37,896 bases of DNA, from NCBI GenBank assembly GCA_903896045.1, contig CAITWD010000015.1:1-37896 (forward strand), in the 5' to 3' direction. Position numbers and translations under genes: made by a program. Source of the stretch: an uncultured Actinomycetes bacterium. Lineage in GTDB: Bacteria > Actinomycetota > Thermoleophilia > Miltoncostaeales > Miltoncostaeaceae. The notes below the pieces were generated by a model, which saw nothing but the letters and a program-made list of their open reading frames with translations, was not told where the DNA came from and did no database searches. Within the stretch, counting starts at the first letter, position 1. Each line of letters starts with the position of its first letter. Below, in pieces: positions 1 through 37,896 of this stretch.

Positions 1-719
1 CCCTGGTCGCCCTTGGGACCCTGGAAGCCGGTGGCGCCGTCGCCACCCCGGTCACCCTTGGGACCCTGGAGACCTTCTCCACCGGTGTCACCCTGAGGGC
101 CTTGACCACCATCGCGACCAGGATCACCGGTGTCACCGCGAGGTCCTGGGGCACCCGGACCACCATCGCGACCAGGACCACCGGTGTCACCGCGAGGTCC
201 TGGGGCACCCGGACCACCGTCACGTCCTGGAGCACCGGTCGCACCCTGGTCACCATTTGAACCAGTCGGCCCAATCAGACCATCAGCGCCAGTGGCGCCC
301 TGGGCACCGGGAGCACCGGTCGCACCCTGGTCACCATTTGAACCAGTCGGCCCAATCAGACCATCAGCGCCAGTGGCGCCCTGGGCACCGGGAGCACCGG
401 TCGCACCCTGGTCACCCTTTGGACCAGACGGCCCAATCAGACCATTAGCACCGCGAAGGCCTGCCGCCCCCACAACGTTGGAATTGGGAATGTGAATGGT
501 GGCATAGCCACGTGCACATTTCGCCGTCTTGGAAAACTTTGCGTGCACGACATCAAATTTCAAATTTTTCGTGGTTTCAGTCACCGAGAGACACAGCGTC
601 GAACTCGAACTCGCAGCAGCTGCGGCCCCCACTGAAATTGCGCCACCGGCAAGTACCAGCCCGGAAGCCAAGCTCAATGCGGCAATTTGCCGACGGCTTG
701 TGCGCTTTGAAGAACTCAT
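1..719 (-). CDS. Secreted collagen-like Gly-X-Y repeat protein (partial, N-terminal part)
   Basis: The frame is open from an ATG at 719 to the window edge (239 codons and two bases), so the C-terminus is missing. GGGGAG lies a few bases before the ATG. Residues 1-38 look like a signal peptide: basic start (KRTSRR), hydrophobic core, then an Ala/Ser-rich stretch. Residues 39-85 form a short non-repetitive region with two Cys (43 and 68). From about residue 85 to the edge every third residue is Gly (GAAGLRGANG, GPKGDQG and similar), the collagen triple-helix pattern, built from tandem DNA repeats. Known bacterial collagen-like proteins are surface or extracellular trimers; that role here is inference. 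A related C-terminal fragment lies at the other end of the window. The proline-rich open frames on the plus strand across this region are shadows of the repeat. Confidence 0.88.
   Translation of the reverse strand, partial: MSSSKRTSRRQIAALSLASGLVLAGGAISVGAAAAASSSSTLCLSVTETTKNLKFDVVHAKFSKTAKCARGYATIHIPNSNVVGAAGLRGANGLIGPSGPKGDQGATGAPGAQGATGADGLIGPTGSNGDQGATGAPGAQGATGADGLIGPTGSNGDQGATGAPGRDGGPGAPGPRGDTGGPGRDGGPGAPGPRGDTGDPGRDGGQGPQGDTGGEGLQGPKGDRGGDGATGFQGPKGDQ
111..218. repeat. 54-bp tandem repeat, two copies, inside collagen-like gene
   Basis: Copies at 111-164 and 165-218 are nearly identical, differing for example at one base near 123/177. The unit encodes 18 residues, that is six Gly-X-Y triplets, so copy-number change keeps the frame and the collagen register. 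Confidence 0.85.
231..450. repeat. 81-bp tandem repeat, two full and one diverged copy
   Basis: The motif AGCACCGGTCGCACCCTGG recurs at 231, 312 and 393, giving an exact 81-base period (27 residues, nine Gly-X-Y triplets). The copies at 231-311 and 312-392 look identical; the third, from 393, diverges after about 25 bases. Near-identity suggests recent duplication. Confidence 0.88.
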
Positions 720-845
720 GCGGGTCTCCCCTAGTAGAAACAGTGGAGGAAGACTCCCGCGTTGCAATTGCCGCGCCTACTGGCCCATAGCCGAGAGTCG
801 CGTACCTGGGGACTAGTTCATGGCCTCTCAATTCCAACGGGACGA

Positions 846-867
846 CACCCCATCGCGCGATGGGGTG
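846..867. other. Perfect 22-bp palindrome
   Basis: CACCCCATCGC is followed directly by GCGATGGGGTG, giving a gapless 22-bp palindrome. It lies about 130 bases upstream of the collagen-like start, between that gene and a terminator at 893-923. No T-run follows it on either strand, so an operator or protein-binding site is as likely as a transcript hairpin. The rest of 720-1119 shows no convincing gene. Confidence 0.6.
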
Positions 868-892
868 CCACTCATGATGCAATGCATAGCTG

Positions 893-923
893 ATAAAAAA
901 ATATGCCAATTTCCAGGCATATT
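893..923 (-). terminator. Rho-independent terminator downstream of the glycosyltransferase
   Basis: On the minus strand AATATGCC (916-923 complement) and GGCATATT (900-907 complement) form an 8-bp stem with an 8-base loop, followed by a run of T (895-901 read as A on plus). It lies about 200 bases after the stop of the gene at 1120-2361 and would insulate it from the collagen-like gene. Confidence 0.75.
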
Positions 924-1119
924 GTTCGATGAGCGAACTATCCGAATGTCGGGTCCGCGTCTGCCACGACCTCGAGTTGCGCATTTAACACCTGTCTACA
1001 GAGATGTCGCCGCGCGACCGGTTTTTACTGCGTTTCTCGTGATTTACGTATGCATATATTCGGCAGGAGGAGGATCACACCGCATTCGAGAGGCTGCAGT
1101 GGGTCAGCTTCATCTCGCG

Positions 1120-2361
1120 TTACGCCAGAAGTGGTCCGCCCTGACGGGGCCCATCCTTGATTGCGAGAAGGTTTGCCTGCACATACGCGATATTGGCCAC
1201 CTGCTGCCACTCAGACGGAAAGAAGGTCCGAATGTGACTGATCTGGAATCGTGCCGTGAGCGTCGGGATGCTCGGTCGCAGCGCTTCTTGGGTGACGTAC
1301 CAGAAGCTGTTCTCGTTGTAGAACGCCACATGACTGGGGTCCTGGAACGCACCGCGTCCATCTGTGCTGGGAGTCATGGTGAAGAGGATGCCCCCATCCG
1401 CAAGCACGCGGTACATCTCGTTAAACAGTGCACCACGGTCAGGAATACGCTGGAGCAGGTCGTTGGCAACGATTCGCCCCACGCTGCTGTCGGGAAATGG
1501 AAGTCGAGGATTAAAAGGATCCACCATCACTCGCTGGAGCGGTTCCTCATATCCAATCGTGGCCGATGTTGGTGTCACAAGTCCGATCTGCGCAAGCCCA
1601 TTCCGTTGCGACCACGCCTGGGCCATTGCGTCAATCCGCTCCTGGTAATACCGAACGGTCTGCTCCTGGATATAGCGATTCGTGTCGGGATCACTTTGCG
1701 TATTCGCGTCATGCATCCGCTGGAGATAGAGCAGCTCCTTGATGTGATGAAACCCACCGTATTCGAACATGCGCATCATGAGGTCCTGGTCATCCAGGAC
1801 GACGAGATCTGGATTGAATCCACCAATCGCCTCGTATGCGTCACGTCGGAACGCGCGAAGATGGTTCGGGGCGTACCAGATGTAGCTGACATTGTGCGGG
1901 GTTGGCGCGAGCGAGTTGCAGCGCAGGTACGTCACACCATCGAGCGTCTGATCGTCGTACTCCCACCCCATCGCCAGGTTGAACGTGGTGTCATCACGAG
2001 ATGCATCAGCCTTGATTTGTGCACAGTCGGAATACACAAACACCGCATCGGGATGCGCGATGAATGCGTCTCGGGTCTTTTCGAGGCAGGTGGACCCAAG
2101 AACATCATCATGATCCAACTCGACAAGAATGTCGCCGGTCGCCTTTGCGCATGCCGCGCGCTTCGCCGCCCCAACACCACGCACAGACGAATCAACTGTA
2201 ATCACGACGCGGGGGTCATCGACTGGTGGCCTCCAGTCAACTGCACCACCATTCAGCAGGACCACCCATTCCCACTCATGCAATGTTTGACGGGCCAGAC
2301 TCTCGTAGGCCTCATTCAAATACTTTGGGTTGTTGCTCGGCGTAAATACGCTCACCTGCAT
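1120..2361 (-). CDS. Family 2 glycosyltransferase with C-terminal methyltransferase-like domain
   Basis: 413 residues. The start is the ATG at 2361, with AGGGGG nine bases upstream; a TTG eight codons earlier has no such site. The N-terminal 230 or so residues show a GT-A fold: start VSVFTPSNN, then TGDILVELDHDD with the metal/nucleotide-binding acidic cluster at 83-86, and later a GGFN segment with VLDDQDLMMR. The C-terminal part (about 275-400) resembles the second half of a class I SAM methyltransferase (LPFPDSSVGRIV, YRVLADGG, FTMTPS), but I see no glycine-rich SAM motif in front of it. It probably transfers a sugar in cell-envelope or exopolysaccharide assembly; donor and acceptor are unknown. 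It stands alone between two long non-coding stretches, upstream of the collagen-like gene, so decoration of a surface protein is possible but speculative. Confidence 0.85.
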   Translation of the reverse strand: MQVSVFTPSNNPKYLNEAYESLARQTLHEWEWVVLLNGGAVDWRPPVDDPRVVITVDSSVRGVGAAKRAACAKATGDILVELDHDDVLGSTCLEKTRDAFIAHPDAVFVYSDCAQIKADASRDDTTFNLAMGWEYDDQTLDGVTYLRCNSLAPTPHNVSYIWYAPNHLRAFRRDAYEAIGGFNPDLVVLDDQDLMMRMFEYGGFHHIKELLYLQRMHDANTQSDPDTNRYIQEQTVRYYQERIDAMAQAWSQRNGLAQIGLVTPTSATIGYEEPLQRVMVDPFNPRLPFPDSSVGRIVANDLLQRIPDRGALFNEMYRVLADGGILFTMTPSTDGRGAFQDPSHVAFYNENSFWYVTQEALRPSIPTLTARFQISHIRTFFPSEWQQVANIAYVQANLLAIKDGPRQGGPLLA

Positions 2362-3045
2362 TACTCGCGACCCCCTGCATATCAATTCTCAGCACGCATG
2401 CATTGCACTCATTGAACGCTGCGCTACCGAGACAGCGGCAACAGGCCAATCGCATTCAACTTTCCTATCGACCGCTCGCACGCAGAATGAAGAATCCACG
2501 CACCGTCGATTGAGAGTGCACAGATCTTTACGGTGCGCCGGGGGCGTTTCCTTCGCTCGCGTATTCCGGACATCTGTGCCGGAACAGCTCACGCAGTGCC
2601 CCGAGAGGGTACCGATCTCATGTCGATCAATAGCGTGATGGGAAACGGTGCGTTCGCTACCGCTGGTCGCTGTCTGCACAGGCAAGCGGTTTCAGAGCAG
2701 GCGACCGAGTTCACATGAGTATTCGCGCCCTCCCCAACGGGCGTTGGTGCAAGAAACACCGAGTCCTCGTCACGAATCGGTAGGAGATCGTGCCGGAGAC
2801 CAAGCGCGCGCGTCGCCCTGGGACGCGCACAGGCACCCGGCAGCCAACGCCGGCAGATCTCAGTTCGGGAGAGCCCTTCGATAACGAATATGTGGAGCGG
2901 TTCCGCTCGATGTCTATCGATTCGGCGGTGACATCGTCGCGAGGTGCGCCACTCCTAGTTGGTGTGCCGCTTGCAAGCTCCGGACCCCTCCGGAGGGCTC
3001 ATCTCTTTCACGCCGGGTCGCCAACAATGTTCCTGGGTACAACAC
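2362..3045. other. Long non-coding stretch without recognisable gene
   Basis: This gap separates the glycosyltransferase from the TMEM175-like gene. Open frames here have no homology I recognise and no good start sites. Two small inverted repeats are visible: TTCCGG/CCGGAA at 2564-2569 and 2579-2584, and GAGCGG/CCGCTC at 2895-2908. An 18-codon frame at 2715 begins like an integrase N-terminus (MSIRALPNGRW) and then stops. Nothing here supports a firm call. Confidence 0.5.
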
Positions 3046-3618
3046 CTAGCCCGCGACCTTCTCGATGCGCCGGTCGGGCACCAGCCACATCAACGTGACG
3101 GCCACGACGATGGCGAGCGACACCCAGTGGCTGAGAAAAGCGAGTGCCATGGCCAGCGCGAGGCCGATGCCGGACACCTTTCCCTTGACGTCACGTCCAA
3201 GTGCGACGGCGAGCATCGAGTCCCGCCCCTGGGCGCGGACGATGACGGTCTGCAGGATCAGGTAGGCGATTCCCGCCATGAACATCACCGCCGCGTACGC
3301 CGCGGTTGGCAGCGCATCGAAGTTGTTCTGCCCCATCCATCCGGTAACGAAGGGCACGAGCGACAACCAGAAGAGGAGATGGAGGTTGGCCCACAGGATG
3401 CCACCGCTCACCCGCTCGACGGTGGAGAGCAGGTGGTGATGGTTGTTCCAGTAGATGCCGAGGAACATGAAGCTCAGAACGTACGTGAGCAACGGAGCGA
3501 CATCGGGCCGGATCGCGGCGAGGTCCGACCCATGGGGAATTTGCAGACCCAGGATCATAATCGTGATGAGGATCGCGATGACCCCGTCGCTGAAGGCCTC
3601 AAGACGGCCCCTACTCAT
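3046..3618 (-). CDS. TMEM175-family (DUF1211) potassium channel-like membrane protein
   Basis: 190 residues. The signature RLEAFSDGVIAI sits in the first segment (residues 5-16), as in bacterial TMEM175 proteins, where the FSD motif lines the pore. About six membrane segments follow: roughly 12-27, 43-58 (before WNNHHHLL), 77-95, 108-127, 147-163 and 168-183. Length fits one bacterial six-helix repeat, which in the family assembles as a tetramer and conducts K+. The start is fixed by an ATGA overlap with the preceding NTF2-like gene (ATG at 3618, TGA at 3617), so the two are probably translationally coupled. Ion selectivity is known for the family, not shown here. Confidence 0.85.
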   Translation of the reverse strand: MSRGRLEAFSDGVIAILITIMILGLQIPHGSDLAAIRPDVAPLLTYVLSFMFLGIYWNNHHHLLSTVERVSGGILWANLHLLFWLSLVPFVTGWMGQNNFDALPTAAYAAVMFMAGIAYLILQTVIVRAQGRDSMLAVALGRDVKGKVSGIGLALAMALAFLSHWVSLAIVVAVTLMWLVPDRRIEKVAG

Positions 3619-4031
3619 GCGCAAAACGTCTCTTCCCAATAGCGCAAGCCATCGGCATGGCGGCCGATCATGCGCCGGGCGCCGTCTTCCCGGTGGAAGG
3701 CGCTGATCTCTCGGATGGCCATCTTCGCGATCTGTCCGCCCTGCTGCCTGACCTCACCGCGGATGAGGTGCGTCGGCATCGCCATGGGGCCCGACACGAC
3801 AACGTGGGTCTGGGTCCCGCGGACCGTTCCGCCGGAACTCTTCTCCCCTTGCGTCTGCCAGTTTCGCCAGGTCTCCGCCCAGCCAATCCGATTCGATCCC
3901 TCAGCGCTGAGGTAGGTGACGTCGTCGGTATCGGAGTAGATTTCCGCACACGGCGCCGGGTCGCCATTGCGCATCGCGTTCGGGACGACGAACCACTGCT
4001 GCACCGCTCGATGAGCCGTATCTTTTGCCAT
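3615..4031 (-). CDS. NTF2-like / SnoaL-like small protein
   Basis: 138 residues from the ATG at 4031, which has GGAGGAG at good spacing; the frame extends further upstream but without codon or start support. The order of features (QQWFVVPNAMRNGDPAPCAEIYSDTDD split over residues 12-38, then IGWAETWRNW, and a C-terminal strand-rich part ending HADGLRYWEE) resembles the NTF2/SnoaL/DUF4440 superfamily, small cone-shaped domains used as enzymes or ligand binders. No catalytic residue can be named. Its stop overlaps the start of the TMEM175-like gene by four bases, so both form one transcript. The function of the pair is unknown. Confidence 0.65.
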   Translation of the reverse strand: MAKDTAHRAVQQWFVVPNAMRNGDPAPCAEIYSDTDDVTYLSAEGSNRIGWAETWRNWQTQGEKSSGGTVRGTQTHVVVSGPMAMPTHLIRGEVRQQGGQIAKMAIREISAFHREDGARRMIGRHADGLRYWEETFCA

Positions 4032-4501
4032 GCGCTTCGCTCCTCCGGTTGCGTTTCGGAATCTCAAGACGACTGCCCCTCCGACCGCGCTATCAATCAT
4101 AAACCGGCGTTCATCTGGGATCGCGGGTCCCTGATAGCTGAGCAACTCACGATGCGATTGCTGTCTGTTTTCGGGTCGTTTTAGGGTCTTTTGCCCGCTC
4201 TGCGGTGCCATGCCCCCGTATGCGACCGTATGCGCCCAATGGCGTCCCGACATAACGCGCCCCCGATCTGCCCTTCACCGCTACCAATTGCTGTCGACCA
4301 CGCAAACAGCGCGGTAGATGTGGCGGCGCAGGCGCGAAGGCGTTATCGCGGGCAAGCAGTCCGGAGTGTCAACTCGACCCAAGGGGGTGGCTCGCGCGCT
4401 GAATCTCCCGCACCACCTCGGACCGATTCAGACCGACTCCGAAGGTTCTGCTCTCGTGAGCCAGAAACGCAAAATCCCAGCGAAAGCGGGGATTTTCTTG
4501 A
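4032..4501. other. Intergenic stretch before the NTF2-like gene
   Basis: Apart from the hairpin at 4471-4496 I see no gene here. There is a short direct repeat (GTATGCG, twice around 4216-4230). The promoter of the NTF2-like/TMEM175 pair must lie in this stretch, but I cannot place it with confidence. Confidence 0.4.
4471..4496 (-). terminator. Terminator-like hairpin after tRNA-Gly
   Basis: AAAATCCC (4471-4478) and GGGATTTT (4489-4496) pair, closed on the plus strand by a GC-GAAA-GC tetraloop. On the minus strand the hairpin ends in TTTT about 5 bases after the tRNA 3' end region starts its trailer. It fits a terminator for tRNA transcription, although the T-run is only four long. Confidence 0.6.
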
Positions 4502-4574
4502 AGCGGGCGACGAGACTCGAACTCGCGACATCCGGCTTGGGAAGCCGACGCTCTACCAACTGAGCTACACCCGC
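4502..4574 (-). tRNA. tRNA-Gly (anticodon CCC)
   Basis: On the minus strand GCGGGTG pairs with CGCCCGC as the acceptor stem (one G-T pair). The D arm is GCTC-AGTTGGTA-GAGC, the anticodon arm has loop TTCCCAA (anticodon CCC, reading GGG), and the T arm contains GTTCGAGTC. The discriminator base is T, as expected for bacterial tRNA-Gly. CCA is not encoded. It starts nine bases beyond the T-run of the argS terminator. Confidence 0.95.
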
Positions 4575-4582
4575 ATATTCGT

Positions 4583-4615
4583 TAAAAAATAGCAGAGGGA
4601 TCACCGTCCATCTGC
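4583..4615 (-). terminator. Rho-independent terminator of argS
   Basis: On the minus strand GCAGA (4611-4615) pairs with TCTGC (4592-4596), with an inner GGA/TCC helix and a six-base loop, followed by TATTTTTTAA. It begins just after the argS stop. Because tRNA-Gly starts nine bases further on, the tRNA needs read-through or a promoter overlapping this hairpin. Confidence 0.7.
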
Positions 4616-4621
4616 GCCGCA

Positions 4622-6292
4622 CTACATTCGATCAGGCGCCGAAACCCCGAGGTTTCCAAGGCCAATCGCAATGACACCACGGGTTGCACGTGTGAGATCG
4701 ATCCGAAACGCCTGAACCTCTGGCGCTTCACCCACCACGCGGCAGCGGTGATAGAACGCATGCAAATCACGCGCGAGATCTTTGAGATAGGCCGCGACGC
4801 GATGTGGTGCGCGGCGCGCGGCAGCCTCCAGCACCACCTCGGGCCACTCGGTCAAACGAATCACCAATGCGCGCTCACTTGGATCGAGCGCCAACGGCAC
4901 ACCAACACCTGGCGCCACCTTGACCCCCTCATCGGCAGCCTTGGCCAGAATGCTGACGCACCGTGCGTGGGCGTACTGCACGTAGTAGACCGGATTCTCT
5001 TGGCTTTTCTCGCGCGCAAGATCCAGGTCCAGCTCGAATGCAGTGTCGTGGCTGCGCTCAACCAGAAAGAACCGCGTCGCGTCGACGCCAATGTCATCGA
5101 GTAACTCACCAAGCGTGACAAGGGTCCCAGCGCGCTTACTCATGCGCTTGGCCTCGCCATGCTCAACGAGACTCACCAATTGCATGATGATGACTTCAAG
5201 GCATTCCGCAGGGAATCCTCCGGCGACAACTACGGCGCGCAGCCGATCGATATATCCGTGATGGTCAGCGCCCAGAATGTCGATCATCCGATCGCCCATC
5301 CGTGCTGCTTTATCGAGGTGGTACGCGACATCTGCGGCGAGATAGGTCGAGGCACCATCTGAGCGCACCAGCACGCGATCCTTTGTGTCACCAAAGTCGG
5401 TGGTACGAAACCACACTGCCCCATCTTCTGTGAAGGTATGTCCGGCATTCTCGAGCGCCGCGATCCCTTCGACGACTCTTCCCGCCTCATGGAGGGACGT
5501 TTCAGAGAAAAACTGATCCATCCGAACGCCGCAACGCGCGAGTTCCGCCATCGTGCGCGCCAGCATTCGCCGTCCGCCCTCACCCGAGAAATAGGCCCGC
5601 GCGTCAGCGGTTGGTGGACTCACCTGTCCGGAGAACCGATCGCCGATTTCATTCCTGATCTCACGGGCGATCTCAGCAACGTAATCGCCCTGATACCCGT
5701 CTTCGGGGAGATGACTGGGCTCACCCAATTCCTCGGCATACCTGGCAGCAACAGAAGCGCCAAATAACTCCATCTGTCGGCCAAAATCATTGACATAACA
5801 CTCACGCCACACCCGGTGCCCGACGAACGACAACATCCGGGCAAGTGCATCCCCATATGCCGCATGCCGGGCATGACCGACATGCATCGGTCCGGTGGGA
5901 TTTGGCGAGACAAACTCCAAAAGAATGGATTCCGGTTCCGCGACTGATCCCGTACCGAATCCCGCCCCTGCCGTGGCAATCGCACGCACGACACCAACAA
6001 ACCATGCAGGCGAGAGCGTGATGTTTAAAAATCCAGGCCCCGCGACCTCGACCTGCGCGATGACACCTCCAAGGTCATCTCGCGCAGCGAGTCCGGCGGC
6101 GATGTCGTCGGCGATCTGACGAGGCGGGCGACCCGATGCCTTTGCGAGGCTCATCGCAATCGGGCTTGCGATGTCGCCATGCTCGGGCCGTGCAGGGGGC
6201 ACCAACGCAACTGTTGGGTCGCTCACGCCGGATGCAGTATTCGCCGCATCGGCGATGGCACGAGCAAGGTCATCGAGAAAATTGGTCGTCAC
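4622..6292 (-). CDS. argS: Arginyl-tRNA synthetase
   Basis: 556 residues; charges tRNA-Arg with arginine using ATP. The N-terminal additional domain spans about 1-110. The class I catalytic core shows NPTGPMHVGHARHA (HIGH-type motif, about residues 131-144) and EAKRMSKRAGTL (KMSK-type motif, about residues 370-380). The C-terminal DALR anticodon-binding domain ends in AIGLGNLGVSAPDRM, the usual ArgS terminus. Start is a GTG at 6292, with AAGG about eight bases before; TAAGGT at the same place also fits a -10 box. It lies 18 bases behind rlmH and is probably co-transcribed with it. Confidence 0.97.
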   Translation of the reverse strand: MTTNFLDDLARAIADAANTASGVSDPTVALVPPARPEHGDIASPIAMSLAKASGRPPRQIADDIAAGLAARDDLGGVIAQVEVAGPGFLNITLSPAWFVGVVRAIATAGAGFGTGSVAEPESILLEFVSPNPTGPMHVGHARHAAYGDALARMLSFVGHRVWRECYVNDFGRQMELFGASVAARYAEELGEPSHLPEDGYQGDYVAEIAREIRNEIGDRFSGQVSPPTADARAYFSGEGGRRMLARTMAELARCGVRMDQFFSETSLHEAGRVVEGIAALENAGHTFTEDGAVWFRTTDFGDTKDRVLVRSDGASTYLAADVAYHLDKAARMGDRMIDILGADHHGYIDRLRAVVVAGGFPAECLEVIIMQLVSLVEHGEAKRMSKRAGTLVTLGELLDDIGVDATRFFLVERSHDTAFELDLDLAREKSQENPVYYVQYAHARCVSILAKAADEGVKVAPGVGVPLALDPSERALVIRLTEWPEVVLEAAARRAPHRVAAYLKDLARDLHAFYHRCRVVGEAPEVQAFRIDLTRATRGVIAIGLGNLGVSAPDRM

Positions 6293-6310
6293 GTGTGGGA
6301 CCTTATCGAT

Positions 6311-6787
6311 CTAATGGGGGTACGGGTGCCCCTGCAAGACGCACAGGGCACGATAGAGCTGCTCGGTCAGCACGACTCGCGCAAGCTGATGCGGCATCGT
6401 GAGCGGACCGAGCGACATCTGCTCATCACAGCTTTTGCGCAATTCCCCATCGATACCGCTTGCTCCTCCAATAATCATCGCAACGGGCCGCCCCGAGGAC
6501 AATCGACGCTCGAGCCACTCGGCAAATGCCACACTTGATGCCGGTTGCGCACCTGTTGGGTCAAGGCACACCGTCCATGCATTCCGTGCGAGCCGCACAC
6601 GCATCCGTTCCGCCTCCGCGCTACGTGCAGCTGCCTCGCCCCGCTGCAACGGCTCCGCCGCGACCTCATCGCTACGAAAACTGGTCATGTGCGAGAGTCG
6701 CCGCTCGTACTCACGGCCTGCGGCATCATGGGGCGGGCGAAGCGTCCCAACGCACAGAATCTGGATAGCTGGCGATTTCACCGACAC
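6311..6787 (-). CDS. rlmH: 23S rRNA (pseudouridine1915-N3)-methyltransferase RlmH
   Basis: 158 residues, the normal RlmH length. It is a SPOUT-class enzyme that methylates pseudouridine 1915 of 23S rRNA in assembled ribosomes, using SAM. The knotted C-terminal half is well conserved: MIIGGASGID (SAM site), then MSLGPLTMPHQLARVVLTEQLYRA in two parts, and the terminal HPYPH. The start is a GTG at 6787 with GGGAG seven bases before it. It precedes argS by 18 bases, so both are likely one translation-related transcript. Confidence 0.95.
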   Translation of the reverse strand: MSVKSPAIQILCVGTLRPPHDAAGREYERRLSHMTSFRSDEVAAEPLQRGEAAARSAEAERMRVRLARNAWTVCLDPTGAQPASSVAFAEWLERRLSSGRPVAMIIGGASGIDGELRKSCDEQMSLGPLTMPHQLARVVLTEQLYRALCVLQGHPYPH

Positions 6788-7059
6788 GTCGGAGCTCCCT
6801 CGGGGTGCGTTCTGCGATCTCGCATGGGCGCGCGCATCATGACAAAGACCAATCCTGCACGCGATGGAGGGTTGGTAGCGTCGCTCTCTTTCATGCGCAC
6901 CTCCTCTCCACCACGGACCACCTCCCCTGTCGGGAACACGTTCATCAATGGTGCAGGTGGCGCTCTGCGGGTATCTTCTGGGTCACTGGTTGCAATGACC
7001 CATATCGCGACCTTCGGTGCAGGAAACGAGGCATGCACAATGATGCGATCCATGATCAC
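6778..7059 (-). CDS. Possible small protein upstream of rlmH (unknown)
   Basis: A 93-codon frame begins with GTG at 7059, with AGGAAGG ten bases before it, and ends overlapping the rlmH start by ten bases. I recognise no family. The C-terminal part is Met/Arg-rich (GLVFVMMR, MRDRR). Codon use is not decisive. It fills most of the 305-base gap between rlmH and the divergent desulfurase-like gene; the alternative is that this gap is only a divergent promoter region. An inverted repeat GGGTCA/TGACCC (6980-6985, 6996-7001) also lies here. Confidence 0.28.
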   Translation of the reverse strand: MIMDRIIVHASFPAPKVAIWVIATSDPEDTRRAPPAPLMNVFPTGEVVRGGEEVRMKESDATNPPSRAGLVFVMMRAPMRDRRTHPEGAPTCR

Positions 7060-7092
7060 CGCGCACACCCCTTCCTCGGAGGCGGGGGTCTC

Positions 7093-8259
7093 GTGAGCGG
7101 CGGCGAGATCTATCTCGATCACGCGACAAGCTCCCCACTCGCCCCAGAGGTCACTGCGGCAATCACCGATGCGCTGCGCCTGACCGCAAGCCCCGACTCC
7201 GTCCATCCACGCGGCGCAGCCACCGCTGTCGCCGTGTCCACTGCACGGGCGCAACTGGCCGACTTGATCGGCGCCGAACCCGAAGAGATTATCTTCACTG
7301 CAGGTGCGACCGAAGCCCGCAATCTGGCGGTCAAAGGTCTCCTCTCGGCGAACGCCGACATCGGCACCCATGTGGTGACGAGCGAAATTGAACACCCGGC
7401 AGTGCTCTCGGCCGTCCGCTCCCATATCCGTGCGGGCAAGACGGCGTCATTTGTCGGAGTGGACTCACACGGATACATCAGTCCTGTCGCATTCGCGCGA
7501 GCCGTCACTGACGCAACGTCCGTCGCAAGCATCCATCACGCCCAATACGAAATTGGGACAATCCAGGATGTTCCGACGATCGCCGAGGCGATTCGTGATG
7601 CACACGCACCGACACGAATTCATCTCGACGCAAGCGACAGCATTGGCATCCTTCATTGCGATGTGTCTGCACTTGGTGTCGACGCGGTCAGCATCAGCGG
7701 TACGCCAATCGGGGCACCCGCGTGGACAGGCGCGCTTTGGGTTCGACCCGGTGCACGCCTCCACCCCCTAATTGAAGGGGGTGCCCAAGAATTCGGAAAG
7801 CGTGCCGGCGCCGTCGATGTCGCGGGAATTATCGGCCTGGGTGTTGCGGCAGCACGTCGTCAAACTGATTTAGCGACCCATGCACGCCAACTTCGCCGTC
7901 ACACGGAGATGCTCAGCAGCACGCTGATGGGTATTGGTGATGTACGACGCAATGGGCCGGAACCCGCGACTCGCCTCCCAGGGCACCTGCAGATATCTGT
8001 CGCGGGAATGACCGGCGAAAGTCTCGCCTTGGCCCTGGCAACCCGCGGCGTCTTGGTCGCGCCCGGATCGACATGTACCGCTGACGCTGGGAAAGCTTCG
8101 CCGACGCTCGAGGCCATTGGATGCTCCCCGGAATGGACGCATTCGGCCATCCTCATCACGATTGGCGCAACCACAACCGATGATGAGATTGCGCGTGCTG
8201 GCTTCATTATCGAAGCCGCGATTCGGGAACTACGCGCCATGAGCCCACTCTCGCAATGA
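7093..8259 (+). CDS. Cysteine desulfurase (NifS/IscS) homologue lacking the PLP lysine
   Basis: 388 residues from a GTG at 7093, with GGAGG ten bases before it. The fold-type I aminotransferase pattern of NifS/IscS is clear: IYLDHATSSP at the start, GATEARNLA, TSEIEHPAV (His101), HAQYEIGTIQ, HLDAS (Asp179), GGAQEFGKRAG, and the persulfide-loop GSTCTADAG with Cys328. However the segment that should read SGHK, with the lysine that forms the PLP Schiff base, reads SGTP (residues 202-205), and the conserved Gln after the Asp is also replaced (DASD). The C-terminal RxSLG motif is weakened to ITIG. The reading frame is intact, so this is a divergent protein rather than a broken gene. Its stop overlaps the start of a TusA-like gene (ATGA). 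Normal enzymes of this family take sulfur from cysteine; whether this one can is doubtful. Confidence 0.85.
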   Translation: MSGGEIYLDHATSSPLAPEVTAAITDALRLTASPDSVHPRGAATAVAVSTARAQLADLIGAEPEEIIFTAGATEARNLAVKGLLSANADIGTHVVTSEIEHPAVLSAVRSHIRAGKTASFVGVDSHGYISPVAFARAVTDATSVASIHHAQYEIGTIQDVPTIAEAIRDAHAPTRIHLDASDSIGILHCDVSALGVDAVSISGTPIGAPAWTGALWVRPGARLHPLIEGGAQEFGKRAGAVDVAGIIGLGVAAARRQTDLATHARQLRRHTEMLSSTLMGIGDVRRNGPEPATRLPGHLQISVAGMTGESLALALATRGVLVAPGSTCTADAGKASPTLEAIGCSPEWTHSAILITIGATTTDDEIARAGFIIEAAIRELRAMSPLSQ

Positions 8260-8513
8260 CCACCACACGCATCATCGATGCGCTCGGGACCCATTGCCCG
8301 GTCCCCGTCACGCTCCTGGCCGCCGCTATCGCACGCGCAGGCGTCCCGACGTTATTTCAGGTACTCGCGGATGACCCGATGGTCACGATCGATATCCCCG
8401 CTTGGTGCCATTCATACGGACACGAGCTTCTGAGCTGCACCGAGACGAACGGCCAATGGACTGCGATGGTGGCATTCACTCCGGTATCTGCTTCGGCCGA
8501 CTCCTCCGCCTGA
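8256..8513 (+). CDS. TusA/SirA-family sulfur carrier protein
   Basis: 85 residues. The N-terminus carries the TusA signature D-A-L-G-x-x-C-P-x-P (Asp8 to Pro17), where Cys14 would carry a persulfide. The rest fits the small beta-alpha-beta-alpha fold (FQVLADDPMVTIDIPAWC, then SYGHELLS). TusA proteins accept sulfur from a cysteine desulfurase and pass it on, for example to tRNA thiolation. The gene overlaps the desulfurase-like gene by four bases, so the two proteins are made together and probably act together. A second Cys at about residue 51 is not part of the usual motif. The ultimate sulfur acceptor is not in this window. Confidence 0.85.
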   Translation: MTTTRIIDALGTHCPVPVTLLAAAIARAGVPTLFQVLADDPMVTIDIPAWCHSYGHELLSCTETNGQWTAMVAFTPVSASADSSA

Positions 8514-8517
8514 GATG

Positions 8518-8573
8518 CAATGTGCCTCGGGCACCGCACAGCTCTTCGGCTGCACGGTGCCCGAGGCACATTG
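8518..8573. terminator. Long bidirectional hairpin between convergent genes
   Basis: CAATGTGCCTCGGGCACCG (8518-8536) and its exact complement (8555-8573) give a 19-bp perfect stem, with a further CAGC/GCTG pairing inside the loop. It sits between the end of the TusA-like gene and the stop of the minus-strand TPR gene, so it can end both transcripts. There is no T-run. Confidence 0.75.
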
Positions 8574-8593
8574 CCTACTTGTCAGAAAGGGAC

Positions 8594-9169
8594 CTAGACG
8601 CCCGCTGGAAGCGGCACGCTGGCCGGCACACGGGCCTTCAATGACGGGTTGGCAGTAATCGCTGCCTTCAGGTACTTCTGCCCCTCGGCGAGCTTGCCGT
8701 GTTGGGCAAGCAACAAGCCAAGATTGAACTGGGTGTTCGGGTCACTCGGCGTCAGCTTCAACAGGTGTCGGAAGGTCGCGATCGCTGCCTGCGGATCGGT
8801 CGGCGCCTGCGCATCACCCAAGTTGAAGTACGCATTGGCAAACTTCGGGTCCAATGCGATTGCTTGCTTGTAGGCGTTGATTGCCGATGGCAAGTTGCCC
8901 AATGACCCTTCCGCCACGCCTAGGTTGTACGCGGCCTGCGCGCTCTTTGGCGCTTGGACCAGGACCTCTGCAAAGTAGTTGGCGGCCTTGGTGTAGTTAC
9001 CGGACTTCTGTGCGCTCAAGCCCGCATTAAAGAGCTGCTGAGGGGTCGTGGGGGTCGTGTTACTGCTCCCACATCCCGAGAGTGCAACACCGACGAGAAT
9101 CACGGCGACTGCCCCGGAGGCCGCGAGCTTCGCGCGGCGGGCACGTGGCAGAGTGGGCTGTGCGTTCAT
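8594..9169 (-). CDS. TPR-repeat lipoprotein
   Basis: 191 residues from the ATG at 9169, with AGGAG five bases upstream. A basic start (RARRAK) and hydrophobic segment lead to the lipobox LSGC with Cys33, so the mature protein should be lipid-anchored outside the membrane. After a Ser/Thr linker, residues 45-180 hold about four tetratricopeptide repeats (for example AAYNLGVAEGSLGNLPSAI, AYFNLGDAQ, TQFNLGLLLAQHGKLAEG), which bind protein partners. No enzymatic domain is present. It is monocistronic by position: hairpin after it, and a 190-base gap before it. The partner is unknown. Confidence 0.9.
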   Translation of the reverse strand: MNAQPTLPRARRAKLAASGAVAVILVGVALSGCGSSNTTPTTPQQLFNAGLSAQKSGNYTKAANYFAEVLVQAPKSAQAAYNLGVAEGSLGNLPSAINAYKQAIALDPKFANAYFNLGDAQAPTDPQAAIATFRHLLKLTPSDPNTQFNLGLLLAQHGKLAEGQKYLKAAITANPSLKARVPASVPLPAGV

Positions 9170-9361
9170 CAGGTCTCCTGAAATATCGAAGGAATATGCC
9201 TCATGCACATTCGAAAAAGATCATGACGCCACAGGGAGTAGTGACATCACGTACAGCGAAGGCTAGCCCTCACTCCTAGGAATGTTCGCGCACCATTCGG
9301 ATATTCCCCCTCCTAGACATTGGTCGAGTGTTGCGCCGGTGAGCGGCGAGTACAAATGAGG

Positions 9362-10870
9362 CTAGATGCCGTCAGTGATCAACATGCGCCCGGTCATCTG
9401 GCGGGGGATGTCCCAGCCCATCATCCCGGCGACGGTGGGCCCAACATCGCCGAGGGCACCAGAGGTAAGCGACAACCCGGGGCGATCGATCCACAGCGGC
9501 ACTGGATTAATTGTATGTGCGGTATTTGGCGATCCATCGGGCTCGCGCATTGCTTCGCTATTGCCATGGTCGGCGGTCACGACAAGTAATCCATTGCGCG
9601 CATGCACCGCAGCACGGATATCGGCCATGCAGCGATCAACCGTCTCGATGCCCTCGACCGCTGCGGCCACAACACCGGTGTGTCCGACCATATCGGCGTT
9701 GGCAAAATTGACCACGATAAATTCGTACGGCTTCGCAAGCCCTGCAATGACCGCATCCCGTACACCTGTGGCGCTCATCGCAGGCGCCTGATCGTAGGTC
9801 GCGACATCTTGTGGGGATTGCACAAGCACCCGATCTTCCCCATCAAATGGCGCCTCACGGCCGCCATTAAAGAAAAATGTCACATGGGCGTACTTCTCAG
9901 TCTCTGCCACATGCAACTGGCGACGACCCGCACCACTCACCGCCTCGGCAAGGCCTTGACGCACATCATCTGCGTCAAAGAGCACGGGAATGTCCCACTC
10001 GCGCTTGTACCGGGTCATCGAAACGAAATGGATGCGGGGGGGACTCCCGGCCCGATCAAAACCATGAAATTCACGCTGCGTAAGGGCTTGGGTGAGTTGG
10101 CGTGCGCGATCGGGGCGAAAATTGAAATACACCACTGCATCGCCATCTTTGATGCGACCAACCATTGGATCACCAATAACGGTTGCGGGAATGAACTCAT
10201 CCCCGACTCCCGCGTCATAGGCGGCGCGCACTGCAGCGACCGCGGACGTAGCATGTTGGTCTGCAACGCCTCGCACCATCGCCAGATATGCGGCTTGGGT
10301 ACGTAGCCAGCGCTGATCACGGTCCATCGCAAGATAACGACCGCACACGCTCGCAATCGGGACGCGTGCCTCAATCGCGGTGATCGCCGCAAGTGCCGCA
10401 TCGGGTCGCGTATCGCGCCCGTCGGTAAACGCGTGGACATAGATGCGCTCGACACCCGCCTGCCGGGCAATGTCAATCAATGCCATCAGGTGACGCGATG
10501 CGGCATGCACCCCTCCGTCACCGACAAGACCAACCAGATGCAGTGCGCGTTCGCGACCAACACGCAGCGCACCTTCAAGCACCGGATTCCTTGCGAGAAT
10601 CCCGGAGGAAATTGCCTCATCGATGCGCACCAGCATCTGCGGCACGCGTCGACCCGCCCCAAGATTGAGATGGCCAACCTCAGAATTGCCCTGCTGCCCT
10701 GCGGGCAAGCCCACATCGAGCCCCGATGCGATCAATTGGCCCGCCGATCCCTCGCGGGCGAGTGCGTCAAGCGCCGGGGTACGGGCGATCTCGACCGCAT
10801 TGCCAGGGCCGGGCGGCGCGATACCGAATCCATCAATCACGACGAGGACCAACGGCCCGCGTGTGCTCAC
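9362..10870 (-). CDS. gpmI: 2,3-bisphosphoglycerate-independent phosphoglycerate mutase
   Basis: 502 residues; interconverts 3- and 2-phosphoglycerate in the cytoplasm. Alkaline-phosphatase-superfamily metal and catalytic motifs are present: Asp13 in VVIDGFG, the phosphoserine Ser63 in GNSEVGH, FTDGRDT (phosphate binding), and the C-terminal VTADHGNSE. Length is typical for GpmI. The GTG start overlaps the tpiA stop in GTGA, so it is the last gene of gap-pgk-tpiA-gpmI. No good terminator is visible in the 190 bases after it. Confidence 0.97.
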   Translation of the reverse strand: MSTRGPLVLVVIDGFGIAPPGPGNAVEIARTPALDALAREGSAGQLIASGLDVGLPAGQQGNSEVGHLNLGAGRRVPQMLVRIDEAISSGILARNPVLEGALRVGRERALHLVGLVGDGGVHAASRHLMALIDIARQAGVERIYVHAFTDGRDTRPDAALAAITAIEARVPIASVCGRYLAMDRDQRWLRTQAAYLAMVRGVADQHATSAVAAVRAAYDAGVGDEFIPATVIGDPMVGRIKDGDAVVYFNFRPDRARQLTQALTQREFHGFDRAGSPPRIHFVSMTRYKREWDIPVLFDADDVRQGLAEAVSGAGRRQLHVAETEKYAHVTFFFNGGREAPFDGEDRVLVQSPQDVATYDQAPAMSATGVRDAVIAGLAKPYEFIVVNFANADMVGHTGVVAAAVEGIETVDRCMADIRAAVHARNGLLVVTADHGNSEAMREPDGSPNTAHTINPVPLWIDRPGLSLTSGALGDVGPTVAGMMGWDIPRQMTGRMLITDGI

Positions 10871-11619
10871 CCTGCGGCCTCCACAATCATCGCGAAACTT
10901 TCAGGGTCAAGACTCGCGCCCCCGACAAGCGCACCATCGATATCCGGCGATACCAGCAGCTGCCGCGCGGTTGCGGGAGTTACGCTTCCTCCGTAGAGGA
11001 TGCGTAACCGGTTGGCATCAAGCCGCTTACGTGCCAATTCACGAATTGCCGCAGTCGATTCCTGCGCCATCTCCGGGGTCGCGGAGCGACCCGTCCCGAT
11101 CGCCCAAATTGGTTCATAGGCAATCACCACCCGATCGACCTCGCTGGGCCGCACGACCGCAATCGCTGCGGTGAGCTGGGTGGTCAATACCTGCAGTGTG
11201 ACTTCTTCCTCGCGCTCGGCAAGTGACTCACCAATGCAAATAATTGGGCGCAATCCCGCATCGAGAGCGGCCCGCACGCGTGCCGCGACCATCACATCGG
11301 TCTCACCCATTGCTCGGCGCTCGGAATGGCCCAAAATAACCCCTCGTGCGCCACAGCTAAACACCATTGACCCGGAGATCTCGCCCGTGTGTGGTCCACT
11401 GGGTTGATCACTAATGGTTTGCGCGGCGACCCATGCCGGATGACCCCGGAGCGCCGAGGACACTGGTTCGAGTGCGGTGAATGGTGGGCAGACCGCAACC
11501 TCGACTCCCGGGGGCAATGAGGGCAGGCGAGAACGGAATCCGGCACACCACTCACGCGCCTCCGCAGGCGTTTTGTGCATCTTCCAGTTACCCGCAATGA
11601 GCGGGAGACGATCATGCAT
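10867..11619 (-). CDS. tpiA: Triosephosphate isomerase
   Basis: 250 residues, full length. Catalytic residues are all present: Asn11-Lys13 in AGNWKMH, His98 in LGHSERR, Glu169 in AYEPIWAIGTG, and the phosphate-binding ILYGGSV near the C-terminus. It interconverts dihydroxyacetone phosphate and glyceraldehyde 3-phosphate. The ATG is two bases after the pgk stop, with GGGGGT at the end of pgk as ribosome site. The stop overlaps the gpmI GTG. Confidence 0.98.
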   Translation of the reverse strand: MHDRLPLIAGNWKMHKTPAEAREWCAGFRSRLPSLPPGVEVAVCPPFTALEPVSSALRGHPAWVAAQTISDQPSGPHTGEISGSMVFSCGARGVILGHSERRAMGETDVMVAARVRAALDAGLRPIICIGESLAEREEEVTLQVLTTQLTAAIAVVRPSEVDRVVIAYEPIWAIGTGRSATPEMAQESTAAIRELARKRLDANRLRILYGGSVTPATARQLLVSPDIDGALVGGASLDPESFAMIVEAAG

Positions 11620-11621
11620 TA

Positions 11622-12815
11622 TTACCCCCGATGTGGCAGAGCGGCGACTCCGGGAAGGACGCGTCCTTCCATCATCTCGAGAGCAGCACCGCCGCCCGTC
11701 GAGACGTGACTGAATTGACTCACCAATCCGAATTGGGCGACTGCAGCCCCAGAATCCCCACCACCTGCGACGGTGATGCCTGGGGCTGCGGCCATTGCAT
11801 CAGCAATGGCACGAGTTCCCTTTGCAAATGCAGGGGTCTCAAATGCTCCCATCGGGCCATTCCAAAACACGGTCCCCGCATCAGCAATCACTTCACGATA
11901 TGTCGCAGAGGTCTTGGGACCGATATCGACCCCCATCCACCCATTGGGAATTGCGTCGCTCGGCACGACCTGTAACTCGGCGTCATTGGCAAAGCGATTG
12001 GCCACAAGAATGTCCGATGGCAACTCGAGCATGCAGTTCAAGCGAACCGCGCTCTCAAGCAATTGTCGCGCCATCGCCTGTGCCTCTGGCCCCTCATGCA
12101 AGCTTGTCCCCACGGGATCACCTGATGCGGCAAGAAAGGTAAAGCACATTGCCCCACCAATGAGCACCCGGTCGCAACGCTCAAGGAGCGACTGAATCAA
12201 CGGCAGTTTATCGGCGACCTTCGATCCCCCGACAATTGCAACAAATGGGTGTGCCGGACGATCGAGCAATCCACCGATGACCTCGACCTCACGCGCAAGA
12301 AGCAAACCAGCGCATGCCGGCAACAGGTGCGCAACGCCTTCCGTCGATGCATGGGCGCGATGTGCCGCACCAAAGGCATCGTTGACGTAGTGGGTAAACC
12401 CTGCGGCAAGCGCACGTGCAAAGACCGGGTCATTGCGCTCTTCGCCTGCATGAAAACGCAGGTTCTCGAGCATGATGATCTCACCTGGCGCCAACCCCTC
12501 AACCCGCGCCTGTACCTGGGCACCAATACAGTCATCAAGGAGCTCGACCCGCGTTGAGAGGAGCTGCGCCAACCGCGTCGCGCACGGGGCGAGCGACTCA
12601 TCATCAGAGTGCACGCCACCTGGGCGACCGAGGTGGCTACAGACAGCAACCGCAGCGCCGCGGTTACGCAGTTCACGAATCGTCGCCACGCTCGCTGCAA
12701 TACGCGCATCATCGGTAATGCGACCGCGATCGAGCGGCACATTCAAATCTGCGCGAACAAGGACTCGTGCACCCTTCCAGTTGTGGTCGGGTGCACTGAT
12801 GTCAGCGAGCTGCAT
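11622..12815 (-). CDS. pgk: Phosphoglycerate kinase
   Basis: 397 residues. Motifs: VRADLNVPLD (about residues 20-29), SHLGRPGG (60-67), and the C-terminal nucleotide-binding GGGDSGAAV. It makes ATP and 3-phosphoglycerate from 1,3-bisphosphoglycerate. The ATG directly abuts the gap stop codon with no base between (TAAATG), which points to coupled translation. Confidence 0.98.
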   Translation of the reverse strand: MQLADISAPDHNWKGARVLVRADLNVPLDRGRITDDARIAASVATIRELRNRGAAVAVCSHLGRPGGVHSDDESLAPCATRLAQLLSTRVELLDDCIGAQVQARVEGLAPGEIIMLENLRFHAGEERNDPVFARALAAGFTHYVNDAFGAAHRAHASTEGVAHLLPACAGLLLAREVEVIGGLLDRPAHPFVAIVGGSKVADKLPLIQSLLERCDRVLIGGAMCFTFLAASGDPVGTSLHEGPEAQAMARQLLESAVRLNCMLELPSDILVANRFANDAELQVVPSDAIPNGWMGVDIGPKTSATYREVIADAGTVFWNGPMGAFETPAFAKGTRAIADAMAAAPGITVAGGGDSGAAVAQFGLVSQFSHVSTGGGAALEMMEGRVLPGVAALPHRG

Positions 12816-13886
<1,071 letters not shown>

Positions 13887-13935
13887 TCAGCGTCCCCGCA
13901 TCCAGGTCCCGATGCGGCACCAGCGCCACAACGCA

Positions 13936-13964
13936 CGAAGGGGGCCCACTTGGGGCCCCCTTCG
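13936..13964 (-). terminator. Strong hairpin between DUF1097-like gene and gap
   Basis: CGAAGGGGGCCC (13936-13947) and GGGCCCCCTTCG (13953-13964) form a perfect 12-bp stem with a five-base loop. It follows the stop of the membrane gene at 14010 and lies about 125 bases before gap. No T-run; likely a terminator for the upstream gene. Confidence 0.7.
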
Positions 13965-14009
13965 CAACAACGCACATCGCTGGCGAGCCAGCGTGTGTGC
14001 AGCAGGTTC

Positions 14010-14669
14010 CTAGGCTTCCTTCGCCTTGGGAGTGATTGCTGCGGCAACCTTGGCCGACACGATACCGAGCACGACACCACAGATAAGGGTGACGAACACG
14101 TTCACGGCGACCATGTAGAACGATGTGGAGATAAAACCACCGAAAGCACCAGAACCATTGGACTTCGCTGTGAAGTTTGCAAGGTTGTAGGTCTCCGACT
14201 TGCCGGTAACCCACCCGTCAAGACCGGTAGCGATCCACCACAAGAAGACCGACGCAAAGGCCGGGAACGTACCAGCAACGTAGTACCAGTCACCAGCGAT
14301 GAGGATGGCGACAAGAACAAACGCGGCAATACCGACCCAAAGAGCAATACCCCAGAAGTCAGGGAAACTTGCGGTCTTGTAGGCGAGGTACATCGTGATC
14401 AAGGCAGCAACACAACCGAACAGGGAAGAAATTGCAATCTTTCCGAACGCTGCGTTGTCACCACCAGCACAAAAGAACAGGCCCCAAGAAACGAAGGCAA
14501 CAGGAAGAATAAAGTGGAACTGGTCCGGCTGGCCCAACGGCCCCCCGAGGACTTTGTCTTGGGTCGTGATCAAGTGGAATGTGGCGTTGAGCGAAAACTC
14601 AGTCCACAAGAACGACAGCACGCCGACTACGAGAGCCAACGGCAGAATTGCTTGAGCTCGTGCACCCAT
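14010..14669 (-). CDS. DUF1097-like polytopic membrane protein
   Basis: 219 residues from the ATG at 14669, with AAGGAG eleven bases upstream. About six hydrophobic segments: residues 7-27, 53-70, 75-98, 105-128, 135-153 and 190-212. The pattern of a WGLFFCAGGD turn and a later GDWYYVAGTFPAFAS segment recalls DUF1097 proteins (E. coli YcdZ type), whose function is unknown; an acetate- or small-solute-transport role was considered, but there is no signature for it. It occupies the place where whiA is commonly found, between yvcK and gap. It has a long leader with an inverted repeat, and is bounded by a strong terminator. Confidence 0.6.
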   Translation of the reverse strand: MGARAQAILPLALVVGVLSFLWTEFSLNATFHLITTQDKVLGGPLGQPDQFHFILPVAFVSWGLFFCAGGDNAAFGKIAISSLFGCVAALITMYLAYKTASFPDFWGIALWVGIAAFVLVAILIAGDWYYVAGTFPAFASVFLWWIATGLDGWVTGKSETYNLANFTAKSNGSGAFGGFISTSFYMVAVNVFVTLICGVVLGIVSAKVAAAITPKAKEA

Positions 14670-14710
14670 TTGAGGTGTGACTCCTTCTGGATGAGCAAAA
14701 AGGAAGACAT

Positions 14711-14744
14711 CCACACAGCGAAAGAAATGAATTGTGCTGTGTGG
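14711..14744 (-). promoter_or_regulatory. Inverted repeat in the 5' leader of the DUF1097-like gene
   Basis: CCACACAGC (14711-14719) and GCTGTGTGG (14736-14744) form a 9-bp stem with a 16-base loop, about 40 bases before the start codon and inside the predicted leader. It could be a regulatory hairpin or an operator; nothing in the sequence identifies the ligand. Confidence 0.45.
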
Positions 14745-14782
14745 CACACATCACACGATTTCCGTGGGATGTGTCATTCGTA

Positions 14783-14811
14783 ACAATATGGAAGACGCAA
14801 GTTTGTTGCAA
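14783..14811 (-). promoter_or_regulatory. Predicted promoter for the DUF1097-like gene
   Basis: On the minus strand TTGCAA (14806-14811) is followed after 17 bases by TATTGT (14783-14788), a fair match to -35/-10 boxes in the only AT-rich patch of this region. The transcript would have a leader of about 110 bases. Confidence 0.5.
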
Positions 14812-14847
14812 GCGTTACATTCATATTGCCTTAACGTATTGCACATG

Positions 14848-14861
14848 GGAGCTTCGGCTCC
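14848..14861. other. Small UUCG-type hairpin after yvcK
   Basis: GGAGC-TTCG-GCTCC is a 5-bp stem with a tetraloop (CGAA in the minus-strand transcript), 90 bases after the yvcK stop. It may help stop the transcript, but there is no T-run. Confidence 0.35.
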
Positions 14862-14950
14862 TTCTCCCTGTTTCCTTCCGGCGTCACATCCATCGCCGTC
14901 GCCCCGCCACGACCCGCTGGGCAGGTCTGCGCAGAGAAATTCCGGGGAAA

Positions 14951-15928
14951 CTACTGCTCGACACTGCGTGGCACCGGGGTTCGTAGTTGCTCGTAGGCAA
15001 GATCGATGAGCACCTTTGAGAGCGCCTCCGGGTTATGACGCACCACACCTTGCGCATCAGCAAGCGGCGCCGTCACGACCCGAACTCCGAGGGCTGCGAT
15101 GCGCGCATCATCAATATGCACCGGGATCTGTCCCAGCGCCCGATAGGCACTCAAAGTCGCCACATCAAAGACGCCGTCATGCAATACGACAACATCAAGA
15201 CCGCCGGGCGCGGCATCCAGGATCCGTTCGATGTGGTCGCCGGCGCAGAAGCCATCGGTTTCCCCAGGCTGGGTCATCACGTTGCACACATATACCCGCA
15301 AGCCCCGCGCACGCTGCAGTCCAGCGGCAATTTCTGGGACCGCCAAATGCGGCAGGACGCTCGTGAAGAGACTCCCCGGGCCGAGCACGACCATGTCTGC
15401 GCCTGCGACGGCATCGACCGCAGCTGGATAGGCCTCGGGTACCGGGTCAAACCACACCCGACGACAGGGCGAGAACCCGGCAGCGATATTGGTTTCACCG
15501 CATGCTTCGCTTCCATCCATTCGCTCCGCCCACAGACGGACCTGTTCCAAGGTCGACGGAACGACGGCACCCCTGATCTTTAAGACCCGCGAGCACTCTT
15601 GAATTGCCACATCGAAGTCACCCGTGACTTCTGTCAATGCGGCAAGAAAAAGATTCCCGAATGGATGCCCGGAGAGGTCGCCATCGGCAAAACGGTGCTG
15701 AAAGAGACGCCCCATCAGTGATTCATCATCAGCGAGCGCAACAAGGCAGTTACGGATATCCCCCGGAGGAAGGATCCCCAACTCGCGTCGCAAGCGGCCA
15801 GAGGAACCCCCATCGTCGGCGACCGTGACGACCGCGGTCACATCAACCTCTGCGCGCTTGAGCCCACTCAGGAGCAACGACAACCCCGTCCCGCCCCCAA
15901 GCGCAGTAATTGCAGGTCGCGCCGCCAT
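14951..15928 (-). CDS. yvcK: YvcK/CofD-like protein (gluconeogenesis factor)
   Basis: 325 residues. N-terminal nucleotide-binding ALGGGTGLS (residues 9-17), then ADDGGSSGRLR, PPGDIRNCL and GHPFGNLFLAAL, all typical of the YvcK branch of the CofD family; VLGPGSLFTSVLP is also diagnostic. In Bacillus YvcK binds UDP-sugars and influences cell-wall metabolism on gluconeogenic carbon. The ATG shares one base with the rapZ stop (TGATG), so translation is coupled. Usually whiA follows; here it does not. Confidence 0.95.
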   Translation of the reverse strand: MAARPAITALGGGTGLSLLLSGLKRAEVDVTAVVTVADDGGSSGRLRRELGILPPGDIRNCLVALADDESLMGRLFQHRFADGDLSGHPFGNLFLAALTEVTGDFDVAIQECSRVLKIRGAVVPSTLEQVRLWAERMDGSEACGETNIAAGFSPCRRVWFDPVPEAYPAAVDAVAGADMVVLGPGSLFTSVLPHLAVPEIAAGLQRARGLRVYVCNVMTQPGETDGFCAGDHIERILDAAPGGLDVVVLHDGVFDVATLSAYRALGQIPVHIDDARIAALGVRVVTAPLADAQGVVRHNPEALSKVLIDLAYEQLRTPVPRSVEQ

Positions 15929-16839
15929 CAGTCAGCACCTTGGGAAAGATCTGCATCTTCAGGGGCAAGGAGCGTCGATCGCCCGATATCACGATGCGAC
16001 ACGCCGACCTCAAATTGAGGACGCCCCCGGTAGCGCTGGGCAAGCCGCTCGGAAATGGCCACGCTGCGATGACGACCACCGGTACATCCAATGCCGATCA
16101 CAAGGTGGCTCTTGCCCTCTGCAACATATGCCGGCAGCAGAAAGTCGAGGAGCGACTCGACCCGCGGCAGGAACCCCTTTGCCTCGGGAGCGGAAAATAC
16201 GAAGTCCGCCACTCCGGCATCTAAACCGGTGAGTGGTGCAAATTCGGGGATGTAGTGGGGGTTGGTGATAAACCGGACATCAAAAATCAAATCCGCATCG
16301 CTCGGAGCACCATGCTTAAAGCCAAACGAGACAAACAACACCTGCATGCGCTGACGAGCCTCGGGATCAATCATGGACTCCACGATCGTGCGACGGAGAT
16401 CCCAAATGGTCAAATCAGAGGTATCGATCACCACTTCAGCGACCTCACGAATGTCGCCCAGGATCGCCCGCTCTTGGCGGATTCCTTCATGCACCGTTCC
16501 GGCTCCTGCAAGCGGATGTCGACGTCGGGTCTCGCGATATCGGTTCAGCAATATCTCGTCGCGTGCCTCAAGAAAAAGAATGCGTGGAGTGACCCCGAGT
16601 TGCGTTGCGGTGATCTGCAACTGTTCGCCAAGGTCGGCAAAGAATGCTCCACCGCGGATGTCACACACCACCGCGGCGCGCGCAACATGCCCTTCCGTCA
16701 CAAAGAGGCGGGCCAGATCGGTCAGCAGCCGCGGCGGCAAATTGTCGACCACATACCAGCCGGCATCCTCAAAGACGCCCATTGCCTGGCTTTTGCCGGC
16801 GCCGCTCATGCCCGTAATCACGGTCAATTCCACAGCCAT
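15928..16839 (-). CDS. rapZ: RapZ-family nucleotide-binding protein (YvcJ)
   Basis: 303 residues from the ATG at 16839, with GGAG six bases before, located over the uvrC stop. Walker A is GMSGAGKS (residues 10-17). Family motifs: VVDNLPP, CDIRGG, FLEARDEILLNRYRETRRRHPL (split here by its parts), FVSFGFKHG and IGIGCTGGRHRSV. In enterobacteria RapZ controls glmS through a small RNA; in Gram-positives YvcJ hydrolyses GTP/ATP and its role is less clear. The uvrC-rapZ-yvcK order is the standard Gram-positive arrangement. Confidence 0.95.
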   Translation of the reverse strand: MAVELTVITGMSGAGKSQAMGVFEDAGWYVVDNLPPRLLTDLARLFVTEGHVARAAVVCDIRGGAFFADLGEQLQITATQLGVTPRILFLEARDEILLNRYRETRRRHPLAGAGTVHEGIRQERAILGDIREVAEVVIDTSDLTIWDLRRTIVESMIDPEARQRMQVLFVSFGFKHGAPSDADLIFDVRFITNPHYIPEFAPLTGLDAGVADFVFSAPEAKGFLPRVESLLDFLLPAYVAEGKSHLVIGIGCTGGRHRSVAISERLAQRYRGRPQFEVGVSHRDIGRSTLLAPEDADLSQGAD

Positions 16840-16846
16840 GCGCTCC

Positions 16847-18769
16847 TTATCCCTGTTGGCCGACATGTGCCCGCGGCACATCGTCGACCTCGGGGGCCTG
16901 ATGCAAGTACTCAAAGATCTCTCGTGCAAGTTTCGGCGGCAATCCTGGAACTCCCTCAAGATCCTCGCGCGCAGCCTGGGCAATCCGATCAGGAGTTCCA
17001 AAATGTTCCAGCAACGCCTTGCGACGTACCGGGCCAATTCCCGGGATTGCATCGATGGCGCTCCGGGTCATTCCACGCGATCGCGAGGCGCGGTGATGGC
17101 GCAGCGCAAATCGATGGGCCTCATCACGAATCTGGGTCAGTAACCGCAAGCCCGCAGAGGTTTCTGGCAACAAAATCGGATCCGATCGTCCCGGAACAAA
17201 GACCTCTTCGCGCTGTTTCGCCAAACTCACCACGGTCAGATCATGAATGCCCGCTGCATCTATCCCCTTGAGCGCAGCCGAGAGTTGCCCTTTCCCGCCA
17301 TCGATGACGATGAGCGCCGGACGGCTCCCAAAGGACACATCTGCGTCGGCATCTGCGAGTCGTGCGCAGCGTCGCATGAGCGTTTCTTGCATGTGGGCAA
17401 AGTCGTTTTGCCCACCTTCATAGCGCATTGTGAAATGGCGATAGTGCGCCGTGTGCGGTGCGCCCGCCTCAAACACCACCATCGAGGCAACCGTATAGCT
17501 CTCACCAAGATTGGAGATGTCATAACACTCAATGCGCATCGGGGGCGCATCGAGCCCCAATGCCTCCTGTAATTCACTCAACGCCTCACGGCGCCGCGTG
17601 CGATTGCGTTCATGACGGCGCTGTTCCTGGTCGACGGCAAGCTCAGCATTGCGGGCTGCAAGCTGCGCCAGGCGTTCACGATCACCACGTCCCGTGCGCA
17701 CATCCACATGCGCTCCACGTCGGGTACTCAGCAATTGGCCGAGCCCCGTCAGGGTGCCGACGTTGCGCGGCACAATGACCAACGAGGGGATGCCCATTGC
17801 CAGTTCGTAGTACTCAATCGCGAATCCCTCAAGCACCGTCGCGGGGTCCTCGTCTCCCGCGACGTCCAGAAAGAATGCATGGCGATCAACCAGGACGCCA
17901 TCACGCACCTGCATGACCTGGACATTTGCAATCTCGCCCTGGATGGCAACGCCGAGCACATCGACATTGCCAAGATGCGCGACCGCGGCAACTTGACGCT
18001 CCATGAGATGCCGTACCGCCCCAAGGCGATTACGTAAGACGACAGCCTGCTCGTACTGACGCGCGTCAGATGCCGCCCGCATTGCCGCCTCAATTTCATC
18101 CTCAAGCCCACGGTACCGGCCAGACAAAAAGGCAACGATCTGATCAATCAGCCCCCGATAGTCCTCTTGAGAGATATACCCGACGCACGGGGCGAGGCAT
18201 CGCTTGATGTGAAAATCGAGGCAGGGAACCCCAGATGAGCGCCCGGGTTCCGGCCCCTCACATGGCCGACTTGGGAAAATGCGGCCGATCAACGTCAGTG
18301 TTTCGCGGACCTTCGATGGGCTGCTGAATGGACCGAAATACAACCGATCGCGTCGGTGTCGCTCGCGCGTGAAGTACACACGGGGAAATTGCTCATCGAG
18401 GCTGATCCCGATGTAGGGATAACTCTTGTCATCCCGCAAGCGGACATTGAATGGTGGTCGATGCCGCCTGACCAGGTTTGCCTCGAGAATCAAGGCCTCT
18501 TCCTCGGTGGCCGTCACGATGGTCTCGAGATGATGGAGTCGAGAGATCAGATCGTCGATCTTGGGATGCTGTCCGGCGCGTGCGCGGAAATCGTCCGGCG
18601 CGCCCTTTGTTGGCGTGAGCGGCGCGACGAAATAACTCAGCACGCGTCGGCGAAGTGATTTCGCTTTGCCGACGTACAGCACACGATCATCGGCGTCGCG
18701 ATAGATGTACACCCCGGGGTCGCTCGGGACCGCCGCGAGTTGCTCACGGAGCTCGACAGGTTCAGACAT
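16847..18769 (-). CDS. uvrC: Excinuclease ABC subunit C
   Basis: 640 residues; makes both incisions in nucleotide excision repair. The N-terminal GIY-YIG nuclease is at about 16-95 (GVYIYRDADDRVLYVGKAK), UvrB-binding UVR region about 205-240, the RNase H-like C-terminal nuclease about 375-530 (MRIECYDISNLGE, VIDGGKGQL), and two helix-hairpin-helix motifs at the end (IDAIPGIGPVRRKALLEHFG split, EGVPGLPPKLAREI). Start ATG at 18769 has AGGGG five bases before. It follows the MFS gene by seven bases, so its promoter is probably the one upstream of that gene, next to the LexA box. Confidence 0.97.
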   Translation of the reverse strand: MSEPVELREQLAAVPSDPGVYIYRDADDRVLYVGKAKSLRRRVLSYFVAPLTPTKGAPDDFRARAGQHPKIDDLISRLHHLETIVTATEEEALILEANLVRRHRPPFNVRLRDDKSYPYIGISLDEQFPRVYFTRERHRRDRLYFGPFSSPSKVRETLTLIGRIFPSRPCEGPEPGRSSGVPCLDFHIKRCLAPCVGYISQEDYRGLIDQIVAFLSGRYRGLEDEIEAAMRAASDARQYEQAVVLRNRLGAVRHLMERQVAAVAHLGNVDVLGVAIQGEIANVQVMQVRDGVLVDRHAFFLDVAGDEDPATVLEGFAIEYYELAMGIPSLVIVPRNVGTLTGLGQLLSTRRGAHVDVRTGRGDRERLAQLAARNAELAVDQEQRRHERNRTRRREALSELQEALGLDAPPMRIECYDISNLGESYTVASMVVFEAGAPHTAHYRHFTMRYEGGQNDFAHMQETLMRRCARLADADADVSFGSRPALIVIDGGKGQLSAALKGIDAAGIHDLTVVSLAKQREEVFVPGRSDPILLPETSAGLRLLTQIRDEAHRFALRHHRASRSRGMTRSAIDAIPGIGPVRRKALLEHFGTPDRIAQAAREDLEGVPGLPPKLAREIFEYLHQAPEVDDVPRAHVGQQG

Positions 18770-18776
18770 CACACCC

Positions 18777-20285
18777 CTAGGGTAGACCACCCTCAGCCAC
18801 GGGTGCGGGTGTTGGGTGCACCGAAATCACCGACCCCGTGCCCGCGGCACGCCCGCCGCGCGTCAACGACACGACCGCCCCAGCAAGGGCAATGCCTGCG
18901 GCAACAGCCATGGCAATGCGGTACCCATCCATATAGGCCACACCGGAAATCGCAGAGGCGTGACCCCCAAGGATCACGCGGCCTCCTTCCGCTCCCAGAT
19001 GTGCTGCGGTAATCGCACCCAAAATCGCGATGGACATCGACTGACCGAGGCTACGCATGAGTGTCAACACTCCTCCGGCAACACCGAGCGCATCGCTCGG
19101 TGCGGCGTTCATTGCCGAGGACATATTCGGTGAGCTAAACATGGCCATTCCCACACCCACGAAACACATCGCCGGGATAATGCGGGAGATCGGCAGACTC
19201 GTCGGCATCGTGGAAAGAATTCCTAAGCCCACCGCAACGCTGACCATGCCTGTCGTGCACAACAGACGCGAACCAATGCGATCCGAGAGCCGACCCGCAA
19301 ACGGTGAGATACACATCATGATTGCGGGCTGAAAAATCAAGATTGTCCCGGTGGCAATCGGGCTTCTTCCCGAGACGACTTGCAGCGCAATCGCAGTGAG
19401 CGCGAGTGATCCAAACATCGCGGTGTAGTTCAGAAGAGCTGCTGCATTTGCGGCAGCAAACAGACGGCTCCGCCGAAAGAGCCCCAAATCTAGTACCGGC
19501 GCGCGAACATTTCGCTCAATGAACGCAAAGGCGACAAATGACAGGATTGAGACACAAAAGAGTCCGATCACCTGGGGGCTCGACCACCCCCACTCGGCGG
19601 CGAAAATCAGCGGGACCAAGAGCGTTCCGAGTGCCAGCGCAAGCACCAACGCACCGGGCCAATCAAGCTGTGGTCGGCCATGCCGGCGTTCGGGATCGAC
19701 CAATCGACGCGAGACGAGCAACGCCGCGGCGGCGACCGGCACATTGATGAAAAACACCCAGCGCCATCCCAGCCCGGACACCAACAGCCCGCCAATGAGC
19801 GGCCCGGTCGACAATCCCAAATAGACGGCCGTCACATTAAAACCAATTGCACGCCCACGCTGCTGGGGCGCAAACACGGTGCTCACTAACGCCACTGCTG
19901 TCCCGGTAAGGATTCCCGCGCCGACCCCCTGCAGCGATCGCGCGATCACCAGCCATGTGGCATTCATGCTGACGCCAGTAATCAGTGAGGTCGCGGCAAA
20001 CAGCGCCACCCCGACCCTCCAGACCTGCAGCCGCCCCCACTGATCGGCAATACGCCCCGCAGGCACCAACGCCAAGGTGTAGGTCAGCAAATAGCCCGCT
20101 TGCACCCAGAGCGCTTCGGAAAAACTCAAATGCACGCTGTGTCCCATATCGGGAAGTGCAACCGACACCGCGCTGAAGTCCAACGGCGACATGAATGCGC
20201 CGACACACGTCACCCACAGCACCAACCACGGTCGGTCGTACATGCTCACGCGTGACACGTGCGCGCTCCCAGAGTTCGTCGCCAT
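18777..20285 (-). CDS. MFS multidrug exporter, DHA2 (EmrB/QacA) family
   Basis: 502 residues with about 14 membrane segments, the number expected for DHA2 transporters. Family motifs: LDFSAVSVALP in the first segment (motif D1-like), GRIADQWGRLQVWRVG (motif A, residues about 76-91), RSLQGVGAGILTGT (motif B-like), and TGPLIGGLLV with WRWVFFINVP (antiporter motif C). Such proteins export drugs or metabolites in exchange for protons; the substrate cannot be told. It is the first gene of MFS-uvrC-rapZ-yvcK (seven bases to uvrC) and is divergent from a small gene across a LexA box. Confidence 0.92.
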   Translation of the reverse strand: MATNSGSAHVSRVSMYDRPWLVLWVTCVGAFMSPLDFSAVSVALPDMGHSVHLSFSEALWVQAGYLLTYTLALVPAGRIADQWGRLQVWRVGVALFAATSLITGVSMNATWLVIARSLQGVGAGILTGTAVALVSTVFAPQQRGRAIGFNVTAVYLGLSTGPLIGGLLVSGLGWRWVFFINVPVAAAALLVSRRLVDPERRHGRPQLDWPGALVLALALGTLLVPLIFAAEWGWSSPQVIGLFCVSILSFVAFAFIERNVRAPVLDLGLFRRSRLFAAANAAALLNYTAMFGSLALTAIALQVVSGRSPIATGTILIFQPAIMMCISPFAGRLSDRIGSRLLCTTGMVSVAVGLGILSTMPTSLPISRIIPAMCFVGVGMAMFSSPNMSSAMNAAPSDALGVAGGVLTLMRSLGQSMSIAILGAITAAHLGAEGGRVILGGHASAISGVAYMDGYRIAMAVAAGIALAGAVVSLTRGGRAAGTGSVISVHPTPAPVAEGGLP

Positions 20286-20361
20286 CTTTCAGCGTCATTG
20301 TGCATTGAAATGCCCCTCGATGTGCGACAGGTCGGTGCGTGCGTGCATCGAAACGGTTACC

Positions 20362-20375
20362 AGAACATATGTTCT
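20362..20375. promoter_or_regulatory. LexA (SOS) box
   Basis: AGAACATATGTTCT is a perfect 14-bp palindrome containing GAAC-N4-GTTC, the LexA operator of Gram-positive and actinobacterial species. It lies 53 bases before the small plus-strand gene and 77 before the MFS-uvrC operon, so it could control either or both. Whether LexA binds here is inferred from the motif. Confidence 0.75.
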
Positions 20376-20426
20376 GTCCGAGGCAAGGTTTACGGTGATT
20401 CCCCCACCACACGCCGGGAGGTAGCG

Positions 20427-20702
20427 ATGACCTCGTTCGATATTCACCAACACCCCACGCTTCGCCGACAGATCCAGCAGGTGCTCGCTGCAGCACCGAC
20501 GGGGATAACCTGGACCGATGTGCTGCTCCAGGTCAATCACCGACGCAGTGCCAATGGGACCCACACGGTGACCCGTCGCCAACTCTTTCGACAGATGGGA
20601 CTTCTCCTGATCGAAGGAGAGATCGATGAGCACAATGGATATTGGCGTGCGAATGCCGCCGTTGCCGACCGCCACCTCCCGCTGCCGAGAATTGCAGCCT
20701 AA
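20427..20702 (+). CDS. Small unknown protein, probable SOS-regulated gene
   Basis: 91 residues from the ATG at 20427, with GGGAGGT five bases before it. I recognise no family. The middle (GITWTDVLLQVNHRRS, then TRRQLFRQMGLLLIEGEIDEHNGYWRA in parts) could be a small winged-helix: two helices and a hairpin ending in a Tyr-Trp. Charged and soluble, no signal peptide, no Cys. A LexA box lies 53 bases upstream, and a terminator follows the stop. SOS induction and a DNA-related role are inference. Confidence 0.7.
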   Translation: MTSFDIHQHPTLRRQIQQVLAAAPTGITWTDVLLQVNHRRSANGTHTVTRRQLFRQMGLLLIEGEIDEHNGYWRANAAVADRHLPLPRIAA

Positions 20703-20722
20703 TAACATTCCATCAATGACTC

Positions 20723-20744
20723 GGGGGTTCGTACACACCCCCGG
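20723..20744. terminator. Bidirectional hairpin between convergent genes
   Basis: CGGGGGT (20723-20729) pairs with ACCCCCG (20738-20744). It lies between the small SOS-type gene and the stop of the membrane gene at 20746. Confidence 0.6.
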
Positions 20745-20745
20745 T

Positions 20746-21108
20746 CTAACGGAAACGGCGACTCTCGCGCACGATCCACACAACAACGATCACCAACGCC
20801 ACGATCAGCGCAAGGACTCCGAGTGAGCTGAGAATCGGTGACAGCAACGGGAAGCCAACCAGCACGAGCAGGGCGATCGCGACCCCACAGCCAATGATCA
20901 CCTTGCGCTGCCAGCTCGGGATCACCAGCCACGCGAGCTCATTGGACTTAAAGTACCGGTACGCGAATGTCGCAACGGCAGCAAGAAAGAGCACCGTCAC
21001 GATTTCGTTGATCGACACCACCACGGCGAGAAACGATCGCTCCGACACAAACACCAGCGCGGCGAGCGCGAGAATGATGATCAGATTGCGAATCCCCGTT
21101 TTGGTCAT
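20746..21108 (-). CDS. Small membrane protein, unknown
   Basis: 120 residues, with four hydrophobic stretches: about 6-25, 28-50 (after one Arg/Ser turn), 67-85 and 90-111, then a basic end RESRRFR. A short KSNELAWLVIPSWQRK loop separates the two pairs. No family is recognised and no functional residue stands out. There is no Shine-Dalgarno; TACCAT six bases before the ATG fits leaderless transcription. Confidence 0.6.
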   Translation of the reverse strand: MTKTGIRNLIIILALAALVFVSERSFLAVVVSINEIVTVLFLAAVATFAYRYFKSNELAWLVIPSWQRKVIIGCGVAIALLVLVGFPLLSPILSSLGVLALIVALVIVVVWIVRESRRFR

Positions 21109-21114
21109 GGGGGC

Positions 21115-21120
21115 ATGGTA
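21115..21120 (-). promoter_or_regulatory. Candidate leaderless -10 box (small membrane protein)
   Basis: TACCAT on the minus strand, six bases before the ATG at 21108; no ribosome site is visible. Confidence 0.35.
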
Positions 21121-21144
21121 CCTGCAGCACCGACCTGCAGAGAC

Positions 21145-21333
21145 CTAGGAGGAGGCTGCAGCCTCAAACCCTCGACACCGCATGACCGGCAACGGCGGAT
21201 ATTTTGGAATACCGGGATCGGTGTCATGTGCACGACAGAGCGAGTAGGTCGTTGTTTTTGCCGGGACCAACTGCTGATGCACACACCGATCGCATAACCC
21301 GCGCCCACGATGGGCGCCGAGCCCGCGCACCAC
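21145..21333 (-). CDS. Four-cysteine mini-protein downstream of thrS (putative zinc ribbon)
   Basis: 62 residues if the first GTG after the thrS stop (21333) is used. Pattern: GLCDRCVHQQ, about 17 residues, SLCRAHDTDPGIPKYPP, then LPVMRCRGFE. The spacing CxxC...C...C with the DP-x-x-PKYPPLPV-x-x-C-x-G-F/Y core resembles small uncharacterised zinc-binding proteins I have seen in Gram-positive genomes; I cannot name a family. It starts four bases after the thrS stop, so it is probably co-transcribed with thrS. The start is not well supported by a ribosome site. Confidence 0.55.
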   Translation of the reverse strand: MVRGLGAHRGRGLCDRCVHQQLVPAKTTTYSLCRAHDTDPGIPKYPPLPVMRCRGFEAAASS

Positions 21334-21337
21334 TATC

Positions 21338-23260
21338 TCAATTGGTCGATGCACCGTGTTGGGCGTCGCGCCCCAAAAGCGTCTCGGCAATCTCGGCGGT
21401 CGGAATCGCACCAATTTCCTCACCATGACGTCCACGTACCGATGCGGCCTGCCCCTCGACCTCGCGGTCGCCAACAATCAGCAGATATGGCACCTTGTGG
21501 AGTTCTCCGTCACGAATACGCCGTCCAATCGATTCCGTGCGCTCATCGCAATCGACCCGTAAACCCTCGGCGCGTAATCGATCGCGCACGGTGTGTGCGT
21601 AGTCACGATGACGATCAGAGACGGGAAGCACTCGTGCCTGCTCGGGCGACAGCCAGAATGGGAAGTCACCACCGGTGTCCTCAATCAGAATTCCCAAGAA
21701 GCGTTCGATCGAGCCGAGAATTGCCCGATGGATCATCACTGGGCGCTCATCGGCATCACTTTCTGAGACATACCGCAAATCGAATGCCTCGGGCATTGAG
21801 AAGTCCAGCTGGCACGTCCCCAACTGCCATGAGCGACCCATGCTGTCGGTAACCTGAAAATCGATCTTTGGGCCATAGAAGGCACCATCGCCCTCCTTGA
21901 TCTCGTACTCCCGCCCCTCAAGGGCTTGGGCGAGCGCCGCCTCGGCGCGCTCCCACATCTCATCGGTCCCCGCCGCCTTTTCGGGACGGGTCGACAGCTT
22001 GGTCTGGACCTGATCGAAACCAAATCGCGCGTAAAACCGATCAATGAAGTCAAGCACCGAGCGGACCTCATCGTGGATCTGGTCCAAGCGACAAAAAATG
22101 TGCGCATCATCTTGGGTGAAGGAGCGCACGCGAAAGAGTCCGTGCAACACGCCCGAGAGCTCATGTCGATGTACGTGACCAAACTCGGCAAGGCGCAACG
22201 GAAGCTCACGGTAGCTGCGACGACGGCTCCGAAAGACCAAGGCGGCGCCAGGGCAGTTCATCGGCTTGACCGCAAAGCCCTGCTCGTCAACTTGGGTGAA
22301 GTACATGTTCTCGCGGTAGTGATCCCAGTGACCGCTGCTCTTCCACAAATCCTCACTCAAAATCATTGGGGTGCGGATTTCTTGATAGCCCAGACGCTCT
22401 AACTCGCCCCGAAGCGCGGTTTGGATCTGGTTGACGATCACCATGCCTTTCGGCAAAAAGAAAGGGAAACCCGGTCCGGCGTCATCGAAGTGAAAGAGCT
22501 CTAAGTCGCGACCCAACCGCCGGTGATCACGGGCCTTGGCGAGCTCAACCCGTGCGAGGTATGCATCGAGATCTGCCTGATTGGCAAACGCGGTCGCATA
22601 GAGGCGGGTCAACATGGTGTTTGTGTTCTCACCGCGCCAGTACGCACCGGCCACCGAGAGCAACTTAAACGCACCGATTCGACCGGTGTCATGCAGGTGC
22701 GGCCCCTGACAGAGATCAACAAAATCATTTTGTTGATAAAGCGACACATGCGTCTCGCCGCGATCCCCCAGAAATTCGACCTGATCGACCTTGTAGCCCT
22801 GGTCTCGGGCGGCAAAGAACGCGCGCGCCTCGTCGATACTCAACACGGATCGGTCCATGCCGACACGCGCTTTGATGATCGTCCGCATTGCCGACTCGAT
22901 CGCCGGAAAGTCCTCTTCCGACAATGGCCGCGACAACTCAAAGTCGTAGTAGAAGCCGTCATCGATCGGCGGGCCAAAGCCAAACTTTGCATCGGGGAAC
23001 AGTGATTCAACTGCCTCTGCCAGCACATGCGCGGCGGTGTGCCTGAGCACATAGAGGTAATCGTCCCCACTCTTTTGGGTGACGATCTCGAGCGCCGCTT
23101 TATCGGGCAGCACACGGGCAAGATCACGAATCTCGCCATTCACCTTGGCGGCAAGTGCCGCCTTTGCAAGACCAGGACCAATCGCAGTCGCCGCATCGAG
23201 GCCGGTTGCGTCATCGGCGAGCTGGAGGGCGGTTCCATCGGGCAGGGTAACGGTGATCAC
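21338..23260 (-). CDS. thrS: Threonyl-tRNA synthetase
   Basis: 640 residues from the GTG at 23260; a TTG six codons earlier is in frame but unsupported. TGS domain about 1-60 (ITVTLPDGTALQL), editing domain about 65-220 with RHTAAHVLAEAV (HxxxH) and DLCQGPHLHDTGRIGAFKL, class II core about 240-530 (LGRDLELFHF, motif 2 FRVRSFTQDDAHIFC, motif 3 MIHRAILGSIERF), and a C-terminal anticodon-binding domain. The upstream region is too short and lacks the elements of a T-box. TAGCAT eight bases before the GTG, with no ribosome site, suggests a leaderless message. Confidence 0.96.
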   Translation of the reverse strand: MITVTLPDGTALQLADDATGLDAATAIGPGLAKAALAAKVNGEIRDLARVLPDKAALEIVTQKSGDDYLYVLRHTAAHVLAEAVESLFPDAKFGFGPPIDDGFYYDFELSRPLSEEDFPAIESAMRTIIKARVGMDRSVLSIDEARAFFAARDQGYKVDQVEFLGDRGETHVSLYQQNDFVDLCQGPHLHDTGRIGAFKLLSVAGAYWRGENTNTMLTRLYATAFANQADLDAYLARVELAKARDHRRLGRDLELFHFDDAGPGFPFFLPKGMVIVNQIQTALRGELERLGYQEIRTPMILSEDLWKSSGHWDHYRENMYFTQVDEQGFAVKPMNCPGAALVFRSRRRSYRELPLRLAEFGHVHRHELSGVLHGLFRVRSFTQDDAHIFCRLDQIHDEVRSVLDFIDRFYARFGFDQVQTKLSTRPEKAAGTDEMWERAEAALAQALEGREYEIKEGDGAFYGPKIDFQVTDSMGRSWQLGTCQLDFSMPEAFDLRYVSESDADERPVMIHRAILGSIERFLGILIEDTGGDFPFWLSPEQARVLPVSDRHRDYAHTVRDRLRAEGLRVDCDERTESIGRRIRDGELHKVPYLLIVGDREVEGQAASVRGRHGEEIGAIPTAEIAETLLGRDAQHGASTN

Positions 23261-23268
23261 GAGGGTGG

Positions 23269-23274
23269 ATGCTA
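23269..23274 (-). promoter_or_regulatory. Candidate leaderless -10 box (thrS)
   Basis: TAGCAT on the minus strand, eight bases before the thrS GTG; supports that start over the upstream TTG. Confidence 0.4.
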
Positions 23275-23375
23275 GCAACGCGGAGACGGCAGTCGGGCGA
23301 CCATGCCGACAAACCCATGTTTTGAAGGTTCCTCACCCGCATTGTGGGTCTCGTGTCGCTCGGGCTGTCGCCAGA

Positions 23376-23407
23376 TTGACTGCGCGGACACCACGCCCGA
23401 GTAACCT
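23376..23407 (+). promoter_or_regulatory. Candidate leaderless promoter (cation diffusion facilitator)
   Basis: TTGACT (23376-23381) and TAACCT (23402-23407) with a long 20-base spacer; the -10 box ends seven bases before the GTG start, and there is no ribosome site. Confidence 0.45.
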
Positions 23408-23414
23408 CTACTGC

Positions 23415-24080
23415 GTGAACGACAGACCTGCACACGGCCATCACCATGGGCATCATCACCACCATGGTCATCTCGACCCAGAGGTGTTGCGCACCCGGGT
23501 GGGGATTCGTGCGGTCGCGCTGAGTCTTGTTGTCTTAGGGGTCACCGCCCTCCTCCAGCTGGTGATTTTTTGGCTCTCGGGCTCAATCGCGCTCCTCGCC
23601 GATCTCATTCATAACTTCGGGGATGCGCTGACGGCGATTCCCTTGGCCGTTGCATTCCTGATTCGCTCACGCCTCGCAGAACGCTGGGCAGGGCGGGCAA
23701 TCGTGGCGGTGATTTTTGTGTCTGCAGTCATCGCGGGCTTCGAGGCAGTTCAACGTCTCATTACACCCCATCACCCCACACATCTGTTTGTGCTGGGTTG
23801 CGCAGGGGCCATTGGTGTGTTGGGGAATGAAATCGCAGCGCAATTACGTCTGCGTGGAGGTCGGGCGACAGGAAGCGCAGCGCTGATTGCCGATGGCAAG
23901 CATGCCCGGGTCGATGGGATTGCATCATTCGGCGTCATTGTCAGCGCGGTTGCCGTCGCCTTTGGAATCCAGATCGCGGACCCATTGATCGGCCTTGTCA
24001 TCACGGCGGTACTGCTCAAGATCGCGGGGGATTCATGGCGCATCATCAGAGCGGATGCCGCGACACATTCACACACCTGA
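23415..24080 (+). CDS. Cation diffusion facilitator (Zn/Co/Cd efflux), short form
   Basis: 221 residues from the GTG at 23415. The N-terminus is His-rich (residues 7-19 include ten His), likely a metal-binding tail. Six membrane segments follow. Transport-site residues are present: HNFGD (His66, Asp70) in the second segment and HARVD (His163, Asp167) in the fifth, the pattern of zinc-type CDFs. The protein ends right after the sixth segment with HSHT, so the usual C-terminal cytoplasmic domain of about 80 residues is missing; the stop is clean and the next gene is convergent 18 bases on. In the family this protein exports divalent metal against protons as a dimer. Confidence 0.88.
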   Translation: MNDRPAHGHHHGHHHHHGHLDPEVLRTRVGIRAVALSLVVLGVTALLQLVIFWLSGSIALLADLIHNFGDALTAIPLAVAFLIRSRLAERWAGRAIVAVIFVSAVIAGFEAVQRLITPHHPTHLFVLGCAGAIGVLGNEIAAQLRLRGGRATGSAALIADGKHARVDGIASFGVIVSAVAVAFGIQIADPLIGLVITAVLLKIAGDSWRIIRADAATHSHT

Positions 24081-24098
24081 CCCACCCCACTGGCGCGA

Positions 24099-24572
24099 CT
24101 ATGTGAGTCGACGCCCATCCCGTGCGCGGGCTGCGAGTCGATCGATCTCGAGCGCGACGCCAACGGCATCCGCCTTCATTTCCCCATCGGCACGGTCGGC
24201 AACATGCCAGGCCTCACGCGACAAGTAGGACAATCGCGACGGTGCATCCGCTCGATCCATGCTCTCACGGGCTTGGGCTGACAGGTAGGCAAGGATTTGC
24301 GCGGTCTCCTCGGCATCCCAGACGACGGGAACTCCCGGAATTTCCTTATTGCGCCCAATAAGCCACCACAAAAAAGCAATCAGCGGGAACTTGAGAAGCA
24401 CGACAAAAATGATCAAGAGGATCGTCTGCGCCGTGGTGTCGCCGGTAAAGAAGCGGGCGAAAATCAAAAACGCGGTCCCAAACATCGCAAAAAAGACCAG
24501 CGCAATGATGGTCAACACCATCCGTCGCACCCGCGCGCGACCGTTGGGATAAAAAAGAAACCGCGTCAGCAT
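24099..24572 (-). CDS. Two-segment membrane protein with charged C-terminal domain, unknown
   Basis: 157 residues if the ATG at 24572 is used (MLTRFLFYPNGRARVRRM); earlier in-frame starts at 24614 and 24629 are possible, and none has a well-spaced ribosome site. Hydrophobic segments lie at about 19-41 and 46-71. The last 75 residues are soluble and helical, rich in Ala, Asp and Arg (ESMDRADAPSR, ARARDGRRLT). No family is recognised. It lies 66 bases after the decarboxylase-hydrolase gene on the same strand and may belong to that operon. Confidence 0.6.
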   Translation of the reverse strand: MLTRFLFYPNGRARVRRMVLTIIALVFFAMFGTAFLIFARFFTGDTTAQTILLIIFVVLLKFPLIAFLWWLIGRNKEIPGVPVVWDAEETAQILAYLSAQARESMDRADAPSRLSYLSREAWHVADRADGEMKADAVGVALEIDRLAARARDGRRLT

Positions 24573-24638
24573 CCCTGCATCATCCGTCGGTACTACGCCA
24601 GGCGCAAGAGGCATCCTCTTGGCACGCAATGCGCACCC

Positions 24639-25730
24639 TTACACCCCAATGCCCAATGCGTCGGCACACGCCCTCGGGACCTCGAGCGGTGCGAGATGCG
24701 CCGCACCCGCCACCTCAACAACATGCTCCCGGCCAAACGCTTCGGCAACCCAGATGCGATCGACAAGGAGATCATTCGCCCCAATCGCGACCGTCACGGG
24801 GATGTGTGCGGGCACCTGCGCCAATGCGGATCCCAGCACTGCGCGGAGGTCATCCCAACCGGCAGCATCGCAGCGCGCGAATCGGTCTCGTGCGTAGCGG
24901 GCCGCCCAGAGGTCTTCGGCGAGCGCTGTCGCCGACATCTGCGCAGCGAGATCACGGGGCACGGGAGGCAAGTCACTCATCATCACACGAGGTCCAACCA
25001 AGCCAAGGCCAGTGACCCGATCGGGTACGCGCGCGGCCAGCGCACAGCCGATCGCGGCGCTCACACCCTGCGTCACGACATGGGCGCGTGCGAGTCCACA
25101 TGCATCCATGACCCCAATCACGTCATCAACCATTTGACCAAGCGATTCGGGAGCTGGAGCCCCGACGCCCGTCCCGGCGCCACGCAGATCCGGTGCCACC
25201 GCATGCGTATCGTCGGGAAGCACCCGGATGACCTCGCGCCACATCCGACGATCAAGTCCTGGCGTATGCAGCAACACAACCCCGTCATCACCAGACCCCA
25301 CTTCGTTGGCACGCGTTGTGCAGCCGTCGAGTGCGACCTCAACTACGGGGAGCGGGAGCGGCAACCCCTGCTCCTCCAACACCGCGCGCACGGCTCGCAG
25401 CGCATTCAGTGCTCGCGGAAACCCGGCGTACGGCGCAATTTGTTCGCACAATTGAATGAGTTCCTCGGCATCGGAACCGCAGACAAGCGCTGCTGGGACA
25501 TGCACCCCAAGCTGATTATCAGCGCCACCAATTGCTGCGAGCACCGCAACGGTCAAAAGCTCACGCTCGCGGGCACCAAGGCCAGATCCTGAAAAGACAT
25601 CGCCAAAGATGAATTGCTCGACTCCGTCTGCCAGCACCGACGATGCCTCGCGGACACGCCCGATTGCCACCGGTCCACGACCCAATGTTGCCCGATCAAA
25701 CTCACGACGCCCAATCTCACCGCGATGCAT
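24639..25730 (-). CDS. Carboxymuconolactone decarboxylase-like / alpha-beta hydrolase fusion
   Basis: 363 residues from the ATG at 25730, with GGGAGG five bases before. Residues 1-120 form a CMD (AhpD-like) domain: LGARERELLTVAVLAAIGG, QLGVHVPAALVCG, and APYAGFPRALNAL. Residues 135-363 form an alpha/beta hydrolase: LLHTPGLDRRMW, APDLRGAGTG, a nucleophile elbow GVSAA, acid Asp in GANDLLVD, and His in AGAAHLAPLEVP. Actinobacterial PcaL joins the same two activities of the beta-ketoadipate pathway, but with the hydrolase first; here the order is reversed. The oxyanion HG is replaced by HT and the elbow lacks its second Gly, so activity as enol-lactonase is uncertain. It follows the aldehyde dehydrogenase by 33 bases. 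Confidence 0.85.
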   Translation of the reverse strand: MHRGEIGRREFDRATLGRGPVAIGRVREASSVLADGVEQFIFGDVFSGSGLGARERELLTVAVLAAIGGADNQLGVHVPAALVCGSDAEELIQLCEQIAPYAGFPRALNALRAVRAVLEEQGLPLPLPVVEVALDGCTTRANEVGSGDDGVVLLHTPGLDRRMWREVIRVLPDDTHAVAPDLRGAGTGVGAPAPESLGQMVDDVIGVMDACGLARAHVVTQGVSAAIGCALAARVPDRVTGLGLVGPRVMMSDLPPVPRDLAAQMSATALAEDLWAARYARDRFARCDAAGWDDLRAVLGSALAQVPAHIPVTVAIGANDLLVDRIWVAEAFGREHVVEVAGAAHLAPLEVPRACADALGIGV

Positions 25731-25763
25731 CACAGCCTCCCAAGATGGCTCACGCGAGTGGTG

Positions 25764-27158
25764 TCACGCCAGCGTGCGTACGTGTTGCCAACGAATAAAT
25801 GCCTCAAGCCCTGGTCGCCCGAGCTCACATCCAATTCCCGATCCGCGCCATCCTGCATACGGCGCGTACGGGACCACCACTCGCCACCCATTAATCACCA
25901 CGGTGCCACATTCAATGGCATGCGCGACATCCTGAGTGCGACGCAAATCTGCTCCGCAGACATACCCCACAAGGCCATAATCGGGCCGATTTGCCTCGGC
26001 AATTGCTGCGGCAAGATCATCGTAGGCGAGGACCGTGACGATCGGGGTAAAGGGTTCATCCTCAACCACACGCGTGCCGGGTCCCGCATTGGTGATCAAC
26101 GCCGGCGCGAATCGGGCGCCCTCGATGAGGTCCCCGCCTTCGATGGTTGCACCATGTGCTTGCGCATCTGCAATCAATTCGTGATGGCGGACCACCCCGC
26201 GGTCGGTCGCAAGTGGGCCGAGTACGACCTGCTCCATACGACGTCGAAAGCGTTCCAAGAAATCTGACGCAAGAGATCGGGGAATAAACACGCGGTTGAC
26301 CGAATAACAGGCTTGTCCCGCATTGGCATACCCTTGCGAGATCGCGACATCAACCGCGACATCTAAATCGGCGTCGTCGAGGACAACCAGGGGCCCATGC
26401 CCACCGAGCTCGAGGCTCAGCGCTTTGAGACGCGGGGATGCCCATGCGGCAATCAATTCGGCAACACGACGCGACCCTGTAAATGCCACCTTGTCAATCC
26501 CTGGGTGCGTGGAGAGCGCCTCACCAAGGGTTGGGCCGTCTCCGGTCACACAACTCACCACGCCCGCCGGAAGTCCCGAGCGATTGGCGACCTCGCAGAC
26601 CGCTCGCGCAGCAAGCGGCGCCTCTTGTGCAGGTTTGACGATGACACAACACCCTGCGGCCAAGGCGGGAGCAAGCTTCCAGATCACCAAGGCCACAGGA
26701 AAGTTCCACGGGGTAATCGCAGCGACCACACCGATCCCATCTGGGCGAATTTCACTCCCGCGTCCCCCGCTGCCGGCCGGGAGCATCGTGTGCGTCAATC
26801 GCTCCGCCTCACCGGCAAAGTGATGAACAACCTCACAGGCTCGGGCGACCTCCATTTGGGCCTCACCGAGAGGCTTGCCCTCCTCGCGATGGATCAGCTC
26901 CGCAATCTGAGGGGCTTCCTCGTCGAGCGCGCGGGCGAATCGTGCGATTGCCTGGGCGCGCTCAAGTGGCGGAGTCGCGCGCCATGCGCCAAGGGCTGCG
27001 CGTGCAGCACCTACCGCGTGATCCACGTCAGTAACGGTTGCCGCACCCACCTGTGCAAAGGCACGACCGGTTGATGGATCGGTGACATCCATCCACTCGG
27101 CAGTCATCACCTCAGCCCCACCAATTAGGAGCCCGTGTCGTGGCAGGACGTCGGTCAT
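25764..27158 (-). CDS. NAD(P)-dependent aldehyde dehydrogenase
   Basis: 464 residues, a normal ALDH length. Motifs: ITPWNFP (Asn152), VIVKPAQEAPL, VAFTGSRRVAE, the general base Glu250 in LSLELGGHGP, catalytic Cys284 in NAGQACYSVNR, and DEPFTPIV where most members have DEIFGPV. It oxidises an aldehyde to an acid; resemblance is to the succinate-semialdehyde/betaine-aldehyde group, but the substrate is not defined. The ATG overlaps the acyl-CoA ligase stop (ATGA), and 33 bases separate it from the fusion gene, so the three form one operon. Confidence 0.93.
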   Translation of the reverse strand: MTDVLPRHGLLIGGAEVMTAEWMDVTDPSTGRAFAQVGAATVTDVDHAVGAARAALGAWRATPPLERAQAIARFARALDEEAPQIAELIHREEGKPLGEAQMEVARACEVVHHFAGEAERLTHTMLPAGSGGRGSEIRPDGIGVVAAITPWNFPVALVIWKLAPALAAGCCVIVKPAQEAPLAARAVCEVANRSGLPAGVVSCVTGDGPTLGEALSTHPGIDKVAFTGSRRVAELIAAWASPRLKALSLELGGHGPLVVLDDADLDVAVDVAISQGYANAGQACYSVNRVFIPRSLASDFLERFRRRMEQVVLGPLATDRGVVRHHELIADAQAHGATIEGGDLIEGARFAPALITNAGPGTRVVEDEPFTPIVTVLAYDDLAAAIAEANRPDYGLVGYVCGADLRRTQDVAHAIECGTVVINGWRVVVPYAPYAGWRGSGIGCELGRPGLEAFIRWQHVRTLA

Positions 27159-28804
27159 ACGACCGCCCCTTCCATACCCCGGTCATAGGTGTCCGGTGTA
27201 ATTCCCTGTTCGCGAAGCTCGACCTTACGCACACGCTCGGTCGGGGTCTTGGGGAGCGATTCCATAAACCGGATATAGCGCGGAATTGCAAAATACGGCA
27301 TCTTTGGCACCAGGAAGTTCGCCAGATCACGGGCGGTCAGGACATCGGATCGCGCCACCACGCAGACCATGATCTCGTCCTCTGATGAGGCGCCTTCGTG
27401 TGCTTTCACACCGATCGCGGCCGCCTCAAGCACATCGGGGTGCGACATGACCGACCGCTCTACCTCAACCGAGCTCACGTTCTCACCGCGACGGCGGATG
27501 TAGTCCTTCAAGCGATCCTTGAAATAGAGGTAGCCCTCCTCATCCATCTCCCCGAGATCACCGGTATGCAGTTTGAGATTGCGAAAGTCCTCTGCGGTCT
27601 TCTCCGGCATTCCAATGTAGGAGCGCATGACGATATTTGGGATCTTCATGTCGACCACGATTTCGCCCTGGATACCCGGTGGTAACTCCCGATCGGTACC
27701 CGGTTCGACCACGCTGACTTCAAATCCTGGCGTCGCGATGCCGCAACTGCCTGGACGCGGCGGAGCCTGTGGTGGGTGATAGGTCACCATGCCGGTCTCA
27801 GTCAAGCCATAGCCTTCGATGAACCGAATGCCAAAGCGCTCCTGGAACTCGAAGTAAATGTCTTTCGGGGCAGGCATCGCCATGATGCGTGTCACCGCAT
27901 GGGTGTGATCGAGCTCAGATTGATCGGTGTTCCAGATGAAGTAATTGATCGCACTGACCGTATTGAGAATTGTGGCCTTTACGTCAGCGACCGTCGACCA
28001 AAAATGTGTCGATGAATAGCGTGGCTCAAAATGGATTTTGGCGCCCGCAATCATTGCCGGATACGCGGCAAGGACCTGGGCGTTTGAGTGAAAGAGCGGA
28101 AGGCATGAATAGAAGATGTCGTCCTCGGTGACCCCACAGACCTCGATGTAGGTACGGCCTGAGAAGTAGTCAGATGCGTGTTGCTTGATCACGCCCTTAC
28201 TACGACCCGTCGTTCCCGAGGTAAACATCACGCGCGCATCCCCGGTCCAGGACAAATCAATTCCCGGATCGCCCTCGGCGGCACCATTGAGAAACTCGTC
28301 ATAGGTTTCCCATGTGCACCGTGGATCTGGCCCATTGGGCTGCTCGGTCGGTACAACGACCACCCGCTCCAGCAATGGAAGCTCATCGAGGATCGCATCG
28401 AGTTCTGCCAAGAACCCGTCGGAGATGATTAACAGGCGCGCCTTGGGCAGATTGATCGCCCATGACAAAAAGTCCCCACGGTAGGCGGTGTTGATGGGAC
28501 ACTGCGCGGCCCCAGCGCTCAGGATGCCAAACCAGATCTCGAGATGGGGTTCCATATTGGGGAGCTGGGTGGAGACCACATCACCGGGTCCAATCCCCCG
28601 CGCCTTGAGCGCATTGGCGACACGGTTGGTGCGCACCAGCATCTGTCCGTAGGAAATCCACTCACCGCGTTGATAGCGGTAGTACTCGCGATCTGGATGC
28701 TTCTGTGCACGATCACGCAAAATACGAGGGAGTACCCACTCTTCAGGGTTTTCATGGCGATACCAACTGCTCCATTCCTGTTGGTCGCGCAACTGGCTCA
28801 CCAT
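27155..28804 (-). CDS. AMP-forming acyl-CoA ligase (CaiC-like)
   Basis: 549 residues from the ATG at 28804; GGGGG sits only one base away, and GTG at 28801 is an alternative. ANL-superfamily motifs: VMFTSGTTGRSKG (195-204, ATP loop), GYGLTETGM, HTGDLGEMDEEGYLYFKDR and RRRGENVSS (hinge region). It activates a carboxylic acid as acyl-AMP and makes the CoA thioester. The C-terminal motif that normally holds the catalytic lysine reads PKTPTERVRK, so Arg524 stands in place of Lys. Best general resemblance is to crotonobetaine/carnitine-type ligases. First gene of the operon with the aldehyde dehydrogenase and fusion protein, divergent from an ABC importer. Confidence 0.9.
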   Translation of the reverse strand: MVSQLRDQQEWSSWYRHENPEEWVLPRILRDRAQKHPDREYYRYQRGEWISYGQMLVRTNRVANALKARGIGPGDVVSTQLPNMEPHLEIWFGILSAGAAQCPINTAYRGDFLSWAINLPKARLLIISDGFLAELDAILDELPLLERVVVVPTEQPNGPDPRCTWETYDEFLNGAAEGDPGIDLSWTGDARVMFTSGTTGRSKGVIKQHASDYFSGRTYIEVCGVTEDDIFYSCLPLFHSNAQVLAAYPAMIAGAKIHFEPRYSSTHFWSTVADVKATILNTVSAINYFIWNTDQSELDHTHAVTRIMAMPAPKDIYFEFQERFGIRFIEGYGLTETGMVTYHPPQAPPRPGSCGIATPGFEVSVVEPGTDRELPPGIQGEIVVDMKIPNIVMRSYIGMPEKTAEDFRNLKLHTGDLGEMDEEGYLYFKDRLKDYIRRRGENVSSVEVERSVMSHPDVLEAAAIGVKAHEGASSEDEIMVCVVARSDVLTARDLANFLVPKMPYFAIPRYIRFMESLPKTPTERVRKVELREQGITPDTYDRGMEGAVV

Positions 28805-29045
28805 GCCCCCTACGTCATTGTTGACACCAAAAAACGCAACCATATTGCAGATCGCGTGATGCACTTCGTCACAGACGCCACATAGCGAATGAAGGGCGAT
28901 TGTAACGACTGCCCGTTCGCAATACCCAAAATCGTCCAAATCATCGATCAGATAGAGGATCTCGTCGGCTTTTGCCGAACCAGCAAGAAGCATTTCATCG
29001 GGGAGAATGTGCGTCGGTGAGACACCACAGCAACGTGCAGCAATA
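28805..29045. other. Divergent promoter region, ligase operon / ABC importer
   Basis: No gene is evident. An imperfect inverted repeat, GCGAA...GGGC (28885-28897) and GCCC-G-TTCGC (28911-28920), lies near the middle and could be an operator. The permease start is uncertain: ATG at 29007 has GGGGAG too close, ATG at 29046 has none. Confidence 0.4.
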
Positions 29046-30014
29046 ATGGATCAGGTCGCCACGCTTGGGGTCACCAGACCACGTGCCCGTTCCCCACGCG
29101 CATCGTTTTGGGCGAAATTTACCGCCCAGCCTGCCACGGTCATTGCACTGGTGTTTCTTGCCGTCCTGATTCTTGCCGCGATCGCAGCGCCGCTGATTGC
29201 ATCGCTTGTCGGCCACGGGCCAAACGATCTCTACAGAACGCAGATGCTCGATGGATTTGGATTGCCCCGCGGTCCAAACGGGTCATTCTGGTTCGGTGCA
29301 GACAGTGCCGGTCGCGATGTCTTTATCCGCGTGATCTACGGTGCCCGCGTGTCGCTTGTGGTCGGTGTGGTCGCCACGGGAATCGCCGTCGTGATTGGCG
29401 TTACCCTTGGGCTGATCGCTGGATATCGCGGCGGGATCGTCGATACCCTGCTCTCGCGTTTTGCCGATGTCATGCTGGCCATGCCGTTGCTGCTTTTTGC
29501 GATTGGCATCTCGACTGCCTGTTCGACAACTTCGGCGGGCTGTCTGCGCGGCACGCTGACACCGGGCCTGAATTTGGTGATCGTCATCATTGCCGTCTTT
29601 ACCTGGCCGGCGATGTTTCGCATCGTGCGCGCAACGACGCTTTCACTTCGCGAAACCGACTTCGTCGAAGCGAGTCGTGCAATCGGACAAACCGAATTCA
29701 GCATCATGCGCTCTGAAGTGTTGCCGAATCTCATCTCACCGATCGTGGTGTACTCGGCGCTCCTGGTCCCGCAAAGCATCCTCTTTGAGGCCTATCTGAC
29801 ATTTCTCGGCCTCGGAATTCCCGATTCCACCCCATCGTGGGGAGGAATGCTCGACCAAGCCAGCCAACTGTTCAGCGTGGCCTGGTGGCTGATGGTATTT
29901 CCGGGACTTTTTCTGCTTGCCACAGTCCTGGCGTTCAACCTCATCGGGGACGGGCTACGTGATGCGCTCGATCCCAAAACACCACGTCGAACCACGCGAA
30001 AGAGAGCAGCATGA
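29046..30014 (+). CDS. Peptide/nickel-class ABC transporter permease (DppC/OppC type)
   Basis: 322 residues from the ATG at 29046 (335 if 29007 is used). The N-terminal segment about 25-50 precedes a periplasmic loop with FWFGADSAGRDVF, a DppC hallmark. Five more segments follow; the EAA loop for ATPase contact reads FVEASRAIGQTEFSIMRSEVLPN in parts. It is half of the membrane channel. First gene of the importer operon; the stop overlaps the next start (ATGA). The order permease C, binding protein, permease B, ATPase, ATPase differs from the usual binding-protein-first order. Confidence 0.92.
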   Translation: MDQVATLGVTRPRARSPRASFWAKFTAQPATVIALVFLAVLILAAIAAPLIASLVGHGPNDLYRTQMLDGFGLPRGPNGSFWFGADSAGRDVFIRVIYGARVSLVVGVVATGIAVVIGVTLGLIAGYRGGIVDTLLSRFADVMLAMPLLLFAIGISTACSTTSAGCLRGTLTPGLNLVIVIIAVFTWPAMFRIVRATTLSLRETDFVEASRAIGQTEFSIMRSEVLPNLISPIVVYSALLVPQSILFEAYLTFLGLGIPDSTPSWGGMLDQASQLFSVAWWLMVFPGLFLLATVLAFNLIGDGLRDALDPKTPRRTTRKRAA

Positions 30015-31882
30015 GATCACGGCGTTCACTTCTGACGATTGCGGGCCTTGGTGGGCTTCTTCTCGGCGGAGCACTCATCATGAGCGCCTGCGGAGGAAGC
30101 GGTGCGTCGGGGTCCGCGGGACCAGCCAAAAAGGGTGGCACCTATCGCGTGGCGGAAACCGACTTTGGCTTCTCCGACAACTTTGATCCAACTGGTGAGT
30201 ACACCGCAGAATCATGGGCGATGTACCGCGGCCTACTGGTACGGACGCTTCTGGGGTACCGCCTGACCGCAGGCGTCGCCGGGAACACCCTGGTGCCGGA
30301 TCTTGCAACACGTGTCCCCACGTCGCCCGACGGTGGAAAAACCTGGACATTCAGCCTGAAAACCGGTGTGCGGTTTGCACCTCCCGTCAATCGCGCAATT
30401 ACGTCCCATGACATCGTCACGGCGTTCGAGCGCATCGACACCCCTGCGATTGCGGCCCAATACGGCTTTTACTACGCACCAATCGCCGGTTGGGATGCCT
30501 ATGCGCAAGGGAAGTCATCGACGATCTCAGGTATCACCACCCCCGACGATCAGACGATTAGCTTCCATCTGACGACCGCGACGCCCGATTTCCCGTACCG
30601 GCTCACGCTGCCGGCAACCGGGCCAATCCCACATGAAGTGGCGAAGTGCTTCCCTGGTGCAGGCACCTACGGGCGCGATCTTGTCTCGAGTGGGCCGTAC
30701 ATGGTCGCCGGAAGCCAATCGGTGAAGATCACCAGCTGCGCGGCGATCACGCCGATGTCGGGATTCGACCCCGCAAGCAAGCTCATCTTGGTGCGGAATC
30801 CAAATTACGCACCATCGACCGATGATCCAACCATTCGTCGTGCACTTCCGGACAACTTTTCCTTCACCATCGATACCAATCAGACCGATATTTTTAATCG
30901 CATCAACGCCGGGCTCCTCGACGATTCTCCGAATACACCTCCAGCAAGCATCGTTGCGTCGATGGCAACGAGTGCGACGACCAAACAGCGCATCCGAGTC
31001 GTCCCGAATGACCGGACGAGGTACTTGAGCATGAATCTCACGACCGCGCCATTCGATGACATTCATGTCCGCAAGGCGGTCAATCTCATCATGGATAAGG
31101 CGGGTCTCCAACAGGCGCAAGGCGGACCACTTTTCGGTGCCATCGCCACGCACATTGTCCCGGACACGATGTTCAACAATGACAGCTCAATTACCAGCTA
31201 CAACCCCTACGCAACGCCGAATAGCGCCGGAAATCTCGCCGCGGCCCAGGCTGAGATGCGTCTTTCAAAATACGACACCGCGGGTGATGGCAAATGTGAT
31301 GCCGCGGCCTGCAAGAACGTCTTTGCGATTGCGGGCAATACCAACCAAGGTTTCAACATGGTCCCCGTGATTGAAAACTCGCTGGCCAAGATCGGAATCA
31401 CACTGAACTTTCGCGAACTGCCGCCAGGCAGCGCCTACGCCACGATCAATACCGCCTCGCGCAATGTCCCATTCACGTCGATCACCGGCTGGACCAAGGA
31501 CTACCCGGATCCATCGACGTTCATGGTGCTCTTTCAATCCGCGACCATCATCCCGGTGGGCAACGTCAACTATTCATTGGTAGGGCTCACCCCCGCAATT
31601 GCGTCACAAATCGGGGTCCCCTATCCGAAGGGTGCAACGATTCCCAGCATCGATGCGCAATTCGGTATCTGTGCCCAGACGCTCGCGCCGAGCACTCGAC
31701 AGGCATGCTGGATCGGTCTCGATAAAAACCTCATGGAAAACATCGTTCCATGGGTGCCATATCTCAGTGACAACGCAGTGCATGTCATCAGCGGGGCCGT
31801 CACCGCATGGGACTTTGACCAAGCCAGCGGCGGCGCCTCCTATGCCCGCGTGGCAGTGAATCCCGCCAAGCAATCCCATTAG
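30011..31882 (+). CDS. Family 5 extracellular solute-binding lipoprotein
   Basis: 623 residues. Signal peptide with basic start RSRRS, hydrophobic core and lipobox MSAC, Cys27 as lipid anchor. The mature protein has the SBP family 5 layout: start GGTYRVAETDFGFSDNFDPTG, PDGGKTWTFSLKTGVRF in parts, ALP-type Pro-Gly loop at RLTLPATGPIPHEV, and VRKAVNLIMDK near the middle. Such proteins bind peptides, nickel or other solutes outside the membrane and deliver them to the permeases. It is longer than the common 520-560 residues. Coupled to the permease before it; a strong hairpin follows it. Confidence 0.93.
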   Translation: MRSRRSLLTIAGLGGLLLGGALIMSACGGSGASGSAGPAKKGGTYRVAETDFGFSDNFDPTGEYTAESWAMYRGLLVRTLLGYRLTAGVAGNTLVPDLATRVPTSPDGGKTWTFSLKTGVRFAPPVNRAITSHDIVTAFERIDTPAIAAQYGFYYAPIAGWDAYAQGKSSTISGITTPDDQTISFHLTTATPDFPYRLTLPATGPIPHEVAKCFPGAGTYGRDLVSSGPYMVAGSQSVKITSCAAITPMSGFDPASKLILVRNPNYAPSTDDPTIRRALPDNFSFTIDTNQTDIFNRINAGLLDDSPNTPPASIVASMATSATTKQRIRVVPNDRTRYLSMNLTTAPFDDIHVRKAVNLIMDKAGLQQAQGGPLFGAIATHIVPDTMFNNDSSITSYNPYATPNSAGNLAAAQAEMRLSKYDTAGDGKCDAAACKNVFAIAGNTNQGFNMVPVIENSLAKIGITLNFRELPPGSAYATINTASRNVPFTSITGWTKDYPDPSTFMVLFQSATIIPVGNVNYSLVGLTPAIASQIGVPYPKGATIPSIDAQFGICAQTLAPSTRQACWIGLDKNLMENIVPWVPYLSDNAVHVISGAVTAWDFDQASGGASYARVAVNPAKQSH

Positions 31883-31888
31883 CCAACC

Positions 31889-31925
31889 TCGCCATCCCGG
31901 GGCGGATTCTGCCCCGGGATGGCGA
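31889..31925 (+). promoter_or_regulatory. 15-bp hairpin abutting the permease B start codon
   Basis: TCGCCATCCCGGGGC (31889-31903) and GCCCCGGGATGGCGA (31911-31925) pair perfectly around a seven-base loop. The ATG of the next gene begins at 31926, and the only ribosome-site-like bases (GGGATGG) are inside the 3' arm. It can protect the binding-protein transcript end and reduce translation of the downstream genes. Confidence 0.8.
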
Positions 31926-32903
31926 ATGAATCACCCGATGGGTCGGTATCTGCTCAAGCGGCTTGCCTGGACGATTCTTGTGATCCTGATCGTCACCTTT
32001 GTGACCTTCGTGATCTTTTACGTCCTGCCCTCCGGTGATCCCGCACTGCGATTCGCCGGTAAGCAACCGACCCCGCAGATCCTTGCCCAAGTTCGCGCGG
32101 ATCTTGGGCTTGATCACAATGTGGTGGTGCAGTACCTGCTCTATCTCAAGCGGCTGGTGCTCGGCGACACATATGGATGGCCCGGACTCGGCTACTCGTA
32201 CAGCAGCGGTGCGGCGATTGCGCCGCAGCTGTGGCAACGCGCGCTCGTCACCATCCAGCTCATTCTGGGTGGCGCAATCTTGTGGCTTGCAATCGGCATC
32301 CCCGTCGGGGTGATGTCGGCGGTCAAGGCACGCAGCCGCTTTGACCGCATCAGCCTTGTCACGGGATTGGTGTGTATGTCGACCCCGGTGTTTTGGTTGG
32401 GTCTCCTCTTACTGTGGCTGTTCTGGAGCACACTTGGATGGCTTCCGGGAACTGGCTACGTGGCATTTACGACAAGCCCGTTGAATTGGGCGGCGCACAT
32501 GGTGCTCCCGTGGATCACATTGGCACTGCTCTTTGCCGCAATCTATGCCCGCGTGATCCGCAGCAACATGATCGACACACTCGGCGCCGACTACATTCGC
32601 ACCGCGCGTGCCAAAGGGCTCACCGAGCGACGTGTCATCGGCGTGCACGCATTGCGCGCGAGCCTTGTTCCGGTCATCACGCTGCTTGCAATTGATATCG
32701 GCACGCTCATTGGTGGCACCGTCATCACCGAAACGGTCTTTAACCTCCAGGGACTCGGAAGTTGGATCCTCCAAGGCGCGCTCAATCAGGATTTGCCCGT
32801 GACACTCGCAGTGACGATTGTGGTCACCGTTGTCGTGACTCTGCTGAGTCTTATCGCCGACATTGTCTATGCCTATCTTGATCCGCGGGTGCGCTACAAA
32901 TGA
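31926..32903 (+). CDS. Peptide/nickel-class ABC transporter permease (DppB/OppB type)
   Basis: 325 residues. The N-terminus YLLKRLAWTILVILIVTFVTF and FYVLPSGDPA are typical of DppB; six membrane segments in all. The EAA loop is YIRTARAKGLTERRVIGVHALR in parts, and ITETVFNLQGLGSW precedes the last segments, as in the family. Ends DPRVRYK, the standard DppB terminus. Its start lies right behind a hairpin, and its stop overlaps the ATPase start (ATGA). Confidence 0.95.
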   Translation: MNHPMGRYLLKRLAWTILVILIVTFVTFVIFYVLPSGDPALRFAGKQPTPQILAQVRADLGLDHNVVVQYLLYLKRLVLGDTYGWPGLGYSYSSGAAIAPQLWQRALVTIQLILGGAILWLAIGIPVGVMSAVKARSRFDRISLVTGLVCMSTPVFWLGLLLLWLFWSTLGWLPGTGYVAFTTSPLNWAAHMVLPWITLALLFAAIYARVIRSNMIDTLGADYIRTARAKGLTERRVIGVHALRASLVPVITLLAIDIGTLIGGTVITETVFNLQGLGSWILQGALNQDLPVTLAVTIVVTVVVTLLSLIADIVYAYLDPRVRYK

Positions 32904-33916
32904 GCACTCCGCTCCTTGAGATCCGCGGGCTCAGTGTTCGTTTTCGAACACCGGACGGCGTCGTCTGCGCCGTTGATCAGCTCAGTTGCGTCGTCGAGCG
33001 CGGCCAAACCTTAGGGGTCGTCGGTGAGTCGGGGTCTGGGAAAAGCGTCACCTTTCTCGCCGCCCTACAGCTACTCCCCCCAGGGGCCGCAGAGATCGAG
33101 GGCCAGATACTTCTCAACGGAGAGAATCTCCTCACGCGTGCACCCGCGCAGATGCAGGCAGTCCGCGGGGCCCGCATCGGCATGATTTTTCAGGACCCCA
33201 TGAGCGCCCTGCATCCACTGATGCGCGTTGGTGACCAGATCGCAGAGATCGTTCGTACCCACGCCGGGGCGTCTCGAGCCAAGGCCCACGCGCGCGCAGT
33301 CGCCGCATTGCGCAGCGTTGGGATTCCCAATCCCGACACCCGCGCACGTCAGTATCCCCATGAACTTTCGGGAGGAATGCGTCAGCGAGTGATCATCGCG
33401 ATGGCCATTGTGCTCGAGCCAGAGCTCATCATCGCCGACGAGCCCACAACGGCGCTCGATACGACCGTTGAGGCGCAAATCCTCGAACTCATCGATGAGC
33501 TCAAAGTCCGTCGTGGAATTGGGGTCGTTCTGGTGAGCCACAGCCTGGCAACCATTTCTTCGGTCGCTGATACGGTCATCGTGATGTACGCCGGTCGCGT
33601 TGTGGAGTATGGGACTGCAAGCGATATCTTTTCTGATCCCACCCACCCTTATACCCAAGGGCTTCTGTCATCGATACCGACCATCGATCATGGCCGCGGG
33701 CACCTGGTTCCGATTCCTGGAAGCCCCCCATCGCTGATTGACCTCCCCGCGGGTTGCTCTTTTGCACCGCGCTGCGTGGCGCGCATCGAGATGTGCACAA
33801 CCGAACGGCCCACGCTGACTGCGCGTACCCCGACACACGTTGATGCCTGTCTCGTTCCACCGTCTGCACGACGGATAACTCCCGCCTCTGTGCCCGCGGG
33901 AACGGGCGATCAGTGA
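32900..33916 (+). CDS. ABC transporter ATPase (DppD/OppD type)
   Basis: 338 residues. Walker A GESGSGKS (about 41-48), Q-loop IFQDPMSALHP, signature LSGGMRQR, Walker B LIIADEPTTALD, and H-loop VSHSL. The C-terminal extension of oligopeptide-type ATPases is present with Cys-rich GCSFAPRC, EMC and DAC, a cluster that in some DppD proteins is reported to bind iron-sulfur. Pairs with the next ATPase to power the importer. Overlaps its neighbours by four bases on both sides (ATGA, GTGA). Confidence 0.95.
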   Translation: MSTPLLEIRGLSVRFRTPDGVVCAVDQLSCVVERGQTLGVVGESGSGKSVTFLAALQLLPPGAAEIEGQILLNGENLLTRAPAQMQAVRGARIGMIFQDPMSALHPLMRVGDQIAEIVRTHAGASRAKAHARAVAALRSVGIPNPDTRARQYPHELSGGMRQRVIIAMAIVLEPELIIADEPTTALDTTVEAQILELIDELKVRRGIGVVLVSHSLATISSVADTVIVMYAGRVVEYGTASDIFSDPTHPYTQGLLSSIPTIDHGRGHLVPIPGSPPSLIDLPAGCSFAPRCVARIEMCTTERPTLTARTPTHVDACLVPPSARRITPASVPAGTGDQ

Positions 33917-34980
33917 GTCAGACGCCCCCGACCACTGACGAGATCCTTCGTCTCGACCACCTTACCAAGCACTTCCCCGTGGGGCGCGGGCTGCTGTTCT
34001 CACGCCAACGCGACATCGTGCATGCCGTCGAGGATGTGACCCTCGGTGTGACCAAAGGCACAACGCTTGGCATCGTTGGGGAATCGGGATCGGGCAAAAC
34101 GACGACCGCGCGAATGATTACCCGCTTAATCGAACCGACCTCGGGAACAATCGCTTTTGATGGCCTCGACATCAGCAACATTGATGGCGCCCGGCTGCGC
34201 GCGCTGCGCCGGCGCATCCAAATCGTCTTCCAAGACCCATCGGGGTCCTTAAACCCACGGCGCACTGCCGGCCAGATCGTCGCCCAACCCTTGCGGGTCC
34301 ACGATATCCCCGGGGATCACTCTCAGAGGGTCGCCGAATTGATGGCGAGGGTTGGACTCAGCCCCGAACACATCACGCGCTATCCACATGAGTTCTCAGG
34401 TGGCCAAAGACAACGCATTGGTATTGCACGTGCCCTGGCACTGGATCCCGAACTCATCATCCTGGATGAACCGGTGTCCGCACTCGACGTCTCGGTGCAG
34501 GCGCACATCTTGAATCTGCTCGATGACCTGCAGCGCGAACGTCATCTCACCTATGTCGTGATCTCCCATGACCTCGGAGTGATTCGCCACATCTCTGACC
34601 AGATCGCGGTGATGTACCTCGGTCGGATCGTTGAGATGGGAGCGGCATCTGGGCTTGTCGACCACCCCATGCACCCATATTCTGCCGCGCTCGTCTCGGC
34701 CACCCCATCACACCCTGGCAGACGCCAATCCCAACGCATCGTGCTGGGCGGCGAGATCCCATCCCCGATCACTCCGCCGAGTGGCTGCGCATTTCACCCG
34801 CGCTGCCCCAAGGCACGCCTCATCTCAGGCGATCACCACGCTGCCCCAGAAACGTGCCGCCTCCACACCCCACCACTCACACCAGCCTCAGATGGCCGCA
34901 TGGTCGCGTGTTGGTACCCGGTCGAGGCAGATGACAACCTGATCGATGCAGCGCACGCCATGACGGCGAACCCAGGCTAA
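33913..34980 (+). CDS. ABC transporter ATPase (DppF/OppF type)
   Basis: 355 residues from a GTG overlapping the previous stop. Walker A GESGSGKTT, Q-loop VFQDPSGSLNPR, signature FSGGQRQRIGIARAL, Walker B LIILDEPVSALD, H-loop ISHDLG. The SLNPR motif marks the DppF/OppF side. The C-terminal Cys cluster GCAFHPRC, ETC, ACW matches the DppD partner. Its stop and the stop of the minus-strand SDR gene share bases 34977-34980. Confidence 0.95.
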   Translation: MSQTPPTTDEILRLDHLTKHFPVGRGLLFSRQRDIVHAVEDVTLGVTKGTTLGIVGESGSGKTTTARMITRLIEPTSGTIAFDGLDISNIDGARLRALRRRIQIVFQDPSGSLNPRRTAGQIVAQPLRVHDIPGDHSQRVAELMARVGLSPEHITRYPHEFSGGQRQRIGIARALALDPELIILDEPVSALDVSVQAHILNLLDDLQRERHLTYVVISHDLGVIRHISDQIAVMYLGRIVEMGAASGLVDHPMHPYSAALVSATPSHPGRRQSQRIVLGGEIPSPITPPSGCAFHPRCPKARLISGDHHAAPETCRLHTPPLTPASDGRMVACWYPVEADDNLIDAAHAMTANPG

Positions 34981-35645
34981 AACACCACGTCGGTGGCACC
35001 TGCCGCCACCGCATCGACAATTGCGCGTGCAACCTCTCTTGGCACCCGCCCCTCGGGCAGTGCGGGAGCAACCCCGGCAATGGGTCGCGTGGCAAGTCCT
35101 GTCTCAGTATGCGGCGGCCGGACGTCAAGGATGCGAACCCCTGCACGGCGGACCTCGCGCGCCACAGCGCGATCAAATGCGGTGAGTGCGGCCTTTGTCG
35201 CCGAGTACGCGGCCATCCCGGCCGTAGGGTGGTCGGCAACGATACCCGAGATATTGACGATCACACCACCCGAGGTCAGGGCGCCGATTGCCGCGCGGGT
35301 GACGCGGACAGGGCCAAGCACATTCGCCACAAAGAGGCGCTCGAGGATGACATCCTCAAGCTCGGTCACCGGACCGAATGCGACCGTCCCCGTCGCGCAG
35401 ATCACCACATCAAGCCCACCCAGAATCTCAACCGCTTCCGCAATCGCCTGATCCGCCGAGGTGGGCTCCGCCACGTCAATACGCACGCTCGGACATGCGA
35501 GTTCCTGGGAGATGCGCTCGAGCGCAGTGGGGTTACGACCCGCAAGAACAACCCGTGCTCCATGCCCAACGCACTGACGGGCAATTTCCGACCCCAAGCC
35601 CCCGGTCGCGCCAACGATACATATGCGGGATTCAACGAGATCCAT
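34977..35645 (-). CDS. Short-chain dehydrogenase/reductase
   Basis: 222 residues, classical SDR. Cofactor motif GATGGLG (12-18) with AGRN after strand 2 (Arg favours NADP), CATG strand-4 motif, catalytic Ser in NISG and YSATK (Tyr/Lys). After the active site RPPHTETGLA replaces the usual PG motif region. Substrate unknown. No ribosome site; TAGCAT nine bases before the ATG suggests leaderless transcription. Its stop overlaps that of the converging ATPase gene. Confidence 0.93.
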   Translation of the reverse strand: MDLVESRICIVGATGGLGSEIARQCVGHGARVVLAGRNPTALERISQELACPSVRIDVAEPTSADQAIAEAVEILGGLDVVICATGTVAFGPVTELEDVILERLFVANVLGPVRVTRAAIGALTSGGVIVNISGIVADHPTAGMAAYSATKAALTAFDRAVAREVRRAGVRILDVRPPHTETGLATRPIAGVAPALPEGRVPREVARAIVDAVAAGATDVVF

Positions 35646-35654
35646 TCGCTCTCG

Positions 35655-35660
35655 ATGCTA
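35655..35660 (-). promoter_or_regulatory. Candidate leaderless -10 box (SDR)
   Basis: TAGCAT on the minus strand, nine bases before the SDR ATG; the same hexamer as before thrS. Confidence 0.4.
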
Positions 35661-35727
35661 CCGCCCATGCGTGCATGATGCGGAGAGAACGGTTGTCGGG
35701 TGCGGTGCAGACGTGCGCAGGGCGGGC

Positions 35728-35733
35728 TACACT
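35728..35733 (+). promoter_or_regulatory. Candidate leaderless -10 box (DsbA-like gene)
   Basis: TACACT, nine bases before the ATG at 35743; no ribosome site visible. No clear -35 box. Confidence 0.4.
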
Positions 35734-35742
35734 TCTGGCACG

Positions 35743-36609
35743 ATGCAAGACGCTCTTGTCCACATTGACGCGTTCGGGGATCCCTACTGCCCGTGGGATT
35801 TTTCCGCTGAACCCGCGCGCCTTCGATTGCACTGGCGCTTTGGAGATGCCATCGCAATTCGTCATCGCATGGTGGGTCTTTCCTCGACACTCGATGAATA
35901 TGCGCGGCGCGGTGTCGCGATTGAGGCGATTGCACGAGCGCATGCCCACATCCGTGACCGCTTCGGAATGCCAATCGATGCATCACTGCCTGGCCGATAT
36001 ACCGTCACGGTGGTCGCATGTCGCGCGGTTGTCGGAGTACGCCGCAACGCCCCAGATCACGCGGATGCATTTTTGCGCGCACTGCGCGTGGTCGGGCTCT
36101 CGACACCGGCAATGATCGATGACCCCGAGACGATCAGCGATGCTGCCCGCGCCGCAGGGCTGGATCCCGATGAGGTTGTGGCATGGAGCGCAGAACCTGC
36201 GACCGATCAAGAGCTTGCCGACGACATGGCCGCTGCGCGCGCGCCGAGTCCGGCAGCACTCGGAATGCCCGAGCGTCTAGCAAAAACCGTCGACGGCATC
36301 TGGCGTTACACCTGTCCAAGCTACCGATTTACCCGTGACGAGCTCACACTTGACGCACCAGGATTCCAGCCCAGTCGCGTCTATGAGGTCATCATCAGCA
36401 ATCTTGCGCCGGAGATCACCCCACGACCCGATCCGCAAACGGTCGAAGAGGTCCTCGCATGGGCTCCGTATCCGCTGGCCACAGCAGAAGTCGCCGGGAT
36501 TATGGAAATCGCAATCGACGCAGCACGTGATCGACTCGTGGCATCCACGGCACATCCTGCACCCATGGCAAACGACGCCTACTGGTCGCTCACGCCCCCG
36601 GCTGCCTAA
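35743..36609 (+). CDS. DsbA-family thioredoxin-fold protein with CPWD active site
   Basis: 288 residues. The N-terminus VHIDAFGDPYCPWDF is the DsbA/FrnE start, but the CxxC motif reads C-P-W-D (Cys16, Asp19), so only one active-site Cys is present. Then a helical insertion (90-170) and a second thioredoxin-fold portion. After about residue 200 the protein has an extension (TFL-like YRFTRDELTLDAPGF, PQTVEEVLAWAPYPLATAEVAGIM in parts) that looks like a small helical domain. No signal peptide, so it acts in the cytoplasm. A monothiol DsbA-like protein could act on glutathione-like thiols or be a binding protein. The stop overlaps that of the next, converging gene in CTAA. Confidence 0.82.
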   Translation: MQDALVHIDAFGDPYCPWDFSAEPARLRLHWRFGDAIAIRHRMVGLSSTLDEYARRGVAIEAIARAHAHIRDRFGMPIDASLPGRYTVTVVACRAVVGVRRNAPDHADAFLRALRVVGLSTPAMIDDPETISDAARAAGLDPDEVVAWSAEPATDQELADDMAAARAPSPAALGMPERLAKTVDGIWRYTCPSYRFTRDELTLDAPGFQPSRVYEVIISNLAPEITPRPDPQTVEEVLAWAPYPLATAEVAGIMEIAIDAARDRLVASTAHPAPMANDAYWSLTPPAA

Positions 36610-37190
36610 TCCCACCCCTTGGGATTGCCAAGTACTGAGCCGGCATAGCTAAACATCGCAATTCCCGACGCGGTGCCGACATTAATACTGCGTGTCGATC
36701 CATATTGAGGGATGTAGACCACATCATCTGCCCGTGCGAGCGCCTCGACCGACACCCCAATTTGCTCCTGGCCGAATAACAACACGCTCTTTGGCTGCCA
36801 GACATAGTCGATCAGGCTCTGCGCACCCTCGACATTGTCGACGGCCACGATGCGCATCCCTTCTGATTTGAAGCGATCGAGGAGTTCGGGTTCTTCTTTT
36901 GTGTAATGGACATGCTGATAGCGATGGGTTCCCATCGCACCGCGTCGATCAAAGCGTCGGCGTCCAACAATCCAAATCTCACGTGCCAAAAACGCGTTCG
37001 CGTTACGAATGGCGGTTGCAATATTGAAGTCGTAGGCAAAGTTCTCAAGCACTACGACGAACTCATGCCGGCGGGTATCGAGCGCGGCGACGATCGCATC
37101 GTGCTTCCAATACTTAAAATGGTCGATGAGATTCCGCGGATCGGGTTCTGCGTGCTCGTCTGAAATCGTGGAGTGAGGATCATTTGGCAT
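36606..37190 (-). CDS. SpoU/TrmH-family RNA 2'-O-methyltransferase
   Basis: 194 residues. SPOUT motifs: motif 1 FNIATAIRNANAF (family NxxxxxRxA), motif 2 LLFGQEQIGVS, and motif 3 GSTRSINVGTASGIAMF, which builds the SAM-binding knot. It is the short form without an extra RNA-binding N-terminal domain. Such enzymes methylate the 2'-OH of a tRNA or rRNA nucleotide; which one cannot be told. No ribosome site; TATTGT nine bases before the ATG suggests leaderless transcription. Confidence 0.9.
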   Translation of the reverse strand: MPNDPHSTISDEHAEPDPRNLIDHFKYWKHDAIVAALDTRRHEFVVVLENFAYDFNIATAIRNANAFLAREIWIVGRRRFDRRGAMGTHRYQHVHYTKEEPELLDRFKSEGMRIVAVDNVEGAQSLIDYVWQPKSVLLFGQEQIGVSVEALARADDVVYIPQYGSTRSINVGTASGIAMFSYAGSVLGNPKGWD

Positions 37191-37199
37191 CAGTGATAC

Positions 37200-37205
37200 A
37201 CAATA
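37200..37205 (-). promoter_or_regulatory. Candidate leaderless -10 box (TrmH-family gene)
   Basis: TATTGT on the minus strand, nine bases before the ATG at 37190. Confidence 0.4.
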
Positions 37206-37418
37206 GCGACGGGCATGATCTCGTCTTGCGGATACATCGTGAGCGGTGAACTTTCTCGATCACCAGGCAAATCGTTCGATCACAAGAGACAACGTTTCCG
37301 ATCGGACTCGGACAGCGTTGTGCCGGCAGCGATCCTGGCTGATCTCGTTGGGGCGTACGCAGCGTTTTTGGACGCTCCGACAAAGCGCCCCAAATCTCGT
37401 AATACGCCTCACAAACGC

Positions 37419-37457
37419 ACCGGCCAACGCCACGAATATCTCGTGACGTTGGCCGGT
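37419..37457 (-). terminator. Hairpin downstream of the right-edge collagen-like gene
   Basis: ACCGGCCAACG (37419-37429) pairs exactly with CGTTGGCCGGT (37447-37457); CACGA/TCGTG extend the stem inside, leaving a five-base loop. It lies 50 bases after the stop of the collagen-like gene and is probably its terminator. No T-run. The rest of 37191-37506 shows no gene. Confidence 0.6.
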
Positions 37458-37506
37458 TGTAGCCCGCTAAAGACGCCTATCTCATGCACTGATCCTGCGC
37501 GAAAGA

Positions 37507-37896
37507 CTAGCTACCGAGACACAGGTAGGAGACCGAGTCGTTGCTGTTGCCTGCCGAGTCAATCGTAAATCCGGTACCGCTTTGGTAGGTCACCACCAGG
37601 GCAACCGCAGACGATGAGTCAGTGACATAGCAGCGGTAGGAGGTTGCCGAGGTGAATGCCCCTGACCCGGACAATGTGATAGCTACGTTGTGGAGAATGC
37701 CACCGAGCGTCGCGTTACCGCTCACTATCTTCTGGCTCGCGACAACTGTGCCGGTCGAGGTGTAGACCGGAACACTTCCGGTTGCCCCCTGCGCACCTGC
37801 TGCACCTGCTGCGCCCTGAGCACCCGCTGCACCCGCTGCACCCTGCGGACCTGTCGCACCCATCAAGCTAATGCTCCAGGCCGCAATCGTTCCGGA
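37507..37896 (-). CDS. Collagen-like protein (partial, C-terminal part)
   Basis: 130 codons open to the window edge, so the N-terminus is missing. The visible part starts with a hydrophobic stretch GTIAAWSISL, then a short collagen-like run (about nine Gly-X-Y triplets: GATGPQGAAGAAGAQG and so on), and ends in a C-terminal domain of about 90 residues rich in Ser, Thr and Val with two Cys (SYRCYV and YLCLGS), probably a beta-rich head or trimerisation domain. It resembles the left-edge gene in type but not in triplet sequence. In collagen-like surface or phage-like proteins such a C-terminal head is common. Any start inside the visible part (ATG at 37863, TTG at 37866) would lack a ribosome site. 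Confidence 0.82.
   Translation of the reverse strand, partial: SGTIAAWSISLMGATGPQGAAGAAGAQGAAGAAGAQGATGSVPVYTSTGTVVASQKIVSGNATLGGILHNVAITLSGSGAFTSATSYRCYVTDSSSAVALVVTYQSGTGFTIDSAGNSNDSVSYLCLGS

Follow-up and report, generated by a model that had tools for sequence, protein, structure and literature searches.

A conserved IscS-like pseudo-desulfurase, probably PLP-independent, encoded beside TusA in Miltoncostaeales

Sulfur enters cofactors and tRNA by way of cysteine desulfurases. An IscS/NifS-like gene without the codon for the Schiff-base lysine lies in the window, a stretch of 37,896 nucleotides from an uncultured Actinomycetes bacterium (contig CAITWD010000015.1) whose genome is 1.67 Mb and 99.85% complete. 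This raises the question of whether the product can still be a desulfurase and, if not, what its persulfide cysteine may do. The first-pass annotation had described an intact frame with SGTP at residues 202–205, His101 and Cys328, coupled to a TusA-like carrier with an intact Cys-Pro-x-Pro motif. The sequence read agreed with this description throughout.

The IscS-like gene and its TusA neighbour

The reading frame is unbroken from the GTG at 7093 to the TGA at 8259. The gene and its neighbours are as follows.

6311..6787, − strand: RlmH, divergent conserved neighbour, used as a synteny marker
7078..7082, + strand: GGAGG, ribosome-binding-like site ahead of GTG 7093 (read from the sequence)
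7093..8259, + strand: IscS/NifS-like protein lacking the Schiff-base lysine (388 aa, GTG start)
8256..8513, + strand: TusA-like sulfur carrier (85 aa), in ATGA overlap with the preceding IscS-like gene (Pfam TusA PF01206, 5e-16)
8295..8306, + strand: Cys14-Pro-Val-Pro (CPVP), the TusA active motif (Cys14, Pro15 and Pro17 invariant)
9362..10870, − strand: GpmI, conserved downstream neighbour, used as a synteny marker

The product of 7093–8259 matched Pfam Aminotran_5 (5.3e-51). The NCBIfam NifS/IscS models matched it with scores far under their curated cut-offs. The AlphaFold model of the 388-aa protein had a pLDDT of 93.2 and a pTM of 0.92, and the only segment with a pLDDT below 50 was residues 329–331 of the Cys loop. 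The top fold matches in the PDB (Foldseek, TM approximately 0.9) were Nfs1, E. coli IscS, E. coli IscS–TusA and Archaeoglobus fulgidus (A. fulgidus) IscS, including an entry titled 'D199K mutant'. In fold and sequence homology the product is therefore an IscS protein.

The downstream gene belongs to the TusA family by both its motif and its family match, and Cys14, Asp40 and Asp46 are invariant in the TusA proteins of the clade. It is the only TusA in the window's genome. One strong TusA match per genome was found in this bacterial family, with a second, weak match in a few genomes. The first-pass annotation had suggested looking for homologues beside TusA. TusA was the next gene after the Lys-less IscS (IscS*) in all 28 loci whose sequence reaches that far, and the gene order ArgRS-RlmH-IscS*-TusA-GpmI-TpiA-Pgk-Gap was largely conserved. 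A metallophosphoesterase gene often precedes IscS* in relatives and is absent from the window (6788–7092). An open frame rich in Gly-Pro-x repeats (collagen-like) lies at the window edge (130–495).

Residues lost, kept and gained in the Miltoncostaeales clade

We aligned 28 Miltoncostaeales orthologues with 21 Lys-bearing (K-type) IscS relatives. Residue numbers are those of the 388-aa window protein unless marked E. coli. The E. coli equivalents (His104, Asn155, Asp180, Gln183, His205, Lys206, Thr243 and Arg356) and their roles are presumed from the K-type alignment and general knowledge of IscS.

7393..7395, + strand: His101, kept (E. coli His104; 27/28)
7543..7548, + strand: Gln151-Tyr152, replacing the PLP-site Asn-Asn (Asn151 in 21/21 K-type, Gln in 26/28 of the clade)
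7627..7629, + strand: Asp179, kept (pyridine-N Asp180 of E. coli; 28/28)
7636..7638, + strand: Asp182, replacing E. coli Gln183, the Gln after the active Asp (alignment)
7696..7707, + strand: SGTP at residues 202–205 where SGHK is expected; the Lys206 position is Pro205 (alignment)
7798..7800, + strand: Lys236, clade-conserved (Lys 26/28, Arg 2/28); matched by eye to E. coli Met239, on the loop carrying the phosphate Thr243
7810..7812, + strand: Ala240, replacing the phosphate-binding Thr243 of E. coli (Thr in 21/21 K-type; clade A13 P11 S2 H1 E1)
8074..8076, + strand: Cys328, the persulfide cysteine, kept (28/28)
8089..8094, + strand: Gly333-Lys334 on the mobile Cys loop, clade-invariant (28/28; Cys-loop pattern scan of approximately 85,000 species)
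8152..8154, + strand: Leu354, replacing the substrate-carboxylate Arg (E. coli Arg356; Arg in 21/21 K-type, Leu in 28/28 of the clade)

The Schiff-base lysine of the S-G/A-H-K box is missing from the whole alignment of the clade. Position 205 was Lys in 21 of the 21 K-type proteins and in none of the 28 orthologues (A8 S8 T7 P4 C1). A misread SGHK, which the first-pass annotation had named as a possible refutation, was thus not seen. Its claim that the lysine was lost and that the Gln after the active Asp was changed held, with Asp182 following Asp179. The idea of an isolated oddity did not hold, since Asn151/152, Ser202, His204 (mostly Arg or Pro; E. coli His205), Thr240 and Arg354 are also replaced and the state is shared by 28 orthologues. 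The substrate-carboxylate arginine is missing throughout the clade.

Other parts of the protein have been kept. Glu74 is retained and Thr73 mostly so, and the PGSxC...GK loop with Cys328 ranks among the best-conserved stretches. The persulfide cysteine still sits on a mobile loop, the one with the low-pLDDT segment. The residues new to the clade are Arg76, Gln151, Trp211, Lys236, Pro324, Gly333-Lys334 and Leu354; some Lys206-bearing IscS proteins likewise have lysine at 236 and at 334. The C-terminus ends 0–7 residues past the SP motif, whereas most K-type proteins, and most of a second Lys-less group described below (D-type), have a tail that contains Tyr or Trp. K-type proteins beside IscU carry residues after the SP motif that are missing from the clade.

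A search of the order Miltoncostaeales (class Thermoleophilia) gave a match in 42/42 genomes. The best match was merely SufS-level in six of them (G015, G018, G021, G026, G032 and G065), where the gene is missing or partial; we put this down to incomplete assemblies. The order name of relatives found in the scan of approximately 85,000 species rests on contig titles (Miltoncostaeaceae, Miltoncostaeales, Thermoleophilia). The HK pair was kept in all four relatives outside the order that had the searched Cys-loop patterns. Three contigs titled Bifidobacterium breve or Acidobacteria (L072, L077 and L084) have Miltoncostaeales-like sequence and synteny, and their record names look wrong.

In the tree, a branch with support 100 set the clade apart, and the stem of the clade was long (0.7–0.9 changes per site). 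The dN/dS of close pairs was 0.13–0.31, which indicates purifying selection; that of the neighbouring ArgRS was somewhat lower (0.06–0.24). The 28 aligned orthologues and the dN/dS values rule out a sequencing error or a lone pseudogene. An in-frame TGA was reported in several orthologues; in the two that were read out it was the normal stop, overrun by the local match. Our literature searches found no description of a Lys-less clade in Miltoncostaeales.

A possible persulfide relay and its alternatives

We conclude that the clade protein is a conserved pseudo-desulfurase, probably PLP-independent. L-cysteine desulfuration by it is very unlikely, because it has lost its contacts to PLP, to the phosphate and to the substrate while Cys328 remains. 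In the explanation that we propose, the Miltoncostaeales IscS became PLP-independent and retained the frame of fold type I and the mobile loop that bears Cys328. It would form no aldimine and hold no L-cysteine. The persulfide on Cys328 would instead be supplied by a different donor, which may be SufS/SufU, a rhodanese or a low-molecular persulfide, and would then pass to Cys14 of TusA, the product of the adjoining gene, within an IscS–TusA-like complex. The new Gly-Lys of the Cys loop and Lys236 may serve docking or stabilise the persulfide. We infer that the protein lacks PLP, is a dimer, joins this complex, draws on such a donor and transfers sulfur. Taken whole, we hold this relay to be slightly short of an even chance.

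Candidate donors are present in the genomes. The window's genome encodes a Lys-bearing SufS (FTGHKMLGP) and SufU. A Lys-bearing SufS was also read out in a second Miltoncostaeales genome (G014); apart from these two, SufS was seen in the rest of the order as SufS-level weaker matches in the same search. Rhodanese-domain matches occurred at three places in the window's genome. A true IscU (E approximately 1e-50, beside IscS in other families) was not found in the genomes of the order that were searched, and the NifU_N matches in them were a SufU encoded next to SufS and an MnmA fusion with a SufU-like domain. The fusion in the window's genome (L100:973-2457, G000:C1, outside the window) is a 494-aa MnmA with an N-terminal SufU/NifU-like domain, and many Thermoleophilia have the same layout. 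Sulfur for tRNA thiolation may come through this fusion straight from SufS. A further class-V aminotransferase, whose lysine is intact (PAQKWLLGP), is encoded at L103:1946-3097 (G000:C18).

We counted in favour of the relay the loss of Lys and Arg with Cys328 kept, the branch support of 100, the dN/dS, the constancy of TusA, the fold, the presence of SufS, and the missing IscU and C-terminal tail. Against it we counted that the TusA-docking residues of E. coli IscS are not conserved and that DsrE-type (TusBCD) family proteins gave no match in the window's genome. The docking residues (Trp45, Glu49 and Asp52) are conserved neither in the clade nor in the K-type proteins of the class. We rejected them as a test of an IscS*–TusA complex, since they vary in the K-type too.

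The main rival is a chemically dead IscS, retained so that TusA, and perhaps SufS, can dock on it or be regulated by it, while no sulfur moves through the protein. The erosion of the PLP and substrate residues and the constant pairing with TusA agree with this, and a pure docking or regulatory role would keep most of the features listed above. It would less easily keep an invariant Cys328, which lies with its loop among the best-conserved parts of the protein, and Cys14 of TusA is invariant as well. We consider such a platform possible but rather unlikely. It is improbable that the protein works as A. fulgidus IscS does, with Cys328 binding or assisting an Fe-S cluster built on an IscU/SufU-type scaffold. 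A. fulgidus IscS, which lacks the same lysine and shows Leu in the substrate-Arg column of the alignment, contributes a cysteine that ligates the IscU-bound cluster (PMC7585200). However, no true IscU was found in the genomes of the order that were searched, just the SufU next to SufS and the SufU-like domain of the MnmA fusion. The clade also lacks C-terminal residues near the region of IscS that E. coli IscU contacts (PMC2854127).

A PLP enzyme with altered chemistry, whose Schiff base would be made by a different lysine, either K334 on the Cys loop or the K236 of the adjacent subunit, is disfavoured, and we give it a low probability. Each of these lysines is new to the clade and almost invariant in it, and the Cys loop of IscS-type proteins shuttles between the pocket and the partner (PMC2854127). 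Against this, the phosphate ligands His205/Thr243, the ring ligands and the substrate Arg were lost together. We did not take Lys236 and Lys334 to prove that the Schiff base has moved, since both positions are Lys in some Lys206-bearing proteins. The least probable reading is that the former PLP pocket binds another ligand in a new function with TusA. Arg76, Gln151, Trp211, Lys236 and Lys334 are new and invariant or nearly so after the long stem, but no search pointed to a ligand, and Lys236 and Lys334 align with the side of the Cys loop and partner, not with the pocket.

The first-pass annotation had offered two readings. The non-enzymatic relay or scaffold is now better supported, because across the order the contacts for PLP and substrate have disappeared but Cys328 and the pairing with TusA have not. 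A desulfurase with changed chemistry has been weakened, because the Arg for the cysteine carboxylate is lost and the genome has a Lys-bearing SufS. If the relay is true, a family that drops PLP chemistry and keeps the persulfide Cys and TusA separates 'making' from 'passing' a persulfide in one fold. Lys-less IscS proteins have so far been described in a few archaea, and the clade offers a bacterial case for testing what they do. The annotation 'cysteine desulfurase' of such genes is probably wrong.

Comparison with other Lys-less and Lys-bearing systems

A second Lys-less group, the D-type, was found in other families of Thermoleophilia (L115, L124–L126 and L130–L146). It shares with the Miltoncostaeales clade the missing Schiff-base Lys and an adjoining TusA (17/17 loci, L130–L146). 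TusA was found beside K-type IscS in 0/8 loci outside family f6 and in 3/3 loci in f6. Unlike the clade, the D-type has an SxND box (Lys to Asp), with S-N-D as in A. fulgidus, and adjoins IscU where this was looked up (G042, G047 and G052); several of those genomes contain a K-type IscS as well. Its best PDB match was A. fulgidus IscS (E 5e-129). The best tree split the clade from the D-type, and a joint clade, with the lysine lost once, was not rejected (AU p 0.118 and 0.345). More tentatively than the relay itself, we suggest that the whole order exchanged a catalytic IscS for a PLP-independent one that carries persulfide to TusA from SufS or a different donor, and that Lys-less IscS/TusA is a recurrent module that also occurs as the D-type.

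Among known systems, E. coli IscS–TusA (PDB 3LVJ) resembles the locus in fold (TM approximately 0.9) and in the partner pair. E. coli IscS, however, is a PLP enzyme with Lys206, and its TusA-docking residues differ from those of the clade. Methanosarcina acetivorans IscS1 is another IscS homologue without the catalytic lysine (PMC7585200); it differs in being archaeal and clustered with IscU1.

The closest precedent is A. fulgidus IscS (PDB 4EB5, 4HVK and 4R5F), in which the lysine is replaced by Asp199 and which works with IscU; the 'D199K mutant' is named in a PDB title. The first-pass annotation had made no mention of it. A. fulgidus IscS and the clade protein both have the IscS fold without the Schiff-base Lys, have lost Gln183, carry Leu at the substrate-Arg column and keep the Cys loop. 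Of the A. fulgidus-type traits, the absence of Lys is found in the clade, whereas no SxND box occurs in it and no IscU partner gene was found in the genomes of the order that were searched. A. fulgidus IscS retains the Asn-Asn-Glu motif, a Ser at the phosphate-loop Thr, an SSND box and IscU as its partner. The Miltoncostaeales clade has SGTP, GGPA or GGRS in the box, mostly Ala or Pro at the phosphate Thr, and TusA as its partner gene in place of a true IscU.
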